Assembly: GCF_033097365.1 (NCBI RefSeq)
Contig: NZ_AP028461.1
Coordinates: 8,556,001 to 8,620,000 of the forward strand
From: Actinoplanes sichuanensis
GTDB lineage: Bacteria; Actinomycetota; Actinomycetes; Mycobacteriales; Micromonosporaceae
DNA length: 64,000 nt
Direction of reading: 5' to 3'
Under the pieces are notes generated by a model that searched no databases, was not told the origin of the DNA, and was given only the letters and a program-made list of their open reading frames with translations. Shown here piece by piece: positions 1 to 64,000 of this stretch (position 1 is its first letter; each line of letters opens with the position of its first letter). Made by a program: the position numbers and the translations under genes.

Positions 1-209
1 GTGTACTCCGGGATGTGCATCCCGTGCAGGTAGATCTCGCCGTCCTTCTCGTGGCCGAACGCGTCGACCAGGGACGACCGGCCGGCCCGCAACGACTTCA
101 CCTCGGTGCCGGTGAGGACCATGCCGGCCTCGTAGGTGTCGAGGATGGTGTAGTCGTGGTACGCCTTCCGATTGGAGGCGACGACCTTGCGGCCCTGTTC
201 CCGTGGCAT
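1..209 (-). CDS. smpB: SsrA-binding protein SmpB (N-terminal part, cut by window edge)
   Basis: SmpB binds tmRNA (SsrA) and brings it to stalled ribosomes for trans-translation. The first about 70 residues are present, starting at an ATG (207-209 on the minus strand) with [20 protein letters not shown] and continuing through the family motif [19 protein letters not shown] and an [15 protein letters not shown] stretch. The C-terminal half lies outside the window. It sits 22 bases downstream of the M23 peptidase gene in the same orientation, so it probably belongs to the ftsEX-peptidase-smpB transcription unit common in actinobacteria. The ssrA gene, often next to smpB, is not in the window. 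Confidence 0.95.
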
Positions 210-231
210 GAGCGAAAAGCCTACCCGGGGT

Positions 232-1461
232 TCAGCAGAGACAGCCGGGGAGGTAATTGAGCGGGTTGCGGGGCACCCCGCCGAACCTGGTCTCGAAGTG
301 CAGGTGCGCTCCGGTCGAAGCTCCTGTGCTGCCGACCCGGCCGATCACCTCGCCACGCCTGACGTAGTCGCCGACCCGCACGTAGATCCGGGACTGGTGG
401 GCGTAGCAGGTGGTGAAGCCGTACCCACTCAATCGTCCGTGGTTGATGCACGTGTACCGACCGTAACCGCCGTTCCAGTCGGCCTGGATGACCCGGCCGG
501 AGGCGGCGGCCCGGATCGGGCTGCCCGAGCCGGCCGCGAAGTCCGTACCGGCGTGCAGTTGCCAGACCCGGTAGTAGGGGTCGTAGCGGTTGCCGTAGTC
601 ACTGCTCTTCCAACCGCGGACGGGCATCAGGAGGTGCCCACCGGGATAGCGGCTGCCGACACCGCCCCGGTTCTCCCAGCCGCGGACCGACGACCGGACC
701 CGGTGCTCGGCCCGGACCGCGGCCCGATACTGGGCCAGGACCGTGGTGCGTTGGGCCTCGGCGGCCCGCAGGGCGGTCTGCCGGGCGAGCACCAGGTGGT
801 AGAGCGCCTGCCGAGCGCGGATGGCGGCCGCCTGGGCGTTCTGTGCGGCGCGGAGCTTGTCGACGGCTGATCGTTCGGCCGCCTCGGCGACACGCTTGGC
901 GGCGCCGGCCCGGTCCTGCGCGGCGCGGGCCTCCCGCCGGGCGCCGAAGAGGGTACGGACCTCCTCCTGCTCCCGGGTCTGGAGGTATTCGACGAGCCCG
1001 AGGCGGTCCAGCATGTCCTGTGGCCCGCTCGATCGGGCGAGCATGTTGAACCGGGTGAGTCGGCTGCCCATGTAGCTCGTCGCCGCGATCTCGTCGACCC
1101 GGGCCCGGGCCTGGTCGAGCCGCCCGGCCGCGACCTGGTAGTCGCCGACGACCCGCCGGTGCTCGCTGCGGGCCAGGTCGGCGTTGCGGCGAGCCAGGTC
1201 CGCCTGCACACGGGTGGCGACGACCACGCCGCGCGTGGTGGCGACCCGGTTCTGGGCGGCCGGGAAGGCGGCGGTGGCGCGGGCCAGGTTGGTCGCGGCG
1301 GTACGGGCGGCCGCGCTCGCGTTCTCCAGGAGGGCCTCGGCTCGGCGGACGGCCCGGGCCGCGTCGTCGTTGCGGTCTGCGGCGGCCGGTCGGGGTCCGG
1401 TCAGGACGGTTCCCAGGATGCCGAGGAGGCAGAGGCAGGCGGCGATCAGGCGGTACCTCAC
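232..1461 (-). CDS. Secreted coiled-coil M23 family metallopeptidase
   Basis: A predicted peptidoglycan endopeptidase acting outside the membrane. Residues 1-28 form a signal peptide (basic start, hydrophobic [16 protein letters not shown], then PAAA). Residues about 30-260 are Ala/Arg-rich with heptad character and should form a long coiled coil. The C-terminal 130 residues are a LytM/M23 domain retaining both zinc-site motifs, HAGTDF and HLHFE, so it should be catalytically active. It follows ftsE and ftsX on the same strand, an arrangement reminiscent of the FtsEX-EnvC partnership in proteobacteria; a role as the FtsEX-controlled septal hydrolase is inference. The GTG start is preceded by TAGCGT six bases upstream (1468-1473), which fits a leaderless mRNA. 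Confidence 0.9.
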
Positions 1462-1508
1462 CGGGTCACGCTACCGCGACCAATCACCCTCAAAGCCCCA
1501 AAACGCCC

Positions 1509-1542
1509 GATGGCCGCATCCCTGTCCGGGAATGCGGCCATC
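1509..1542 (-). terminator. Rho-independent-type hairpin after ftsX
   Basis: An 11-bp perfect stem (GATGGCCGCAT pairing with ATGCGGCCATC) extended by an inner CCC/GGG lies 16 bases beyond the ftsX stop. Reading the minus strand, the stem is followed by CGTTTTGGGG, a short T tract. It separates ftsEX from the peptidase gene, which has its own leaderless-type promoter box. Confidence 0.7.
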
Positions 1543-1557
1543 GGCACGGTCAGGTCG

Positions 1558-2433
1558 TCAGACCTTCAGGTAGAAGCGCAGCGTGATCCACGCGGTGACC
1601 GCGCTGACCAGGGCGCCCACACCGGCCAACAGCGGCAGCATGAGCAGCACGTTGCCGGTGGGGATCGGGGTGAGGATCGTGGTGAGCGCCTGGAGCTTGT
1701 TGTCCAGCAGGACCACCTTGGCGATGAAGAGCGCCACGAAGCCCAGGATCGCGCCGATCAGACCGGCGACCACCGCCTCCAGCACGAACGGCGCCTGGAT
1801 GAACCAGTTCGATGCGCCGACGAGCTTCATCACCGCGACCTCACGGCGCTTGCTGTAGGCCGCCACCTGGATGGTGTTACCCACGAGGAGCAAGGCGGCC
1901 ACCGCCATGAAGCCCGCGACGATCAGCGCCGCCAGCTGGATCGAGTTGAAGATGTCGAAGACCTCTTCAAGGATGTCACTCTGGTCGATGATCTGCCGGA
2001 TCCCGGGCATGCCCTCGAGGCCCTTGGCGAAGTCCTTGTACTGCTCCGGGTTCTTCAGCGTCACCCGGTACGACTCCGGCAGACTGTCCGCGTTGATCGC
2101 GTTGACGAAGTCCGGCGAGTCGGCCCAGAGCTGCTGGAAGCGCTTGAGCGCGTCTTCCTTGGTCTCGTAGGTCTTGTCCTTGACGAGGTCACTACCGGTG
2201 ATGGCCTGTTCGATGGTGGCCTTCTGACCGTCGGTGATGTCCTCGGTCAGGAAGATCGAAACCTGGATGTTCCCGTAGTAGTAGTCCTTCATCTGGTCGA
2301 CCTGCATGTACAGCAGCACACTGGCGCCCAGCATGCTCAACGAGACGGCCATGGTGATGATCATGGCGACCGTCATCGTGACGTTTCGCCACAGGCCCAC
2401 CAGGACCTCGTTGAGTACGTACTTCACGCGCAT
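1558..2433 (-). CDS. ftsX: Cell division protein FtsX
   Basis: Membrane subunit of the FtsEX ABC-type complex that transmits ATP hydrolysis to periplasmic cell wall hydrolases at the septum. The protein is 291 residues, close to the actinobacterial family length. It starts MRVKYVLNEVLVGLWRNVTM, has one transmembrane helix at about 20-42, a large extracytoplasmic domain (about 43-165), then three further helices in the FtsX/permease domain (about 170-290). The ftsE gene lies 66 bases upstream in the same orientation. The downstream neighbour is a coiled-coil M23 peptidase that may be its effector. Confidence 0.95.
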   Translation of the reverse strand: MRVKYVLNEVLVGLWRNVTMTVAMIITMAVSLSMLGASVLLYMQVDQMKDYYYGNIQVSIFLTEDITDGQKATIEQAITGSDLVKDKTYETKEDALKRFQQLWADSPDFVNAINADSLPESYRVTLKNPEQYKDFAKGLEGMPGIRQIIDQSDILEEVFDIFNSIQLAALIVAGFMAVAALLLVGNTIQVAAYSKRREVAVMKLVGASNWFIQAPFVLEAVVAGLIGAILGFVALFIAKVVLLDNKLQALTTILTPIPTGNVLLMLPLLAGVGALVSAVTAWITLRFYLKV

Positions 2434-2499
2434 CGGGGGGATCCTTCCAGGACTCCGCGTGTCACAGCTTCAGCGTTCGTTACGGGGGCGGAGCCGGGA

Positions 2500-3180
2500 C
2501 TAGCCGTAGACACCGCGCGCCTGGTCACGGACGATCCGTCCGCTCTCGATCTCGATAACCCGGCGGCGCATCTGGTTAACGATGTTGGAGTCGTGCGTGA
2601 CCATCACGACCGTGGTGCCGGTGCGGTTGATCCGGTCCAGCAGTCGCATGATCTCGATGGAGGTGTCCGGGTCCAGGTTACCCGTGGGCTCGTCGGCCAG
2701 CAGAATCAGCGGGCGGTTGACGAAGGCCCGGGCCACCGCGACACGCTGCTGCTCACCACCGGAGAGCTCGTGCGGGTACCGGTGCTCCTTGCCACCCAGA
2801 CCGACCAGCTCGAGAACCTCGGGCACGACGCGGCGGGCGACGGCCTTGGTCTTGCCGATCACTTCAAGGGCGAAGGCCACGTTCTCGTACGCCGTACGGT
2901 TCGGCAGGAGCCGGAAGTCCTGGAACACGCAGCCGATCGAGCGCCGGAAGTGGGGGACCTTCCAGGACCGGAGAGTGGTCACATCCTTCTGGTTCACCAC
3001 CACTTTGCCGCTGGTCGGAGAGACCTCGTGCAGCAGCAGCTTGATGATCGTCGACTTGCCGGAACCGGAGGGACCGATGAAGAAGACGAACTCACCCTTC
3101 TCGATACCGACGCTGACATTGTCCAGCGACGGCCGAGACCCCTTCGGATACGTCTTCGTCACGTTCTCGAGCTGAATCAC
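2500..3180 (-). CDS. ftsE: Cell division ATP-binding protein FtsE
   Basis: Cytoplasmic ABC ATPase that drives FtsX. Visible motifs are Walker A (GPSGSGKST), Q-loop region, ABC signature ([14 protein letters not shown]), Walker B ([14 protein letters not shown]) and the switch histidine (VMVTHD). I chose the GTG at 3178-3180 because the protein then begins [15 protein letters not shown] like its relatives and is 226 residues long, and because TAGACT lies eight bases before it (3189-3194), fitting a leaderless start. A TTG at 3216 would add 12 residues with no family support. Forms an operon with ftsX. Confidence 0.95.
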
Positions 3181-3268
3181 GGGACTGGAGTCTACGCGGT
3201 GTAACGAAATCGCCAAGCCCGCCGGGGCCGGGAATATTCACGAGCTGCGGTAACGGCACATTCGACCA

Positions 3269-3302
3269 CAACCCGGCCTGACTCACCGTTCAGGTCGGGT
3301 TG
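3269..3302 (-). terminator. Hairpin between prfB and ftsE
   Basis: CAACCCG pairs with CGGGTTG and, inside, CTGA with TCAG, separated by an 8-base loop; one position is mismatched in the minus-strand RNA. It lies 19 bases past the prfB stop, so it probably ends prfB transcription. There is no clear T tract, so it may act weakly. Confidence 0.5.
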
Positions 3303-3320
3303 CGCTCCGTCACCGTCGAA

Positions 3321-4433
3321 TCAGCCCGCGAGCTGGTTCTGCTTGCGCCAACGGATGCCGGCCTCGATGAACCCGTCCACATCGCCGTCGAACACCGACG
3401 AAGGGTTACCGGTCTCGAACTCAGTGCGCAGATCCTTCACCATCTGGTACGGGTGGAGGACGTACGAACGCATCTGGTCGCCCCACGATCCGGTGGTGTC
3501 CTGTCGAAGATCGGCCATCTTCGCCGCCTCCTCCTGGCGCTTCCGCTCCAGAAGCCGGGCCTGGAGCACCCGCAGGGCGGCCGCCTTGTTCTGCAGCTGC
3601 GACTTCTCGTTCTGACACGACGCCACGATGCCGGTCGGGATGTGGGTCAGCCGGACCGCCGAGTCGGTGGTGTTGACGCTCTGCCCACCCGGCCCGGAGG
3701 AGCGGTAGACGTCGGTCCGGATCTCGTTCTCCGGAATGTCGATGCTGTCGGTCTGCTCGACCACCGGCATCACCTCGACACTGGCGAAGCTGGTCTGGCG
3801 GCGGCCCTGGTTGTCGAACGGGCTGATCCGGACCAGTCGGTGGGTGCCCGACTCGACGCCGAGGGTGCCGTAGGCGTACGGCACCTTGACGGTGAACGTC
3901 GCCGACTTGAGGCCGGCCTCCTCCGCGTAGGAGGTGTCGTAGACCTCGGTCGGGTAGCCGTGCCGCTCGGCCCAGCGCAGGTACATCCGCATCAGCATCT
4001 CGGCGAAGTCGGCGGCGTCCACGCCGCCCGCTCCGGCCCGGATGGCGACGAGGGCCTCCCGGGAGTCGTACTCCCCGGAGAGAAGGGTGCGGACCTCCAT
4101 CTCGTCGACCGCCTTGGTCAACGTGGTGAGCTCCTCACCGACCTCGTCGATCGAGCCGGCGTCACCCTCGGCCTCGGCGAGCTCGAGGAGGACCCCGGCG
4201 TCGTCGAGGCGGGAGCGCAGGCGCTCCAGCTTGGAGATCTCACCGGAGACGTACGCGAGACGGCTGTTGACCTCCTGCGCACGCGCCTGGTCGTCCCAGA
4301 GGTCCGGGGCGGAGGCCTGCTCCTCGAGGTCCGCCTTGTCCCGGCGCAGCTTGTCGACGTCCAGGACGTTCTCGATGTTGCGCAGGGTCGCGTCGAGGGC
4401 CTTCAGTTGCTCGGGAAAGTCGGCAGCGGTCAC
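3321..4433 (-). CDS. prfB: Peptide chain release factor 2
   Basis: RF2 recognises UGA and UAA stop codons and triggers peptide release. The 370-residue product carries the SPF anticodon-like tripeptide ([12 protein letters not shown]) and the catalytic GGQ loop ([19 protein letters not shown]). The GTG at 4431-4433 gives [14 protein letters not shown] as the start and has TAGTCT eight bases upstream (4442-4447), typical of leaderless starts here. The reading frame is continuous: no internal UGA or programmed +1 frameshift site, unlike Escherichia coli prfB. It is upstream of ftsE on the same strand, the usual actinobacterial order. Confidence 0.96.
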
Positions 4434-4452
4434 GACACTCAAGACTACGCCG

Positions 4453-4474
4453 CCCGGCCAGATTGCTGGCCGGG
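4453..4474 (-). terminator. Hairpin between padR-type gene and prfB
   Basis: A 9-bp perfect stem CCCGGCCAG/CTGGCCGGG with a 4-base loop lies 9 bases past the stop of the PadR-type gene and just upstream of the prfB promoter box. No T tract follows. Confidence 0.45.
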
Positions 4475-4483
4475 GCGGTCCGT

Positions 4484-4999
4484 TCAACTCGTCGGAGCGG
4501 CTTTGAGCCAGGTGAGAGCGGCCTTGTGATAGGCGACCGCGAACTCCAGCGCCGCCGCGCCGAACGGGTCGCCGTTCTTCTTGGCCTCCTTGGCCTGTTC
4601 TTTCGCCATCGTCATGGCCTCCGAGTGGTACTGGTTGGCATTGCTGTAGAGCGTCTGCAACTGGTCGCCGCTGTGCTGCTGGCCGAAGGCGACCCGCAGC
4701 GCGACCGGGTTGCGCAGCGCGTCCCGGCCCGGCGACTCGGCGAGCCACCGAGTGAAGGCACGCTTGCCGGACGCGGTGATGGCGTAGGGCTGACTTGATC
4801 GAGGGCCCGGCTTTCCGAGGCGGACGTACCCCATTTCGGCCAGTACGGGTAGTTCGCGGTAGACCTGGCTCCGCGTCATCGACCAATAGGGCCCGAGGCG
4901 GCGTTCGGCAGCCGCCATCAGCTGACCACCGGTCATCGCCCCCTCATGGAGGAGGCCGAGAAGGGCAGCCGCCGTCGGATTGATTTGGAAGTCGGGCAT
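4484..4999 (-). CDS. PadR family transcriptional regulator
   Basis: A 171-residue cytoplasmic DNA-binding protein. The N-terminal winged helix-turn-helix is the PadR type: [20 protein letters not shown], then [20 protein letters not shown] and a wing ending [11 protein letters not shown]. The C-terminal part (about 95-171) is helical and rich in Ala, Lys and Glu, as expected for the PadR dimerisation region. Start chosen at the ATG of MPDFQIN, since upstream in-frame sequence lacks family similarity. Its ligand and targets are unknown; it is divergent from the membrane protein at 5443, an obvious candidate target. Confidence 0.88.
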
Positions 5000-5442
5000 G
5001 CCTAATAAGCTGCCACTTTGTCGCGCCCCCGTCCAGGATTTAGCCCGATCCGTCCAGTTTGCGCCTCCACAAACGACTGTCCCGCACAGACAGTCCGACA
5101 ACGAGCGTGCGGATCGGGCGTTTCGGCCATGAAAACCGCGTTGACCAGGTAATATGGCGCAGATAAACGGTCACACGAACCGTTGCGGGCAGGAACTACG
5201 CGAAACCCCGCGATTCGCCATGCAAAACCAGACAATCAGCGCTTACCGCCCATCGTCTCCTCATGTGCGAATTGCGTCGGCCCTCCCCGGTCGTCGTCGG
5301 GCCGCTCCGAGCCCCTCTACGGGCCGTTCCGGCTCCTGCCGGGGCCGTCGCCGGGACGCCCTTCCGCCCGCGACCGTCCATCGTCGCACCTCACCGGACG
5401 GCCGGTCGGGCCTTCGCAGGTACGCCGGTTACCCTGAGCCCC
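5000..5442. other. Intergenic region with AACGGT-N7-ACCGTT inverted repeat
   Basis: A 443-base divergent spacer with no credible gene. It contains an inverted repeat AACGGT-CACACGA-ACCGTT at 5166-5184 close to an AT-rich TAATAT element at 5152-5157, and the TACCCT box at 5430-5435 seven bases before the start of the downstream membrane protein. The repeat may be a regulator site, for instance for the divergent PadR protein, but this is a guess; it does not match the usual ATGT-N8-ACAT PadR operator. Confidence 0.4.
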
Positions 5443-6465
5443 ATGACAGACCGCCAGACCGCCCCCGAGACCGTCGAGGAGTCCCGGCTCACCGCGGCGC
5501 TGCTCGCGGTCGCCGCCGTGGGGTGGACCGCCGCGATGCTCTGGTCGGCCCGGGCCAGCATCACCAGCCGGGCGGATGCCGCGATGGAGGTGACCTCCAC
5601 GGCGTACGCGTTGCCCGGTGCGGTCTCCGCCGACCTGGTCGCCGGCGCGGCGGTGGCGCTGCTCGTGCTCACCCTGATCAGCGGACGGTGGGCGCTCGGG
5701 GCGACCGCCCGGTTCGCCGTGGCCACCGGATCCGGGCTCCTGGTCGGTGTGCTCAGCGCGATCCCGATCATCACGATCAACACGCTCGGCACGATCTACG
5801 CGGCGGTCGGCGGCACCGTGGCGGCGGCGGCGACCATCGGCGGCGCGTTCGCCGGACTGCGGATCCCCCGGGTGATCTCGGCGTCCGCGGCGGCCGCGGT
5901 CGGTGTCTTCCTGATCGGATTCGTGCTCAACCTCTTCCAGGAGCCGGTGCTCAGCGCTTTCGGCGCCGGTGACACCGAGTCGTCGGCCAACGCGGCACAG
6001 TGGTTCTCCTACAGTCAGGCGGCCCTCAGCGGGCTGGCCGCCGGGCTCATCGCCTACCTGCTGCTGCGCCGGGCCGGCACCGGGGTCCGTTGGCCGCTGT
6101 ACGCGTTGGCCGGCGCCGGGCCGGGCCTGCTGCTGGTGATCGGCGAGCTGCTGTCACGGACCGCCGGGGCGAAGGTGCTGGAGCTGGCCGGCAAGGTCAG
6201 CGAGCTGGAGCAGACGGTCCAGGAGCTGCTCAGCACCGCCCGGCTCAACAACGCGCTGATCGTGCTCTTCGCCGGCGCTCTGACCGCGATCTTCGCGGTC
6301 GGCCGGACCCTGGGGTCACCGGCCGACGAGCCCGAGACCGACGACGCGACCTCCCCGGCGACCAGCGCGCCGCGGACCGCCGCCGAGGACACTGCCGACG
6401 AGGCCGAAGAGGAGACTCAGAGCAGCTCGTCGAGCTCGGAGACGGCGTACCACTCCAACTCGTGA
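5443..6465 (+). CDS. Polytopic membrane protein, unknown function
   Basis: A 340-residue integral membrane protein that I do not recognise beyond its architecture. Hydrophobic segments at about 15-37, 60-85, 92-150 (two or three helices, including [15 protein letters not shown]), 152-170, 190-210, 218-240 and 282-302 suggest seven or eight helices. A predicted coiled stretch ([20 protein letters not shown]) precedes the last helix. The C-terminal 40 residues are acidic and Ser/Thr-rich and end in the cytoplasm or as a disordered tail. The ATG at 5443 is preceded seven bases upstream by TACCCT, a leaderless-type promoter box. Its 3' end overlaps the convergent DUF6912 gene by 49 bases. Confidence 0.8.
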
Positions 6466-6926
6466 TCCTCGGCACCGTCGACGGTGAACTGGGCGTCCGG
6501 GTCGCCGGCCAGGGCCTCCTCGACCACCTCGGCGGCCTCCCCGATCGCCTCCTCGGCGTCGGTGCTGTCGACGTGGATGCTGGCCAGCTCGGACAGGCGC
6601 ACCGCCTGCGGCAGGCGCACGGTGCTCGACCCGAGCTCGGTGTCCTCCCGGATCAGGCCGGACGCCGGCACGTCGGCCGACACCACCACTCGCCGGCGAG
6701 GTGCGGACGAGTCGTGCCGTAGCAGTTGCAGGGCGCCCTGAGCGGCCCGGGTGAAGGCGACGTACTCCAGCTCCTCCTCGTCGCCCTCCGCATACCACTC
6801 CCGGAGGCCGGGAGTCACCGCGTGCGCGATCGTCGCCTGGTCGCCGAGCTGCCCGTCGGCCCGCAATGCGGCGAGCATCGGCAGCGTGGCCGGCACGTAA
6901 ACCCGGACCAGATCGGTGATCGGCAC
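6417..6926 (-). CDS. DUF6912 family protein
   Basis: A 169-residue soluble protein beginning [18 protein letters not shown], matching my recollection of the actinobacterial DUF6912 family, whose function is unknown. No catalytic motif or signal peptide is visible. It is acidic toward the C-terminus ([17 protein letters not shown]). The GTG start at 6924-6926 is set by a strong ribosome binding site (AGGAGGAAG) immediately upstream. The gene converges on and overlaps the membrane protein gene by 49 bases, so transcription of the two may interfere. Confidence 0.75.
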
Positions 6927-7153
6927 GTCTTCCTCCTGCACGCGGCGCGTTCTGCGGTCCCGGACAGTACACCGTCCACACGGTTCGCCGAGTGCCCCAT
7001 TCCACCAGGCGTCTCCGGATCGAGGCGGCACGGGGCCGGCCGACACCCCGGCGATCAACGATCAGGTCGAGGACGCCGCGGCGAACCGGCCACCACTCCG
7101 GCGCCCGGGAGCGGCCCGAAGGCGATGCGGCGGGGTGCACCGGACGAGCGGCC

Positions 7154-7173
7154 GGTGGCAAACGGTGGCAAAC
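7154..7173 (+). promoter_or_regulatory. Tandem 10-bp direct repeat, putative BldC-like operator (site 1)
   Basis: Two perfect head-to-tail copies of GGTGGCAAAC, 24 bases before the start of the MerR/BldC-like gene. A -10-like CAGGCT follows at 7175-7180, placing the repeats in the -35 region. BldC binds direct repeats of about one helical turn as head-to-tail multimers, so autoregulation by the adjacent protein is plausible. Confidence 0.55.
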
Positions 7174-7197
7174 TCAGGCTGTCGATGGGAGAACACC

Positions 7198-7428
7198 GTG
7201 ACCGAGCCACGTTTCCTGCTGCTGTCCGACGTGGCGGCCGAGCTCAACGTCTCGGATTCGCAGGTCTATCACATGGTCCGGGGCGGCGAGCTGCCCGCGA
7301 TCAAGATCGGCGGCCGTGGTCAGTGGCGGGTCGAGCGCGCCAAGCTGGAGGAATACATCGCGGGCAAGTATGCCGAGACCGCCGCGTGGGTCCGCGACAA
7401 CCCACTCTCCGAGCGCGAGGCGGATTGA
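7198..7428 (+). CDS. Small MerR/BldC-like (excisionase-type HTH) DNA-binding protein
   Basis: A 76-residue protein made almost entirely of one HTH_17/excisionase-type winged helix: LLSDVAAELNVSDSQVYHMV, then GELPAIKIGGRGQWRVERAK and a C-terminal helix. This fold is shared with BldC and other single-domain MerR relatives in actinobacteria, where they act as transcription factors, not phage excisionases; no phage genes are nearby. The GTG at 7198 follows GGGAGA with good spacing; an ATG at 7185 would add four residues. Pairs of GGCAAAC-containing direct repeats lie on both sides of the gene (7154-7173 and 7514-7533). Confidence 0.85.
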   Translation: MTEPRFLLLSDVAAELNVSDSQVYHMVRGGELPAIKIGGRGQWRVERAKLEEYIAGKYAETAAWVRDNPLSEREAD

Positions 7429-7513
7429 CCTGCACGGCGGCTTTTGTTCCTCTTACCGATCGATGAGTGGCGCTTGCCGCAACCACCGCGACTGAGCAAG
7501 ACTCGACGCTATC

Positions 7514-7533
7514 GAAGGCAAACGGAGGCAAAC
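7514..7533 (+). promoter_or_regulatory. Tandem 10-bp direct repeat, putative BldC-like operator (site 2)
   Basis: GAAGGCAAAC followed directly by GGAGGCAAAC, the same GGCAAAC core at the same 10-base period as site 1 at 7154-7173. It lies just upstream of the Rv3235-family gene and overlaps its GGAGG motif, so a bound protein could block both transcription and ribosome access. Confidence 0.5.
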
Positions 7534-7552
7534 GCAAGAATTGGCGGTGGTG

Positions 7553-8107
7553 ATGCGCTCGACGGCCGAGTTGGCGCCCACCGGGTCTCGGGCGACGATC
7601 CGCCTGCGCCCGGTTCCCCGGTATGAACCCCCGTTCGACGACGAGGCCACGCCACAGGTCTGGACGTCGTCGCGGCAACTGACTCTGGAGTGGCCGGCCG
7701 ACGGCCCACCGACGTCGCCACCGGCGGTGATCGAGCCACCAGCCGTCGTCGGAGCCTCCGGGGACGCGAAGCTCGCCGTCCGCCGATTCGTCCGGCTCTG
7801 CGTCGAGGTCCTCAACGGATTCCGGCCCGCCGCCCACCTGCGGCGGCTCGCGCTGCCGTCACACGCGGCCGATGTGGTCGCCCAGGGCCTGGCCGGGGCA
7901 CGCCGGGCGGCCGATCTGCGCCGGGCTCGTCCCCCGGCGGCCCGGCGCCCGCCGGTGGGCGTGCTCAAGGTGGTGCTCTGCGAGCCCCGGACCGGCGCGA
8001 TCGAGGCAGCGGTCACTCTGATCACCGGCGACCGGACCTGGGCGATGGCGTTCCGCCTGGAGTTGCACCAGCAGTCCTGGTCCGCGACCGCCCTCCTGAT
8101 CATCTGA
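7553..8107 (+). CDS. Rv3235 family protein (DUF6459-like)
   Basis: A protein of about 184 residues, unknown in function. After a Pro-rich N-terminal region (IRLRPVPRYEPPFDDEA) comes the conserved C-terminal half with AVRRFVRLCVEVLNGFRPAAHLRRL and a final segment (RTWAMAFRLELHQQSWSATALLII) typical of the Rv3235 family found beside secA in actinobacteria. The start is uncertain: the ATG at 7553 is used, but a TTG at 7541 sits closer to GGAGG at 7524-7528. It converges on secA across a strong hairpin. Confidence 0.75.
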   Translation: MRSTAELAPTGSRATIRLRPVPRYEPPFDDEATPQVWTSSRQLTLEWPADGPPTSPPAVIEPPAVVGASGDAKLAVRRFVRLCVEVLNGFRPAAHLRRLALPSHAADVVAQGLAGARRAADLRRARPPAARRPPVGVLKVVLCEPRTGAIEAAVTLITGDRTWAMAFRLELHQQSWSATALLII

Positions 8108-8128
8108 CGGATCCCGCCCACATGACGA

Positions 8129-8173
8129 ACGGCCCGTGTGGTCCCTGCCGAGGCAGAGGACCACACGGGCCGT
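8129..8173. terminator. Bidirectional terminator between Rv3235-family gene and secA
   Basis: A 16-bp perfect stem, ACGGCCCGTGTGGTCC with its complement, closes a loop that itself pairs (CTGCC/GGCAG). It lies between two convergent stop codons, so it can serve both directions. Confidence 0.8.
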
Positions 8174-8187
8174 CTCACTTAACGAGG

Positions 8188-11085
<2,898 letters not shown>

Positions 11086-11270
11086 GGGTCAACGCTCCCC
11101 TAGACAGTCTGCCGAACCATCGTAGGCACCTTCACCCGGCACCTGTGACCCTGGCCTCCAGTGAAACTCGCAAACAGGGCGAAAGATTCCATGAAGTTCG
11201 CTGACAGCGCAGTCGCCGACCCGTCGGAAACGTGTTTGGCGGCCGGGCGCGTCCCGGAGAGGATGGCCAT

Positions 11271-12230
11271 GTGGATCAGAACACCGAAGTACGGCCCGAG
11301 GACGCGGGCGCCGGCAGCGGAGTCCGCTTCCGGGGTGAGGCCATCGTCGACGAGCAGACCGGCGAGGTCCTCGGCCGCATCGCACTCGATCACGGGATCC
11401 TGACCTTCGAGGTGGTGCCGGAGGCCCGGCGACGTGGTGTGGCGACGACGGCGGTCCGCGAGTTCAGCCGGGCGCTGCTGACCCGCCGCGATCGGCTGGA
11501 GATGCGGATCGGCTGGGACAATCCGGTGGCCCAGCGGGTCGCCCTGGCGGCCGGTTACACCCGCGAGTCGGTCCGCCGCGGCGATCCCGAGCTGATCGTC
11601 TTCTCCCGTCTGGCGGGCGACCCGGAGGGACCCACGCCGCGCCTGCTGCCCGACCTGCCCGGCGGTGAGCTGTCCGACGGAGTGATCACCCTGCGGCCGC
11701 TCGGCGAGCGGGACGCCGATTTCTACACCGAGCTGCACAACCTGCCGGACGTGATCGCGACCAGTGTGCCGCCCGAGCCGCGACCGGCCGAGGAGGTCCG
11801 GCGTCGGTGCGTCCGCGCGGAGGCGCACTGGCTGGCCGGTACCCGGGCCGACCTGGTCATCCTGGACAGCGCGACGGGTGAGCGGGCCGGCGAGATCGGT
11901 CTGTACTACCAGGAGCCGCCCACCGGTCAGGCCATGATCGGCTACAGCACGCTCCCGGCGTACCGCGGCAGGGGTTTCGCCTCGCGCGCAGCGCAACTGA
12001 TCGCCCTCTGGGCCTTCGCCGAGACGGGCATCGCCCGTCTGATCGCCGGGACGCTACCGACGAACACCGGCTCCCAACGGGTGCTGGAGAAAGCCGGCTT
12101 CACGCGGGAGGCATACCTGCGCTCGCGCCTGCCCGGTCCGGACGGCACGCGCACCGACGACGTCCAGTACGTGCTTCTCGCCGGAGACCTGCTCGCACAG
12201 GCCTCCGGCGGTGGCACCTCACATGCCTAG
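11271..12230 (+). CDS. Tandem-domain GNAT family N-acetyltransferase
   Basis: A 319-residue protein with two GNAT folds in a row. The first (about 20-125) has TFEVVPEARRRGVATTAVRE for acetyl-CoA binding and an AQRVALAAGYTRESVR motif. The second (about 140-300) resembles RimJ/RimL-type enzymes: VITLRPLGERDADFY, GYSTLPAYRGRGFASRA and TNTGSQRVLEKAGF. The substrate is unknown; RimJ/L relatives acetylate protein N-termini or small amines. The GTG at 11271 is chosen because GGAGAGGA lies seven bases upstream. The 3' end overlaps the convergent hpf gene by 12 bases. Confidence 0.85.
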   Translation: MDQNTEVRPEDAGAGSGVRFRGEAIVDEQTGEVLGRIALDHGILTFEVVPEARRRGVATTAVREFSRALLTRRDRLEMRIGWDNPVAQRVALAAGYTRESVRRGDPELIVFSRLAGDPEGPTPRLLPDLPGGELSDGVITLRPLGERDADFYTELHNLPDVIATSVPPEPRPAEEVRRRCVRAEAHWLAGTRADLVILDSATGERAGEIGLYYQEPPTGQAMIGYSTLPAYRGRGFASRAAQLIALWAFAETGIARLIAGTLPTNTGSQRVLEKAGFTREAYLRSRLPGPDGTRTDDVQYVLLAGDLLAQASGGGTSHA

Positions 12231-12836
12231 GCTGAGGATGCCGTAGTCGTAGCCGCGGCGGCGATAGACCACACTGGGCCGCCCGCTGTCCTTGTCATGG
12301 AACAGATAGAAGTCGTGGCCGACGAGCTCCATCTGAAAGAGAGCGTCGTCGACGGTCATCGGCTCGGCCGAGTGCTCCTTCTCCCGCACGATGCGCCACG
12401 GCTGGTCCTCGTCGTGCTCGGTCGGCTCGGTGTCGAGGACCGGCTCGGTCAGCGTCGCGGTCCGACCGTGCGTCAGGTCGGTGGGGAGATTTGCGGTGGC
12501 CGCGGCGACGGAGACCGGCGCGTGCCGTCCGCGATGCACCCGGCGCCGGTCGGCGGAGCGGCGCAGCCGGGCATCGAGTTTGTTGATGGCGCAGTCCAGG
12601 GCTGCGTAGAAATCCTGTGCCTGGGCCTCGGCGCGTACCACCGGCCCCTTGGTCATGACGGTGATCTCGACCCGCTGGCAGGTGTCGGACTGTCGCGGAT
12701 TGCGTTCGTGGAAGAGCTCCACGTCCGCCCTCATCAGCTTCTGGTCGTAACGTTCGACCTTGCTCAGCTTGTCGGCGACATGCTCTCGATAGTGGTCGGG
12801 AACCTCTACGTTGCGGCCCTTGACGACAATGTCCAC
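12219..12836 (-). CDS. hpf: Long-form ribosome hibernation promoting factor
   Basis: Binds the 30S subunit and pairs ribosomes into inactive 100S dimers in stasis. The N-terminal S30AE domain (VDIVVKGRNVEVPDHYREHV to about 100) is joined by a linker to the C-terminal dimerisation domain (MTVDDALFQMELVGHDFYLF with FHDKDSGRPSVVYRRRGYDYG), which defines the long form of about 205 residues. The GTG at 12836 is preceded by GGGGGAGG with 7-base spacing. Position next to secA and a comF-like gene matches the M. tuberculosis order Rv3240c-Rv3242c. Confidence 0.95.
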   Translation of the reverse strand: MDIVVKGRNVEVPDHYREHVADKLSKVERYDQKLMRADVELFHERNPRQSDTCQRVEITVMTKGPVVRAEAQAQDFYAALDCAINKLDARLRRSADRRRVHRGRHAPVSVAAATANLPTDLTHGRTATLTEPVLDTEPTEHDEDQPWRIVREKEHSAEPMTVDDALFQMELVGHDFYLFHDKDSGRPSVVYRRRGYDYGILSLGM

Positions 12837-13112
12837 TCGTGACCTCCCCCAACGTTTGTGTGCTGGGCGCCGATTCGCGGCGCAGCCGGCTACCGGGTGA
12901 AAACGCCGCGTCGTGATCGACAACCCGACGCGGCCTATGAGAGTGAGACGACTCCTTTCCGGTGCGGCTGCGGCGCTCCCGGTGGCGGATAAGTCTGCGC
13001 GCTTACCCTCGTCACCTAGACGCTAACCCGCCTATGCCCGACAGTCACCCCTCGTTTGGGATACCGGAAGGCTGACCTTCGCCTCTATCGGCAAACCCGG
13101 GCACGGTCACAG

Positions 13113-13823
13113 TCAAATACCGGGGCGAACCTTGCGCAGTTCCGTCGCTGCGAGCACCGCGGCACCTGTGACCTGCATGTCCGCCTCCTCTAGCCGGCGT
13201 GCCACCGCCGCCAACGTGGCGCCGGTGGTGACGATGTCATCCGCCACCACAAGCGTGCCTCGCGATCTCTCATCGCGTAGGGGATTGCTGATTCGGGGCA
13301 TCATTCGCAGCGAATTGACAGCTACAGTCGCCCGTTCGGATGCTTCCAGTGACGTTGAGTCAGGACGAGGCAGTGCACGAAGCGGCTGCACGACGTTCAC
13401 CCGGTAGCCCGCGGCCCGCAACCGCCGGGCCGCGTGCTCGGCGAGCCGGGCCATGTGGTCGCCGTACCGCTCGCGCCGGGCGGCCGCGGTCGACGGGACC
13501 GGAACCAGGGTCACCGGGCGGTCCCGCGGCGCGAAAGTCGCCACCGCGCCGGCCAGAAGCGTGCCGAGTGGCCGGGCGAGCCGGTGCCGGCCCTTCTCCT
13601 TGTACGCCAGCAGAGCGCCCCGCAACGGCCCGGAATACGGCCCGACCGCCACACAGTCCGGAAAACCGGCCGGTGGCGGACTCGGTACCGCCGACCGCGG
13701 TCGTAGCGACTCCAGCGCCGTCACACAGGCCACACAGGTGCCGTAGGTGAGGCGTACCCGCTCCGCCCCGCACCCCGCGCAGGCGGCGGGCAGCACGAGA
13801 TCCGCGAGATCCGCGAAGACCAA
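13113..13823 (-). CDS. ComF family phosphoribosyltransferase-like protein
   Basis: A 236-residue ComF-family protein. The N-terminus has two zinc-finger-type cysteine pairs (CAGC and CVAC, residues about 14-33), followed by the KEKGRHRLARPLG region and a phosphoribosyltransferase domain ending with the PRPP loop (LVVADDIVTTGATL). Firmicute ComFC aids DNA uptake and the Escherichia coli relative is GntX; the role in actinobacteria is unsettled. It appears to start at a TTG (13821-13823), with a weak GGGA upstream, so the start is uncertain. It follows lpqB by 27 bases on the same strand and may be the last gene of the mtrA-mtrB-lpqB unit. Confidence 0.88.
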   Translation of the reverse strand: MVFADLADLVLPAACAGCGAERVRLTYGTCVACVTALESLRPRSAVPSPPPAGFPDCVAVGPYSGPLRGALLAYKEKGRHRLARPLGTLLAGAVATFAPRDRPVTLVPVPSTAAARRERYGDHMARLAEHAARRLRAAGYRVNVVQPLRALPRPDSTSLEASERATVAVNSLRMMPRISNPLRDERSRGTLVVADDIVTTGATLAAVARRLEEADMQVTGAAVLAATELRKVRPGI

Positions 13824-13850
13824 GGTGAGTCCCGGTTCGAAAGAGAAGGT

Positions 13851-15656
13851 TCAGTTCAGGAAGAAGGGCGCCTCGGGAACCACCTCGGGCCGTGGCTCGC
13901 CGCTCGGGCCGGCCATGTCCTTCGCCGTGATCTGGACTCCCGACGACAGCGCTTCCCAGGCGTTCTTCCCGGTCGAGTAGAGCACCGCGCCGAGGCTGTT
14001 GAGACTGTGCCGCGGGTTCGCCGGATAGGCGGACAGGTAGGTGACCGTCTCGTTGCCGATGTCCGGGAGCACCTGGGACTTCAACGCGCCGTCGATGGAC
14101 GTGTAGACGATCGAGGTCCGGTTCTTGTCCCGGCGGGTCCCGGCCACGGCCAGCCAGCCCTCGCCGCTGAAGTCCACCGCGGTGAGCGACGTGAGCGGCG
14201 TGAAGACCTGCTGGAGCCCGGTGAAGGCCAAGCCGTCGCCACTGACGTTGAGAACCGCCCGATACAGCCGGCCGCCGACCACCATCGCCACCCGGTGCCC
14301 GTCCGGCGCGACCGTGATCGCAGTGATCCCGGCCGTGCCGGAGGTGCTGACCTCCTGCGCCGGGCCACCGTCGGCCCGGAAGCGCCAGAGCCGGCCGCCC
14401 GCGATGATCAGTCCGACCGCGGCCGCCGCGTCGTCATCCGGGGTGATCGCCCAGACCGGGTTGCCCAGGCCCGCGGGCAGGCCGGGGATCTCCTTCAGAG
14501 CGACCTGGCCGCCGGTGCCGGCACTGCCGACCCGCAGCCGCTCGTTCTTTCCCGAGCCGGTGACCAGGGCGGTGAACACGTGCGTCCCGGAGGTGGTGAG
14601 GGCGGCCCGGGAGATGTCCTTGTTGTCGTCCGGCGCCAGGCCGGGAACCGTGTCCGAGGTGGGCCGACTCGAGTTGACCAGGCGCCTGATGGTGCGGTCG
14701 TAGATCACATACCGCTCCGGCTCCTGCACCAGCCGGTACGACGGGTTGCTGGTGAGGAAGTCCTCGCCGGAGTAACTACGCGGCTGCTGGTGGCCGACGG
14801 TCAGGTCCAGATAGTCGGGCAGCAGATTCCGCAGCGACCACTGCAACTGCATGCGCAGCCGTTCCATCGCCTCGACCGCCCCCTCGGTCGGCACGGCCTG
14901 GGCGCTCAATCTGATCTGGAGCCGGTCGTTGTCGATCGCCGGCACCTTGTTCTCCAGTTTGGTGCCGTCCGGCAGCGGCTCGACCGCGTCCTGAAGCCAC
15001 GGGGCGGGCCCGCCGATCAGCCAGTTCAGAATGATCGTCGGTTCCTGCTCGATCGGCACGTCCTGCAGCAGATACCTGACGTCGGGGACCAGACCGGTCC
15101 GGTCGGTGTTCCAGAAGTAGATCGTGCGTTCCTTGTAGTACTCGCTCAGCGCGGTGTCGCTGAGCAGCAGGAACGGCGGCGCCTGGAGCACGTAGAGCCC
15201 CTCACCCGCGACCTCGCCGAGCACCAGTTCGTACTTACCCTCGACCTTCTCCGGCGAGGGCTCCAGCAGGCCGTTCTTACCGAGCGTGCCGAGCAGTTGG
15301 TAGGAGAGCTCGACCCGGTCGGTGGCCGAGTCGAGGAGCGGCTCGTCGATCAGACGGATCACCCGGGGCGCGGCGGGCGGGTTGAAGTTGTCCCGCGCGC
15401 TCGTCGACATGAACTGCTTGACCCGGTCGAGCGCCCCGTCGTACTCCCCCGCGGCCGCCCGCAGGTAGTTGAGGGCGAACGTCTGGCGGTCGCTGGTCTG
15501 GTCACGGGTGATCCGGCTGCGTGTGCCGCCCTCCCGGGAGGTGGTGCCGGTGGACACGCCGGGCCCGACGACCGTGACGTCCGAGTTGTCGGGGATGCCG
15601 CAGCCGGTGAGCGCCACCGCGGCGACGACCACGCAGGTCAGGACTCGACGGACCAT
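13851..15656 (-). CDS. lpqB: Lipoprotein LpqB, MtrAB-associated
   Basis: Membrane-anchored lipoprotein that interacts with the sensor kinase MtrB and modulates MtrA signalling in mycobacteria. Residues 1-19 form a lipoprotein signal peptide with the lipobox LTGC. A GerMN domain (about 60-260) and a C-terminal beta-propeller-like LpqB domain (about 300-590) follow; length 601 fits the family. The start codon overlaps the mtrB stop as TGATG, implying translational coupling. Confidence 0.95.
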   Translation of the reverse strand: MVRRVLTCVVVAAVALTGCGIPDNSDVTVVGPGVSTGTTSREGGTRSRITRDQTSDRQTFALNYLRAAAGEYDGALDRVKQFMSTSARDNFNPPAAPRVIRLIDEPLLDSATDRVELSYQLLGTLGKNGLLEPSPEKVEGKYELVLGEVAGEGLYVLQAPPFLLLSDTALSEYYKERTIYFWNTDRTGLVPDVRYLLQDVPIEQEPTIILNWLIGGPAPWLQDAVEPLPDGTKLENKVPAIDNDRLQIRLSAQAVPTEGAVEAMERLRMQLQWSLRNLLPDYLDLTVGHQQPRSYSGEDFLTSNPSYRLVQEPERYVIYDRTIRRLVNSSRPTSDTVPGLAPDDNKDISRAALTTSGTHVFTALVTGSGKNERLRVGSAGTGGQVALKEIPGLPAGLGNPVWAITPDDDAAAAVGLIIAGGRLWRFRADGGPAQEVSTSGTAGITAITVAPDGHRVAMVVGGRLYRAVLNVSGDGLAFTGLQQVFTPLTSLTAVDFSGEGWLAVAGTRRDKNRTSIVYTSIDGALKSQVLPDIGNETVTYLSAYPANPRHSLNSLGAVLYSTGKNAWEALSSGVQITAKDMAGPSGEPRPEVVPEAPFFLN

Positions 15657-17305
15657 CAGCTCACCTCCACGTTGCGGTCTCTGGGGATCAGCGGCAGCGG
15701 CGCGGCCACCAGCCGGTCACCGGCCCGCACCGGCACGGTGAGCCGGAACTGGGCACCCTCCCCGGGCGAACCCCACGCCTCCAGCCAGCCGCCGTGCAGA
15801 CGGGCGTCCTCGACGCTGATCGACAGGCCCAGGCCGGTGCCGCCGGTCTGCCGGGCCCGGGACGGGTCGGCCCGCCAGAACCTGTTGAAGACCAGGCGCT
15901 CCTCACCCGGTTTCAGGCCGATCCCGTGGTCGCGGACGGTGATCGCCACCGCCGCGTCGTCGGTGGCCAGGGTGACCTGCACCGGTTTCGCCTCGGCGTG
16001 CTCGACGGCGTTGCCCACCAGATTGCGCAGCACCCGCTCCACCCGCCGCGGGTCGACCTCGGCGATCACCGGGGTGTCCGGCAGGTTCAGCTGGATCTCG
16101 ACACCGGCCCGCTCGGCCAGCCCGGCGAGCCGCTCGGCCACCCGCTCGACGATCGGGACCAGGTCGGTGTGCTCGGCGTCCAGGGCGGCGAAACCGGCGT
16201 CGAACCGGCTGATCTCCAGTAGGTCGGTGAGCAGCTCCTCGAACCGGTCCAGCTCGGCCTGGAGCAGCTCGGCGCTGCGCGCCACGGCCGGGTCGAACTC
16301 GTCGCGCTCGGAGAAGATCAGGTCGGCGGCCATCCGGACGGTGGTCAGCGGAGTACGCAACTCGTGCGACACGTCCGAGGTGAACCGGCGCTGCAACCGG
16401 GACATCTCCTCCAGCCGGACGATCTGCCGCTGCAGGTTCGCCGCCATCTGGTTGAACGCCGCCGCCAGCAGGGCCAGATCGTCCTCACCGTCGACCTTCA
16501 TCCGCTGGTCGAGCAGGCCTGCCGAAAGCCGCTGAGCGGTCCGGGCGGCGACCCGGACCGGGGTGACGACCAACCGGGTGACCAGGGCCGCCACCACGCC
16601 GAGCAGGATGACCAGGGCCAGGCCGGTGGCGAGCACCGTGGTCCGCATCAGGTTGGCGTCCTGGTCCTCGCTGGCGATCGGGACCATGTAGTAGAGCTCG
16701 ACCTGGCCGAACCTGGTGGTGACGGGTGACCCGTACACCAGATATTTGATCGTCTCGCCGCGGATCTCCGCGGTCCGGATCTGCTCGCTGACCCCGCCGC
16801 CCTCGCCGGAGACCGCTTTGATCATCTCTGGGGTGATCAGCTCGCTGGTGTCCACCGGGGGGAGCGCGACGGCCTTGAGATCCGGCCAGTGCTCGGCACG
16901 GATCGAGATCACCGAGGTGCCGCGGTCCGCCGAGTCACCGTCGAAGAGATCGTTGACCAGGTCGGTGAGCGCGCTCGGCAGTGACGGGTCACGAGCCTGC
17001 GGATAGAGCGTCAGCTGGTCGGTCGCGAACTTGACCTTCGTGGCCAGCGCCGACCGCGCCTCATCCCTGGCCCGGCCCAGCAGGATGTCGGAGCTGCGGT
17101 CGGCGATGTAGCCGCCGAACGTGCCGACCAGCAGGCTGGAGGCGACCAGGGTGATCGCCACCACCCGCAGCTGCAGCGAGCGGCGCCAGGCCCGCCGGAC
17201 CGGCGCGGTGTATCGCGTCGAATATCGGACCAGCACGCGCCAGTAGCGCCGCACCAGTCGCAGGGCACGGCGCACGGGCATGGGGAGCCAGGCAGGAGCA
17301 CGCAT
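15656..17305 (-). CDS. mtrB: Sensor histidine kinase MtrB
   Basis: Partner kinase of MtrA in the system that controls cell division, wall homeostasis and osmotic response in actinobacteria. The 549-residue protein has a basic N-terminus, a transmembrane helix at about 48-70, an extracytoplasmic sensor domain, a second helix at about 223-245, a HAMP domain, the HisKA phosphoacceptor box (FTSDVSHELRTPLTT) and an HATPase domain with N (LVGNAVEHAEA), G1 (VRDHGIGL) and G2 (GTGLGLSI) boxes. All key residues are intact, in contrast to the broken mtrA just upstream. Confidence 0.97.
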   Translation of the reverse strand: MRAPAWLPMPVRRALRLVRRYWRVLVRYSTRYTAPVRRAWRRSLQLRVVAITLVASSLLVGTFGGYIADRSSDILLGRARDEARSALATKVKFATDQLTLYPQARDPSLPSALTDLVNDLFDGDSADRGTSVISIRAEHWPDLKAVALPPVDTSELITPEMIKAVSGEGGGVSEQIRTAEIRGETIKYLVYGSPVTTRFGQVELYYMVPIASEDQDANLMRTTVLATGLALVILLGVVAALVTRLVVTPVRVAARTAQRLSAGLLDQRMKVDGEDDLALLAAAFNQMAANLQRQIVRLEEMSRLQRRFTSDVSHELRTPLTTVRMAADLIFSERDEFDPAVARSAELLQAELDRFEELLTDLLEISRFDAGFAALDAEHTDLVPIVERVAERLAGLAERAGVEIQLNLPDTPVIAEVDPRRVERVLRNLVGNAVEHAEAKPVQVTLATDDAAVAITVRDHGIGLKPGEERLVFNRFWRADPSRARQTGGTGLGLSISVEDARLHGGWLEAWGSPGEGAQFRLTVPVRAGDRLVAAPLPLIPRDRNVEVS

Positions 17306-17334
17306 CTCGCGGCAAGGTTAGCCGTTCCCGGGGA

Positions 17335-18032
17335 TCAGCCGGTGCCCGCCTTGTAGCCGACACCGCGGACCGTCAGGATGATCTCCGGTCGCTCCGGGTC
17401 CGGCTCGATCTTCGCGCGCAGCCGCTGCACGTGCACGTTGACCAGGCGGGTGTCGGCGGCGTGCCGGTAACCCCAGACCTGCTCCAGGAGCACCTCGCGG
17501 GTGAACACCTGACGCGGCTTACGGGCCAGCGCGACCAGCAGGTCGAACTCCAGCGGCGTCAGTTTCACCTCCTCGCCGTCCCGGGACACGGTGTGCGCCG
17601 GCACGTCGATGGTGATCTGGTTCCCCGGAGGCCCTATGGTCAGCATCTCCGGCGCGGCGTCCTCGCCCCGACGCAGCCGGGCCCGCATCCGGGCCACCAG
17701 TCCTTGGGCTTGAACGGCTTCACCACGTAGTCGTCGGCGCCGGACTCCAGGCCGAGCACCACGTCGACGGTGTCGCTCTTGGCGGTGAGCATGACGATCG
17801 GGATGCCCGACTCGGCGCGGATGGCGCGGGCCACGTCGATCCCGCTCATCCCCGGCAGCATCAGGTCGAGCAGGACGATGTCGGGTCGGTTCTCCCGGAA
17901 GGCGGCCAGGGCCCGTTCACCGTCGGCTACGAAAGACGGAAGGAAGCCTTCGCTGCGCAGAACGATGCCGAGCATCTCGGCCAACGCTGGGTCGTCATCG
18001 ACGACCAGTACCCGGGCTCTCATGCGGTCCAA
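17335..18032 (-). pseudogene. mtrA: Response regulator MtrA, interrupted by a one-base frameshift
   Basis: The receiver half reads correctly from MDRMRARVLVVDDDPALAEM through the phosphoacceptor Asp in IVLLDLMLPGMSG to YVVKPFKPK, then shifts frame. The next frame resumes at once with LVARMRARLRRG and continues through the OmpR-type winged helix to LTVRGVGYKAGTG. The break is between 17700 and 17701: on the minus strand the sequence is AAGGA then CTGGTGGCC, one base short of the Lys-Glu-Leu-Val codons seen in relatives. With that base the protein would be about 231 residues and full length. Because mtrB and lpqB are intact and mtrA is essential in some relatives, a sequencing or assembly error is more likely than true loss, but the sequence as given encodes a truncated receiver domain only. 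ATG at 18023 is an alternative start to TTG at 18032. Confidence 0.9.
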
Positions 18033-18104
18033 TATTGCACTGTCCTTGCGGTCTTCGCGCTACCTGGGGGCCGATCTTGCCCGGGAGCCTACCCCTGAGG
18101 ACAG

Positions 18105-18137
18105 AAAAACGGGCGGCCCCGGTCCGGGACCGCCCGT
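18105..18137 (-). terminator. Rho-independent terminator of the DUF397 gene
   Basis: Reading the minus strand, an 8-bp stem ACGGGCGG/CCGCCCGT with an inner CCC/GGG pairing is followed immediately by TTTTT. It lies 16 bases past the DUF397 stop and insulates mtrA from the upstream pair. Confidence 0.8.
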
Positions 18138-18153
18138 GGCACGCGAGCGGCTG

Positions 18154-18357
18154 TCACATGCCGGGCCGGTCGAACTCCCCCGCGCGAACACCGGCGATGA
18201 AGCCGGTCCAGTCCCGGGCGCCGAAGCTCAGCACCGGGCCGGTGACGTCCTTGGAATCGCGCACCAGCATGGTGGCCGGCGCTTCGGCGACTTCGACGCA
18301 ATGCCCGGCAGCGCCACTGCGGCTACTCTTGCGCCAGGTCAGTGTGGTGTCCTGCAT
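18154..18357 (-). CDS. DUF397 domain-containing protein
   Basis: A 67-residue protein with the DUF397 signature: LTWRKSSRSGAAGHCVEVAE near the start and WTGFIAGVRAGEFD near the end. DUF397 proteins nearly always accompany an XRE regulator with a DUF5753 domain in actinobacteria (the WhiJ-like pairs), and are thought to act as its small partner; the biochemical role is not settled. The XRE partner is 53 bases upstream on the same strand. GGGAGA upstream of the ATG gives a ribosome binding site. Confidence 0.92.
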   Translation of the reverse strand: MQDTTLTWRKSSRSGAAGHCVEVAEAPATMLVRDSKDVTGPVLSFGARDWTGFIAGVRAGEFDRPGM

Positions 18358-18410
18358 GATGGTCTCCCTTTACCGTGGAATGCTTCTCCATTGGACCCCA
18401 CGGCGAGGAG

Positions 18411-19271
18411 TCAACGGCCGATCCGATCCCTCGTCTCAGCGATGGCCGTTCGGCTCTCTTCTGGCGACAATGCGCGTTCCTGCAGGTCATCGAAGGCATC
18501 CCGATAGACGTCGATCTCCTCGGGCTTCACCCGGAAGAGGCCGCCGGTCAGCCCTTCGATGTGCACGACCGGAGATCGGGTGCCGGGCGCGAACTCCAGG
18601 ACCATGAACGACTCGATCAGCCCGGCGTGCGCGCCCGCCTCAAAAGGGAGGATCAGCAGCTCGATCCCGGGCCGGCTGCTCGCCTCGTAGAGGCGGGTCA
18701 ACTGGCGCCGCTGGACCGCCGGACCGCCGATCTGGCGCAGCAGGACTCCCTCGTCCACCACCATCCGCAGGGTGGGCGGCGGGACCCGGTTCATCGTGTT
18801 CTGCCGACCCATCCGCAAGGCCAGGCGGCGCTGGATGATCGCCGAGTCGTCGATGTCGGCGCCGGTCTCGATCACCGCCCGGGCGTACTCGTCGGTCTGC
18901 AGCAGGCCCGGAACCACCTGGGCCTCCCACTCGAAGATCCGGACCGCCTCGGACTCCAGGGCCAGGTACTCGTCGTACGGATCCGGCACCGACGACCGGT
19001 ACGGCGTCCACCAGGCCCGGGCACGGCCACGCCGGGCCAGGTCACGCAGCCGCCCCCGATCCTCCACCGCGACCCCGTAGAGGGTGAGTAGACGGTCCAG
19101 GTCGGGCTCGCTGATCCCGGTGTGCGCGGTCTCGATCCGGCTCAGTTTCGACTCGGACCATCCGAGGGCCGTCGCCACGTCGACACCACGGCGCTCACCG
19201 CGAAGCCGGCGCAGTTCACCGCCCAGCTCCCGGCGTGCTGTCGAAGTCGGCCTCGCCACGAGGCCCACCAT
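18411..19271 (-). CDS. XRE family transcriptional regulator with DUF5753 domain
   Basis: A 286-residue regulator of the WhiJ-like type. The N-terminal HTH_31 domain is at about 10-70 (GGELRRLRGERRGVDVATAL, GWSESKLSRIETAHTGIS). The DUF5753 sensor-like region follows (WEAQVVPGLLQTDEYARAV, LRMVVDEGVLLRQIGG, VVHIEGLTGGLF). It is paired with the DUF397 gene. In other actinobacteria such pairs influence development or secondary metabolism. The ATG of MVGLVARPTST is used as start; upstream GTGs are possible. The pair occupies the place where mycobacteria carry tmk between mtrA and the ahcY homologue. Confidence 0.9.
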   Translation of the reverse strand: MVGLVARPTSTARRELGGELRRLRGERRGVDVATALGWSESKLSRIETAHTGISEPDLDRLLTLYGVAVEDRGRLRDLARRGRARAWWTPYRSSVPDPYDEYLALESEAVRIFEWEAQVVPGLLQTDEYARAVIETGADIDDSAIIQRRLALRMGRQNTMNRVPPPTLRMVVDEGVLLRQIGGPAVQRRQLTRLYEASSRPGIELLILPFEAGAHAGLIESFMVLEFAPGTRSPVVHIEGLTGGLFRVKPEEIDVYRDAFDDLQERALSPEESRTAIAETRDRIGR

Positions 19272-19311
19272 ATCGACGCATCGGCCCCCCGATGCAACTT
19301 GCACAGCACTT

Positions 19312-20763
19312 TCAGTAGCGGTAGTGCTCCGGCTTGTAGGGCCCCTCGACCGCGATCCCGAGGTATGCGGCCTGCTCCTTGGTCAGTTCGGTCAGTCGCA
19401 CGCCGAGCGCGTCGAGGTGCAGCCGGGCCACCTTCTCGTCGAGTTTCTTCGGCAGCACATACACCCCGACGGGGTACTCCGAGGTCTTCGTGAACAGCTC
19501 GATCTGGGCGATCGTCTGGTTCGAGAAGCTGTTGCTCATCACGAACGACGGGTGCCCGGTGGCGTTGCCGAGGTTCAAAAGGCGCCCCTCGGAGAGCACG
19601 ATGATCGAGTGGCCGTCGTCGAACCGCCACTCGTCGACCTGCGGCTTGATCGTCACCCGGGAGACGTCGGCACGCCGGGTCAGTCCGGCCATGTCGATCT
19701 CGTTGTCGAAATGCCCGATGTTCCCGACGATGGCCTGGTGCTTCATCCGGGCCATGTGCTCGTGGGTGATCACGTCGAAGCAGCCGGTCGCGGTCACGAA
19801 GATGTCCGCGGTGGAGATCACGTCGTCGATCGTCGCCACCTGGTAGCCGTCCATCGCGGCCTGCAGCGCGCAGATCGGGTCGACCTCGGTGACGATGACC
19901 CGGGCGCCCTGGCCGCGCAGCGACTCGGCACAGCCCTTGCCCACGTCGCCGTACCCGAAGACGACCGCCACCTTGCCGCCGATCAGCACGTCGGTGGCCC
20001 GGTTGATGCCGTCGATCAGGGAGTGCCGGCAGCCGTACTTGTTGTCGAACTTCGATTTCGTCACCGAGTCGTTCACGTTGATCGCCGGGAACAGCAGCGT
20101 CCCGGCCTGCTGCATCTCGTAGAGCCGGTGCACGCCGGTGGTGGTCTCCTCGGTGACGCCCTTGATCCCGGCGGCGATCCGGGTCCAGCGCTTGTCGTCC
20201 TCCTGGAGGCTGCGCCCGAGCAGCTTCAGGATCACCGCGTACTCCTCGGAGTCGGCGGTCTCCGGCGACGGCGCCGCACCGGCCCGCTCGAACTCGGCGC
20301 CCTTGTGCACGAGCAGCGTCGCGTCACCGCCGTCGTCGAGGATCATGTTGGGCGCCTCGCCGTCCGGCCAGAGCAGCACCTTCTCCGTGCACCACCAGTA
20401 TTCGTCGAGCGTCTCGCCCTTCCAGGCGTAGACCGGCACCCCGTTCGGCTTCGCCGGCGTGCCGTCGCGCCCGACCACGATCGCGGCGGCGGCGTGATCC
20501 TGCGTCGAGAAGATGTTGCAGGAGGCCCAGCGCACCTGCGCGCCGAGTGCGGTCAGCGTCTCGATCAGCACCGCGGTCTGGATCGTCATGTGCAGCGATC
20601 CGGTGATCCGGGCCCCGCGCAGCGGCTGCGACGGCCCGAACTCTGCGCGGAGCGCCATCAGGCCGGGCATCTCGTGCTCGGCGAGCTCGATCTCCTTACG
20701 ACCGAAAGCGGCCAGCGACAGGTCCGCGACCTTGAAATCACCGTCGGCAAGCGTGCCCGTCAT
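19312..20763 (-). CDS. ahcY: Adenosylhomocysteinase
   Basis: Splits S-adenosylhomocysteine into adenosine and homocysteine, using tightly bound NAD, and so relieves product inhibition of methyltransferases. The 483-residue product shows the family start ([20 protein letters not shown]), the NAD-binding [39 protein letters not shown], and the C-terminal PYKPEHYRY. Only a promoter-like element about 300 bases upstream (21060-21088) is evident, so the mRNA may have a long leader. Confidence 0.98.
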
Positions 20764-21165
20764 CCCGAGTCCCCCTGGCTATCCGAAGCAAGCGGTTCAC
20801 TCTAAGACGAGCTTCACCCCGAAAACCCCGATTTGGTACGAACCCAAAGGCGCCCGACCGCACCCATGCCGCCCCGTGCCGGTCCCCCGCGACGAACGCG
20901 CGAAGCTCACCGTTCCGGCCGCGGCGCGAGGTCACCCCGGCCCGCCCCGGAATAGCGAACGGGGCGACAGGCCTGAGCCCGCCGCCCCGTTCATCCCCCC
21001 GGTTTGGTACCGCGCGCGTCCGTGGGACCCCCCGATCACCAATGACGCTGCGTGCTCTTAGATTCACACTCCGCAACCACCATGTCAAGTTATTTGCAGA
21101 AATTTCGGGCATGTCGGCTAGACGGAACGTCACCGCCCCGCAGCCGGAACGGTGACGTCTCCGGG
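20764..21165 (-). other. Long intergenic region, probable structured 5' leader of ahcY
   Basis: A 402-base stretch with no credible gene. On the minus strand it runs from a sigma-70-like promoter (21060-21088) to ahcY. It holds a 10-bp perfect stem at 20957-20966/20983-20992 (GAACGGGGCG with CGCCCCGTTC) with an inner GGC/GCC pairing, and a GTACCAAA-Y-CGGGG element twice on the minus strand (near 21001 and 20827). I could not match it to the known S-adenosylhomocysteine riboswitch; an unknown leader RNA is possible. Confidence 0.35.
21060..21088 (-). promoter_or_regulatory. Sigma-70-like promoter upstream of ahcY
   Basis: On the minus strand, a perfect -35 TTGACA (21083-21088), a 17-base spacer and -10 GAATCT (21060-21065) preceded by a TG extension. 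It points toward ahcY and would give a leader of about 290 bases. Confidence 0.6.
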
Positions 21166-22350
21166 TCAGGCCGGGACCGCGGCCACGAACAGGCGTCCGG
21201 TGCCGGCCACCTTGATCGCCCCGGCGCCGGCCGGAACGTACGCCGCGGTCCCCGGACCCAGCTCGACAGGCGTGCCGTCCTCACTCTGACCGGCGAACAC
21301 GGTCCCCTCGGTGCACAGAACGATCCGCGGACCGTGAGCGGGCACCTCGACGGGCGGGCGGGTGCCGTCCAGTTCGATGCGGACGAGGACGAAGTCGCCC
21401 ACCGGCACGTTCCAGGTGTCCACACCGGGCTCGAGGGTCGTGGCGGGCAGCAGCGGGTCCTCCAGAACCTCGAAACGCAGCACCCGCAGCAACTCGTCCA
21501 CGTCGACGCGTTTCGGGGTGAGACCGCCCCGGAGCACGTTGTCACTGGCCGCCATCAGTTCCACGCCGAGCCCGTTGAGGTAGGCGTGCAGGTTTCCGGC
21601 CGGCATCCAGATGGCCTCGCCGGGCGCCAGCCGCACCAGGTTGAGCAGCAGGGCGACCAGCACGCCGGGATCACCCGGGTAGTGGCCGGCCAGGTCGATG
21701 GCGAGCCGGAACGAGTCGGCGTGCTCGTGCCCGGCCGGGATCGCGCGGGCCGCGGCGACCACCTCGTCGATCAGGGCGTCCCGATCGCCGGTCGGCCAGG
21801 TCAGCAGCACCCGGACCGCCTCGGCCAGGTCACCGCCGCGCAGGGCGGCCACCACCGGCTCCAGCCGGGCCAGGCCGAACGCGTCGATCACAGCGGCCGC
21901 CACGGCCGGATCACGGAAACCGCAGAGCGCCTCGAACGGCGTGAGCGCCACCAGCATCTCGGGCTTGTGGTGGGCGTCCGTGTAGTTCTTCGGGGCTGCC
22001 GGATCGGCCTCCTGGCGGGCGAACGCCACCTTGGCGTACTCGGCGTCGGGGTGGGCCTGCAACGACAGCGGCGCACCGGCGGCGAGAACCTTCAGCAGGT
22101 ACGGCAGACGCGCCCCGAAGGTACGCACCACGTCGTCACCGAGCTGCCCGGCCGGATCGGCACCGATCAGCCGGATCAGATCGACCGGCCCGTCCGGGCC
22201 CGGCACGGTGGAAGGGTCGCCGGGGTGCGCGCCGAGCCACAGCTCCGCCTCGGGCCCGTCGCTAGCGGGACGGCCCTGGAGGTCGGCGATCGCGGTCCGG
22301 GACCCCCAGGCATACGGCCGGATGACTCCGGTCAAGGGATACACGGTCAT
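21166..22350 (-). CDS. manA: Mannose-6-phosphate isomerase, class I
   Basis: Interconverts fructose-6-phosphate and mannose-6-phosphate, the entry to GDP-mannose. The 394-residue type I enzyme starts MTVYPLTGVIRPYAWGSRTA and has zinc-site and family motifs: AELWLGAHPGDPS, FAPYLLKVLAAGAPLSLQAHP-like region (LLKVLAAGAPLSLQAHPD), HKPEMLVALTPFEALCGF and GEAIWMPAGNLHAYL. The ATG at 22350 has TACTTT seven bases upstream (22358-22363), a leaderless-type start. It follows the phosphomannomutase-Trm112-SIS gene group on the same strand, but a hairpin at 22369-22400 separates them. Confidence 0.95.
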   Translation of the reverse strand: MTVYPLTGVIRPYAWGSRTAIADLQGRPASDGPEAELWLGAHPGDPSTVPGPDGPVDLIRLIGADPAGQLGDDVVRTFGARLPYLLKVLAAGAPLSLQAHPDAEYAKVAFARQEADPAAPKNYTDAHHKPEMLVALTPFEALCGFRDPAVAAAVIDAFGLARLEPVVAALRGGDLAEAVRVLLTWPTGDRDALIDEVVAAARAIPAGHEHADSFRLAIDLAGHYPGDPGVLVALLLNLVRLAPGEAIWMPAGNLHAYLNGLGVELMAASDNVLRGGLTPKRVDVDELLRVLRFEVLEDPLLPATTLEPGVDTWNVPVGDFVLVRIELDGTRPPVEVPAHGPRIVLCTEGTVFAGQSEDGTPVELGPGTAAYVPAGAGAIKVAGTGRLFVAAVPA

Positions 22351-22368
22351 ACCCGGCAAAGTAGCAGC

Positions 22369-22400
22369 TAACCGGCGCGACCCGGGGGTCGCGCCGGTTA
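22369..22400 (-). terminator. Strong hairpin between the SIS gene and manA
   Basis: A 14-bp perfect stem (TAACCGGCGCGACC and its complement) with a 4-base loop CGGG, 18 bases past the upstream stop. It ends the phosphomannomutase-Trm112-SIS unit and abuts the manA promoter box. Confidence 0.75.
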
Positions 22401-22417
22401 CGGTCTGCCTCCGGTGC

Positions 22418-23644
22418 TCACAACCCTTCCGGGAGAGGGTTGGCGAGCTCCTTCATCTCGCTGATCGCCGGAACCGCCATCGGGTCGAGGCCGTGGGCCA
22501 GGGCCAGATAGAGCGAGGCGTAGTCGGGCACGGCGACCAGCGAGGCCAGGCGCTCCAGGGTCGAACCGCCCTCGGCGGTCAGCACGTCGCAACGCACCCC
22601 GCGCCGGTCGGCGATCGTCTGGATGGCGTCGGCCCGCCGCTCCTCCACGGCGACCGGCTCGTCCGCGTCGTCCTCCGGGTTCAGGCCGCCGTCGCGGAAG
22701 ACCACGAGCCGCAGCCTGGTCAACGCCTGCTCGTCGGCCTCGTCGTCCGGGTCGGCGAAGATGTCGCGCGACGTCTCGGCGAGACCGCCGAAAACGCCGT
22801 CGAGCAGCCCGACCCGACCCCGACCGGCCTCACCGAGCGCGCCCGCCATCACCGGGTAGCGCGCGTTGGCGGCCAGGGTGTCGCCGAACCGCCGGGCCGC
22901 GACCGTGGCCAGCGGCGAGGAGCCCCAGACGATCGGCACCGAGCCGGCCAGGCCGAGAGCCAGCGCCTTCGCCGGGTTCACGAAGGAGTCGGCACCGGCC
23001 CGGCAGCGCTCGGCGTCGGCGTCGAGCCGGGTGGCGGTCTCGGCGATGTCCGCCTCGGCCAGCTTGGCGATGCCCAGCGCACGCCCGGCGAAGAGCACCG
23101 GGATGGTCAGGCCCCACAGCGTGGCTCGGGCCGGGGCCCGACGCGGCACGCCGATGAACGGGGCACGGGCCCGCTCGGCCAGCGCCTCCAGCTCGGAACC
23201 GGGATTGCCGATGGCGACCAGGCGGGCGCCGCGACGGGCGGCCGCCTCGGCGGCGGCGAGCGCTTCCGGGCTGCGGCCCGAGGCGGAGACCGCGATCACC
23301 ACGTCGGCCGCGCCGACCCAGCCGGGCACGCCCGCGCTGCGGTGACCGATGATCGGCACCGGGCAGCGCGGCCCGGCGACCGTGGACAGGATGCTGCCGG
23401 TCAGACCGGCGGTGCCGATGCCGGCGACCACGACGGCGCGCGGCCGCCCCTCGTCGGCGAGCATGCTCAGGTCGACCTCGGCGGCCAGCGCGGCCGCCTC
23501 ACGAACCTGCGCGCCCGCCGAGGCGGTGGCCCGGAGCATGCCGCCCGGGTCGTTGTCGAGCATCGACTTCTCGTCGTTGAGCAACGACTCGTCGGCGATC
23601 CGGTGTCCGTTGACCCCGGCCGCGCCACCCCGTGGGCCGGCCAT
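22418..23644 (-). CDS. SIS domain sugar-phosphate isomerase (Rv3256c/TobH-like, bifunctional PGI/PMI-type)
   Basis: A 408-residue protein with a SIS sugar-isomerase domain (VVVAGIGTAGLTGSILSTV, VVIAVSASGRSPEALAAAEA) and the C-terminal bifunctional phosphoglucose/phosphomannose isomerase-type domain (NARYPVMAGALGEAGRG, VPDYASLYLALAHGLDP). It occupies the position of Rv3256c between manA and the phosphomannomutase gene in mycobacteria. A role in mannose phosphate metabolism is likely, but the exact substrate is not shown. The start codon overlaps the stop of the Trm112-like gene by one base. Confidence 0.85.
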   Translation of the reverse strand: MAGPRGGAAGVNGHRIADESLLNDEKSMLDNDPGGMLRATASAGAQVREAAALAAEVDLSMLADEGRPRAVVVAGIGTAGLTGSILSTVAGPRCPVPIIGHRSAGVPGWVGAADVVIAVSASGRSPEALAAAEAAARRGARLVAIGNPGSELEALAERARAPFIGVPRRAPARATLWGLTIPVLFAGRALGIAKLAEADIAETATRLDADAERCRAGADSFVNPAKALALGLAGSVPIVWGSSPLATVAARRFGDTLAANARYPVMAGALGEAGRGRVGLLDGVFGGLAETSRDIFADPDDEADEQALTRLRLVVFRDGGLNPEDDADEPVAVEERRADAIQTIADRRGVRCDVLTAEGGSTLERLASLVAVPDYASLYLALAHGLDPMAVPAISEMKELANPLPEGL

Positions 23645-24210
23645 CAGTTGGACCCCTTACCGGACGAGTCCGCCGACCCGGCCGCATCCGGCGACCCGGC
23701 CGCATCCGGCGACCCGGCCGCATCCGCCGACCCCGCCGCATCCGCCGACCCCGCCGCATCCGCCAACCCGGCCGAATCCGGCGCGTCGGCCGCAGCGGCC
23801 GACGCCATCGTGGGGGCGGCGTCGCCGGCGTCCGCTGTTGCCGCCGGGGTGTCAGCCGTCGACGAGCTGCCACCCGACTTCTCGACCGAGCTGTCGGCCA
23901 GCGGCCCGGCCGACCGTGCGGCCGGCACAGCGGCGGCCTCCGGCCTGGTGGCCGCGGCCGGCCCCGAAGCCGCAGCGGAAGAATCCGCGGCGGAGGAACC
24001 GACGGCGTCCGAGGATGCCGCCGGGGTCGCCGATCCCGATCCCGGCTCCCGCGCCTCGTCGAGGAGCAGGATCGGGATGTCGTCACGGATCTCGAAGATC
24101 CGGCCGCACTCGGTGCACGTCAGCGTCTGCGCGCCCGCGTCGTAATCGAGCGGCGCGTGATGGGTGTCCGGGCAGGCCAGAATCTCCAGCAACTGCTGAT
24201 CGAGCGCCAC
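23644..24210 (-). CDS. Trm112-like zinc-binding protein with long Ala/Ser-rich tail
   Basis: The first 60 residues are a Trm112 domain: LDQQLLEILACPDTHHAPL, then LTCTECGRIFEIRDDIPILL, with zinc-type cysteines. In other organisms Trm112 activates methyltransferases; bacterial Trm112-like proteins are mostly uncharacterised. Unusually, about 125 residues of Ala/Ser/Asp/Pro-rich, probably disordered sequence follow, ending in six imperfect six-residue repeats of the type ADAAGS coded by an 18-bp tandem repeat. The GTG start at 24210 is fixed by AGGAG seven bases upstream. Coupled to the downstream SIS gene by TGATG. Confidence 0.85.
   Translation of the reverse strand: MALDQQLLEILACPDTHHAPLDYDAGAQTLTCTECGRIFEIRDDIPILLLDEAREPGSGSATPAASSDAVGSSAADSSAAASGPAAATRPEAAAVPAARSAGPLADSSVEKSGGSSSTADTPAATADAGDAAPTMASAAAADAPDSAGLADAAGSADAAGSADAAGSPDAAGSPDAAGSADSSGKGSN
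23675..23782. repeat. 18-bp tandem repeat, six units, inside the Trm112-like gene
   Basis: Six consecutive 18-base units on the plus strand of the form GACCCGGCCGCATCCGGC, with few substitutions (the last is AACCCGGCCGAATCCGGC). Because the unit is a multiple of three, copy-number change would keep the frame and only alter tail length. Confidence 0.9.
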
Positions 24211-24255
24211 CGAGCTACTCCTAATCGCCACGAAAGAACTCCGGTCGTGGCGATC

Positions 24256-25635
24256 CTATCCACGAACGATGGCCAGGACCTCGTCACGTAGCTTTGCCAT
24301 CCGGTCCGCGTCGGGAGCCTCCACGTTGAGCCGCAGCAGCGGCTCCGTGTTGGACGCCCGCAGATTGAACCAGGCACCGTCGCCGACCTGGAACGTCATG
24401 CCGTCCAGGTCGTCCACCACGGCGTCCGGGAACGCCGCCCGCACCTCGGCGATCTTGGCGGTGGAGTCGGCCACGGTGGAGTTGATCTCACCGGAGGCGA
24501 CGTACCGCTCGTACTCGGCGGCGTACTCCGAGAGCGGCAGGTCCTGGCCACCGAGCGCGGCGAGCACGTGCATCGCGGCGAGCATGCCGGTGTCGGCGAA
24601 CCAGAAGTCGCGGAAGTAGTAGTGCGCGGAGTGCTCACCACCGAAGACGGCGTTGGTGGACGCCATCTCGGCCTTGATGAACGAGTGGCCGACCCGGCTG
24701 CGGACCGGCTTGCCGCCGTTCTCCGTGACGATCTCCGGCACCGCGGCCGAGGTGATCAGGTTGTGGATGATCGTGCTACCCGGGAACTTGGCCAGCTCAC
24801 GGGTGGCGACCAGGCCGGTGATCGCGGACGGCGAGACCGGGTCGCCCTTCTCGTCGATGACGAAGCAGCGGTCGGCGTCGCCGTCGAAGGCCAGGCCGAT
24901 GTCGGCGCCCTGCTCCCGGACCGCCTTCTGCAGGTCGACCAGGTTCTTCGGGTCGAGCGGGTTGGCCTCGTGGTTGGGGAACGAGCCGTCCAGCTCGAAG
25001 AAGAGCGGCGCGATGGTCAGCGGCAGGGCGGGCAGCACCTGGTCGCCGAGGACGGCCGGGACGGTGTAGCCGCCCATGCCGTTACCGGCGTCCACGATCA
25101 CCTTGAGCGGCCGGATGCCGGAGAGGTCGACGAGCGACCGCAGGTGGGCCGCGTAGTCGGTGAGTACGTCGCGCTGCTCGACCCGGGACGGGCCGTCGGC
25201 CTCCGCGTTCAGGTCGGCGAGCAGCTGCTGGGCGCGCTGCCGGACGACGGCGAGGCCGCTGTCCTGGCCGACCGGGCGGGCGCCGGCCCGGCACAGCTTG
25301 ATCCCGTTGTACTCCGCCGGGTTGTGGCTGGCGGTGAACATCGCACCGGGCAGGCTCAGCGATCCGGAGGCGTAGTAGAGCTGGTCGGTCGAGGCCAAGC
25401 CGATGTTGATCACGGCGGCGCCGGCCGCGTTGGCGCCACTGGCGAAGGCGGCGGCCAGACTGGGACCGGACTCGCGCATGTCGTGGCCGATCACGATCTG
25501 GTCCGGCTCGTCGCCGGACTCACGCAACATCTCGACGAACGCCGTGCCGATCGCCCGAGCCACCGTTTCGTTGAACTGGTCCGGGACGATCCCCCGTACG
25601 TCGTACGCCTTGATGATCTGCGACAGATCGGTCAC
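24256..25635 (-). CDS. Phosphomannomutase/phosphoglucomutase
   Basis: Converts mannose-6-phosphate to mannose-1-phosphate, the substrate of ManC. The 459-residue alpha-D-phosphohexomutase starts at a GTG in VTDLSQIIKAYDVRGIVPDQ. The phosphoserine loop is visible as MFTASHNPAEYNGIK, the metal loop as GLAFDGDADRCFVID, the sugar loop as GGEHSAHYYFRD and the phosphate-binding loop as RASNTEPLLRLNVEA. GAGGAG lies just upstream of two consecutive GTG codons. First gene of the group with the Trm112-like and SIS genes, corresponding to Rv3257c. Confidence 0.95.
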   Translation of the reverse strand: MTDLSQIIKAYDVRGIVPDQFNETVARAIGTAFVEMLRESGDEPDQIVIGHDMRESGPSLAAAFASGANAAGAAVINIGLASTDQLYYASGSLSLPGAMFTASHNPAEYNGIKLCRAGARPVGQDSGLAVVRQRAQQLLADLNAEADGPSRVEQRDVLTDYAAHLRSLVDLSGIRPLKVIVDAGNGMGGYTVPAVLGDQVLPALPLTIAPLFFELDGSFPNHEANPLDPKNLVDLQKAVREQGADIGLAFDGDADRCFVIDEKGDPVSPSAITGLVATRELAKFPGSTIIHNLITSAAVPEIVTENGGKPVRSRVGHSFIKAEMASTNAVFGGEHSAHYYFRDFWFADTGMLAAMHVLAALGGQDLPLSEYAAEYERYVASGEINSTVADSTAKIAEVRAAFPDAVVDDLDGMTFQVGDGAWFNLRASNTEPLLRLNVEAPDADRMAKLRDEVLAIVRG

Positions 25636-25720
25636 CACTCGCTCCTCAGGAAAGTCCCCTTTGGCCCCGAGGGTAGCGGAGTGCCTGGTACCCCCATGTT
25701 TTAACCGCACTGCCGGGCGA

Positions 25721-26374
25721 TTAACTCAGCAGATCTCGGCAAGCACGGTCCGCAACCCTGGTCGTCTCCGGCAGCCGGAAACGCGGTGCCAGGCGGAGTG
25801 TCAGCTCGCACGCCCGGTCCAGGCCGATCCGGTGCCCGACCGAGACGAAGACCGGTTTCACCCCGGCCTGGGTACGCAGCACGGCGCCGACCGTCTCCCC
25901 CGCGTCGACGAGCGCGGATCGCGAGCCCCGCGGTTCGCCGACCGGTTCCCAGTCTCCCACCAGGCGGGTCTTCCCGACGCCGAACGACGGGAGATCGGTG
26001 AGCACACCGAGGTGCGCGGCGAGCCCGAACCGGCGTGGGTGGGCGAGGCCGTGCCCGTCGCAGATCAGCACCTCGGGCCGCACGGTCAGCCGTTCGAGGG
26101 CGGACAGCAGCGCCGGCACCTCGCGGAAGGCGAACAGCCCCGGGACGTACGGGAAGGCCGGCACCCCGCGGACCACGGCGGTGTCGGCGATCGAGAGGTC
26201 GGCGGTGTTCAGGACGACGATCGCGGCGGCCAGGCGCTGATCGTCGGTGGAGTAGGCCACGTCCAGCCCGGCGACGGTCGACGGCAGCGCCGGACCATCC
26301 TCGAGGACCACGCGGGAACGCAGGGCGTCCTGCACGGCGAGAGCTTCTTCTTCGGTACGCGGCCAGGCATCCAC
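25721..26374 (-). CDS. nfi: Deoxyribonuclease V (endonuclease V)
   Basis: Repairs deaminated adenine by nicking DNA one nucleotide 3' of hypoxanthine. The 217-residue protein has the family motifs STVAGLDVAYS, YVPGLFAFREVPALL, CDGHGLAHPRRFGLA and GVGKTRLVG, including the catalytic Asp residues in AGLDVAY and CDGHG. I chose the GTG at 26372-26374 (VDAWPRTEEE) because TAGGCT lies seven bases upstream (26382-26387), as in other leaderless starts here; a GTG at 26401 would add nine residues. Divergent from the GAF regulator. Confidence 0.93.
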   Translation of the reverse strand: MDAWPRTEEEALAVQDALRSRVVLEDGPALPSTVAGLDVAYSTDDQRLAAAIVVLNTADLSIADTAVVRGVPAFPYVPGLFAFREVPALLSALERLTVRPEVLICDGHGLAHPRRFGLAAHLGVLTDLPSFGVGKTRLVGDWEPVGEPRGSRSALVDAGETVGAVLRTQAGVKPVFVSVGHRIGLDRACELTLRLAPRFRLPETTRVADRACRDLLS

Positions 26375-26405
26375 GGCCCGCAGCCTAGGGACTGTTGTCA
26401 CATCA

Positions 26406-26421
26406 CGTGACGCGGGTCACG
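26406..26421. promoter_or_regulatory. Palindrome between nfi and the GAF regulator
   Basis: CGTGAC-GCGG-GTCACG, perfect 6-bp arms with a 4-base centre, in the 69-base divergent spacer. It lies about 20 bases upstream of the nfi -10 box and just before the regulator's ribosome binding site, fitting an operator for either gene. The GAF regulator itself is a candidate binder. Confidence 0.4.
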
Positions 26422-26443
26422 ATGGGGGCTGGAGGTGCTGCCG

Positions 26444-27691
26444 GTGAACCCGTGGCTCGCGCTGACCCCCGGAGACGACCCCGCCGAGCGGATCCGGCTG
26501 ATCGGTCGTGCCCATGAGAGGTTCCTGGCCGGCGAGCTGAGGCCGGATCGGATGCGGCGGGTGGTGGCCGACTCCTGGGCCCGGTCGGCCGCGTTCATCG
26601 GCGCGGACAGCACCGCGCCGATCGACCTGGCCGAGGACGAACTGGAGGCGTACCGGTCGGCGCACCCGCTGGCCCGGGTCATGCCGATCTTCCGGGACCT
26701 GCTGGGCGGTCTGGCCGAGGACGGCGACCACATGATGGCGGTCTGCGACGCGCACGGGCGCCTGCTCTGGGTGGAGGGGCACCCGGCCACGTTGCGCAGC
26801 GCCGCGTCGATGAACTTCGTACCCGGTGCCCGCTGGGACGAGGCGCACGCCGGGACGAACGCACCGGGCACCGCGCTCGCCGTCGACCACGCTCTGCAGA
26901 TCTTCGCGACCGAGCACTTCAGTCATCCGGTGCAGCGGTGGACCTGCGCGGCGGCCCCGATCCACGATCCCGGCACCGGCCGGCTGCTCGGGGCGATCGA
27001 CGTCACGGGCGGGGACCATCTCGCCAATCCGCACAGCCTGGCCCTGGTCCGCGCCACCGCGCTGGCGGCTGAGGCGTACCTCCGGCAAGGGGTCCGGACC
27101 GCCCGGAAACCGCAGGTCGCGGCACTCGGCCGCAACGAGGCCCTGGTCGCGTTCGGCGGCGAACGGCTCCGTCTCAAACGACGACACTCCGAGCTGCTGG
27201 TGCTGCTCACCGTGCATCCGGAGGGCCGGACCGGCGAGCAGCTCGGCATCGACCTGTACGGCGACGACGTGAACCCGGTGACGATCCGCGCCGAACTGTC
27301 CCGCCTGCGCCGCATCCTGGGCCCGGAACTGCTCGACTCACGGCCCTACCGGTTCCGCGCCGACGTGGCGACCGATCACGGCACGGTCGCGCGGCTGCTG
27401 GACGCCGGGCGGACGGCCGAGGCCGTGGACGCGTACCCCGGGCCGCTGTTGCCCGCCTCGGACGCGCCCGGAATCGTGCGCCTGCGGCGGCTGCTGGACG
27501 ACCGGCTGCGCGCCGCGATCCTGGAGTCCGGCGACCGACGGCTGCTCCGGAGCTGGCTGAACAGTTCGTGGGGCAGCGACGATCTGGACCTCTGGGAGGC
27601 GTACGCGGCACTGGCCCCGGCCGACCCGGTCGCCGCCCGTCGGGTCGCCGCCCTGACCCTGGAATACGCGTGCAACGTTGCTGCAACGTAG
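26444..27691 (+). CDS. GAF domain transcriptional regulator of the aldehyde dehydrogenase operon
   Basis: A 415-residue regulator resembling the GAF-containing N-terminus of AcoR-type activators but without an AAA+ sigma-54 domain. VVADSWARSAAFIGAD and the GAF region (about 75-210, including VPGARWDEAHAGTNAPGTAL and CAAAPIHDPGTGRLLGAIDV) are typical. A C-terminal winged-helix region (about 240-300, SELLVLLTVHPEGRTGEQL with VTIRAELSRLRRILG) probably binds DNA. Genes of this type sit upstream of an aldehyde dehydrogenase plus DUF779 in many actinobacteria, as here, so control of those genes is likely. The GTG at 26444 is preceded by GGAGG with 8-base spacing. Confidence 0.85.
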   Translation: MNPWLALTPGDDPAERIRLIGRAHERFLAGELRPDRMRRVVADSWARSAAFIGADSTAPIDLAEDELEAYRSAHPLARVMPIFRDLLGGLAEDGDHMMAVCDAHGRLLWVEGHPATLRSAASMNFVPGARWDEAHAGTNAPGTALAVDHALQIFATEHFSHPVQRWTCAAAPIHDPGTGRLLGAIDVTGGDHLANPHSLALVRATALAAEAYLRQGVRTARKPQVAALGRNEALVAFGGERLRLKRRHSELLVLLTVHPEGRTGEQLGIDLYGDDVNPVTIRAELSRLRRILGPELLDSRPYRFRADVATDHGTVARLLDAGRTAEAVDAYPGPLLPASDAPGIVRLRRLLDDRLRAAILESGDRRLLRSWLNSSWGSDDLDLWEAYAALAPADPVAARRVAALTLEYACNVAAT

Positions 27692-27728
27692 CCGTAACTA
27701 AGGTCCGCCGAAACGAGGAGGCGAGACC

Positions 27729-29252
<1,524 letters not shown>

Positions 29253-29255
29253 GCC

Positions 29256-29630
29256 ATGGTCGCGACCAGAGTCGACGTGACTCCCGCGGCTGCCGACATG
29301 ATGCGGCAGCTGCGGGGACAGCACGGCCCACTGATGTTCCACCAGTCCGGCGGGTGCTGTGACGGCAGCTCGCCCATGTGTTACCTGGAGGGCGAGTTCC
29401 GTACCGGCGGCTCGGACGTGCTCTTGCAGTCTCTGGCGATCGAGGGGGTGCCGGAGCCCATCACGTTCTGGATGTCGGCCAGTCAGTTCGAACTCTGGAA
29501 GCACACGCACCTGACCGTGGACGTGGTCCCCGGCCGCGGCTCCGGCTTCTCACTGGAGGCGCCGGAGGGCGTCCGGTTCCTCATCCGCTCCCGTCTGCTC
29601 ACCAGCGAGGAGCTGGCGGAACTCGGCTAA
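29256..29630 (+). CDS. DUF779 domain-containing protein
   Basis: A 124-residue protein of family DUF779 with the Cys-rich motif HQSGGCCDGSSPMCYL at about 30-45 and FWMSASQFELWKHTH. Such genes almost always follow an aldehyde dehydrogenase of the type seen upstream, so it probably assists that enzyme, but its biochemical role is not established. The start is three bases after the dehydrogenase stop, which implies translational coupling. Confidence 0.92.
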   Translation: MVATRVDVTPAAADMMRQLRGQHGPLMFHQSGGCCDGSSPMCYLEGEFRTGGSDVLLQSLAIEGVPEPITFWMSASQFELWKHTHLTVDVVPGRGSGFSLEAPEGVRFLIRSRLLTSEELAELG

Positions 29631-29637
29631 GCCGTTA

Positions 29638-29666
29638 GTGGGTGGGGTCCTCGGGGCCCCGCCCAC
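29638..29666 (+). terminator. Hairpin after DUF779
   Basis: GTGGG-T-GGGG pairs with CCCC-G-CCCAC around a 9-base loop, beginning 7 bases past the DUF779 stop. No T tract follows, so strength is uncertain. It separates the dehydrogenase operon from the deacetylase gene. Confidence 0.5.
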
Positions 29667-29844
29667 CAGCGGGGTAGACATTCGAGACATTTACCACCGT
29701 GACCGACCCCATCGGCGCACCGCGATCGATCTGCGGCGAAACTTGACGCATTACCGGATTCGCGCCAAACGAACACCCGGCTGTGGCGATCGACGGCGAT
29801 TCGAGGCATCCTCGTCAGTCGCCACACCGACCTGGGGAGGTCTC

Positions 29845-30708
29845 TTGATACGGCTGTCGCATACCCGGAAGGCCTTCGCGATCAGCGTCGCACTGATCAT
29901 GACAGGGCTCGTCGGCCAGGCGACCGCGGCGACGACGACCGCTCAGCCGACGGCCGGTGCCGCGCCGTCCGGCCCGGCACCATCCGCATCCGCATCCGCA
30001 TCCGCGTCGGCGGCTCCGGTCGCGACGCCGACGACTCCGGCTCCGAAGCCGTCGAAGACCACTCCCACGAGCGTTCCGATCGTCAAACCCAAAGGCAAGA
30101 CCGGACCCGCCGGCAGCCTCATGACGACCGGGTCCAAGGGAGTCGCGCTCACCTTCGACGACGGTCCCGACCCGGACCTCACCCCGAAACTGTTGAAGCT
30201 CCTCGCCAAGGAGAAGGTCAAGGCCACCTTCTGCCTGGTCGGCACCCAGGCGCGCCGCCACCCCGATCTGGTGCGCGCGATCGCCAAGGGCGGCCACAGC
30301 TTCTGCAACCACTCGTGGAACCACGACCTCAAACTCGGCAAGCGCTCACACCACGCCATCCGCGCCGATCTGGAGCGCACCAACGCCGCCATCCGCGCCG
30401 CCGTCCCGGGCGCCAAGATCCGTTACATGCGCGCACCGGGCGGCAACTTCACCCCGGCCCTGGTCAAGATCTCGGCCGAGCTGGGCATGCACTCGATCTA
30501 CTGGAAGGTCGACCCGCGCGACTGGGATCAGCGCGAGACCGAGTCGAACAACGCCCACCGCGACAAGATCATCCGGTCGGTGAAGAAGCACACGCACGCC
30601 GGCGCGATCGTCCTCTCCCACGATTACGCGCAGCCGGCCACCATCGACGCCTACCGCGTCCTGATCCCTTACCTGCGCAAGCGCTTCCAGCTGGTGGCTC
30701 TCGTCTGA
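29845..30708 (+). CDS. Secreted polysaccharide deacetylase (NodB fold)
   Basis: A 287-residue carbohydrate esterase family 4 protein, likely removing acetyl groups from peptidoglycan or another wall polysaccharide. A signal peptide (about 1-30, FAISVALIMTGLVGQATA) is followed by a Ser/Ala/Pro/Thr-rich linker to about 90, then the NodB domain with GVALTFDDGPDP (metal Asp pair), HSFCNHSWNHD (metal His pair), YMRAPGG and IVLSHDY. The TTG start at 29845 is supported by GGGGAGG six bases upstream. It is a paralogue of the lipoprotein deacetylase at 56240-57163. Confidence 0.92.
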   Translation: MIRLSHTRKAFAISVALIMTGLVGQATAATTTAQPTAGAAPSGPAPSASASASASAAPVATPTTPAPKPSKTTPTSVPIVKPKGKTGPAGSLMTTGSKGVALTFDDGPDPDLTPKLLKLLAKEKVKATFCLVGTQARRHPDLVRAIAKGGHSFCNHSWNHDLKLGKRSHHAIRADLERTNAAIRAAVPGAKIRYMRAPGGNFTPALVKISAELGMHSIYWKVDPRDWDQRETESNNAHRDKIIRSVKKHTHAGAIVLSHDYAQPATIDAYRVLIPYLRKRFQLVALV

Positions 30709-30709
30709 A

Positions 30710-30811
30710 CAGGCCGGCTCCCAGAGCCGTCACCCGCCCTCCAGCACAGCCGCGAAAACCGGCCACCCGACGAACCAGCCGGCGCTCAGGGCTGCTCTGG
30801 GAGCCGGCCTG
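30710..30811. repeat. Perfect 18-bp inverted repeat with 66-base spacer
   Basis: CAGGCCGGCTCCCAGAGC at 30710-30727 is the exact complement of 30794-30811. The left arm starts two bases after the deacetylase stop codon. It may form a large hairpin that ends transcription, or be the remnant of a small mobile element; there is no obvious target-site duplication. Confidence 0.7.
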
Positions 30812-30961
30812 GGACGATCGGGAGCGCGCCGACGGGGTGAGGGGACGCCGCCGCCCGAAAGGCGCGCCGGCGGGCTGGAGGGGCCGCGGACGTCGCGGTG
30901 TAGCCCGGGGGCGGGCCGACTGCGGTCGTCGGTGGGGTGGCCGTACCGCTGCGGGGGTCTT

Positions 30962-31324
30962 TCAGTGCGAAGGCGGGATCACCCGGAGATGACCGCGGCG
31001 GCCGGTCTGGTGGCCCTGGGTGTGTTCGGTGTCGTCCGGGCGTGGCGGGACCGGACGGGCGGCCTCACGGACGGCCTCGGCGAGAGCGACCAGGTCGTCG
31101 GTGGTGGGGGGCGGAGGCGCGAAGTCACCGTCGTGGCGCACGAGTTCCCAGCCTCGGGGGGCGGTGAGGCTGCGGGCGTGCGTCTCGCACAGGTCGTACG
31201 TGTGGGGTTCGGCGAAGGCCGCCAGCGGGCCCACGACGGCCGTGGAATCGCCGTAGACGTAGGTCAGGGTGGCGACCGCCTGTCGGGGACAGCCGTTCCG
31301 GGAGCAGCGCCGTGGTGACCTCAC
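30962..31324 (-). CDS. DUF3499 family protein
   Basis: A 120-residue protein with the DUF3499 signature: SPRRCSRNGCPRQAVATLTY, DSTAVVGPLAAFAEPHTYDL and CETHARSLTAPRGWELV. Conserved cysteine pairs suggest a small zinc-binding domain. The function is unknown. The homologue Rv3258c has the same position between the mannose genes and whiB2 in mycobacteria. GTG start at 31324 with TAAGTT six bases upstream (31331-31336), a leaderless pattern. Divergent from the zincin-like gene. Confidence 0.92.
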   Translation of the reverse strand: MRSPRRCSRNGCPRQAVATLTYVYGDSTAVVGPLAAFAEPHTYDLCETHARSLTAPRGWELVRHDGDFAPPPPTTDDLVALAEAVREAARPVPPRPDDTEHTQGHQTGRRGHLRVIPPSH

Positions 31325-31509
31325 GGCGGCAACTTATCTCCCCGTTCGCGATTCTGGGTCGTGTTGCCTCGCGACACGCCGACTCGGGCGCATCACGATT
31401 CGGCGATGGTCGTTGTAAACGCCGACCCGATGGGACGAATTAACGGCGCGGACACACGATGCGAACGGCCTGACCACGTACCTCGCCCGAGTGGGGATAC
31501 GCTGGCCGC

Positions 31510-31986
31510 GTGACCACCAGCCCCGAACGCCGCCGGACGGACGGCAAGGCGACGCGCAGCACCGGTCCGGGCCATCCCACGCGACGGGATCGGCACGGCC
31601 GAGGCCTGCGTGGCCGTCTGGTGCCGGCTACCGTGCCGCTGGCCCGCACCAAGGCGGAGATCTTCGACGACCTGGTGCTGGACACCGTGGAGAGCCTCGA
31701 GCGGCGGTATGCCAAGGAGCTCGCCGGCGTGGAGTTCGCGGTCGAGGACGTGCCACCGGAGCTGAACGTCTACGACTCGGACGTGCTCGAGGACGGCGAG
31801 GTGCCCCTGGCCCGGTTGCTGCCGGGCCGTCCGGGGCGGCATGAGCTGCCGCCACGGATCGTGCTCTACCGGCGCCCGCTGGAGTTCCGGGCGATGGATC
31901 GGGAGGACCTCGCCGACCTCGTCCACGATGTGATCATCGAGCAGGTTGCCAACCTGCTCGGGGTGGATCCCGACGAGTTGGCTTAG
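31510..31986 (+). CDS. Metallopeptidase-family (zincin-like) protein lacking the HExxH motif
   Basis: A 158-residue protein related to the Rv3259-type metallopeptidase family. After a basic N-terminus come PLARTKAEIFDDLVLDTVES, PPRIVLYRRPLEFRA and DLVHDVIIEQVANLLGVDPD. In relatives elsewhere the equivalent of EQVAN is HEIGH or similar; here the zinc-binding histidines are absent, so proteolytic activity is doubtful. The GTG start has TACGCT six bases upstream (31498-31503), suggesting a leaderless mRNA. The 3' end overlaps the convergent whiB gene by four bases. Confidence 0.85.
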   Translation: MTTSPERRRTDGKATRSTGPGHPTRRDRHGRGLRGRLVPATVPLARTKAEIFDDLVLDTVESLERRYAKELAGVEFAVEDVPPELNVYDSDVLEDGEVPLARLLPGRPGRHELPPRIVLYRRPLEFRAMDREDLADLVHDVIIEQVANLLGVDPDELA

Positions 31987-32243
31987 GCCACCCGTCGCTT
32001 CAACTTGCGACGTTCACGTTCGGACAGTCCACCCCAGATCCCGAAACGTTCGTCGTGCCCGAGCGCATACTCCAGACACTCGGCTTTCACATCACAGCGG
32101 CCGCAGATGCGCTTCGCCTCGCGCGTCGAGCCGCCCTTCTCAGGGAAGAAAGCCTCGGGATCGGTCTGTGAACACAGCGCCCGCTCCTGCCACTCGGGCG
32201 CGTCCCCGAGCAGGTCTACCCCTTCAACCTGCGTCGCTTCCAT
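31983..32243 (-). CDS. whiB: WhiB family iron-sulfur transcription factor (WhiB2/WhmD-type)
   Basis: An 86-residue WhiB-like protein with four cluster-binding cysteines (ALCSQTD, then ICGRCDVKAEC), the GIWGG turn and a basic DNA-binding tail (RERRKLKRRVA). The location between the zincin-like gene and F420 genes matches M. tuberculosis whiB2 (Rv3260c) and Streptomyces whiB, which controls septation with WhiA. The ATG at 32243 is set by TTTGGAGG eight bases upstream. The leader holds a hairpin at 32263-32283 and a palindrome at 32360-32373. Confidence 0.95.
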   Translation of the reverse strand: MEATQVEGVDLLGDAPEWQERALCSQTDPEAFFPEKGGSTREAKRICGRCDVKAECLEYALGHDERFGIWGGLSERERRKLKRRVA

Positions 32244-32262
32244 CGGCGTGCCTCCAAATTCC

Positions 32263-32283
32263 GCGCCGGCATGAAGCCGGCGC
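32263..32283 (-). promoter_or_regulatory. Hairpin in the whiB leader next to the ribosome binding site
   Basis: GCGCCGGC pairs perfectly with GCCGGCGC around a 5-base loop, ending about 20 bases before the start codon and a few bases upstream of the GGAGG. It could affect translation initiation or mRNA stability. Confidence 0.45.
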
Positions 32284-32359
32284 TGACCCCCCACGCACGC
32301 GGCGTGTTTTTGTGGGTACGACGCCTTTGTGCCACATCGTCCCCACAACCCCACCAAAA

Positions 32360-32373
32360 TTACACGCGTGTAA
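32360..32373. promoter_or_regulatory. Perfect 14-bp palindrome upstream of whiB
   Basis: TTACACGCGTGTAA, a perfect dyad 117 bases upstream of the whiB start and set in an unusually AT-rich stretch. It is the size of a repressor operator. I do not recognise the cognate regulator. Confidence 0.5.
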
Positions 32374-32555
32374 GACGTGCGTCGTCAAGCCGAACCTGCT
32401 AAATGGGCCCGTTTCCGCACCACTGGGGAGCGGATGAGAGGCCTGTTTCAGCCCTATCGCTCCAAGCCGTCAGAAGGTAACGCGAAGCCGGACCCTCGCG
32501 TCCAATTTAACCCGTTTTGTGACCTTGCGGCAGCGGGTCCGGGTGATGTTTCCCC

Positions 32556-35060
32556 CTAGCGCCGTCCGTACACCGTGGTGCGTTCCACCGCAGGCCGTCC
32601 AGCGGCCGCCGCCAGCTCCTTCAGCTCCGCGACCGTCCTGGCCGAACCGTGCTCCGAACCGGCCATTCTCGAGATCGTCTCCTCCATGAGAGTGCCCCCC
32701 AGGTCATTACAACCACTGTTGAGCATCACGCGGGTACCCTCGTCGCCGAGTTTCACCCAGGAGCACTGAATGTTGTCGATCCGGCCGTGCAGCAGCACCC
32801 GGGCCATCGCGTGCACGACCCGGTTCTCCCTCCAGGTCGGACCCGGACGGGCGATGCCGGCCAGGTAGATCGGGGCGTTCGTGTGGATGAACGGCAGCGC
32901 CACGAACTCGGTGAACCCACCCGTCACGTCCTGAATGCCGGCCAGCACCCGGAAGTGGCCGAGCCACTGGCGCGGGTGGTCGACGTGGCCGTACATCATG
33001 GTCGAACTGGACCGGATGCCCACCTGGTGCGCGGTCGTCACCACGTCCACCCAGGTCGAGGTGGGCAGCTTGCCCTTGGTCAGCACCCAGCGCACGTCGT
33101 CGTCGAGGATCTCGGCGGCGGTACCCGGAATGGTGCCGAGACCCGCCTCCTTCAGGCCGGTCAGCCACTCCCGCAGCGACACCCCGGCCTTCGCCGAGGC
33201 GGTGACGATCTCCATCGGGGAGTACGCGTGGACGTGCATCCCGGGAACGCGCTGCTTGACCGCGCGAACCAGGTCGGCATACGCGGTGACCGGCATCTTG
33301 GGGTCGATGCCACCCTGCATGCACACCTCGGACGCGCCGTCCCGCCACGCCTCCTCGGCCCGGTCGGCGACCTGCTCGACCGACAGGCGGTAGGCGTCGG
33401 CGTCCTTCTCTCGCTGGGCGAACGCGCAGAACCGGCAGCCGACGTAACAGACGTTCGAGAAGTTGATGTTGCGGTTCACCACGTACGTGATGTCGTCGCC
33501 GTTGACCTGCCGACGCAGGTCGTCGGCGATCCGGGCGAGTTCGTCGAGAGCCGGGCCGTCGGCGTTGAACAGCGCCATCGCCTTGTCCTCGTGCTGCTCC
33601 AGGAGCAGGGCGGCCGGGTCTTCCGAGGCCAGCTTGAGAGCCGCCACCACGTCGGTGGGCATACTCGCCGGTGCGCTGCGGACATGGGCGGCGACCTCGT
33701 CCCAGTCGCCGTAGACGTGGTCGAAGTCGGAGCGGCGGTCCTCGGTGCGGCCCTCCTCGTCGATGCTCTTGAAGAGGTCGATGCGGCCGCCGCCGAAGCT
33801 CTCGTCGGGCTCCTGCCACGGCAACCCTGCCGGATTCGTCCCGATTTGCGCGAGGCCGTCGTCGGTGGCCAGCGCAGCGACGTGGTTCTTGATACGCGGA
33901 TCGAGCCAGCCTTCGTCACCCCGGCGGACGTACTCCGGGTAGATGGTCAGGCGCTCCTTGAGGATGAATCCGGACTTTTCCGATTTTTCGGCGAGCAGGT
34001 CGATCTGCGGCCACGGACGCTCCGGATTCACGTGATCGGGTGTCACCGGGGAGACGCCACCCCAGTCGTCGATCCCGGCGCGCAGCAGCAGTGCGAACTC
34101 GTCGTCGATCAGGTTCGGTGGGGCCTGGATCCGTGCTCGCGGGCCCATGATGATCCGCGCCACCGCCACCGTGGCGGCCAGCTCGCGCAGCTCCGCGTCG
34201 GGCATCCCACGCATCGCCGTGTCCGGCTTGGCGCGGAAATTCTGCACGATCACCTCTTGGATGTGCCCGAACTCCCGGGCCGTCCGACGGATCGCGAAGA
34301 GCGAGTCGACCCGCTCGGTCAGGTTCTCCCCGATGCCGATCAGGATGCCCGTGGTGAACGGCACACCGACCCGACCGGCGTCGTCGAGCACCCGCAGGCG
34401 GACCGCGGGCTCCTTGTCCGGCGAGCCGTAGTGCGGACCGCCCTTCTCCGACCACAGCCGGGTGGCGGTGGTCTCCAGCATCATGCCCATGCTCGGCGCC
34501 ACCGGCTTGAGTCGCTGCAGCTCGGCCCAGCTCATCACGCCCGGGTTGAGGTGCGGGAGCAGACCGGTCTCCTCCAGCACGGCGATGGCGCAGGCCCGCA
34601 CGTAGTCGAGGGTGGAGTCGTACCCCCGCTCGTCGAGCCACTGCCGGGCCGCCGGCCAGCGCTCCTCCGGCCGGTCACCGAGGGTGAACAGCGCTTCCTT
34701 GCAGCCCTGCGCGGCGCCCTGCCGGGCGATCTCCAGGACCTCGTCACGCTCCAGGAACGGCGCCGGCAACTTGTGCGGCACGGTGGCGAACGTGCAGTAG
34801 TGGCATCGGTCCCGGCAGAGCCGGGTCAACGGAATGAAGACCTTACGGGAGTACGTGACGACGCCCGGCCGCCCGGCCTCGCGCAGGCCGGCGTCCCGGA
34901 TGCCACCGGCGATCGCCAGCAGCTCGTCGAACTGTTCGTCTCGGGCCGTGAGCAGCGCCACAGCCTCATCGACGTCGATCGCTTTACCGTCGGCTGCGCG
35001 GCGCAGTGCGCGGCGGATGCTCGCCTCGGTCGGTACGGGTTCCACGTTGACCTCTACCAC
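32556..35060 (-). CDS. fbiC: Bifunctional FO synthase (CofG/CofH fusion)
   Basis: Makes FO, the deazaflavin chromophore of F420, from tyrosine and a ribityl-diaminouracil. The 834-residue protein fuses two radical SAM enzymes: an N-terminal CofG-like half with the cluster motif [10 protein letters not shown] (about residue 80) and a C-terminal CofH-like half with [10 protein letters not shown] (about 540). The fusion is the normal actinobacterial form. GTG start at 35060, with TAGGCT seven bases upstream (35068-35073), fits a leaderless mRNA. It lies next to fbiA and fbiB, whereas in M. tuberculosis fbiC is elsewhere. Confidence 0.97.
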
Positions 35061-35105
35061 GCAAAGCAGCCTAGGCCGGAATCGTTTCGGCTGCCGCTAT
35101 GGTCA

Positions 35106-35143
35106 CGGGCCCGGAACGTGTCGTGAAACACGATCCGGGCCCG
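35106..35143 (-). terminator. Hairpin between the Pro/Tyr-rich membrane protein gene and fbiC
   Basis: CGGGCCCGGA pairs with TCCGGGCCCG (10 bp), then after one A-A mismatch CGTGT pairs with ACACG around a 6-base loop. It begins 6 bases past the stop of the upstream gene and insulates fbiC. Confidence 0.7.
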
Positions 35144-35149
35144 AATCGC

Positions 35150-36016
35150 CTATTGCCGCGGCGGGTCCTGGGCGGCCGGGCCGAAGCCGGGACGCTCCTC
35201 CGGCAGCACCTCGGTGCGGTCGGACGCGGGCGGGGCCGACGGGACCGGCGGGACCTGGGGCGGCACCGGCTGGGTGGGCTCGGCGAACGGCGGCGGGGGC
35301 GGACCCCACCCGGGCTGTGGCTGCGGCACCGCCGGGTACTGCCCGTAGGGCGCCGGCGGCGGCCCGGCGTTGAACGGCTGGGTGGCCACCGGCGGCTGCG
35401 TCGGAGCGCCCGGCGGCACCGGGCCCGGGAACGAGGCGGGCGGCTGCGGGGTGCCGTACTGCTGGCCGTACCCGGGCTGCTGCCGGCCGTACCCGGGCGG
35501 CGGGCCGTACTGGTAGGGCTGCCCGTAGACACCCGGCTGCGGCTTGACCGACGGGTAGTACCCCAGCCAGATCTGCAGGACCGCGTAACCGGCCAGGCCG
35601 AGCACGCCGAGCCAGGCGACCCGCTCCAGCAGCGCACCGAAGGCGGCCAGGGCGTCGTCGGCGGCGATCCCGCTCACCCCGAAGAGGAGTCCGAAGACCA
35701 CCCCGAAGAAGGACGCGAACGCATACTCCCCGAGGGCCACCATGGTGAGCAGCCGTGCTTTCGGGTGCACCGGCTTGACACCGAGCGACAGCAGCACGGC
35801 GGCGAGTGGGAAGAAGACCGTCGCCACGTTCACGAAGGAACCGAAGCTGTACCGCGCACTCAGCGAGAAGTCGGCCCCGAACAGGCTGAGCAGGGCCACG
35901 AACAGGAACACGGCCGGGGCCGCGATCAGAACGTAGACGGCCAGGTCGCGCAGGGGCCGCAGGAATTGCCCGATGGTCTTCTCAGCGGCCGGATCAGGCT
36001 GTTGTGGTGTGGTCAC
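35150..36016 (-). CDS. Membrane protein with Pro/Tyr/Gln-rich C-terminal tail
   Basis: A 288-residue protein of unknown function. Four hydrophobic segments at about 25-47, 60-80, 90-115 and 125-145 form the membrane part. From about 150 the protein is a low-complexity Pro/Tyr/Gly/Gln-rich tail (for instance YGPPPGYGRQQPGYGQQYG), probably cytoplasmic and disordered. The GTG start at 36016 follows GGGAGC six bases upstream. It is divergent from fbiA with a 91-base spacer, but there is no evidence that it takes part in F420 synthesis. Confidence 0.8.
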   Translation of the reverse strand: MTTPQQPDPAAEKTIGQFLRPLRDLAVYVLIAAPAVFLFVALLSLFGADFSLSARYSFGSFVNVATVFFPLAAVLLSLGVKPVHPKARLLTMVALGEYAFASFFGVVFGLLFGVSGIAADDALAAFGALLERVAWLGVLGLAGYAVLQIWLGYYPSVKPQPGVYGQPYQYGPPPGYGRQQPGYGQQYGTPQPPASFPGPVPPGAPTQPPVATQPFNAGPPPAPYGQYPAVPQPQPGWGPPPPPFAEPTQPVPPQVPPVPSAPPASDRTEVLPEERPGFGPAAQDPPRQ

Positions 36017-36107
36017 AGTTGCTCCCGGTGCGGTGGATCGAGGTCGGCACAGAGTAAACCGATACCCGCCACCCGAGGGGACGGCGCGGGTGCGGGAGGA
36101 TGGGGGG

Positions 36108-37058
36108 ATGCGGATCGTGGTCCTGACCGGGGGCATCGGCGGTGCCCGTTTCCTTCTCGGCGTGCGAGCTCACGCCCGAGCCATCGGCGCGGAGGTGACG
36201 GCGGTCGTCAATGTCGGCGACGACGTGCGCATGCACGGCCTCCAGATCTGTCCCGACCTGGATTCGGTGATGTACACGCTGGGCGGCGCCGCCGACCCCG
36301 AGCGCGGCTGGGGCCGGGTCGGCGAGACGTGGGTGGTCAAGGAGGAGTTGGCGAAGTACGGGGTGGAGCCGTCCTGGTTCGGCCTCGGCGACAAGGACAC
36401 CGCCACCCATCTGGTACGCACCACCATGCTGAACGCCGGATACCCGCTCTCCGCGGTCACCGCCGCCCTCTGTGAGCGCTGGCAGCCCGGCATCACCATG
36501 CTCCCGGCCACCGACGACCGGCTCGAGACACACGTGGTGGTGGATGTCGACGGCGAGCGGAAGGCGATCCACTTCCAGGAGTGGTGGGTCCGTCACCGGG
36601 GCGCCGTGCCGACGCACAACTTCGTCTTCCGGGGCGCCGACAGCGCGAAACCGGGCGTCGGCGTTCTCGACGCGGTCTCGGCGGCTGACGTGATCCTCGT
36701 CGCCCCGAGCAATCCGGTGGTGAGTATCGCCCCGATCCTGGCCGTGCCCGCGCTCAAGGAGGCGGTCGCCGCCGGTTCGGCGCCGGTGGTGGGCGTCTCG
36801 CCGATCATCGGCGGCTCCCCGGTCCGCGGGATGGCCGACAAGTGCCTGGCCACGCTGGGGGTCGAGGTGAGCGCGGCGGGCGTCGGCCGGATGTACGGCC
36901 CACGCGCCGACGGCGGCCTGCTGGACGGCTGGCTGGTCGACACCTCCGACGAGGGCGCCCAGGTCCCCGGCGTGCGGACCCGGGCGGTGCCGCTGTGGAT
37001 GCGCGACGAGGACGCGACCGCGCGGATGGTCGCCGACGCGCTGGAGCTGGCCCGATGA
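36108..37058 (+). CDS. fbiA: 2-phospho-L-lactate (phosphoenolpyruvyl) transferase FbiA/CofD
   Basis: Transfers the phospholactate or phosphoenolpyruvate moiety from the GDP-activated donor to FO, forming F420-0 or its dehydro form. The 316-residue protein starts MRIVVLTGGIGGARFLLGVR and contains VNVGDDVRMHGLQICPDLD, DRLETHVVVD, APSNPVVSIAPIL and VVGVSPIIGG, all typical of CofD/FbiA. GGGAGGATGGGGGG lies before the ATG. The stop overlaps the fbiB start (ATGA). Confidence 0.97.
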   Translation: MRIVVLTGGIGGARFLLGVRAHARAIGAEVTAVVNVGDDVRMHGLQICPDLDSVMYTLGGAADPERGWGRVGETWVVKEELAKYGVEPSWFGLGDKDTATHLVRTTMLNAGYPLSAVTAALCERWQPGITMLPATDDRLETHVVVDVDGERKAIHFQEWWVRHRGAVPTHNFVFRGADSAKPGVGVLDAVSAADVILVAPSNPVVSIAPILAVPALKEAVAAGSAPVVGVSPIIGGSPVRGMADKCLATLGVEVSAAGVGRMYGPRADGGLLDGWLVDTSDEGAQVPGVRTRAVPLWMRDEDATARMVADALELAR

Positions 37059-38128
37059 CCGGCGGCACGCCCGATGACGGCCTCCAGGTCCTGCCGGTCC
37101 GCGGGATCGGCGACGTGGTGGCCGGCGACGACCTCGCGCGGCTGATCGTCACCGCCGCGCCGTGGATCACCGACGGTGACGTCCTGGTGGTGACCAGCAA
37201 GATCGTGTCCAAGGCGGAGGGCCGCCTGGTGGAGGTTCCGGCGGACGGCCCGGAGCGTGACGAGGCCCGTCAGCGGGTGCTGGACGGCGAGACCGCCCGG
37301 GTGGTGGCCCGCCGTGGCCCGACCTCGATCGTGCAGACCCACCACGGTTTCGTGATGGCGGCCGCCGGCATCGACGCGTCGAACGTGGACAAGACCCACC
37401 TGGTGCTGCTGCCCGAGGACCCGGACGCGTCGGCCCGCCGACTGCGCGCCGACCTGCTCGCCCGCGGGCTCGACGTGGTGATCGTCATCTCCGACACGAT
37501 GGGCCGGGCGTGGCGCAACGGCCTGACCGACGTGGCTCTGGGCGCGGCCGGGATCGAGGCGCTGCTCGACCATCGGGGACAGGTCGATCCGTATGGCAAC
37601 GAGCTGTCGCTGACCCAGATGGCGGTGGTCGACGAGTTGGCGGCCGCGGCCGAGCTGGTCAAGGGCAAGTGCGACCGGGTGCCGGTGGCCGTGGTGCGCG
37701 GTCATCCACGATCCGGCGAGGGTTCCGGGGCGGCCGTGCTGATCCGCGACGCCGAGAGCGACATGTTCAGCCTGGGCACCGCCGAGGCCCGGGCCGCCGG
37801 TCTGCGGGCCGCCGCGGTACTCCCCGACTCACCGCCCGCCGCCGCGGTACCCCCCGACTCACCGCCCGCCGCCCCGGTGTCCGCCGTACCGACGGTCGAT
37901 CCGGCCGTCGTCGCCCGTGCGCTTCAGACGCTTGACGGTCTGCGGCAGTCGGATGTCCAGCTGACCGACGGCATCCGCCTCACCCCGGCCCGGGGCGGGG
38001 CCGCCGCGCTGATCCGCACCGGAGCGGACGCACATCGCCTGCGGGCCGCCCTGGCCGCCGAAGGCATCGAGACCACCGCCGTCATCGACGACGAGGGCGT
38101 CACCCTGACCTACGGAGTATCGGCATGA
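37055..38128 (+). CDS. fbiB: Coenzyme F420-0:L-glutamate ligase FbiB, without nitroreductase domain
   Basis: Adds glutamate residues to F420-0. The first 245 residues form the ligase domain: LQVLPVRGIGDVVAGDDL, VVTSKIVSKAEGRLVE, VIVISDTMGRAWRNGLTDVA, and DHRGQVDPYGNELSLTQMA. The mycobacterial protein continues with an FMN nitroreductase-type domain of about 200 residues that reduces dehydro-F420; here only about 110 residues follow, with a Pro/Ala-rich duplicated linker (two copies of PDSPPAA) and an Ala-rich C-terminal segment that I do not recognise. The reductase function must come from another gene or differ. Overlaps fbiA and the NUDIX gene by four bases each. Confidence 0.93.
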   Translation: MTGGTPDDGLQVLPVRGIGDVVAGDDLARLIVTAAPWITDGDVLVVTSKIVSKAEGRLVEVPADGPERDEARQRVLDGETARVVARRGPTSIVQTHHGFVMAAAGIDASNVDKTHLVLLPEDPDASARRLRADLLARGLDVVIVISDTMGRAWRNGLTDVALGAAGIEALLDHRGQVDPYGNELSLTQMAVVDELAAAAELVKGKCDRVPVAVVRGHPRSGEGSGAAVLIRDAESDMFSLGTAEARAAGLRAAAVLPDSPPAAAVPPDSPPAAPVSAVPTVDPAVVARALQTLDGLRQSDVQLTDGIRLTPARGGAAALIRTGADAHRLRAALAAEGIETTAVIDDEGVTLTYGVSA

Positions 38129-38682
38129 GCGCCCTCTACGAAGACGCGGTCGACGTGCTGAGCACCTGGGTCGCCACCTCCGAGGAGGCCGAGGGGGCCC
38201 GCAAGCGCACGCTGGACCTGCTGGCCGACGGGCCGGTCGCGATGACCCGTGCCCACCGGGTCGGGCACGTCACGGCGAGCGCCCTGATCGTCGGCGACGA
38301 CCGCCGGGTCCTGCTCTGCCTACACGGGCGGCTCGGTCTGTGGATGCAGCTCGGCGGGCACTGCGAGGAGGCCGACGCGACGCTGGCGCGGGCCGCGCTC
38401 CGGGAGGCGACCGAGGAGTCCGGTATTTCCGGCCTGCTTCTCGACCCGGCGCCGATCGACATCGACATCCACGAGGTCCGGTGCGGCGCCCGGGACGGCG
38501 CACCGGCCGAGCCGTCGGTGCACTACGACGTGCGGTTCCTGCTGCGGGCACCGGCCGGCAGCGTGGAGCGGATCAGCGCGGAGTCGTCCGACCTGCGCTG
38601 GTTCAGCCCGGAGGCGTTGCCGGCCCCACTGGCTTCGGGAACGATCCAGCAGATCGCCCCGGCGCTGGCCCGCTTCCGCTGA
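38125..38682 (+). CDS. NUDIX hydrolase
   Basis: A 185-residue NUDIX protein. The box region is WMQLGGHCEEADATLARA followed by ALREATEESGI, with the key REATEESG core. Relatives hydrolyse nucleoside diphosphate-linked compounds; the substrate here is unknown. The start overlaps the fbiB stop (ATGA), so it is translated with fbiA and fbiB, perhaps cleaning up a nucleotide by-product of F420 synthesis, which is inference. It converges on manC across a strong hairpin. Confidence 0.9.
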   Translation: MSALYEDAVDVLSTWVATSEEAEGARKRTLDLLADGPVAMTRAHRVGHVTASALIVGDDRRVLLCLHGRLGLWMQLGGHCEEADATLARAALREATEESGISGLLLDPAPIDIDIHEVRCGARDGAPAEPSVHYDVRFLLRAPAGSVERISAESSDLRWFSPEALPAPLASGTIQQIAPALARFR

Positions 38683-38695
38683 CCCCCGGCCTCGC

Positions 38696-38734
38696 GTCGA
38701 TCTTGTGAGTCGGGCGACAACTCACAAGATCGAC
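38696..38734. terminator. Bidirectional terminator between the NUDIX gene and manC
   Basis: A 15-bp perfect stem (GTCGATCTTGTGAGT and its complement) with a 9-base loop, midway between two convergent stop codons. Confidence 0.8.
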
Positions 38735-38745
38735 CCGAGAAGCGG

Positions 38746-39864
38746 CTAGATGTAGCCGTGCTGGCCCAGCTCCTTCAGATGGTCGACGAGCTGCTTGACC
38801 TCCTGGGCACGCTCGCGCGGGCAGACCAGGACGGCGTCCGGCGTGTCGACGATGACCAGGTCGCGGACGCCCATCGCGGCGACCAGGCGGCCCGACGACG
38901 GGACCACGACCAGGCCCTCGGTCTCACGCAGCAGCACGGTCGGCCGCTCGGCACCGGTGTCGTGGCCGACGACCACGTTGCCGGCCTGGTCGGCGGTCAG
39001 CACCTCGCCGAGGGTGTGGAAGTCGCCGACGTCGTTCCACCCGAAGTCGCCGGGCACGGTGCCGACCCGGCCGACCGCGGCCGCGCCCTCCATCACCGCG
39101 TAGTCGACGGAGATCTTCGGCAGCGTCGGCCAGACGTCACCCATGACCTCCTCCTGGTCGGCGGTCCCCCACGCCGAGGCGATCCGGCTGACCCCGGCGG
39201 CGAGCTGCGGCTGCTGGCGGTGCAGCTCGGCCAGGAAGGCGTCCACCCGCCAGACGAACATGCCCGCGTTCCACAGATAGTTGCCGGACTTCACGTAGCT
39301 CTCGGCCACGTCGTAGGACGGCTTCTCCTTGAACTCCTCGACCTTCAGCAGCGGCCCGTCACCGACCGAGGCGCCGCACTGGAGGTAGCCATAGCCCGTC
39401 TCGGGCCTGGTCGGGGTGATGCCGAGGGTCATCAGCAGGCCCTGGCTCGCGCCCGTCATCGCCTGGCGGATGACGGCGGCGAACGCCTCCTTGTCGGCGA
39501 TCAGGTGATCGGACGCGAAGGAGCCCATGATCGCCTCCGGGTTACGCCGGGCGATCACCGCGGCCGCCAGGGCGATCGCCGCGCACGAGTCGCGCGGTGA
39601 CGGCTCGACGAGCACGTTCTCCTCGGGCATCGCCGCGAGCTGGCGGGAGACCGCGGCGGCGTGGGCCACACCGGTCACCACGAACACCCGATCGGGGGAC
39701 GCCAACGTGTCCAGCCGGTCCACCGTGGCCTGCAGAAGGGAGGCCTCGGTGCCGGTCAACGGATGCAGGAACTTGGGATGACCGGCGCGGGACAGTGGCC
39801 AGAGACGGGTTCCGGTGCCCCCGGCAAGAACCACTCCGTACAACACGGCCTGTTCGTCGCTCAT
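38746..39864 (-). CDS. manC: Mannose-1-phosphate guanylyltransferase
   Basis: Makes GDP-mannose from mannose-1-phosphate and GTP. The 372-residue enzyme has the nucleotidyltransferase signature VVLAGGTGTRLWPLSRAGHP followed by KFLHPL, then GSFASDHLI, ETGYGYLQCG, GNYLWNAGMFVW and the DFGWNDVGDFH motif. It lacks the C-terminal isomerase domain of bifunctional ManC/AlgA enzymes. The corresponding mycobacterial gene is Rv3264c. ATG at 39864 with TAAACT eight bases upstream (39873-39878) fits a leaderless mRNA, independent of the glycosyltransferase gene upstream. Confidence 0.95.
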   Translation of the reverse strand: MSDEQAVLYGVVLAGGTGTRLWPLSRAGHPKFLHPLTGTEASLLQATVDRLDTLASPDRVFVVTGVAHAAAVSRQLAAMPEENVLVEPSPRDSCAAIALAAAVIARRNPEAIMGSFASDHLIADKEAFAAVIRQAMTGASQGLLMTLGITPTRPETGYGYLQCGASVGDGPLLKVEEFKEKPSYDVAESYVKSGNYLWNAGMFVWRVDAFLAELHRQQPQLAAGVSRIASAWGTADQEEVMGDVWPTLPKISVDYAVMEGAAAVGRVGTVPGDFGWNDVGDFHTLGEVLTADQAGNVVVGHDTGAERPTVLLRETEGLVVVPSSGRLVAAMGVRDLVIVDTPDAVLVCPRERAQEVKQLVDHLKELGQHGYI

Positions 39865-39886
39865 GCGCGGAAAGTTTAGTTGATGA

Positions 39887-41032
39887 TCAAGAGGCAGCCC
39901 GATTCCACGTTGTTACATGTACCTCCGCGCTGGACGACCAGGTGAACTCTTTCGCCCGATCGAAGCCGGCCTTGGCCAGCATGCCGCGGCGATCCTCGTC
40001 GTGGAGCAGGTCGGCGAGGTCCTCGGCGATCCGCTCGGGGGTCTCGGTCGTGTACGCGACAGCGTCCCCGCCGACCTCGGGCAGGGACAGCCTCGGCGTG
40101 GTGAGCACCGGGGTGCCGCAGGCCATCGCCTCCAGGATCGGCAGGCCGAATCCCTCGCCGAAGGACGGGTAGCAGGCCACCAGGGCGCCGCCGAGGAAAC
40201 CGGGCAGATCCGCATACCGCAGATAGCCTGGTCGGAGCAGCCGCAGGTGGGGTGGGACCTCGGCCACCGCACGGTCGATGTCGTCGTCGTGGCCCTGGCC
40301 ACCGGCGATCACCAGGGCCGGCGGGCGCGGCCAGTCGGCGACCGCGCGGGCCCAGCCGCGAATCAGGTTCGGCACGTTCTTGCGGGGCTCCTTGGCGCCG
40401 AGGAACGCCACGTAGCCCGAGTCGCCCAGGCCGAGCCGGGCCCGGACCCGCGCCTTCTCGTCCTCGGCCGGGGCGTGGAAGGCCGAGTGGTCGACCCCGT
40501 GATACGCCACGTCGATCTTGGTCGGGTCGGCGTCGAGAAGCCGGATCAGCTCGTCACGGGTGGCCTTGCTGGGCACGATCACCCGGGCCGCCCGGCGCAG
40601 CGACGTCTTGATGGCACTGCGGAAGAAGGTCCGCTTGGTGTTGTCGTAGTGCTCGGGCTCGGTGAAGAAGGTCGCGTCGTGCACGGTGACCGTGACCGGA
40701 CATCCCACCCGAAGCGGGCAGGTGTAGAACGGCGAGTGCAGCACATCCGCCCCGACCTGCTGCGCGAGCAGCGGTAATCCGGTCTGCTCCCAGGCCAGCC
40801 GGGCCGGCCGGTGCACGATCGCGGCCGGGCCGGGGATCACCTCGGCACTGGGAAGCATGCGGCGGTAACGCTCCGCATCCGACCGTTGGGACACGACGGC
40901 GAGCTCGACGCGGCCGGGGCTCTCCTGCCCCAGGGCTCCGAGAAGCCCGTCGACGTATCTGCCGACACCACCTCGGTCAGCGGGGACGCTTGTGGCGTCG
41001 ACGAGCACTCGCGGGGGGCGACCGGGGGTCAC
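39887..41032 (-). CDS. GT4-family glycosyltransferase
   Basis: A 381-residue GT-B fold enzyme. The N-terminal half has the glycine-rich acceptor region (SVPADRGGVGRYVDGLLGAL) and the C-terminal half the donor-site motif FGEGFGLPILEAMACGTPVL with the conserved Glu pair. It probably uses a nucleotide sugar, possibly GDP-mannose given that manC follows directly, for wall glycan, lipomannan or glycolipid assembly. The acceptor is unknown. The GTG start is preceded by AAGGAGA. Confidence 0.9.
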   Translation of the reverse strand: MTPGRPPRVLVDATSVPADRGGVGRYVDGLLGALGQESPGRVELAVVSQRSDAERYRRMLPSAEVIPGPAAIVHRPARLAWEQTGLPLLAQQVGADVLHSPFYTCPLRVGCPVTVTVHDATFFTEPEHYDNTKRTFFRSAIKTSLRRAARVIVPSKATRDELIRLLDADPTKIDVAYHGVDHSAFHAPAEDEKARVRARLGLGDSGYVAFLGAKEPRKNVPNLIRGWARAVADWPRPPALVIAGGQGHDDDIDRAVAEVPPHLRLLRPGYLRYADLPGFLGGALVACYPSFGEGFGLPILEAMACGTPVLTTPRLSLPEVGGDAVAYTTETPERIAEDLADLLHDEDRRGMLAKAGFDRAKEFTWSSSAEVHVTTWNRAAS

Positions 41033-41215
41033 GAGGCATCTCCTTGGCAGCTCTGACGTACCGATGCGATGGTTCTGCCATACCTGTACGGCGGCGGGAC
41101 CACCGACGGTTCGAGGGTACGCCGGGAAGGCTTCACGGAGGTGTCCGCGACACTGCCGATCGTTGCGGTCCTTCCACGGCCATTACTGTGCGTGATCCGC
41201 CTACGCTGTGAAGCG

Positions 41216-41941
41216 ATGAACACGACGATCCCGCAGGTTTTCGCGAAGGCGGTCGGTCGCGACCCCGCCGCCCCGCTGCTGACCTGGTACGACGATGCCA
41301 CCGGCGACCGGACCGAGCTGTCCGGGACGACCCTGGACAACTGGGTGGCGAAAACCGCCAACCTGCTGGTCGACGGGGTCGGCCTGGGCCACGGCGACAC
41401 CGTGGCCCTGCTGCTGCCGCCGCACTGGCAGACCGCGGCGCTCCTGCTCGGGGTGTCGGCCGCCGGGCTGGCCGCCGATCTGGGCGGCGACCCGCAGCCG
41501 GTCGAGGCGCTCTTCACCACCCCGGAACTGGTGGAGCGGGCGGCCGGCTGGGCCACCCTGGATCGGTATGCGACCGGGCTGCTCCCGCTGGCCATGCCGC
41601 TGCGCACGCCACCCGAGGGGTACGCCGACTACGTCACCGAGGTCCGCAACCACGGCGACCACTTCCGCGGCGAGCCGGTCGGCGCCGCCGATCGGGCGCT
41701 GGCCGGTCATGTCGAGCTGAGCCACCAGGACGTCGTCGAGGCGGCCGTCGAACGGGCCGGCGAGCTGGGCATCACGGCCGGCGCCCGGGTCCTGATCGAC
41801 ACCGCCTTCTACCCGGACGCGAACGATTGGCTGCTGGCCCCGCTCGTGGCCGGTGCCTCGATCGTGCTCTGCGCCAACCTGGACACGTCGAAGACCGAGG
41901 CGCGGTCGGCCACCGAGAAGGTCACTCTGACGCTGGTGTGA
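41216..41941 (+). CDS. TIGR03089 family protein
   Basis: A 241-residue protein related to the N-terminal part of AMP-binding enzymes, matching TIGR03089: LLTWYDDATGDRTELSGTTL, NWVAKTANLLVD and GDTVALLLPPHWQTAALLLG. It lacks the later adenylation motifs, so it is unlikely to be a working acyl-CoA ligase; the function is unknown. The ATG at 41216 has TACGCT eight bases upstream (41202-41207). It overlaps the convergent acetoacetyl-CoA ligase gene by 20 bases. Mycobacteria have a homologue close to manB and the rml genes. Confidence 0.88.
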   Translation: MNTTIPQVFAKAVGRDPAAPLLTWYDDATGDRTELSGTTLDNWVAKTANLLVDGVGLGHGDTVALLLPPHWQTAALLLGVSAAGLAADLGGDPQPVEALFTTPELVERAAGWATLDRYATGLLPLAMPLRTPPEGYADYVTEVRNHGDHFRGEPVGAADRALAGHVELSHQDVVEAAVERAGELGITAGARVLIDTAFYPDANDWLLAPLVAGASIVLCANLDTSKTEARSATEKVTLTLV

Positions 41942-43883
41942 CCCGCTCGGCATACAGAACGGCGAAGGCGTTCAGGGAGTCCGGGTTGGCCAACGCACCC
42001 TTGGCCGCGGCCGACTCGACCGGGGTGCCGGTGAGGATCCGCTTCACCGGCACCTCCAGTTTCTTGCCGGACAGGGTGCGCGGCAGTGCCCGTACCGCGT
42101 AGGCGGCGTCGGGCACGTGCCGGGGCGAGAGCGCGCCGCGAAGCTCCTTGGCGATGCGCGCGCGCAGCGCGGCGTCGAGTTCGGCGCCGTCGGTGAGCAC
42201 CACGAAGAGCAGCAGTTCACCGTTCGGATCGTCCGGTTTATCAAGATGTACGACGAGCGAGTCGACCACCTCGGGCAACGCCTCGACCACCGAGTAGAAC
42301 TCCGCCGTGCCGAGCCGCACGCCGCCCCGGTTGAGGGTGGCGTCCGAGCGCCCGGTGATCACACAGCTGCCGTCGTGACCGATCGTGATCCAGTCGCCGT
42401 GCCGCCAGACCCCGGGGAAGACGTCGAAGTAGGCCTCCCGGTAACGGGCGCCGTCGTGGTCGTTCCAGAAGCCGACGGGCATGCTCGGCATCGGCCCGGT
42501 GATCACCAGTTCGCCCAGCTCACCGACGACCGGTTGACCGACCGGGTCGTACGCCTCGACGCGCGCGCCCAGGATCCGGCAGGTGATCACCCCGGCCCGG
42601 ACCGGCAGCAGCGGAACTCCCCCGACGAACCCGGTGCACACGTCGGTGCCGCCGGACAGCGAGACCAGGTGCACGTCGGGGTCGACCGCCTCGTACACCC
42701 ACGCCCAGCCCTCCGGCGGCAGCGGCGCGCCGGTCGAGCCGAGGCCCTTGAGAGTTTTGTCGGGCTTGAGCCCGGCCTTGCGGCAGGCCAGCAGGAACGG
42801 CGCCGACGTGCCGAAATACGTGATGCCCGCGGTGTCGACGAGATCCCACAGGGTGTCGAGTGAGGGCCAGCCCGGGTTGCCGTCGAAGAGCACGATCGCC
42901 GCGCCCACGGCCGGCCCGCTGGCCAGGTAGTTCCACATCATCCAGCCGGTGGTGGTGAACCAGAAGAACCTGTCGCCGGGCCCGAGGTCGTGGTGCAGCG
43001 CGAGGATCTTGAGGTGCTCCAGCAGGATGCCGCCGTGACCGTGAACGATCGGCTTGGGCAGGCCCGTGGTGCCGGAGCTGTAGAGCACGTAGAGCGGCTG
43101 GTCGAACGGCACCGGCTCGAACTCGAGTGGATCGTCGCCGCGCAGGGAGTCCCAGTCGCCGCCGCTCTCATTCAGGTAACCGATGGTGATCACATGCTCG
43201 ATCGACGGGATCGCCGCCCGGATCGCCGCGATCTCGGTGCGCCTGTCGACGTCCTTGTCGCCGTACCGGTAACCGTCGGTCGCGACCAGTACCTTCGGCT
43301 CGATCTGAACCCACCTGTCGATCACGCTGCGTGCACCGAACTCGGGGGCGCACGACGAGAAGACCGCGCCGAGGCTCGCCGAGGCGAGCATCAGCACATA
43401 GGTTTCCGGAATGTTCGGCGCATAGGCGGCAACCCGGTCACCCTTGCCGACCCCGCGGGCCTTCAGCCCGGCACGGACCCGCCGGACCTCTTCCCGAAGG
43501 CTGCGGGCGGTCAGGGCGACGGGTTCACGACTCTGGGAGTACGCGTGAACGACCGTCTCGTCATCCGCGATGCCCGGCATGCGCAGCACGTTCTCGGCGT
43601 AGTTGAGCGTGGCTCCGGGGAACCAGCGCGCCCCCGGCATACCCGCGTTCTCCAGGACGGCGGTCGGCGGTGAGTGCGAGACCACCCCGGACCAGTCCCA
43701 GATGGACCGCCAGAACGCCGGCAGGTCGGTGACCGACCACTGCCACAGCGCCGCGTAGTCGGCGAAGGTCAGGCCCCGCTCGGACTCCAGCCAGGCGAGA
43801 TAGTGCCCGATCCGGGAGGTCTGCCGGATGTCCGACGGCGGCTCCCACAGAACTGTGCCCGGCGTCACCACACCTGTCGTCAT
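41922..43883 (-). CDS. Acetoacetate--CoA ligase
   Basis: Activates acetoacetate to acetoacetyl-CoA with ATP, feeding ketone bodies into central metabolism. The 653-residue member of the acetyl-CoA synthetase family shows the N-terminal acyl-CoA synthetase region (SVTDLPAFWRSIWDWSGV), the phosphate-binding loop VLYSSGTTGLPKPIVHGHGG, SLSGGTDVCTGFVGG, GDWITIGHDGSCVITGRSDA and the C-terminal catalytic Lys region LPRTLSGKKLEVPVKRIL. Similarity to AcsA-type acetoacetyl-CoA synthetases sets the name. ATG at 43883 with TAAGGT six bases upstream. Confidence 0.93.
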   Translation of the reverse strand: MTTGVVTPGTVLWEPPSDIRQTSRIGHYLAWLESERGLTFADYAALWQWSVTDLPAFWRSIWDWSGVVSHSPPTAVLENAGMPGARWFPGATLNYAENVLRMPGIADDETVVHAYSQSREPVALTARSLREEVRRVRAGLKARGVGKGDRVAAYAPNIPETYVLMLASASLGAVFSSCAPEFGARSVIDRWVQIEPKVLVATDGYRYGDKDVDRRTEIAAIRAAIPSIEHVITIGYLNESGGDWDSLRGDDPLEFEPVPFDQPLYVLYSSGTTGLPKPIVHGHGGILLEHLKILALHHDLGPGDRFFWFTTTGWMMWNYLASGPAVGAAIVLFDGNPGWPSLDTLWDLVDTAGITYFGTSAPFLLACRKAGLKPDKTLKGLGSTGAPLPPEGWAWVYEAVDPDVHLVSLSGGTDVCTGFVGGVPLLPVRAGVITCRILGARVEAYDPVGQPVVGELGELVITGPMPSMPVGFWNDHDGARYREAYFDVFPGVWRHGDWITIGHDGSCVITGRSDATLNRGGVRLGTAEFYSVVEALPEVVDSLVVHLDKPDDPNGELLLFVVLTDGAELDAALRARIAKELRGALSPRHVPDAAYAVRALPRTLSGKKLEVPVKRILTGTPVESAAAKGALANPDSLNAFAVLYAERVTPASE

Positions 43884-43903
43884 CACCACACCTTAACGGT
43901 GGG

Positions 43904-44428
43904 TCAGCCGGCCGCCGTGTGATGTTCCGCTCGGGCTTTCTGGATCGCCGCGCGGCGGGACAACCGGTGGTCACGGCGGATCATCGCCTCGGTGAACCGG
44001 CGCTTGTCCTCGTCCTCCGACGGCAACACGGGCGGCACCCGACGCGGGTTACCGGCCGCGTCCACGGCCACGAAGACCAGGTAGGCGGTGGCCACCGGCA
44101 GCGGCTCCGGGCCGACCTCGTCCCAGCGCTCGGCGGCCAGCTTCACACCCACCTCCATCGAGGTGCTGCCGGTCCAGTTGATCTGCGCGGAGGCGTGCAC
44201 CAGGTCGCCGACCCGAACCGGCTCCAGGAAGACGATCTCGTCGATCGCCGCGGTGACCGCGGTGCCGCCACTGTGCCGGGCCGCCGCCGCGCCCGCCACG
44301 TCGTCCACGAACTTCATCAGCACACCGCCGTGCACGGTGCCGTAGAGGTTCACGTCGACCGCGGTCATGATCCGGCTCAGAGTGACCCGGGACAGGGCGG
44401 TCGGCCGACCGGGATGCTGTTCTTCCAT
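43904..44428 (-). CDS. Acyl-CoA thioesterase (hotdog fold, YciA/BFIT type)
   Basis: A 174-residue single hotdog-domain thioesterase that hydrolyses acyl-CoA. Motifs are LSRIMTAVDVNLYGTVHGG, VLMKFVDDVAGAAAARHSGG and the AIDEIVFLEPVRVGDLVHAS strand. The chain-length preference is unknown. It lies 20 bases upstream of the acetoacetyl-CoA ligase, so the two may be co-transcribed for CoA-ester balance. The ATG has TACCGT seven bases upstream (44436-44441) and shares a 45-base spacer with the divergent gene. Confidence 0.92.
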   Translation of the reverse strand: MEEQHPGRPTALSRVTLSRIMTAVDVNLYGTVHGGVLMKFVDDVAGAAAARHSGGTAVTAAIDEIVFLEPVRVGDLVHASAQINWTGSTSMEVGVKLAAERWDEVGPEPLPVATAYLVFVAVDAAGNPRRVPPVLPSEDEDKRRFTEAMIRRDHRLSRRAAIQKARAEHHTAAG

Positions 44429-44473
44429 AGCCGGTACGGTAGTTCTTGCCGGTGCCGAGTACCGTGCCGGATC
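44429..44473. promoter_or_regulatory. Compact divergent leaderless promoter pair
   Basis: In only 45 bases between two divergent start codons there are two TACCGT boxes, one per strand, at 44436-44441 (minus) and 44460-44465 (plus), seven and eight bases from their ATGs. The core promoters must overlap or compete. Confidence 0.6.
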
Positions 44474-46087
44474 ATGCGTCACCTCAGGTCGATCTTCTAC
44501 GCACTCGTGCTGGCCCCGTGCATCTGGGTGCTCCTCGCCGTCGGGTTCACCGACGACCTGAGCAGTCGCGGCCGCGAGTTCTTCACCGCCGAGTCGGTCA
44601 GCGGGCTCCTCCTGCTGATCTTCGCCGGCATCCTCTTCTCCATCCTGGCCGCGGGCCCGGTCTCCCCCGCCGGTCCGGTTCTCGCCGGCGCGGTCTATCT
44701 GGGCGTGACCATCTGGGCGTTCAATTCCCCGGAGGCGTACGCGGCGCTGTGGTCCCCGGAGATCTCCAAAGAGGGCTTCAACCTGAGCCGGCCCGGATAC
44801 GGTCTCGCCGCCGTCCTGGCGATCCCGCTGCTCCTGACCGCGCTGAGCGCCCGCCGCTGGGCCCGCTACGAGCCGCCGGTGCTCCCGATCATCGGTGAGA
44901 TCGGCCGGTTCCGGGGTTCGGCGCAGGTGGTCGGCACCCCGGTCGCCGCTGAGCAGACCACGGTCATCCGCACCGGTGTCCCGGCCGACCCGACGGTCGC
45001 GATCAACCGCCCGGCGGCCGCGGACCGGACCGTCGCGTTCAACGGCGTCCCGCCGCGCACCGACCGGACCGAGGTGGTGGCTGACAACGACCGCACGGTC
45101 TTCGTCACCCAGCCGCAGTCCCCGGCCGCGCCGGCCACCGCGCGCCCGACCCCGCCTTCCGTGCCGCCGGCTGCTCGTCCCGCCGACCCGGCCTCTCGTC
45201 CCGCCGAGCCGGAGCCGACCACGGTCCTCCCGATCGGCTCGAACGAGCCCACCGTGGTCCGGACCCCGGCCCCGGCCGACGAGCCGACCGTCGTGAGCGG
45301 CATGGCCTTGGCCCAGCCCAAGCCCACCCCGGCCCCCACCGCTTCGGCCGCCGCCACCGCCAAGCCCGCGACGGCTTCCGCACCGGTCGCGGCCACGCAG
45401 GCCAAGCCCGTCGCCGCCTCCGCTGCGCCGGTGACCGCCTCCGCGTCGGTCGCGACCGCACCCGCATCCGGGTCGGCCGCGGTCGGTGCCGCTTCAGCAA
45501 GCGGTTCAGCTTCCGTCCCGCCCGCAGCCGCAAGTGGCCCAGCCCCGGCTGCGCCCGCGAGCGGATCGGCCTCGGTCACCAAACCCGCAGCGGCCTCCAC
45601 CCCGGTCGCCGCGAAACCCGCGACCTCCGCTCCCGTCGCCGCCAAAGCCGCAGCCGCCGCCCCGGCCGCCACCAAAGCCGCAGCCGCCGCCCCGGCCGCC
45701 ACCAAAGCCGCAGGCTCCGCTCCAGTCGCCGCGAAACCCGCAGCCTCCGCCCCGGCCGCCGCCAAGCCGGCCACCGCCTCGGCTTCGGTGACTGTCGCCC
45801 CCGCCAAACCCGCGACCGCCGCGGGTACGGCCAAGCCGGCGACAGCCGCTGTTCCGGTCAGCGCGACGCCCGCCACTCCGGCGGCGAAGGACGAGAAGAG
45901 CACCACGGCGGCTGACGACCGTACCGAGGCGATGGGGTCGTCCTCGACCGACGCGGACCGGGACAAGACCACCGCGATGTCGATTCCCGCCGAAGAGGCG
46001 ACCGCGCTGGTCAAGCCGCCGAGCGACGAGACCGAGCCGACCACCGTGATCCCGGCGCAGCGCCGGCCACCGGCAATCGAGTCCTGA
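44474..46087 (+). CDS. Membrane protein with long Ala/Pro/Lys-rich tail carrying repeated threonine motifs
   Basis: A 537-residue protein not known to me. Four hydrophobic helices lie at about 7-25, 42-63, 65-88 and 112-132. The remaining 400 residues are low complexity. The first and last parts contain acidic-threonine motifs at least ten times, such as EQTTVIRT, DPTVAIN, DRTVAFN, DRTVFVT, EPTTVLP, EPTVVRT, DKTTAMS and EPTTVIP; these resemble the phosphothreonine sites read by FHA domains and made by Ser/Thr kinases. The middle is a histone-H1-like array of KPA, KAA and APAAT blocks. ATG at 44474 with TACCGT eight bases upstream. Confidence 0.8.
   Translation: MRHLRSIFYALVLAPCIWVLLAVGFTDDLSSRGREFFTAESVSGLLLLIFAGILFSILAAGPVSPAGPVLAGAVYLGVTIWAFNSPEAYAALWSPEISKEGFNLSRPGYGLAAVLAIPLLLTALSARRWARYEPPVLPIIGEIGRFRGSAQVVGTPVAAEQTTVIRTGVPADPTVAINRPAAADRTVAFNGVPPRTDRTEVVADNDRTVFVTQPQSPAAPATARPTPPSVPPAARPADPASRPAEPEPTTVLPIGSNEPTVVRTPAPADEPTVVSGMALAQPKPTPAPTASAAATAKPATASAPVAATQAKPVAASAAPVTASASVATAPASGSAAVGAASASGSASVPPAAASGPAPAAPASGSASVTKPAAASTPVAAKPATSAPVAAKAAAAAPAATKAAAAAPAATKAAGSAPVAAKPAASAPAAAKPATASASVTVAPAKPATAAGTAKPATAAVPVSATPATPAAKDEKSTTAADDRTEAMGSSSTDADRDKTTAMSIPAEEATALVKPPSDETEPTTVIPAQRRPPAIES
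45644..45703. repeat. 30-bp perfect tandem duplication in the Ala/Lys tail
   Basis: Two identical 30-base units coding KAAAAAPAAT, followed by a diverged third. It shows how the low-complexity tail grew by in-frame duplication. Confidence 0.85.
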
Positions 46088-46095
46088 GGCTCGAC

Positions 46096-46141
46096 CCCCG
46101 TGGTGACCTACGGTCGATTCCCGCCGTAGTTCACCACGGGG
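46096..46141. terminator. Bidirectional terminator between convergent genes
   Basis: CCCCGTGGTGA pairs with TCACCACGGGG (11 bp), then after one mismatch CTACGG pairs with CCGTAG around a 10-base loop. It fills the 69-base gap between convergent stops. Confidence 0.8.
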
Positions 46142-46156
46142 CCGACCGCGGCCTGA

Positions 46157-47545
46157 TCAGCGGGGCGATTCGGATCGGTGAGCGAACCGCGCGGCCACCG
46201 CCGCCGCCACGCACAACCCGCCGCACATCAACCACACCAGCACGTAAGCGCTTTCGGCCGGTGTGTCGCCCCCGCCCTGGACCAGCGCGGCCAGGATCGC
46301 CGCGACGACCGCACCCGCCACCGCCCCACCGAGCGTCTTGACGTTGTTGTAGAGCGCGGTGGTGATCCCGGTCCGGGACGGTTCGGCGGTTTCCGCGATG
46401 ACGGTCGGCATGGCCCCCAACGCCACCCCGGCGGCCAACCCGACCGGCACCTTGAACAGCAACAGCTGCCAGACCTCGGCATGTAGGAAGGCCATCGCCA
46501 CAAAGGTCGCCGCAATGGTCAGAAACGCCGCGATCAGGGTGGGCCGATATCCGAACCGTCCGGCGATCACCGCGGTGAGACTCGATCCGACGACGGCACC
46601 GACGGCGGCCGGAAGCGCCACCAGCGAGATCTGTAGAGCGGTGAATCCGAACCCGTAGCCGGTGACGGCCCGGTCGGCGGCGAGGAACGTGGCGTCCGGC
46701 GCCTGGCTTCCGAAGTAGACGATGCCGAAGACGAAGGAGCAGAAGAAGAACGGCGACACGGTACGCCCGGCGAGCGCTCGAAGATCGACGAGAGGTTCCG
46801 GGGTGCGCAGTTCGAGAACGACCCAGCCGGCGAACCCGACGACACCGCCGACGAGTAGTCCGACTCCGGCCCCGGCCGAGGTGCCGATCAGCGAGATCCC
46901 ACCGAGCACGGCGACCATGGAGACGCTGAGCAGCAGAACGCCGGGAACGTCCAGTTTCCCGGTGGCAAGCGTTTCACTCTCCGGTACGGCCACGAACGAC
47001 ACCGGCACACAGAGCAGAGCGAGCACCGCCGGCACCAGAAGTGTGAGCCGTGCGTCCCCGATGATCTGGTGCAGCCCGGCGGTGAGGACCGCACCGAGCA
47101 GGGTGCCGAGAGCGAGTGCCCCGACGAGCCGGGCGATGGCCCGCCGGGCGAGTTCGGCCGGAAGCCGGTCCCGGACGAGCGCGATCTCCAGCGGCAGCAA
47201 CGCGGCGAGCGGGCCGAGAAGGACGCGGCCGAAAAGCAGGATCCCCAGATTGGGGGCGAGCACGACGAGCAGGCTTCCGGCCGCGACGCAGACGAGCGCG
47301 ATCCGGAGCATCCGCCGATGCCCGTAGAGGTCACCGAGCCGCCCGAACGCCGGCACCGAGACCGCGGCCGCCAGCAGTTGTACCGAGATGACCCAGTTGA
47401 GATCCGCATCCGAGATGTTCATCTCGGCCCCCAGGTCGGGCAGCAGGGGCGCCACCCCACCTTGAATGAATCCGCTGGTGATCTCGAAGAGCACGAGCAG
47501 CCCGACCACCGCGGACACCCGGCTCCGATCGATGACCGCGGTCAC
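46157..47545 (-). CDS. MFS transporter
   Basis: A 462-residue major facilitator with about 14 hydrophobic segments (DHA2-like). It begins with a helix (VSAVVGLLVLFEITSGF), the motif A-like loop GRLGDLYGHRRMLR and motif C-like region LGTLLGAVLTAGLHQ. The substrate is unknown. The GTG start overlaps the stop of the M20 amidohydrolase gene (GTGA), so the two are translated together; export or import of an amino acid derivative linked to the hydrolase is possible. Confidence 0.9.
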   Translation of the reverse strand: MTAVIDRSRVSAVVGLLVLFEITSGFIQGGVAPLLPDLGAEMNISDADLNWVISVQLLAAAVSVPAFGRLGDLYGHRRMLRIALVCVAAGSLLVVLAPNLGILLFGRVLLGPLAALLPLEIALVRDRLPAELARRAIARLVGALALGTLLGAVLTAGLHQIIGDARLTLLVPAVLALLCVPVSFVAVPESETLATGKLDVPGVLLLSVSMVAVLGGISLIGTSAGAGVGLLVGGVVGFAGWVVLELRTPEPLVDLRALAGRTVSPFFFCSFVFGIVYFGSQAPDATFLAADRAVTGYGFGFTALQISLVALPAAVGAVVGSSLTAVIAGRFGYRPTLIAAFLTIAATFVAMAFLHAEVWQLLLFKVPVGLAAGVALGAMPTVIAETAEPSRTGITTALYNNVKTLGGAVAGAVVAAILAALVQGGGDTPAESAYVLVWLMCGGLCVAAAVAARFAHRSESPR

Positions 47546-48741
47546 TGGGCGGCTTCCCGAAGCCGTGCCGCCGCGAGCGAGGCGAGTAGAACGGCGGCCT
47601 CTCCGACGGCCCGATCGTCGAAGACGGCTTGCGGGGAATGGTTCATCGGCGCGGTCGCCGGTTCTACGCCGGGTGGAACGGCACCGAGCATCAGATAGGC
47701 CCCGGGCACCTCGTCGAGCACGAAGGAGAAGTCCTCGGAACCGGCCATCGGCCGGGGAGCCACGAAGACCCGCTGTTCTCCGAACGATTCCCGGGCGACC
47801 CGCAGCGCGAAGTCGGCCTCCACCGAATCGTTGGCGGTGACCGGATAGTTCTCCTGGTAATCGATGTCGACTCGGACCCCGTGGGCGTCCGCGATCCCGC
47901 GCAGGACCCGTTCGATTCCGGCCCGAACGGTCCGGTGGGTGGCGGTGGAGAAACTGCGGACCGTCACCTGGAGCGTGCCGTTCTCCGGGATCACGTTGGC
48001 CGCCGACCCGGCGTGGATCGACCCGACAGTGACCACGGCCGGGTCGAAGGCGTCGATGGTACGGGTGACGACGGTCTGCAACGCGGTGACCATCTCGGCG
48101 AGCGCCGGAACCGGATCGACCGCCAGGTGCGGGGAGGATCCGTGTCCACCGCGACCGGTGACGGTGACGGTGACCGTGTCGGAGGCGGCCAGCACGGTGC
48201 CGGGCCGGGTCGCGACCAGGCCGAGCGGCAGCGCGGTGGCGGCGACGTGGACGGCGTACGCGGCGACGACCCGCTCCCCGGCGGCGTCCAGCACCCCTTC
48301 GTCGATCATCAGTTTGGCCCCGCCCTGGCCCTCCTCCCCGGGCTGGAACATGAACACCACGTCCCCGGCGAGTTCGGCGCGACGGCCGGCCAGCAGGTGC
48401 GCGGCGCCGACCAGCCCGGCCGTGTGGATGTCGTGCCCGCAGGCGTGCATCCGGCCGGCGATCTCGGAGGCGTACGGCATCCCGCTCTCCTCCCGCACCG
48501 GCAGCGCGTCCATGTCGCCGCGGAGCAGCACCGCCGGGCCGGGCCGTCCGCCGCGCAGCACCGCGACGACCGAGGTCAGCGATGTTCCGATGCCGATCTC
48601 CAGCGGGAGCCCGTCCAGCGCGGCGAGCACCTTGGCCTGGGTCCGGGGCAGGTCCAGCCCGAGCTCGGGTTCGCGGTGCAGCGCGTGGCGCAGACTGATC
48701 AGTCGTTCGGCCAGCGGGAGGGCGTCAAGCGAGGAGAACAT
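47542..48741 (-). CDS. M20 family metallopeptidase / amidohydrolase
   Basis: A 399-residue zinc amidohydrolase of the HipO/AmhX type, which cleaves N-acyl amino acids or similar amides. Motifs are LRHALHREPELGLDLPRTQA, LLRGDMDALPVREESG (zinc Asp), MHACGHDIHTAGLVGAAHLL (zinc Cys/His), VFMFQPGEEGQGGAKLMI (catalytic and metal Glu) and GSEDFSFVLDEVPG. Start at the ATG of MFSSLDALPLAERL. Operon with the MFS gene and divergent from an Lrp-type regulator, 55 bases away, which probably controls it. Confidence 0.92.
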   Translation of the reverse strand: MFSSLDALPLAERLISLRHALHREPELGLDLPRTQAKVLAALDGLPLEIGIGTSLTSVVAVLRGGRPGPAVLLRGDMDALPVREESGMPYASEIAGRMHACGHDIHTAGLVGAAHLLAGRRAELAGDVVFMFQPGEEGQGGAKLMIDEGVLDAAGERVVAAYAVHVAATALPLGLVATRPGTVLAASDTVTVTVTGRGGHGSSPHLAVDPVPALAEMVTALQTVVTRTIDAFDPAVVTVGSIHAGSAANVIPENGTLQVTVRSFSTATHRTVRAGIERVLRGIADAHGVRVDIDYQENYPVTANDSVEADFALRVARESFGEQRVFVAPRPMAGSEDFSFVLDEVPGAYLMLGAVPPGVEPATAPMNHSPQAVFDDRAVGEAAVLLASLAAARLREAAQ

Positions 48742-48796
48742 GGCGGTATGGTCGCCAGAATGATCGTGATCGGGGTCGGATTGCAGGGATCCGCCG

Positions 48797-49879
48797 ATGA
48801 CGGCCGCTGACATGCCGGAATCGGTCACGCTCGACGAGCTGGACTATCAACTGGTGACCGCGCTGCAGCTGGCGCCGAGGGCCGACTGGCAGCGGATAGG
48901 CGCCGCTCTCGGGGTGGACGGGTCGACCGTGGCCCGCCGCTGGAACCGGTTGTACCGTTCCGGTCACGCCTGGATCAGCTGCCTGCCGGCGCAGCTGGCG
49001 ATCCCGTCGGTGGTGATGGCGATCATCGAGGTGGACTGTGTGGCCGGGCGGCTGCCGGAGGTGGCCGGCGATCTGGCAGACGACGTCAACATCGTCACTC
49101 TGGAGCACGTGACCGGGGCGCGTGACCTGCTGATCCAGGCCGCGTTCACGGATCACGTACAACTCGGTCGTTATCTCAGCCTGCGGCTGGGCAGGCTGCC
49201 CGGGGTGGCGTCGTCGCGGACCCAGATCGCGGTGACCGTGCACACCGAGGGCAGCCGGTGGCGGCTGGACCGGCTCAGTGACCCGGCCCGGCAGGCGCTC
49301 ACCGGCGGCCGGTCGCAGACGTGGTCCGGGCGGGTGTTCACGGACGAGGACATCCGGTTGTTCCAGGCGCTCAGTGATGATCCGCGGCAGCCGGCGGTGC
49401 AGCTCGCCGAGAAGACCGGCTTGAGTCCGACGACGGTACGGCGCAGGTTGGACCGGCTGGACGCGGAGCGGAGCATCACGTACCGCTGCGAGGTGGCCCG
49501 TTATGTCTCCGGTTATCCGATCTCGGTGTCGCTGTGGTGCGCGCTGCCGCCCGCCGAGACGCAGCGAACGGTCAGCAAACTGAGCGGGATGCGCGAGACC
49601 AGGTTCTGCGCGACGCTGTCCGGCGCGGCGAATCTGCTGGTCGTGGTCTGGTTGCGTTCGGTGCAGGACATCGCGGCGTTCGAGGCGCGGCTGGCCGTGC
49701 AGGTGCCGGAGCTGACCATCACCGACCGGGCGGTGGCGCTGTGGGTGCTCAAACTGGGCGGTCACCTGTTGGATCCGCACGGACGCAACCTCAGGTCCGT
49801 ACCCCTGGGATTCTGGTCGGACCCGGCGTCCGACGCGGCCGAAGGCGAGCTGCTCGCCCGCCTTCGGCAGCCTTGTTGA
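48797..49879 (+). CDS. Lrp/AsnC family regulator with duplicated module
   Basis: A 360-residue protein built from two Lrp/AsnC-like units. Each has a winged HTH (LDYQLVTALQLAPRADWQRI at the start; LFQALSDDPRQPAVQLAEK at about 195) followed by a RAM-like ligand or oligomerisation domain. Two-module Lrp proteins are common in actinobacteria. The divergent M20-MFS operon is the obvious target, with an amino acid or its acyl derivative as a likely ligand (inference). AGGGA precedes the ATG by about eight bases. Confidence 0.9.
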   Translation: MTAADMPESVTLDELDYQLVTALQLAPRADWQRIGAALGVDGSTVARRWNRLYRSGHAWISCLPAQLAIPSVVMAIIEVDCVAGRLPEVAGDLADDVNIVTLEHVTGARDLLIQAAFTDHVQLGRYLSLRLGRLPGVASSRTQIAVTVHTEGSRWRLDRLSDPARQALTGGRSQTWSGRVFTDEDIRLFQALSDDPRQPAVQLAEKTGLSPTTVRRRLDRLDAERSITYRCEVARYVSGYPISVSLWCALPPAETQRTVSKLSGMRETRFCATLSGAANLLVVVWLRSVQDIAAFEARLAVQVPELTITDRAVALWVLKLGGHLLDPHGRNLRSVPLGFWSDPASDAAEGELLARLRQPC

Positions 49880-49882
49880 TCT

Positions 49883-51724
49883 TCAGTTGAGGGTCCACTT
49901 CTGGTTGGCGCCGGTGGTGCAGGTCCAGATCTGCAGGCGGGCACCGTCGGCCGAACTGTTGCCGGTCACGTCGAGGCACTTGCCGGAGTACGTGTTGACC
50001 AGGCGCTGCGAGCCGTCCAGCGTCCACTTCTGGGAGGTGCCGGCGTGGCAGTCCCAGAGGTGCGCGACGGTGCCGTCGGCGTTGCTGGGGCCGCTGATGT
50101 CGAGGCACTTGCCGAGCGAGCGCAGCGTGCCGTCACCGGGGCGGCTCCACCGCTGGGCGGTGGTGCCGTTGCAGCCGTACAGCTGGATCGCCGTTCCGTT
50201 GGCGCTGTTGGCGCCGGCGACGTCGACACATTTGCCGCCGAGGCCGGTGATGGTTCCGCCCGGCGTCGGGCTTCCGGTTCCGGACCAGGTGAAGGTCGCG
50301 GTGGTACGAGCCGGCAGCGTGTACACGAAGGACTGTGAGCCCCAGTCGACCCGCACCGACTGGCTGCCCGTGCCGCCGTTGTGGGCGATCAGGGCCTTGG
50401 AGCCGTCCGGGTTGCGCCAGGCGACGTTCTGCACCGTGGTGTTGTCGGAAGCGATCCGCACCGCGCCCGGCTTGACGAACTTGGTGAGGTGCCCGGTCGT
50501 GTAGTACTCGATGGTGTAGTCGACCTGGCCGGCCCGGGAGCCGCCCTCCTGCACGGTGATCAGTCCGGTGCAGGTGCCGCAGCCGCCGTTGTGCGGGCCC
50601 ATGCTCTGGTTGAGCGCGAGGCTCCACTTGACGACGCTGCTGCTCCAGTTTCGGGTGTAGTTGACGATGTCGGCCATATCCTCGTTGTGCTGGTTCGCGA
50701 TCCAGGTGCCGCCCGAGTGCTCGGTGCTGAACTGCTTCACGGCCGGGAACGCGTCGTGGACCTGGGAGCCGACGACCGGGTCACCGAAGTAGCCGTGCCA
50801 GGCGATGCCGCCGAACAGCGGGTCGTTGCGGACCCCGGCGTCGGCGAGGATGGCGGCGCCGAAGTTCGCGTAGTCGCCGTAGTTCCAGTCGTGGATCAGC
50901 ACCTTGGTGTTGATGCCGGCCGCCCGGAACGCCGGGTACACGAAGTTCTTGGTGAACTCGACCAGCCCGGACGGGTTCCAGCTCATGCCCGGGTAGTTCA
51001 TCGCGGTCGGGTTCGAGGCCTGGCAGCAGTTCGGCTCGTTCTGCACCGAGATGTAGTTGATCGGCACGCCCGCGGCCTGATAGCTCTGGATGTACTTGAC
51101 CAGGTACTGGGCGTAGGTGGGGTAGTGCTCCCACTTGAGCCAGCCCATCTGGTCCATCCGGCCGTTGTCCTTCATCCAGCCGGGCGCACTCCACGGCACA
51201 CCCTTCACCCGCAGCGCCGGGTTGAGCTGCCGTGCCTGCTGGGTGAGCAGGCGGACGTTCGTGTCGTACCCGTTGGTGCCGAAGTCGTTCAGGTCGCAGC
51301 AGGTGTCGTCGAGCGAGACGTTGCCGGGCCGGGACAGGTCGGAGGCGCCGATCGGGTTGCGGACGAACGACAGGCCGATGCCGTCGGTCGGGCTGAACAG
51401 CTTCGACATCACCTGGTCCCGGGTCGCGGCACTGATCGGGCCGCCGCGCAGCAGGTAGGCGGTGGTGTCGGTGATCGACGCGCCGGCGCCCTCGAAGACC
51501 TGGTAGGTGGTGCCCTCGTCGACGTTGATGGTCTGGTTGGCACTGCCGCCGGCCGGGCCGAAGGCGATGGACGCCTGCTGCTGGAGACCGCGGGTCACGG
51601 TCCGGCCGGCACTGTCCGATGTGGTGGTGAGGTAGACGTTGACGGTCTCTCCGGCGGCGTAGGCCGGTGCGCTCAGCGAGGCGGCGCCGATCACGGCCGC
51701 CGCGAGCAACGCGGTCTTTCTCAT
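49883..51724 (-). CDS. Secreted GH30 family glycoside hydrolase with ricin-type (CBM13) domain
   Basis: A 613-residue extracellular enzyme. Signal peptide at 1-27 (ALLAAAVIGAASLSAPAYA). The GH30 catalytic domain (about 55-475) shows GAGASITDTTAYLLR, FVRNPIGASDLS, VKGVPWSAPGWMKDNGRM, the acid/base Glu in YISVQNEPNCC and the nucleophile Glu in FSTEHSGGTWIA. The C-terminal 125 residues are a ricin B-like lectin domain with three repeats (GKCVDVAG, GKCLDISG, GKCLDVTG, each with a later QxW). GH30 members attack beta-1,6-glucan, xylan or glucosylceramide; the substrate cannot be fixed from sequence. AGGAG precedes the ATG. The LacI regulator lies just upstream. Confidence 0.93.
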   Translation of the reverse strand: MRKTALLAAAVIGAASLSAPAYAAGETVNVYLTTTSDSAGRTVTRGLQQQASIAFGPAGGSANQTINVDEGTTYQVFEGAGASITDTTAYLLRGGPISAATRDQVMSKLFSPTDGIGLSFVRNPIGASDLSRPGNVSLDDTCCDLNDFGTNGYDTNVRLLTQQARQLNPALRVKGVPWSAPGWMKDNGRMDQMGWLKWEHYPTYAQYLVKYIQSYQAAGVPINYISVQNEPNCCQASNPTAMNYPGMSWNPSGLVEFTKNFVYPAFRAAGINTKVLIHDWNYGDYANFGAAILADAGVRNDPLFGGIAWHGYFGDPVVGSQVHDAFPAVKQFSTEHSGGTWIANQHNEDMADIVNYTRNWSSSVVKWSLALNQSMGPHNGGCGTCTGLITVQEGGSRAGQVDYTIEYYTTGHLTKFVKPGAVRIASDNTTVQNVAWRNPDGSKALIAHNGGTGSQSVRVDWGSQSFVYTLPARTTATFTWSGTGSPTPGGTITGLGGKCVDVAGANSANGTAIQLYGCNGTTAQRWSRPGDGTLRSLGKCLDISGPSNADGTVAHLWDCHAGTSQKWTLDGSQRLVNTYSGKCLDVTGNSSADGARLQIWTCTTGANQKWTLN

Positions 51725-51785
51725 GAGGACTCCTGCTACACGGGGGACAGGTAACAGGAAGGAAACCTTTGCTAATTTGTACGGG

Positions 51786-52853
51786 TCAATGCATCCGGGT
51801 TGCGGAATGACGTGTGCCGGTTCCGGAACCATGAAACACGTCAGGAACCGGCCCGGTGGACTCCCGGATCACGAGTTCGGTCGCCAGCTCCACGTGCAGT
51901 GCGTCGAGGCGGTGCCCGCCCAACATCCGCAACAGCAGGTGTACGGCCATCCGCCCCATCTCCTCCAACGGCTGGCGGACGGTGGTCAGCCGCGGCCGGC
52001 ACGCCTGGCCCAGCTCGATGTCGTCGAACCCGGCCACCGAAAGATCCTCCGGCACCCGCAGCCCGCGCTCGGCGGCCGCGTGCAACGCCCCGATCGCCAT
52101 CTTGTCGTTGAACGCGACCAGCGCGGTCGGCCGATTCGGCAGATCGAGCAGCTCGGTGGCGGCGCGGTGGCCCAACTCGACGGTGGGCTCGGCGACGAAC
52201 CGGATCAGCTCGGGCGCCGGCAGCACCCCGGCGTCGGCCAGCGGCGCCAGATAACCGGCGAACCGGTTCTCGCCGGCCAGCCAGTCACGCGGCCCGCCGG
52301 CGATGCCGATCCGGCGATGACCGAGTTCGATCAGGTGGGCGGTGAGCTGCCGGGCGCCCGAGAAGTGTGCCGCCGAGACCGCGGCGAGGTTCCGAGGCGG
52401 CGGGGTCCGCGGATCGAGCACCACGAACGGGAAGCCCCGGTCGCGTAGTCGGGCCAGTTCGGCTCCGGGCTCCGGGGGCAGGATCAGGATCGCCCCGGCC
52501 ACGTCCCGACGGCCGGTCAGGGCGGTCAGCACGTGCTCCTGCTGGGCGGCCACCCCGGCGTTCAGGATCACTTGGAGGCCGTGTGGTTCCAGAGCCTCGG
52601 TGACCGCCGAGACGATCAGTCCGAAGTAGTCGGTGAGCAGGTAGGGGCAGCGCAGGTAGATCCCGGTGGCCCGTTCGCCACGTCGCCGCGGCGCCTTCTG
52701 GCCCAGCTCCCCCATCGCGGCGAGCACTCGCTCCCGAGTGTCCGGCGCGACGTTGGCCCGCCCGTTGAGCACCCGGGAGACGGTCGCGATGGACAGGCCG
52801 GTCCGCGCGGCGACGTCCCGCACGGTCGCCCTTGTTTCATCGCTCTGTTTCAT
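51786..52853 (-). CDS. LacI family transcriptional regulator
   Basis: A 355-residue repressor: N-terminal HTH TVRDVAARTGLSIATVSRV with the NGRANVAPDTRERV hinge region, then a periplasmic-binding-type sugar sensor domain (VAFNDKMAIGALHAAAERG, LSVAGFDDIELGQ). It is directly upstream of the GH30 gene in the same orientation, so it probably senses the released sugar and controls the glycosidase. A GGAAACCTTTGC element in the 61-base gap (about 51757-51768) could be a degenerate LacI-type operator. The start overlaps the small membrane protein stop (ATGA). Confidence 0.93.
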   Translation of the reverse strand: MKQSDETRATVRDVAARTGLSIATVSRVLNGRANVAPDTRERVLAAMGELGQKAPRRRGERATGIYLRCPYLLTDYFGLIVSAVTEALEPHGLQVILNAGVAAQQEHVLTALTGRRDVAGAILILPPEPGAELARLRDRGFPFVVLDPRTPPPRNLAAVSAAHFSGARQLTAHLIELGHRRIGIAGGPRDWLAGENRFAGYLAPLADAGVLPAPELIRFVAEPTVELGHRAATELLDLPNRPTALVAFNDKMAIGALHAAAERGLRVPEDLSVAGFDDIELGQACRPRLTTVRQPLEEMGRMAVHLLLRMLGGHRLDALHVELATELVIRESTGPVPDVFHGSGTGTRHSATRMH

Positions 52854-53098
52854 CGATCGGACGATACGGGCTCTCGCTTGCGACTGTTACGCCAGCGGAC
52901 CACCGAACCGTAGAGGAACATCGCGGCCAGCACGCCCGGCCCGCAGTGAACCGCCAGCACGCCGGCGAGACTCGGGCCGCCCCAGTCGTTCGCATAGGTG
53001 GACGCATCGGTCACGTCGATCACGAACGGTTCGGCCACCGCCCGCGCGACGAAGAACAGCGCGACGACGACGCTGAGCACTCTGAGCAGCAGGTTCAT
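52850..53098 (-). CDS. Small two-helix membrane protein
   Basis: An 82-residue hypothetical protein with a hydrophobic helix at about 2-20 (LLLRVLSVVVALFFVARAVA) and another at about 40-62 (LAGVLAVHCGPGVLAAMFL), ending in a basic tail. No family recognised. The ATG at 53098 has TACCGT seven bases upstream (53106-53111), a leaderless pattern, and its stop overlaps the lacI-type start by four bases, so it appears to be the first gene of the LacI-GH30 unit. Confidence 0.75.
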   Translation of the reverse strand: MNLLLRVLSVVVALFFVARAVAEPFVIDVTDASTYANDWGGPSLAGVLAVHCGPGVLAAMFLYGSVVRWRNSRKREPVSSDR

Positions 53099-53168
53099 GT
53101 CTTCGACGGTAGGAAGCATGATTCCCGGCCGCATCGGGTGGATCCCCGATGCGGCCCGTAATCAAAGC

Positions 53169-53393
53169 TCAGTTACTGGCGTCGGCCAGGCTCGTGATCG
53201 AGACGGCGGCCTTGATGTAGGGGTTACGGCCCAGGTCGCCGATGGTCTTCACGTTGAACGCCTTGGCCAGCGCCTCGGCATCGGCCTTGCTCACCCCGGC
53301 GAGCGCGTCGACCGGCGCGTTCGGCAGCGCGTGCAGGTCCAGGTCCTCGAACTTCTTGTCGAGGAGCTTGTCGAGATTCGCGGTGACGGTCAT
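53169..53393 (-). CDS. Small helix-hairpin-helix-like protein
   Basis: A 74-residue protein of unknown role. The segment APVDALAGVSKADAEALAKAF and NVKTIGDLGRNPYIKAA resembles the helix-hairpin-helix found in DUF4332-type and other DNA-binding proteins. There is no signal peptide or membrane helix. GGGGAA lies at good spacing before the ATG. Nothing around it suggests a partner. Confidence 0.7.
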   Translation of the reverse strand: MTVTANLDKLLDKKFEDLDLHALPNAPVDALAGVSKADAEALAKAFNVKTIGDLGRNPYIKAAVSITSLADASN

Positions 53394-53641
53394 GTGGATT
53401 CCCCTTCGTCGCGTCGTTGCGTCGTGCGGGGCCCGGCCATGGCCCGGCCGGGCCTTCTGAAGTCACTGTCGGCCGCCGCGCCGCCGGACTGAGCCGGTTT
53501 TCCGGTCCGGCGCGTGCGCACATCAGGGGGCAGGTCGACGGAATGACTCGGATGATCGGCGGAACGGTTTGCACGAAAAGCCACGTCCGGCTGGCACGGA
53601 CGGCATTTCATCACGACGTATCCAATAACTAAGGTAGTCGA

Positions 53642-53857
53642 ATGCCGACCGACAGCAGCGCCTTTCAGATCATCGGTTGCATCGTGATCTCGGCCTTGAC
53701 CTCCTACGCCGGAGGCCGTTTCCATCAGTGGTACAAACTGGGCCTGGACCGGGACCGATCTTTCCGGGAAGGCTACCGACACGGCTATCAGACGCTGTTT
53801 CCGCTCGTCTCTCGGACCGGTTCCGAGGAGTTCTCCCCGGAAAGCGCCCGGGACTGA
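53642..53857 (+). CDS. One-helix membrane protein, paralogue of 55930-56238
   Basis: A 71-residue protein with a membrane helix at about 8-26 (FQIIGCIVISALTSYAGGR) followed by the motif GGRFHQWYKLGLDRDRSFRE and GYRHGY. The same order and motif occur in the protein at 55930-56238, so the two are paralogues of a family I do not recognise. AAGG lies shortly before the ATG. A strong hairpin follows at 53869-53907. Confidence 0.7.
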   Translation: MPTDSSAFQIIGCIVISALTSYAGGRFHQWYKLGLDRDRSFREGYRHGYQTLFPLVSRTGSEEFSPESARD

Positions 53858-53868
53858 TCCCGAAGAAC

Positions 53869-53907
53869 ATGACGGCAGGGCGGGAGCGATACTCGCCCTG
53901 CCGTCAT
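53869..53907 (+). terminator. Terminator after the small membrane protein
   Basis: A 14-bp perfect stem (ATGACGGCAGGGCG and its complement) with an 11-base loop, starting 12 bases past the stop codon. Confidence 0.75.
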
Positions 53908-54475
53908 TCACACACACCGCAATACCCCTTCTTCTCGGCCGGGCCGGCAACGATCAGTGGCCGGCCTCGATCGGCCTGGCGGAGCCGAACACGGCTGCCG
54001 ACCGGCATCGCGGACCGGCCCGGGAATGCCCCTTCGTGATGTTGAACCCGATTTCCGCCACGCCGGTCGTCGAACGCGCGGATATCGCCGGACGCCGGAC
54101 AGTCCGCCCGCCGATGGCCGTTCAGTGGACCCCGGAACGGGTTCGCCAAAATGAGAAACGCTCACCAGCGGAAAGAGATTTCGCGAACGGTGGCCGACGA
54201 GTCACCTCAATGGATTAGTGCGGCCGGGCGGTACCTGTGGTCACATCGACGAAGCCGCATCATCCGACCGGCCACCCCGCAACGGCCGAAATCCCGACGC
54301 GCAATTGGCCGCAAGTCGGCTGACCGGCGTAGCCCCTACCTCGAAATAGTTCGCACAAGGGTATTTCGGCACCTTGCACAGCGGCCGGTCCATCTGATAG
54401 TCGGGCGCCACACGCCGAAAATAGACGATCCTGATGCAGGCCGACATTTCTGGCAGGTTATTCCTTGTGGAACAG
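53908..54475. other. Lower-GC intergenic stretch without recognisable gene
   Basis: About 570 bases with visibly lower GC than the flanks and no reading frame with family similarity, good codon bias or a clear ribosome binding site. A 60-codon frame at 54036-54218 exists on the plus strand, but nothing supports its translation. No repeat or RNA structure stands out. Confidence 0.5.
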
Positions 54476-54754
54476 ATGGACACCAACCTGCCGACCCGCT
54501 GGCGGGCGGCCTACAAGGCGGCGCTCGCGCTGCTGGAGAGCGACCAGCCGTACAGCGATCCCTCCGATCCCGTGGCGCGCGCCCGGGTGCAGCGAGCCCG
54601 GACCGACACCCGCCGATGGATCCGCATGCAGAAGCTGCTCGCGGCGACCGGTGGGCTCTCCCCGGTACAGCGCTTCTTCGTCGCCCAGATCCCGGACAAC
54701 TGGCGCGAGATCGACCTCCAGCGTCAGCGTCGGGTGCGTACCCGGCGCGAGTGA
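54476..54754 (+). CDS. Small basic helical protein, unknown
   Basis: A 92-residue hypothetical protein, MDTNLPTRWRAAYKAALALL, then DPVARARVQRARTDTRRWIR, ending LQRQRRVRTRRE. It is rich in Arg and predicted helical with no membrane segment. No family recognised. An ATG at 54434 or a GTG at 54467 could also serve as start; no ribosome binding site decides between them. Converges on the DivIVA-like gene. Confidence 0.6.
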   Translation: MDTNLPTRWRAAYKAALALLESDQPYSDPSDPVARARVQRARTDTRRWIRMQKLLAATGGLSPVQRFFVAQIPDNWREIDLQRQRRVRTRRE

Positions 54755-54794
54755 CGGCGGCCCGGTGACCCGGCCCCGGGTCACCGGTGAGCGC

Positions 54795-55340
54795 TCAGCC
54801 CAGCCCGGTCGGGTCGACCGGGCCGCCCGGCCCCGGCAGCGCGGTGTCCGGCACGTCGGCCGACTGCGGATGTTCAGCCCAGAGCGCCCGCAGCTGGCTC
54901 TGCAGGAACAGCGTGATCCGGTGCCGGTAGTCGTGGTCGAAGGCGGCCAGGTTCTCCACCTGGCGCTGCAACGCCTCCCGCTGGATCGACAGCCCTCCGA
55001 CGGCGTCCTCGTAACGTTGCTGCGCCTGCACTCTCAACTGCTCGGCGTAGGCGCCGCCGGCGGACACGATGTGCTCCGCCTCGGCCCGCGCGTCGGACAG
55101 TAGCCGGTCGGCCTCGACCCGGATCCCGTCGGCGTACGAGCGCGCCTCCGCGACGATCCGTTCGGCGTGCACCCGCGCTTCGGCGACGTGGTCGTCGGCG
55201 GTGCGCTGGGCCAGGGCCAGGATCGCGATCGCCCGGTCCGGTGGGGCCACCTGCGGTGCGGGCGGCACCGGATGGACCGGTACACCGTCGACGTCGCGCT
55301 GGAGGGGCATCACCCCGGCGTCCGTGATCACGACCGGCAC
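54795..55340 (-). CDS. DivIVA-like coiled-coil protein
   Basis: A 181-residue protein with a Pro-rich N-terminus and a long Ala/Glu/Arg coiled coil (about 38-150) that includes ILALAQRTADDHVAEARVHA and EARSYADGIRVEADRLLSDA. These ILxLAQxTADxxVAEA-type patterns are typical of actinobacterial DivIVA/Wag31-related and filament-forming polar proteins. The usual DivIVA N-terminal lipid-binding domain is not present, so it may be an accessory coiled-coil protein. Start at GTG 55340 is uncertain; ATG at 55310 is an alternative. Confidence 0.7.
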   Translation of the reverse strand: MPVVITDAGVMPLQRDVDGVPVHPVPPAPQVAPPDRAIAILALAQRTADDHVAEARVHAERIVAEARSYADGIRVEADRLLSDARAEAEHIVSAGGAYAEQLRVQAQQRYEDAVGGLSIQREALQRQVENLAAFDHDYRHRITLFLQSQLRALWAEHPQSADVPDTALPGPGGPVDPTGLG

Positions 55341-55929
55341 CCACCGCGCGGGTGGCCGCCGTGGTTCATCGGGCCGCAGCCGGCCGGGGCGTTGTGTGGA
55401 GACATCCGCGGGAACCTTTCTCGGATCAGGAGGCCGTGGACGGTGTCCCGTCAGCCGCGACCGGATGATTCGCTGTGAATCGTCCGGAAACGGGCAAAGG
55501 AAGCAAATCCCCGAGCTCCCGTTCGCGTGAAAAAGGGCCGATTCTCACTCGTTCGGTCTCCGCCGTCGGCCATTTGATCTCGACCCCGCGGCCTGCCGAT
55601 GATCCAATCAGCCCGGTCTCCACGAAAAACGAAAAGAGATCAACGGGCACCCGCGGGCCACCATTCGATCATCGGGAACCCGCCCGGTCACGACACGACG
55701 GGGAGACTGGGCTGATCGGGCACTCACGGGCGTGCCTTCCGGCGCCAACGGTGCACCCACGGGTGACGTCCACCGTCGTCGAACGCCAGTTTCCAGTCCT
55801 GAGAGACGAATTCCCGAAGCTGCCGCGGCCATCTCCGGAAAAGCCTCGGCGACGCATTCCGACGTCGCGAAACCGCTATCCGGAAAACGTACCGCCGAGG
55901 ACGGAAGGCATGAAAGAAGGTAATGCGGC
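55341..55929. other. Lower-GC intergenic stretch without recognisable gene
   Basis: About 590 bases of reduced GC. A 152-codon frame on the plus strand (55475-55933) has Ser/Pro/Arg-rich sequence with no similarity or ribosome binding site and overlaps the next gene start, so I do not call it. I see no strong hairpin or repeat. Confidence 0.5.
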
Positions 55930-56238
55930 ATGACAGCACCCGGCAACTACCTCGTGTACTTCCTCCTCACGCTCGCCATCGTCATGTCGACCGGCTATGC
56001 GGTCGGCCGGATCCACCAGTGGCACCGGCACGGGGTGGAGCGGGACAAGGCGTACCGCACCGGGTATGACGAGGCCTCCCGGTCGATCATGCGGATGATG
56101 GGTGACCCGAGACAGTCCGGCCGGCCGCTGAGCGTCGCCACCGCCCGGCTCGCCGCGGGCCCGTACCACCATCCCGAGACGGACGGCCCGCGGAATCCGC
56201 TCAATCAGCGCCGGGTCTATCCGGCCCATCGGAGCTGA
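55930..56238 (+). CDS. One-helix membrane protein, paralogue of 53642-53857
   Basis: A 102-residue protein with a membrane helix at about 7-26 (YLVYFLLTLAIVMSTGYAVG) directly followed by GRIHQWHRHGVERDKAYRTG and YDEASRS. The block G-R-x-H-Q-W-x-x-x-G-x-x-R-D, then R-x-G-Y, matches the protein at 53642-53857. The C-terminal 45 residues are extra and polar. GAAGG lies upstream of the ATG. It converges on the lipoprotein deacetylase with a one-base gap. Unknown function. Confidence 0.72.
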   Translation: MTAPGNYLVYFLLTLAIVMSTGYAVGRIHQWHRHGVERDKAYRTGYDEASRSIMRMMGDPRQSGRPLSVATARLAAGPYHHPETDGPRNPLNQRRVYPAHRS

Positions 56239-56239
56239 G

Positions 56240-57163
56240 TCAGCGCAGCGCGATCAGCTTGTACCGCGCCTTCAGCCAGGGGATGAGCTGCTCGTAAGCG
56301 GTGATCGTGTCCGGCTGCCGATAGTCGTGGGACAGCACGATCGCACCCTTGCTCACGTGCTGCCGTACCGTTGCGACGATCTTCGCGACGTGCTGCTCGT
56401 CGGTCTCCCCGGCCGGGTGGTCCCAGTCCCGCGGGTCGACCTGCCAGTAGATCGACGTCATGCCGAGTTCGGCCGCCACCGCCACGAACGGTTTGGTGAA
56501 GTTGCCACCGGGCGCCCGCATGTACTTGATCTCCGCCCCCGGAACCGCCTGCCGGATCGCGTCGTTGGTGCGCTCCAGGTCGGCCCGGATGGCCTCGGGG
56601 CTCTCCGTGCCGAGCGTCAGGCTGTGCCGCCAGGTGTGGTTGCACAGGGTGTGGCCCTCGTCGACGATCCGGCGGACCAGGTCCGGGTACGCCACAACGT
56701 TCTCGCCGACCACGCAGAACGTGGCCTTGACGTGGTGCTCGGCGAGCAGGTCGAGCAGACGGGGTGTCTGCACCGGGTCCGGGCCGTCGTCGAAGGTCAA
56801 CGCGACCCCGGCCGCCCCGGTCCGGCGCAGGCTCTCGGCGGGACCGTCACCTCGGCGGCCGGGGCGTACCGACGGCGTCGGCGAGGGCCGCACCGCCTCG
56901 GACGGCGCGGCGTCCGGCGTCTCCGTCGGGTCCGCCGAAGTCTCCTCCGCGGGTTGCTCGGTCGGCTCCTCGGTCGGCTCCTCGGTCGGCTCTGCGGAGG
57001 GCTCCCCGGCAGGCGAAGCGGACGGCTCGATCGACGGTGAAGCGGACGCCGACTCGCCGGCCGGCGCCCCGGCTCCCGACGTGATCTCCCCGGCCGTGGC
57101 CGTGCCGCATCCGGCCAGCCCGGCCACGAGCAGGCCGACCAGAAACACCTTGGGGGTACGCAT
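56240..57163 (-). CDS. Lipoprotein polysaccharide deacetylase (NodB fold)
   Basis: A 307-residue carbohydrate esterase family 4 protein anchored by a lipid: signal peptide with lipobox LAGC at about 16-19. A linker rich in Ser, Pro, Thr and Glu with PTEE repeats (about 20-95) spans the wall, followed by the NodB domain: GVALTFDDGPDP, HTLCNHTWRHS, YMRAPGGNF and IVLSHDY. The domain is close to that of the deacetylase at 29845-30708. GGAG lies seven bases before the ATG. It may modify peptidoglycan near the membrane. Confidence 0.92.
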   Translation of the reverse strand: MRTPKVFLVGLLVAGLAGCGTATAGEITSGAGAPAGESASASPSIEPSASPAGEPSAEPTEEPTEEPTEQPAEETSADPTETPDAAPSEAVRPSPTPSVRPGRRGDGPAESLRRTGAAGVALTFDDGPDPVQTPRLLDLLAEHHVKATFCVVGENVVAYPDLVRRIVDEGHTLCNHTWRHSLTLGTESPEAIRADLERTNDAIRQAVPGAEIKYMRAPGGNFTKPFVAVAAELGMTSIYWQVDPRDWDHPAGETDEQHVAKIVATVRQHVSKGAIVLSHDYRQPDTITAYEQLIPWLKARYKLIALR

Positions 57164-57302
57164 TCGGGAACTCCGTCCGAGGGGTACGAGCGAGGACGGG
57201 AGGAATATCGCGGAGTTCCGGTCGCCGATGACCGCTCTCGATCGAGCGTGGCACTGACCCGGGAGAACCGGGCGGGTGAAGCCGCCGCCTACGATCGCCG
57301 CC

Positions 57303-57701
57303 ATGCCGATCAGCCACGGGCGACTACGCCTCGCCATGTCCGGAGCCGCGCTGGCCTTCCTGACCACGGCCTTGGCGATCCGGGCGGTGGCGCCCCTCGG
57401 CAGCTGGCTGGAGCAGTCGTCCGGGACCGCCCTCTACGCCTCGATGACCTGGGCCGGCGTGCGTTTCCTGGGCCCCCGCCTGACTCCACTCACCGCCGGC
57501 GGGATCGCCCTGGCCTGGTGCTGGGGTGCCGAGTTCTTCCAACTCACCGGGATCCCCGCGGCACTGTCCGCGGACAGCCTGGTGGCCCGTCTCGTGTTCG
57601 GCGCCTCCTTCGACCCGATCGATCTGGTCTGGTACCCGCTCGGCATCGTCCCGCTGGTGGTCTGGCACCACCGGCGGACCGCGGTGCCCGGGCGTCCCTG
57701 A
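57303..57701 (+). CDS. DUF2809 domain membrane protein
   Basis: A 132-residue integral membrane protein of family DUF2809, with four hydrophobic helices at about 9-30, 40-55, 62-80 and 108-124, and the conserved stretch WGAEFFQLTGIPAALSADSL followed by FDPIDLVWYPLG. Its function is unknown; VanZ-like proteins have a similar size and topology. The ATG has TACGAT seven bases upstream (57290-57295), a leaderless pattern. Its stop lies inside a bidirectional terminator. Confidence 0.82.
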   Translation: MPISHGRLRLAMSGAALAFLTTALAIRAVAPLGSWLEQSSGTALYASMTWAGVRFLGPRLTPLTAGGIALAWCWGAEFFQLTGIPAALSADSLVARLVFGASFDPIDLVWYPLGIVPLVVWHHRRTAVPGRP

Positions 57702-57719
57702 GGAGCACCCGGGCACCGC
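57681..57719. terminator. Bidirectional terminator overlapping a stop codon
   Basis: GCGGTGCCCGGG pairs with CCCGGGCACCGC (12 bp) around a 15-base loop that contains the DUF2809 stop codon. It also sits 15 bases past the convergent MFS stop. Confidence 0.75.
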
Positions 57720-57734
57720 ACGGGGAGAGGAGGG

Positions 57735-59306
57735 TCAGGCGACCGGGTCGAGCCGCCGGCTGGGCTGCTCGGCCGGCTGCGCCGCGGCCTTCCGGTCCCG
57801 CAGCAGGATGCCGATCACCGGGGCGGCCAGCACGGTCGTGATCGCCAGCACCCAGAGCGCGGTGTGGAAGCCGTCCGAGTACGCGCCCGCCGCGAAGTCG
57901 ACGAACGCCGCCCGGGACGGCTCGGCCACCTGCCCGGCCACCGTCGCGAGGTCACCCGAGACGATCTGACCGGCCGCCTCGGACGCTGACGGCGCACCCG
58001 CCGGCTGGTAGGCGCCGATGCCCTCGGCCAGCCGGGATGTGGTGAGACCGGCGAGCACCGAACCCATCGTGGCGATCGCGACGACCTCACCGGACAGACG
58101 CATGGTGTTGAACATGCCGGCCGCCATCCCGGCCCGCTCCGGCTCGACGCTGCCGACCGCGGTGGCGTCCAGGATCGCCAGCGAGATACCCATGCCGGCG
58201 CCGATGGTGAGCAGCGGACCGGCGATGGCCAGGACACCCACGCCGCGGTCGATCACGGTGAGCCAGGCCGCGCCGCCACCGACCAGCAGCAGCGTCACCA
58301 CCAGCAGGACCCGGGCCGAGACCCAACGGGACAGGTACCCGGCGACCGACGGCATCACCAGGGTCGGCGCGGTCAGCAGGAGCAGGGTGACACCGGCCCG
58401 CTGGGCGCTCACCCCGTCCACCGAGATCAGGTAGGACGGGAGCAGCACGAGCAGGGTCACGAAGCCGAAGGCCAGGGCGACCGGGACCAGGCAGGCGGCC
58501 ACGTACTTGGACTGACGGAACAGTGACAGGTCGAACATCGGGGCCGGCTGTCGGCGCTCGGCGACCACGAACGCCACCATGAGCAGCGCGCAGACTCCGA
58601 AGAGGACGAGCGTGATCGGGTCGGTCCAGCCGATCTGCGGCGCCTGCACGACGGCCAGCACGAAGGCGAGCAGGCTGCCGGAGAAGGTGATCGTGCCGAG
58701 CCAGTCCACCCGGGACGCGACGGCCGATCGGGACTCCGGCAGCAGCCGGCTGACCAGCAGGACCAGCACTGAGACACCGGCGTGGACGGCGAACACGGTC
58801 CGCCAGCCGCCGATCGAGACCAGCAGGCCGGACAGGAACGGGCCGAACGCCAGGCCGAAGCCGAACGACGTGCCGAGGGCACCGAACGCCTTACCCAGGG
58901 CGGGCCCCTGGAAGGTCTGCGCCAGGATCGCGCTGCCGCTGGTCAGGACGGCCGCGGCACCGACACCGGCGAGAGCGCGGGCGATGTCGATCACCAGAAT
59001 CTGGCCGGCCGCCGCGCTGACCGCCGAGGCAGTGGCGAACAACACGGATCCGATCACGAACATCCGGCGGCGGCCGAGGCGGTCGGCGAGTGATCCGGCG
59101 GCCAGCATCAGGCTCGCGAACAGCAGGTTGTAGGCGTTGACCACCCACTGCAGGGCGGGCAGCGAGGGCTCCAGGTCGGCGTTGATGCCGGGCAGCGCCA
59201 TCGACGACCCGGTGAGGGAGAGCGGCAGCAGACCGCCTGCCACGCAGACCGTGATCAGGGTGAGGGTGGGGCGCGATACGGGCGCGCCGGATCCCTTGTC
59301 AGACAT
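57735..59306 (-). CDS. MFS drug-export-type transporter (DHA2/EmrB family)
   Basis: A 523-residue 14-helix exporter. Motifs are QWVVNAYNLLFASLMLAAGS, LADRLGRRRMFVIG (motif A) and ALAGVGAAAVLTSGSAIL (motif C-like). Exporters of this type pump out antibiotics and other amphiphilic compounds. ATG at 59306 has GGAG nine bases upstream. The divergent promoter region carries palindromic half-sites matching the operator in front of the marR gene, so this exporter is probably derepressed by the same ligand as the monooxygenase operon. Confidence 0.92.
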   Translation of the reverse strand: MSDKGSGAPVSRPTLTLITVCVAGGLLPLSLTGSSMALPGINADLEPSLPALQWVVNAYNLLFASLMLAAGSLADRLGRRRMFVIGSVLFATASAVSAAAGQILVIDIARALAGVGAAAVLTSGSAILAQTFQGPALGKAFGALGTSFGFGLAFGPFLSGLLVSIGGWRTVFAVHAGVSVLVLLVSRLLPESRSAVASRVDWLGTITFSGSLLAFVLAVVQAPQIGWTDPITLVLFGVCALLMVAFVVAERRQPAPMFDLSLFRQSKYVAACLVPVALAFGFVTLLVLLPSYLISVDGVSAQRAGVTLLLLTAPTLVMPSVAGYLSRWVSARVLLVVTLLLVGGGAAWLTVIDRGVGVLAIAGPLLTIGAGMGISLAILDATAVGSVEPERAGMAAGMFNTMRLSGEVVAIATMGSVLAGLTTSRLAEGIGAYQPAGAPSASEAAGQIVSGDLATVAGQVAEPSRAAFVDFAAGAYSDGFHTALWVLAITTVLAAPVIGILLRDRKAAAQPAEQPSRRLDPVA

Positions 59307-59381
59307 GGGACGCGAGCTCCTTGCTCTGCGGGAATGCGCTGTCCGGTCCGCCCATCCAGCACGGCTCAGAACACGGACGCA

Positions 59382-59415
59382 TATTCGAACTCTGATACTC
59401 AATCGGATCCTGATG
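59382..59415. promoter_or_regulatory. Tandem degenerate MarR operators at the exporter promoter
   Basis: Two 16-base sites 18 bases apart: TATTCG-AACT-CTGATA at 59382-59397 and CAATCG-GATC-CTGATG at 59400-59415. Each keeps a good right half of the TATCAG-N4-CTGATA dyad found before marR. They overlap the -10 box of the exporter promoter. Confidence 0.5.
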
Positions 59416-59435
59416 CCTCGGGATCGGGTTGTCAA
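59407..59435 (-). promoter_or_regulatory. Promoter of the MFS exporter
   Basis: On the minus strand, a perfect -35 TTGACA (59430-59435), a 17-base spacer and -10 CAGGAT (59407-59412). It gives a leader of about 95 bases before the exporter ATG. Confidence 0.6.
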
Positions 59436-59480
59436 ATGTCCGGCACGGCGTCCCGGTACCCGCGGCGAGCGGCTCTGACT

Positions 59481-59505
59481 TAGGATGCGTATCAGAGTCC
59501 TGATG
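59481..59505 (+). promoter_or_regulatory. Promoter box and MarR-type operator of the monooxygenase operon
   Basis: A -10-like TAGGAT at 59481-59486 is followed at once by TATCAG-AGTC-CTGATG (59490-59505), which differs by one base from a perfect dyad and would cover the transcription start. The arrangement predicts repression. Confidence 0.6.
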
Positions 59506-59553
59506 CTCATGCGAGAGCATCGGTTTGACAGAGATCACAGAGGGGTGGGAACG

Positions 59554-61122
59554 ATGCCGGAGAACCATCCGGTCCTGGTGGTGGGCGCCGGCCCGGTCGG
59601 CCTCACAGCGGCCGCGATCCTCCTCGGGCGCGGTGTCGACGTCCGGGTGATCGACCGCGCCACCGCCCCCAGCGAGTTCAGCAAGGCGCTCCTGGTGTGG
59701 CCACGAACCCTCGAGGTGCTGCGCCGGCTGGGCGGCGGGCGGCACATCACCGAGCACGGGCAGGACGTCGCCGACTTCCGCTACTGGTCGGACGGGCGCC
59801 CGGTCTGCCGGATCCCGTTCGGTGCCGCCACCCGGCCGAAGATCATCATTCAGCCGGATGTGGAGGCGATGCTGCACGCCGCTCTCGCCGACCGCGGTGG
59901 CAAGCCGGAGTGGCAGACCACGCTCACCGGGCTGAGCCAGGACGACGACGGCGTGACCGCCACCCTGCGCGAGCCGGACGGTGTCGCGCGCACCCACCGG
60001 TTCAGCCACGTGATCGGGGCCGACGGGGCCGGCAGCACGGTCCGCGGCCTGCTCGGGCTGGAGTTCGAGGGTGCCACCTACCCGCAGACCTTCGTGCTCG
60101 GCGACACCGCGATCGACGGCACGGCCGAGCCCGACTCGGTGCACTACTACCTGTCCCCGCGCGGCGTGCTGGTCCTGGTGCCGTTGCCGAACGGGCGGCA
60201 TCGGGTGTTCACCGCCGCGCCCGGCGACCTCACCTCCGACGACGTCCGCCTGGAGCTGCTGCAGGAGCTGGTCGACGACCGCGGGCCGGGTGGTCTGCGA
60301 CTGCACGACCTGTCCTGGAGCGCCGCCTTCCGGATCCACGCGCGGCACGTGGAGCGGCCCCGCGACGGGCGGGTCTTCCTGGCCGGTGACGCCGCGCACA
60401 TCCACAGTCCGGCCGGTGGCCAGGGGCTGAACACCGGGGTCACCGACGCGCACAACCTGGCCTGGAAACTGGCCGCGGTGTGGCACGGCGATCTGCCGGC
60501 GGAGGTTCTCGACTCCTACGAGCCGGAGCGCTCGGCGGTGGCCCGGTCGGTGGTCCGGCAGGCCGAGACACAGACCCGGGCCTGGCTGCTCAAGAAGCCG
60601 TGGCAGGTCGCGGCCCGGGACCTGGCGGCGGGCGCGGCGGCCCGCATCGGGGTCTTCGACAGGCATTACGTGCCCTGGCTGACCGGCACCCGGCACGAGT
60701 ACCCACCCGGCCTGACGGTCGCACCGCGGTCACGCGGCCCCCGCCGGCCGGTCCGGCACGGGGCGTTGATCCCGAACGTCGCGGTCTCCACCGACGGCGA
60801 GATCTGGCGGCCGATCCGCGACGTGCTGCCGGACGACCGCTACACCCTGTTGGTGACCGTTCCGGACGGGGTGGAGCCGCGCCCCGGCCCGGCCTTCTTC
60901 GGGCTGCTCCGGGCGTACCCCCGTTTGATCTCCGGATGGGCCCGCGCCGGGACGCTGCTGAAACCGGCCGGAGACCGACCGGGCGGAACGCCCGGAGGCC
61001 GGATCGCGGTGACCCTGATCCGCCCGGACCACTACGTCGCCGTGCACGAGACCGACCCCGCACTGCCCGCCATCACCCGCCACCTGGCCGCACTGACCCG
61101 GCCCGGAAAGGAGAAACCGTGA
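59554..61122 (+). CDS. FAD-dependent monooxygenase (class A, PHBH fold)
   Basis: A 522-residue flavoprotein hydroxylase of the type acting on phenols, polyketides and antibiotics such as tetracycline or rifamycin. It has the GxGxxG site (VLVVGAGPVGLTAAAIL), the DG motif (VIGADGAGSTVRGLLGL), and the GD motif with FLAGDAAHIHSPAGGQG and LNTGVTDAHNLAWKLA. The C-terminal part (about 400-522) is the thioredoxin-like domain usual in this group. The substrate is unknown. GGGGTGGGA precedes the ATG. First gene of a run that includes the reductase, hydrolase and marR genes; its stop overlaps the reductase start. Confidence 0.93.
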   Translation: MPENHPVLVVGAGPVGLTAAAILLGRGVDVRVIDRATAPSEFSKALLVWPRTLEVLRRLGGGRHITEHGQDVADFRYWSDGRPVCRIPFGAATRPKIIIQPDVEAMLHAALADRGGKPEWQTTLTGLSQDDDGVTATLREPDGVARTHRFSHVIGADGAGSTVRGLLGLEFEGATYPQTFVLGDTAIDGTAEPDSVHYYLSPRGVLVLVPLPNGRHRVFTAAPGDLTSDDVRLELLQELVDDRGPGGLRLHDLSWSAAFRIHARHVERPRDGRVFLAGDAAHIHSPAGGQGLNTGVTDAHNLAWKLAAVWHGDLPAEVLDSYEPERSAVARSVVRQAETQTRAWLLKKPWQVAARDLAAGAAARIGVFDRHYVPWLTGTRHEYPPGLTVAPRSRGPRRPVRHGALIPNVAVSTDGEIWRPIRDVLPDDRYTLLVTVPDGVEPRPGPAFFGLLRAYPRLISGWARAGTLLKPAGDRPGGTPGGRIAVTLIRPDHYVAVHETDPALPAITRHLAALTRPGKEKP

Positions 61123-62072
61123 TCGACACCACCACGCTCGGCACGAACGGACCCGAGGTGGGCCGCGTCGGCCTCGGATGCATGGGCATGTCCTGGGTCT
61201 ACGACGAGCAGGGCCGCGACGAGACGACCTCGATCAAGGTCATCCACGAGGCGCTCGACTCCGGCGCGACGCTGATCGACACCGCCGACATGTACGGGCC
61301 GTTCGACAACGAATACCTGGTCGGCCGGGCGCTGGCCGGACGACGCGACGACGCGGTGCTGGCCACCAAGGGTGGTCTGATCGTCGACGGCGCCCGCAAT
61401 CTGCACCGCAACGGCCGCCCCGAGCACCTGCGTGCCGCTCTGGACGCCAGCCTGCTGCGGCTGCGCACCGACCACGTCGACCTCTACCAGTTGCACCGGG
61501 TCGACCCGGCGGTGCCGCTCGCCGAGACCTGGGGCGCGATGGCCGAGATGGTCGCGGCCGGCAAGGCGCGGGCGATCGGGCTCTCCGAGGCGGACCCGGC
61601 GCAGATCCGCGAGGCGCACGCCATCCACCCGGTCACCAGCGTCCAGTCCGAGCTCTCCCTGTGGACGCCCGACGTGCTGGCCGGGGTGCTGCCACTGACC
61701 GAGGAACTGGGCATCGCGCTCATCCCGTTCTCGCCGCTCGGCCGCGGGTTCCTGGCCGGCCGGTTCACCTCACCGGAGGATCTGCCGGCCGGCGACTGGC
61801 GGCACGGCAATCCGCGCTTCCAGGCCGACACGATGGCGAAGAACCAGAAGATCGCCGAGGTGGTACGCGAGCAGGCGGCTCGGCTGGAGGTGACGCCGGC
61901 GCAGCTCGCGCTGGCCTGGGTGCTCGCGCAGGGCCGGTTCGTGGTGCCCATCCCCGGTACGAAGAACCCTGCCTACCTGCGGGACAACCTGGCCGCCGCG
62001 TCGGTCGAGATCCCGGCCGAGGTGCTGGCCGTCCTCGACGGGCTGCCCGCCGCCGCCGGTCACCGCTACTGA
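61119..62072 (+). CDS. Aldo/keto reductase
   Basis: A 317-residue NADPH-dependent reductase. The catalytic tetrad is visible: Asp and Tyr in TLIDTADMYGPFDNEYLVG, Lys in AVLATKGG, and His in LYQLHRVDP. The coenzyme loop includes IPGTKNPAYLRDNLAAASVE. It begins LGTNGPEVGRVGLGCMGMSW, typical of the AKR family related to pyridoxal reductases and stress oxidoreductases. GTGA overlap with the monooxygenase indicates tight coupling; GGAAAGGAG precedes the start. Confidence 0.94.
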   Translation: MIDTTTLGTNGPEVGRVGLGCMGMSWVYDEQGRDETTSIKVIHEALDSGATLIDTADMYGPFDNEYLVGRALAGRRDDAVLATKGGLIVDGARNLHRNGRPEHLRAALDASLLRLRTDHVDLYQLHRVDPAVPLAETWGAMAEMVAAGKARAIGLSEADPAQIREAHAIHPVTSVQSELSLWTPDVLAGVLPLTEELGIALIPFSPLGRGFLAGRFTSPEDLPAGDWRHGNPRFQADTMAKNQKIAEVVREQAARLEVTPAQLALAWVLAQGRFVVPIPGTKNPAYLRDNLAAASVEIPAEVLAVLDGLPAAAGHRY

Positions 62073-62082
62073 GGAGGAGCCG

Positions 62083-62607
62083 ATGGACGCGCTGATCCTC
62101 ATCGACCTGCAGACCTGGATCACCCGGATGCCACTGTCACCGCGGCACGGCGCGGAGGTCGTCGAGCGGTGCGCCACGCTCGCCGCCGACAGCCGGGCGG
62201 CCGGCGTGCCGGTCTGGCACGTGCGCTACCTCGACGGCACCGGCCCCGGCGCGGACCCGGCGGCCCCACGCAACCGGATCGTGCCCGGCCTCGAGGTGCG
62301 CCCGGACGAGCCGGTGATCACCAAGTACGGGCTCGGCGCGTTCGACGGCACCCCGCTGGCCGACCGGTTGCGCGCCGCCGGGGTGACCCGCGTGGGGCTG
62401 GCCGGCATCGCCCTCTCGCACGGTGTCGGTGTCACGGCCCGGGAGGCGGCGGCCCTCGGCTTCCGGGTCACGGTGCTCGAAGACGCGACCACGAGCCTCT
62501 CCATGGAGGGGCATCGACAGGCCCTACAGGTGCTGAACGGCCTGGTCACCGTCACATCAGCGGCGTCCTGGGGAGTATCGGAGGTAGAACACATATCAGG
62601 ACACTGA
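62083..62607 (+). CDS. Isochorismatase family hydrolase lacking the catalytic Cys
   Basis: A 174-residue cysteine-hydrolase-fold protein. The N-terminal Asp (ALILIDLQ) and the Lys region (VITKYGLGAFDGTPL) are present. At the usual catalytic Cys position the sequence reads GIALSHGVGVTAREAAA, with Gly instead of Cys. Nicotinamidase-type amidases need the Cys, whereas true isochorismatases such as PhzD work without it, so an enol ether or other non-amidase substrate is more likely (inference). GAGGAGGAG precedes the ATG, 10 bases past the reductase stop. Confidence 0.88.
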   Translation: MDALILIDLQTWITRMPLSPRHGAEVVERCATLAADSRAAGVPVWHVRYLDGTGPGADPAAPRNRIVPGLEVRPDEPVITKYGLGAFDGTPLADRLRAAGVTRVGLAGIALSHGVGVTAREAAALGFRVTVLEDATTSLSMEGHRQALQVLNGLVTVTSAASWGVSEVEHISGH

Positions 62608-62609
62608 TA
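62594..62609. promoter_or_regulatory. Perfect MarR-type operator upstream of marR
   Basis: TATCAG-GACA-CTGATA, a perfect dyad of two 6-base arms with a 4-base centre, overlapping the end of the isochorismatase gene and 43 bases before the marR start. It is the best copy of the motif also seen at 59490-59505 and 59382-59415. Confidence 0.65.
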
Positions 62610-62652
62610 GAGTGGCCGCATTCTCCGACCATCCTCGCCAGGGAGGCCAAGC

Positions 62653-63102
62653 GTGCCGACGACGACGCGACTGCCGATCGACCAACGGCTCGGCAACCTG
62701 GTCAAACGGGCCGAGCAGGTGGTCATCGCGGGCAAGACCGCCGTCCTGCGCGATCTCGACCTGACCGTCCCGCAGTACAGCGCTCTCCTGGTGCTCGGCG
62801 AGCATCCCGGGATCTCCGGGGCCAACCTGGCCCGTCGCTGCATGGTCACCCCGCAGACGATGGCGACGATGCTGGCCAACCTGGAGACGCGCGGGCTCGT
62901 CGAGCGGCGCCGCTCGGAGGATCACGGTCAGGTCCTGGTCGCCCGGCTCACCCGGGCGGGCCAGACCCTGCTTCGCAAGGCCGACGAGCGGGCCGTCGAG
63001 CTCGAGCTGCGGATGGCCGAGGCCTTCAACGACAAAGAGCGAGAGCAGCTCCAGGAGTACGTGGAACGACTCATCACCGCGGTCGAGTCCGCCGGGCGGT
63101 AA
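62653..63102 (+). CDS. MarR family transcriptional regulator
   Basis: A 149-residue winged-helix repressor. The fold is clear: LVKRAEQVVIAGKTAVLRDL, then VPQYSALLVLGEHPGISGAN, LARRCMVTPQTMATMLANLE (recognition helix), and RRSEDHGQVLVARLTRAGQT for the wing. Proteins of this family are released from DNA by small aromatic or oxidising ligands. GGGAGG precedes the GTG at 62653 by six bases. The matching palindromes in its own leader and in the exporter/monooxygenase spacer make autoregulation and control of the whole cluster likely. Confidence 0.93.
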   Translation: MPTTTRLPIDQRLGNLVKRAEQVVIAGKTAVLRDLDLTVPQYSALLVLGEHPGISGANLARRCMVTPQTMATMLANLETRGLVERRRSEDHGQVLVARLTRAGQTLLRKADERAVELELRMAEAFNDKEREQLQEYVERLITAVESAGR

Positions 63103-63144
63103 CCCGGGCGGCCACGGCCGCCCACTTCACGGGGGATCCGCACC

Positions 63145-64000
63145 ATGACCACGCATCGTCTCCGGCTGCACGCCGCGACACTGGAACTGCCCGCCACCAC
63201 CGACACCCTGTCCACCGCGATCGCCGAGGGCCGGTTGCGCGGCCGGCATCCCGAGGTCGACCCGTCGACCGCCCTGCCGGCGACCGCGGGCAGCCCGATA
63301 GACCTGGCGGCCGCCGCGGCACGGACCGTTCTGGAACGCACCGGTCACCCGGCGGCCGAGGTCGAGGACCTGTATTACGCCTGGACCTACTTCCAGGGGG
63401 CGCACTTCTGGTCGCCCGCACACGCGCTCGCCGACCGGACCGGGCTCACCTCGGCCAATCCGATCGGCCTCCAGCAGATGTGCAACGGCGCCGGGGCCGC
63501 GGTGCACCTCGCCGACCGGGCGGCCCGGGCCGGCGCCCCGTTCACCGCGCTGATCTGCACCGGTGACGCGTTCCGCGGCCCGGGCTTCGACCGCTGGTCG
63601 GGTGACTACGGCGTGCTCTACGGCGACGCCGGGACCGCGATGCTGGCCGTCTCCGCCGATCATCCGGCCCCGATCGACGGCCCGTCGAGCACCCTGCTGA
63701 GCCTGCACACCGGAGCTCTGCCGCACCTGGAGAGCATGCACCGGCCGGTCGACGCGTCGGTCGACGCCGCCCCGGCCGCCGCGTGGCCGATCGACGTGCA
63801 GGCGACCAAGCGTCGCTATCTGCAGGAGCACGGCGGTGATTCGCTGGCCGAGGCGATGCGCGGCATGGTCGGCAAACTGCTCGCCAGGGTCTTCACCGAC
63901 CTCGCCGGTCAGGGCCGGACCGCCGACGGGGTGGTTTATCTGCCCCGGCTCATGAATGCGACGTTGGATTCGCTCTACGCCCCGGCCGTGGCCGCACTGA
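63145..64000 (+). CDS. KAS III-like beta-ketoacyl-ACP synthase family protein (3' end outside window)
   Basis: The first 285 residues of a thiolase-fold enzyme of the ketoacyl-ACP synthase III family; the frame is still open at the window edge. The nucleophilic Cys is residue 113 in IGLQQMCNGAGAAV, at the usual KAS III position, and VLYGDAGTAMLAVS matches the conserved glycine-rich strand. Where KAS III has the HQAN motif the sequence reads YLPRLMN, so the catalytic His appears to be Arg (residue 268). Such variants may act as acyltransferases instead of condensing enzymes. GGGGGAT precedes the ATG. It follows marR by 42 bases and suggests that a biosynthetic cluster continues to the right. 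Confidence 0.85.
   Translation, partial: MTTHRLRLHAATLELPATTDTLSTAIAEGRLRGRHPEVDPSTALPATAGSPIDLAAAAARTVLERTGHPAAEVEDLYYAWTYFQGAHFWSPAHALADRTGLTSANPIGLQQMCNGAGAAVHLADRAARAGAPFTALICTGDAFRGPGFDRWSGDYGVLYGDAGTAMLAVSADHPAPIDGPSSTLLSLHTGALPHLESMHRPVDASVDAAPAAAWPIDVQATKRRYLQEHGGDSLAEAMRGMVGKLLARVFTDLAGQGRTADGVVYLPRLMNATLDSLYAPAVAAL

Follow-up and report, generated by a model that had tools for sequence, protein, structure and literature searches.

The last part of the window, by which we mean the whole 64,000-nucleotide stretch of Actinoplanes sichuanensis DNA that was analysed, is best read as belonging to a single inserted nine-gene biosynthetic cassette, running from 57735 to about 67190. It is reasonably probable that this is a butenolide-type biosynthetic unit in which a MarR-family protein represses the promoters for export, for tailoring and for its own gene. 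The cassette probably makes and exports a small butenolide- or furan-like molecule. Here we infer the binding of MarR, its inducer and the product alike.

A cassette of nine genes

The genes within the window are these:

57735..59306, minus strand: MFS exporter (DHA2/EmrB-like), 523 aa (PF07690, E 1.9e-41)
59554..61122, plus strand: FAD-dependent monooxygenase, 522 aa (PF01494, E 8.3e-73)
61119..62072, plus strand: aldo/keto reductase (PF00248, E 1.4e-71), its start overlapping the monooxygenase stop
62083..62607, plus strand: isochorismatase-family hydrolase (PF00857, E 1.2e-33)
62653..63102, plus strand: MarR-family regulator, 149 aa (PF12802, E 2.2e-14)
63145..64000, on to 64167, plus strand: KAS III-like protein of the DpsC/ChlB3/CerJ type (PDB 4xs7, E 5.6e-30)

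The window's end cuts the cluster. A sequence-only reading of this DNA had proposed looking beyond 64000 for further cluster genes, and three are there: one for a hotdog protein of the AfsA type, one for FabH and one for a HAD phosphatase (HAD-IB), which bring the genes to nine. In a close relative, a DUF2809 gene is the immediate neighbor of the gene found after the cassette here, and nothing intervenes. Between the same flanks, A. italicus has marR and its operator alone, and the full set of nine is there in the window genome and in A. xinjiangensis. Nowhere in the A. italicus genome is there a match to the AfsA domain or to the KAS III-like protein.

The exporter scores 173.9 bits against TIGR00711, under the cut-off of 230.2, and is 93% identical to its counterpart in A. 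xinjiangensis and 54% to that in an AvrD locus. The best solved relative of the monooxygenase is 4k2x, a polyketide oxygenase/hydroxylase (its identity in the AvrD locus is 55%). The isochorismatase-like hydrolase reads HGVGVTA at what we take to be the position where amidohydrolase members of the family carry their catalytic Cys. The functions that had been read from the sequence were all right, except that the KAS III-like protein belongs with DpsC, ChlB3 and CerJ, the true FabH being encoded separately, further on. The KAS III-like protein also matches ChlB3 (7.3e-17) and CerJ (3.1e-15), carries C113 and H299, shows GHLGxGD where KAS III enzymes have their GNT motif, and is a probable acyltransferase.

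A polyketide hydroxylase is the closest relation of the monooxygenase, and DpsC (daunorubicin) and ChlB3 stand nearest to the KAS III-like protein; this might suggest an aromatic or polyketide pathway under MarR, as the sequence-only reading had worded it. However, PKS, cyclase and ACP are all absent from the nine genes and the synthase-type gene encodes an AfsA hotdog, so we regard such a pathway as very improbable. The wording "detoxify or make an aromatic or polyketide-like compound" was too broad; AfsA-type hotdog, FabH and HAD-IB genes are a combination that occurs in butenolide/furan loci.

The AfsA-type protein

AfsA itself has two hotdog domains. The cassette's protein matches the PF03756 hotdog at 60.3 bits (cut-off 24) in one stretch; a protein from one of the compared loci (L060) shows two. 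Against the NCBIfam ScbA/BarX equivalog it scores 28.5 bits, far from the required 200. In the predicted structure, the hotdog would occupy residues 77 to 225 or so, preceded by a 75-residue part of alternating alpha/beta character, and the VIA-align structural matches cover mainly model residues 77-225. The single hotdog, the different N-terminal part and the low score against the ScbA/BarX model weigh against the butenolide reading, as does the lack of an ACP among the nine genes.

Given an enzyme with an AfsA domain, one might take the product for a hormone of the gamma-butyrolactone kind. The cassette would then be an autoregulator circuit, and not a pathway like those for antibiotics. We find this doubtful: the protein falls far below the ScbA/BarX cut-off, a gene for a TetR-type receptor, the mark of such signalling, is not found among the nine, and an exporter, monooxygenase and acyltransferase of the cassette's own suggest an end product.

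MarR and its predicted operator

The regulator has a MarR winged-helix domain by two models (PF12802, 53.8 bits against a cut-off of 27; PF01047, 45.5 against 24.6). Its sites and the promoter elements near them are as follows:

59382..59397, plus strand: candidate operator copy, 2 mismatches, downstream of the putative exporter -10
59407..59435, minus strand: putative exporter promoter TTGACA-17-CAGGAT, by eye, both hexamers kept in A. xinjiangensis
59481..59486, plus strand: putative monooxygenase-operon -10, TAGGAT, picked by eye and kept in A. xinjiangensis
59490..59505, plus strand: candidate operator TATCAGAGTCCTGATG with 1 mismatch, at the point where the monooxygenase operon has its putative transcription start
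62594..62609, plus strand: candidate operator TATCAGGACACTGATA without mismatch, sharing bases with the putative marR -10 (TAGAGT, 62608-62613, by eye)

A strict sigma-70 scan of 59290-62700 called no promoter, the exporter's included.

The operator pattern, TATCAG-N4-CTGATA, was taken from the site at 62594, so the remaining sites alone count as independent evidence. The perfect palindrome before marR that the sequence-only reading reported is indeed there (0 mismatches), as is its near-perfect copy in the start region of the monooxygenase operon. Of the two half-degraded copies also claimed, the one at 59382-59397 holds up, with all 16 of its 16 bases the same in A. xinjiangensis. The other, at 59400-59415, was rejected as a fourth operator: it departs from the pattern at 5 of 12 positions (counted by hand) and amounts to a half-site whose best-kept stretch, ATCCTGA, covers the putative exporter -10, the remainder being changed in A. 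xinjiangensis. An inverted repeat at 59502-59521, adjoining the monooxygenase operator, was dropped because both of its arms are altered in A. xinjiangensis.

The genome-wide search that had been proposed places the pattern with at most one mismatch at two positions in the 12.1-Mb genome, both within the cassette. At up to two mismatches there are 49 places, one of them at 59382-59397 inside the cluster, against 34 for the reversed control pattern; so small a difference weakens the case for the operator. Within the window alone there is a modest excess at up to three mismatches (9 matches against a shuffle mean of 3.73, with 9 reached in 2 of 100 shuffles).

The same three-site layout is present in A. 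xinjiangensis. The equivalent of 59490-59505 lies at the same position with 2 mismatches, and the arms of 62594-62609 are kept there and changed once in A. italicus, the spacer varying. Among nine other genomes searched at up to one mismatch, A. italicus gives 3 places (control 1) and A. xinjiangensis 2 (control 2), counts close enough to control that rarity alone does not single out the marR site in those two.

Further afield, 17 of 59 distinct MarR homologs have the motif upstream of their gene or in its start region; shuffling gives a mean of 0.17 and a maximum of 2 in any of 200 shuffles. The other 42 have no motif within two mismatches. In the same loci, 19 of 384 upstream windows of other ORFs contain it. 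The 42 include seven Streptomyces loci that bring FMO, HAD, AKR, MFS, MarR and acyltransferase genes together. These counts weigh against the main reading. Taken together, the comparisons give good support to a predicted MarR operator common to the exporter, monooxygenase and marR promoters, and the conserved palindrome at the regulator's own promoter and at neighboring targets suits an autoregulated repressor of the MarR family.

The divergent afsA/fabH promoter stands apart. It contains no copy of the TATCAG operator with up to three mismatches, and control of these genes through the MarR motif was rejected on that ground; the lack of a site here also counts against the main reading. What had been described as a block under one repressor thus holds, by predicted sites, for three promoters and not for this one, which bears a different palindrome, CGTTCGG-A-CCGAACG. 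The genome has one exact match to that 17-base pattern and five more places with one mismatch; up to two mismatches there are 33 forward matches in total, against 3 for a control pattern.

MarR has a single cysteine, Cys63, in the helix-turn-helix. Among 62 distinct homologs, with this MarR counted, 49 have a Cys at the equivalent position, and in 35 of the 62 it is the sole Cys of the aligned stretch. Perhaps, then, the butenolide is reactive (a Michael acceptor) and MarR a one-cysteine electrophile switch: the product, or a quinone-like oxidation product, would modify Cys63, and the compound itself would thereby open the exporter and tailoring promoters, with afsA and fabH under a separate regulator acting at CGTTCGG-A-CCGAACG. 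We consider this combination improbable.

Related loci and proposed pathway

Parts of the cassette recur elsewhere. In another Actinoplanes (L161), AfsA, HAD, FabH and acyltransferase genes are contiguous. A second locus (L162) brings AvrD, FabH and HAD together with an MFS protein and an FMO 54-55% identical to the cassette's, and a third (L165) has FMO, AKR, KAS III-like and MFS genes in the published sphydrofuran order. Of the 34 MarR loci that bear a name, 7, the Streptomyces loci mentioned above, have the set FMO-HAD-AKR-MFS-MarR-acyltransferase, and an AfsA gene belongs to the cluster in the one of these whose flank was examined. The related sets are butenolide or furan loci. Regions from S. 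clavuligerus, S. camelliae and an S. violaceusniger plasmid contributed little. Literature searches turned up no account of the cassette in the published passages retrieved, and a search on the letters of the operator motif gave unrelated papers alone.

The MarR half of the cassette might instead serve detoxification or self-defence, the regulator sensing a foreign aromatic or electrophile and inducing exporter, monooxygenase and reductase, while the AfsA, FabH and HAD genes are unrelated neighbors. Locus L177 has MFS-MarR-FMO and no AfsA or AvrD match within 20 kb, which counts against the butenolide reading; an aldo/keto reductase about 50-67% identical lies near many MarR homologs; and afsA/fabH lack the MarR site. 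Nonetheless, between the same flanks the nine genes occur as a set and, with the exception of marR, are lacking as a set, and similar tailoring genes accompany AvrD or AfsA synthases in L162, L165 and L183/L184. We therefore judge this explanation unlikely.

In the butenolide pathway that we prefer, FabH would use a housekeeping ACP to build a short beta-ketoacyl-ACP, which the AfsA-type enzyme would join to a phosphorylated keto-alcohol to give a butenolide, and the HAD enzyme would take off the phosphate. Reductase, monooxygenase and acyltransferase would then tailor the molecule for export by the MFS protein. Bound to its TATCAG-N4-CTGATA sites, a MarR dimer would block RNA polymerase at the exporter promoter, at the monooxygenase operon's start and at its own -10 until the product or a late intermediate frees it from DNA, so export and late tailoring would rise only when the compound is present. 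The afsA/fabH promoter would answer to some other control.

The cassette offers a testable entry to clusters whose AfsA-like proteins are short and have a single hotdog; the marine relative of these proteins lies in a killing cluster for which the pertinent passages name no product (PMC7426152). The operator predicts which promoters the loss of marR should open, an easy way to wake an Actinoplanes pathway that may be silent. A. italicus is a natural example, in which regulator and operator remain and the cluster is gone.

Comparison with known systems

ForZ and ForJ, from the formicamycin cluster, belong to the MarR family, and that cluster is of the aromatic polyketide type. As their published passages describe them, the RslR4/rslT4 system of rishirilide (PMC7917814) and ForZ/ForJ (PMC12421854) involve repressors that act at palindromic or A/T-rich sites and control exporter or biosynthetic promoters; RslR4 and ForZ respond to product, and a single redox-active Cys lies in the DNA-binding domain of ForJ. 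The cassette's MarR, as predicted, resembles them as a repressor at palindromes in a producing cluster. It differs in that RslR4 comes from an aromatic type II polyketide cluster (PMC7917814) and in that the operator sequences of RslR4 and ForZ/ForJ are not the same as its own.

For methylenomycin (SCP1), the proposal, so far as the passages on it go, has the butenolide synthase MmyD condense a beta-ketoacyl-ACP supplied by MmyC, with tailoring afterward and a flavin monooxygenase last (PMC12593393). The cassette shares this proposed logic, the likeness being one of description: MmyD is AvrD-like and MmyO LimB-like (PMC12593393).

In Ruegeria pomeroyi DSS-3, the SPOA0342 cluster is, according to the relevant passages, required for diffusible killing and immunity (PMC7426152), and it serves as a precedent for function. 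Its AfsA-like protein is of the same short family as the cassette's (27-29% identity), and a HAD-IB hydrolase, aldo/keto reductase and MFS protein are likewise annotated beside it. Unlike the cassette, it has LysR and other regulators, a carboxymuconolactone decarboxylase and a tautomerase, and the 16.7 kb shown has no annotated FabH or FAD monooxygenase.

The sphydrofuran cluster (GI-9) of Streptomyces ambofaciens comprises, in the portions describing it, an MFS protein, a KAS III-family protein, two aldo/keto reductases, an FAD monooxygenase, a phosphatase, a KAS III and a butenolide synthase (PMC11195616). Its synthase is of the AvrD type and the cassette's an AfsA hotdog; its phosphatase is a histidine phosphatase and the cassette's a HAD; and an ACP, present there, is absent among the nine genes. 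In L165, which follows the sphydrofuran order (several labels by eye), the HTH gene beside the MFS gene does not match the cassette's MarR at E 1e-6, and the FMO and KAS III-like proteins are 35% and 28% identical to the cassette's. The MFS protein, KAS III-family protein, aldo/keto reductase, FAD monooxygenase, phosphatase and KAS III of the sphydrofuran cluster all have counterparts in the cassette.

Operator sites in the cassette and in the genome

The sequence-only reading had placed a perfect TATCAG-N4-CTGATA palindrome before marR, a near-perfect copy at the monooxygenase promoter (59490-59505), and two half-degraded copies by the divergent exporter. The first is present in the sequence, at 62594-62609, and the second is present with one mismatch. 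Of the exporter pair, 59382-59397 stands, with two mismatches, but 59400-59415, with five of twelve positions mismatched by manual count, is ranked as a half-site and not as a fourth operator.

The genome is a single contig of 12,144,028 bases, of which the window is part. The genome-wide search that the same reading had proposed found 49 places with at most two mismatches, versus 34 for a reversed control pattern. With at most one mismatch, there are only two, 62594-62609 and 59490-59505. As the motif was defined from the former, the independent fact is that the sole other such place is only 3.1 kb from it. A simple calculation puts the chance that a random genomic place falls within this 9.5 kb stretch at about 1/1,300. 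Among the two-mismatch matches, the identical 16-mer TATCAGCACCCCGGTA (on either strand) appears five times (source contig G000:C1 1127452, 1712409, 2860628, 4578614, and 4849996) and is perhaps part of a repeated element.

Putative promoter elements, picked out by eye, accompany the three sites:

59435 to 59407, minus strand: exporter promoter TTGACA-17-CAGGAT, with the 59382 site just downstream
59481-59486: monooxygenase -10 TAGGAT, the operator lying where transcription is expected to begin
62608-62613: marR -10 TAGAGT, overlapping the end of the operator

A strict promoter scan of the stretch holding them called none; we infer the three assignments with the backing of conservation. The putative layout is consistent with repression by occlusion, in which MarR at the predicted operators would block the promoters of the exporter, the monooxygenase, and marR itself. 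Directly after the monooxygenase operator lies an inverted repeat, GATGCTC-ATGCGA-GAGCATC (59502-59521), partially retained in Actinoplanes xinjiangensis.

The afsA/fabH promoter carries a palindrome separate from the MarR motif, a perfect 7-1-7 CGTTCGG-A-CCGAACG beyond the window, at window coordinate 65266-65280 (9266-9280 of the fetched locus L011). The block containing it, between afsA and fabH, is strongly conserved, the palindrome is kept in A. xinjiangensis, and its exact sequence occurs once in the genome.

Conservation of the operator

Judged by MarR, the nearest named relatives are A. xinjiangensis and A. italicus. The former (MarR 96% identical) has all three sites at matching positions: the exporter site identical, the marR site perfect with an altered spacer, and the monooxygenase site with two mismatches. 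A. italicus keeps the operator at marR with one mismatch, despite diverged DNA upstream of the site.

The region from -130 to +20 of marR was surveyed in 64 loci (62 distinct homologs); leaving out three Actinoplanes rows already used for footprints gives 59. The motif occurs in 17/59 at two or fewer mismatches, in 6 at one or fewer, and exactly in 3, and 200 dinucleotide shuffles of the regions gave means of 0.17, 0, and 0. By MarR identity, the 17 divide into 6/30 (50-60%), 3/17 (45-50%), and 8/12 (30-45%). Among 384 windows upstream of the remaining ORFs of these loci, 19 contain it, a control that includes opposite-strand views of the same operator. Within two mismatches the motif is absent from 42 of the 59 regions, including seven Streptomyces loci sharing the gene set; the gene cluster thus does not carry one fixed operator sequence. 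Other MarR homologs bear, by eye, variants of the 6-4-6 form.

A MarR paralog in the source genome (L041; G000:C1:7126759-7127178; 55% identity) has Ser at position 63 and a different palindrome, TGACAG-N4-CTGTCA (TGACAGGACTCTGTCA), near where a divergent gene starts. Palindromes resembling it sit upstream of two other fetched loci, L015 and L042.

Boundaries and history of the cassette

The cassette is incomplete in the window and continues past 64000, where the sequence-only reading had suggested looking. Its right-hand neighbor is:

67227-70706: large secreted protein, with carbohydrate-binding modules by eye

A. italicus DNA matches at 57345-57674, at 62578-63094, and from 67218 on; its stretch corresponding to window 57345-67218 (L044 7554-8522) lacks 4.9 kb on one side of marR and 4.1 kb on the other. 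There, marR and its operator stand alone between DUF2809 and the secreted-protein gene, both cluster halves missing. Searches of the A. italicus genome with the AfsA domain and with the KAS III-like protein gave no match. In a close relative (L215), DUF2809 is followed directly by the secreted-protein gene, with neither marR nor cluster. Across 67 Actinoplanes genomes, five have a match to the KAS III-like gene at E <= 1e-40: that of the source itself, a close one at 86%, and three distant ones at 37-44%. In the simplest scenario, the cassette was inserted in one piece and A. italicus subsequently lost all except marR and its operator, though the cassette may instead have been gained stepwise.

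Related loci and the likely product

The monooxygenase (FMO), HAD, AKR, MFS (47-49%), MarR, and KAS III-like genes occur together in 7/34 named MarR loci (L046, L056, L062, L065, L066, L069, and L073). Two more (L058 and L063) have the gene set with an MFS of only 29-30%, and L074 has it without the KAS III-like gene. One of the seven, that of S. composti, was read over its wider flank, where the genes that follow encode an AfsA with two hotdogs, an ACP and ketosynthase (both by eye), and FabH. Elsewhere, in L178 (9512-11117), a MarR homolog (50%) precedes a short stretch resembling KAS III, an ACP (by eye), and a short stretch resembling HAD; the locus may be a degenerate relative of the cassette.

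Another Actinoplanes locus (L161) has contiguous AfsA (40%), HAD (49%), FabH (59%), and KAS III-like (40%) genes, with no MarR, MFS, or FMO match in the 20 kb examined. Plasmid pSSP121038 has the order FabH-ACP-TauD-AfsA-HAD-two hypotheticals-AKR. In seven other loci retrieved with the AfsA-like protein, HAD is nearby in four (L112, L113, L115, and L118) and FabH in two (L112 and L114); both are missing from L116 and L117. At L113 10038-10724 (54%) and L114 7933-8787 (60%), the AfsA-like gene has beside it hypothetical proteins known from the AfsA clusters of R. pomeroyi and pSSP121038. The A. xinjiangensis cassette showed none of these.

Of 15 fetched AvrD loci, only L162 has an MFS (54%) and FMO (55%) so close to those of the cassette, together with AvrD, HAD, ACP, and FabH; 13 of these loci gave no FMO match. 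The isochorismatase-family protein (62083-62607) has Gly in HGVGVTA, at the position of the catalytic Cys in amidohydrolase members, and could thus belong to the true vinyl-ether hydrolase type. The gene order of L165, several labels being by eye, is that of the sphydrofuran cluster as given in excerpts of PMC11195616. The R. pomeroyi cluster combines an AfsA relative with a HAD-IB hydrolase, AKR, and MFS, and transposon mutants show that it is required for killing (PMC7426152, in part).

These AfsA-, AvrD-, and MarR-bearing loci, with the R. pomeroyi cluster, make a butenolide- or furan-type product our best guess. Against it counts L177, where MFS-MarR-FMO stand without a synthase match in the 20 kb covered, so the tailoring and export half is able to live alone. 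What the sequence-only reading observed is mostly correct and now has good support. Its interpretation, an aromatic or polyketide-like compound detoxified or made under one repressor, should give way to a narrower one, that of a MarR-gated butenolide-type cassette.

Comparison with known repressors

Cys63, located at the helix-turn-helix, is the sole cysteine of the cassette MarR. Of the 62 distinct homologs, 49 have Cys at this position, and in 35 the aligned stretch contains no other. A thiol switch is therefore possible, a pattern that permits it without being evidence for it. Known repressors in producing clusters, as described in the portions of the sources consulted, act in the manner proposed here: RslR4, which responds to rishirilides, keeps both its own gene and an MFS exporter repressed (PMC7917814), ForZ, inactivated by the product, occludes the start of the exporter, and ForJ senses redox through one Cys (both PMC12421854). 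The MarR-gated butenolide-type cassette is a variation on an already known kind of system.
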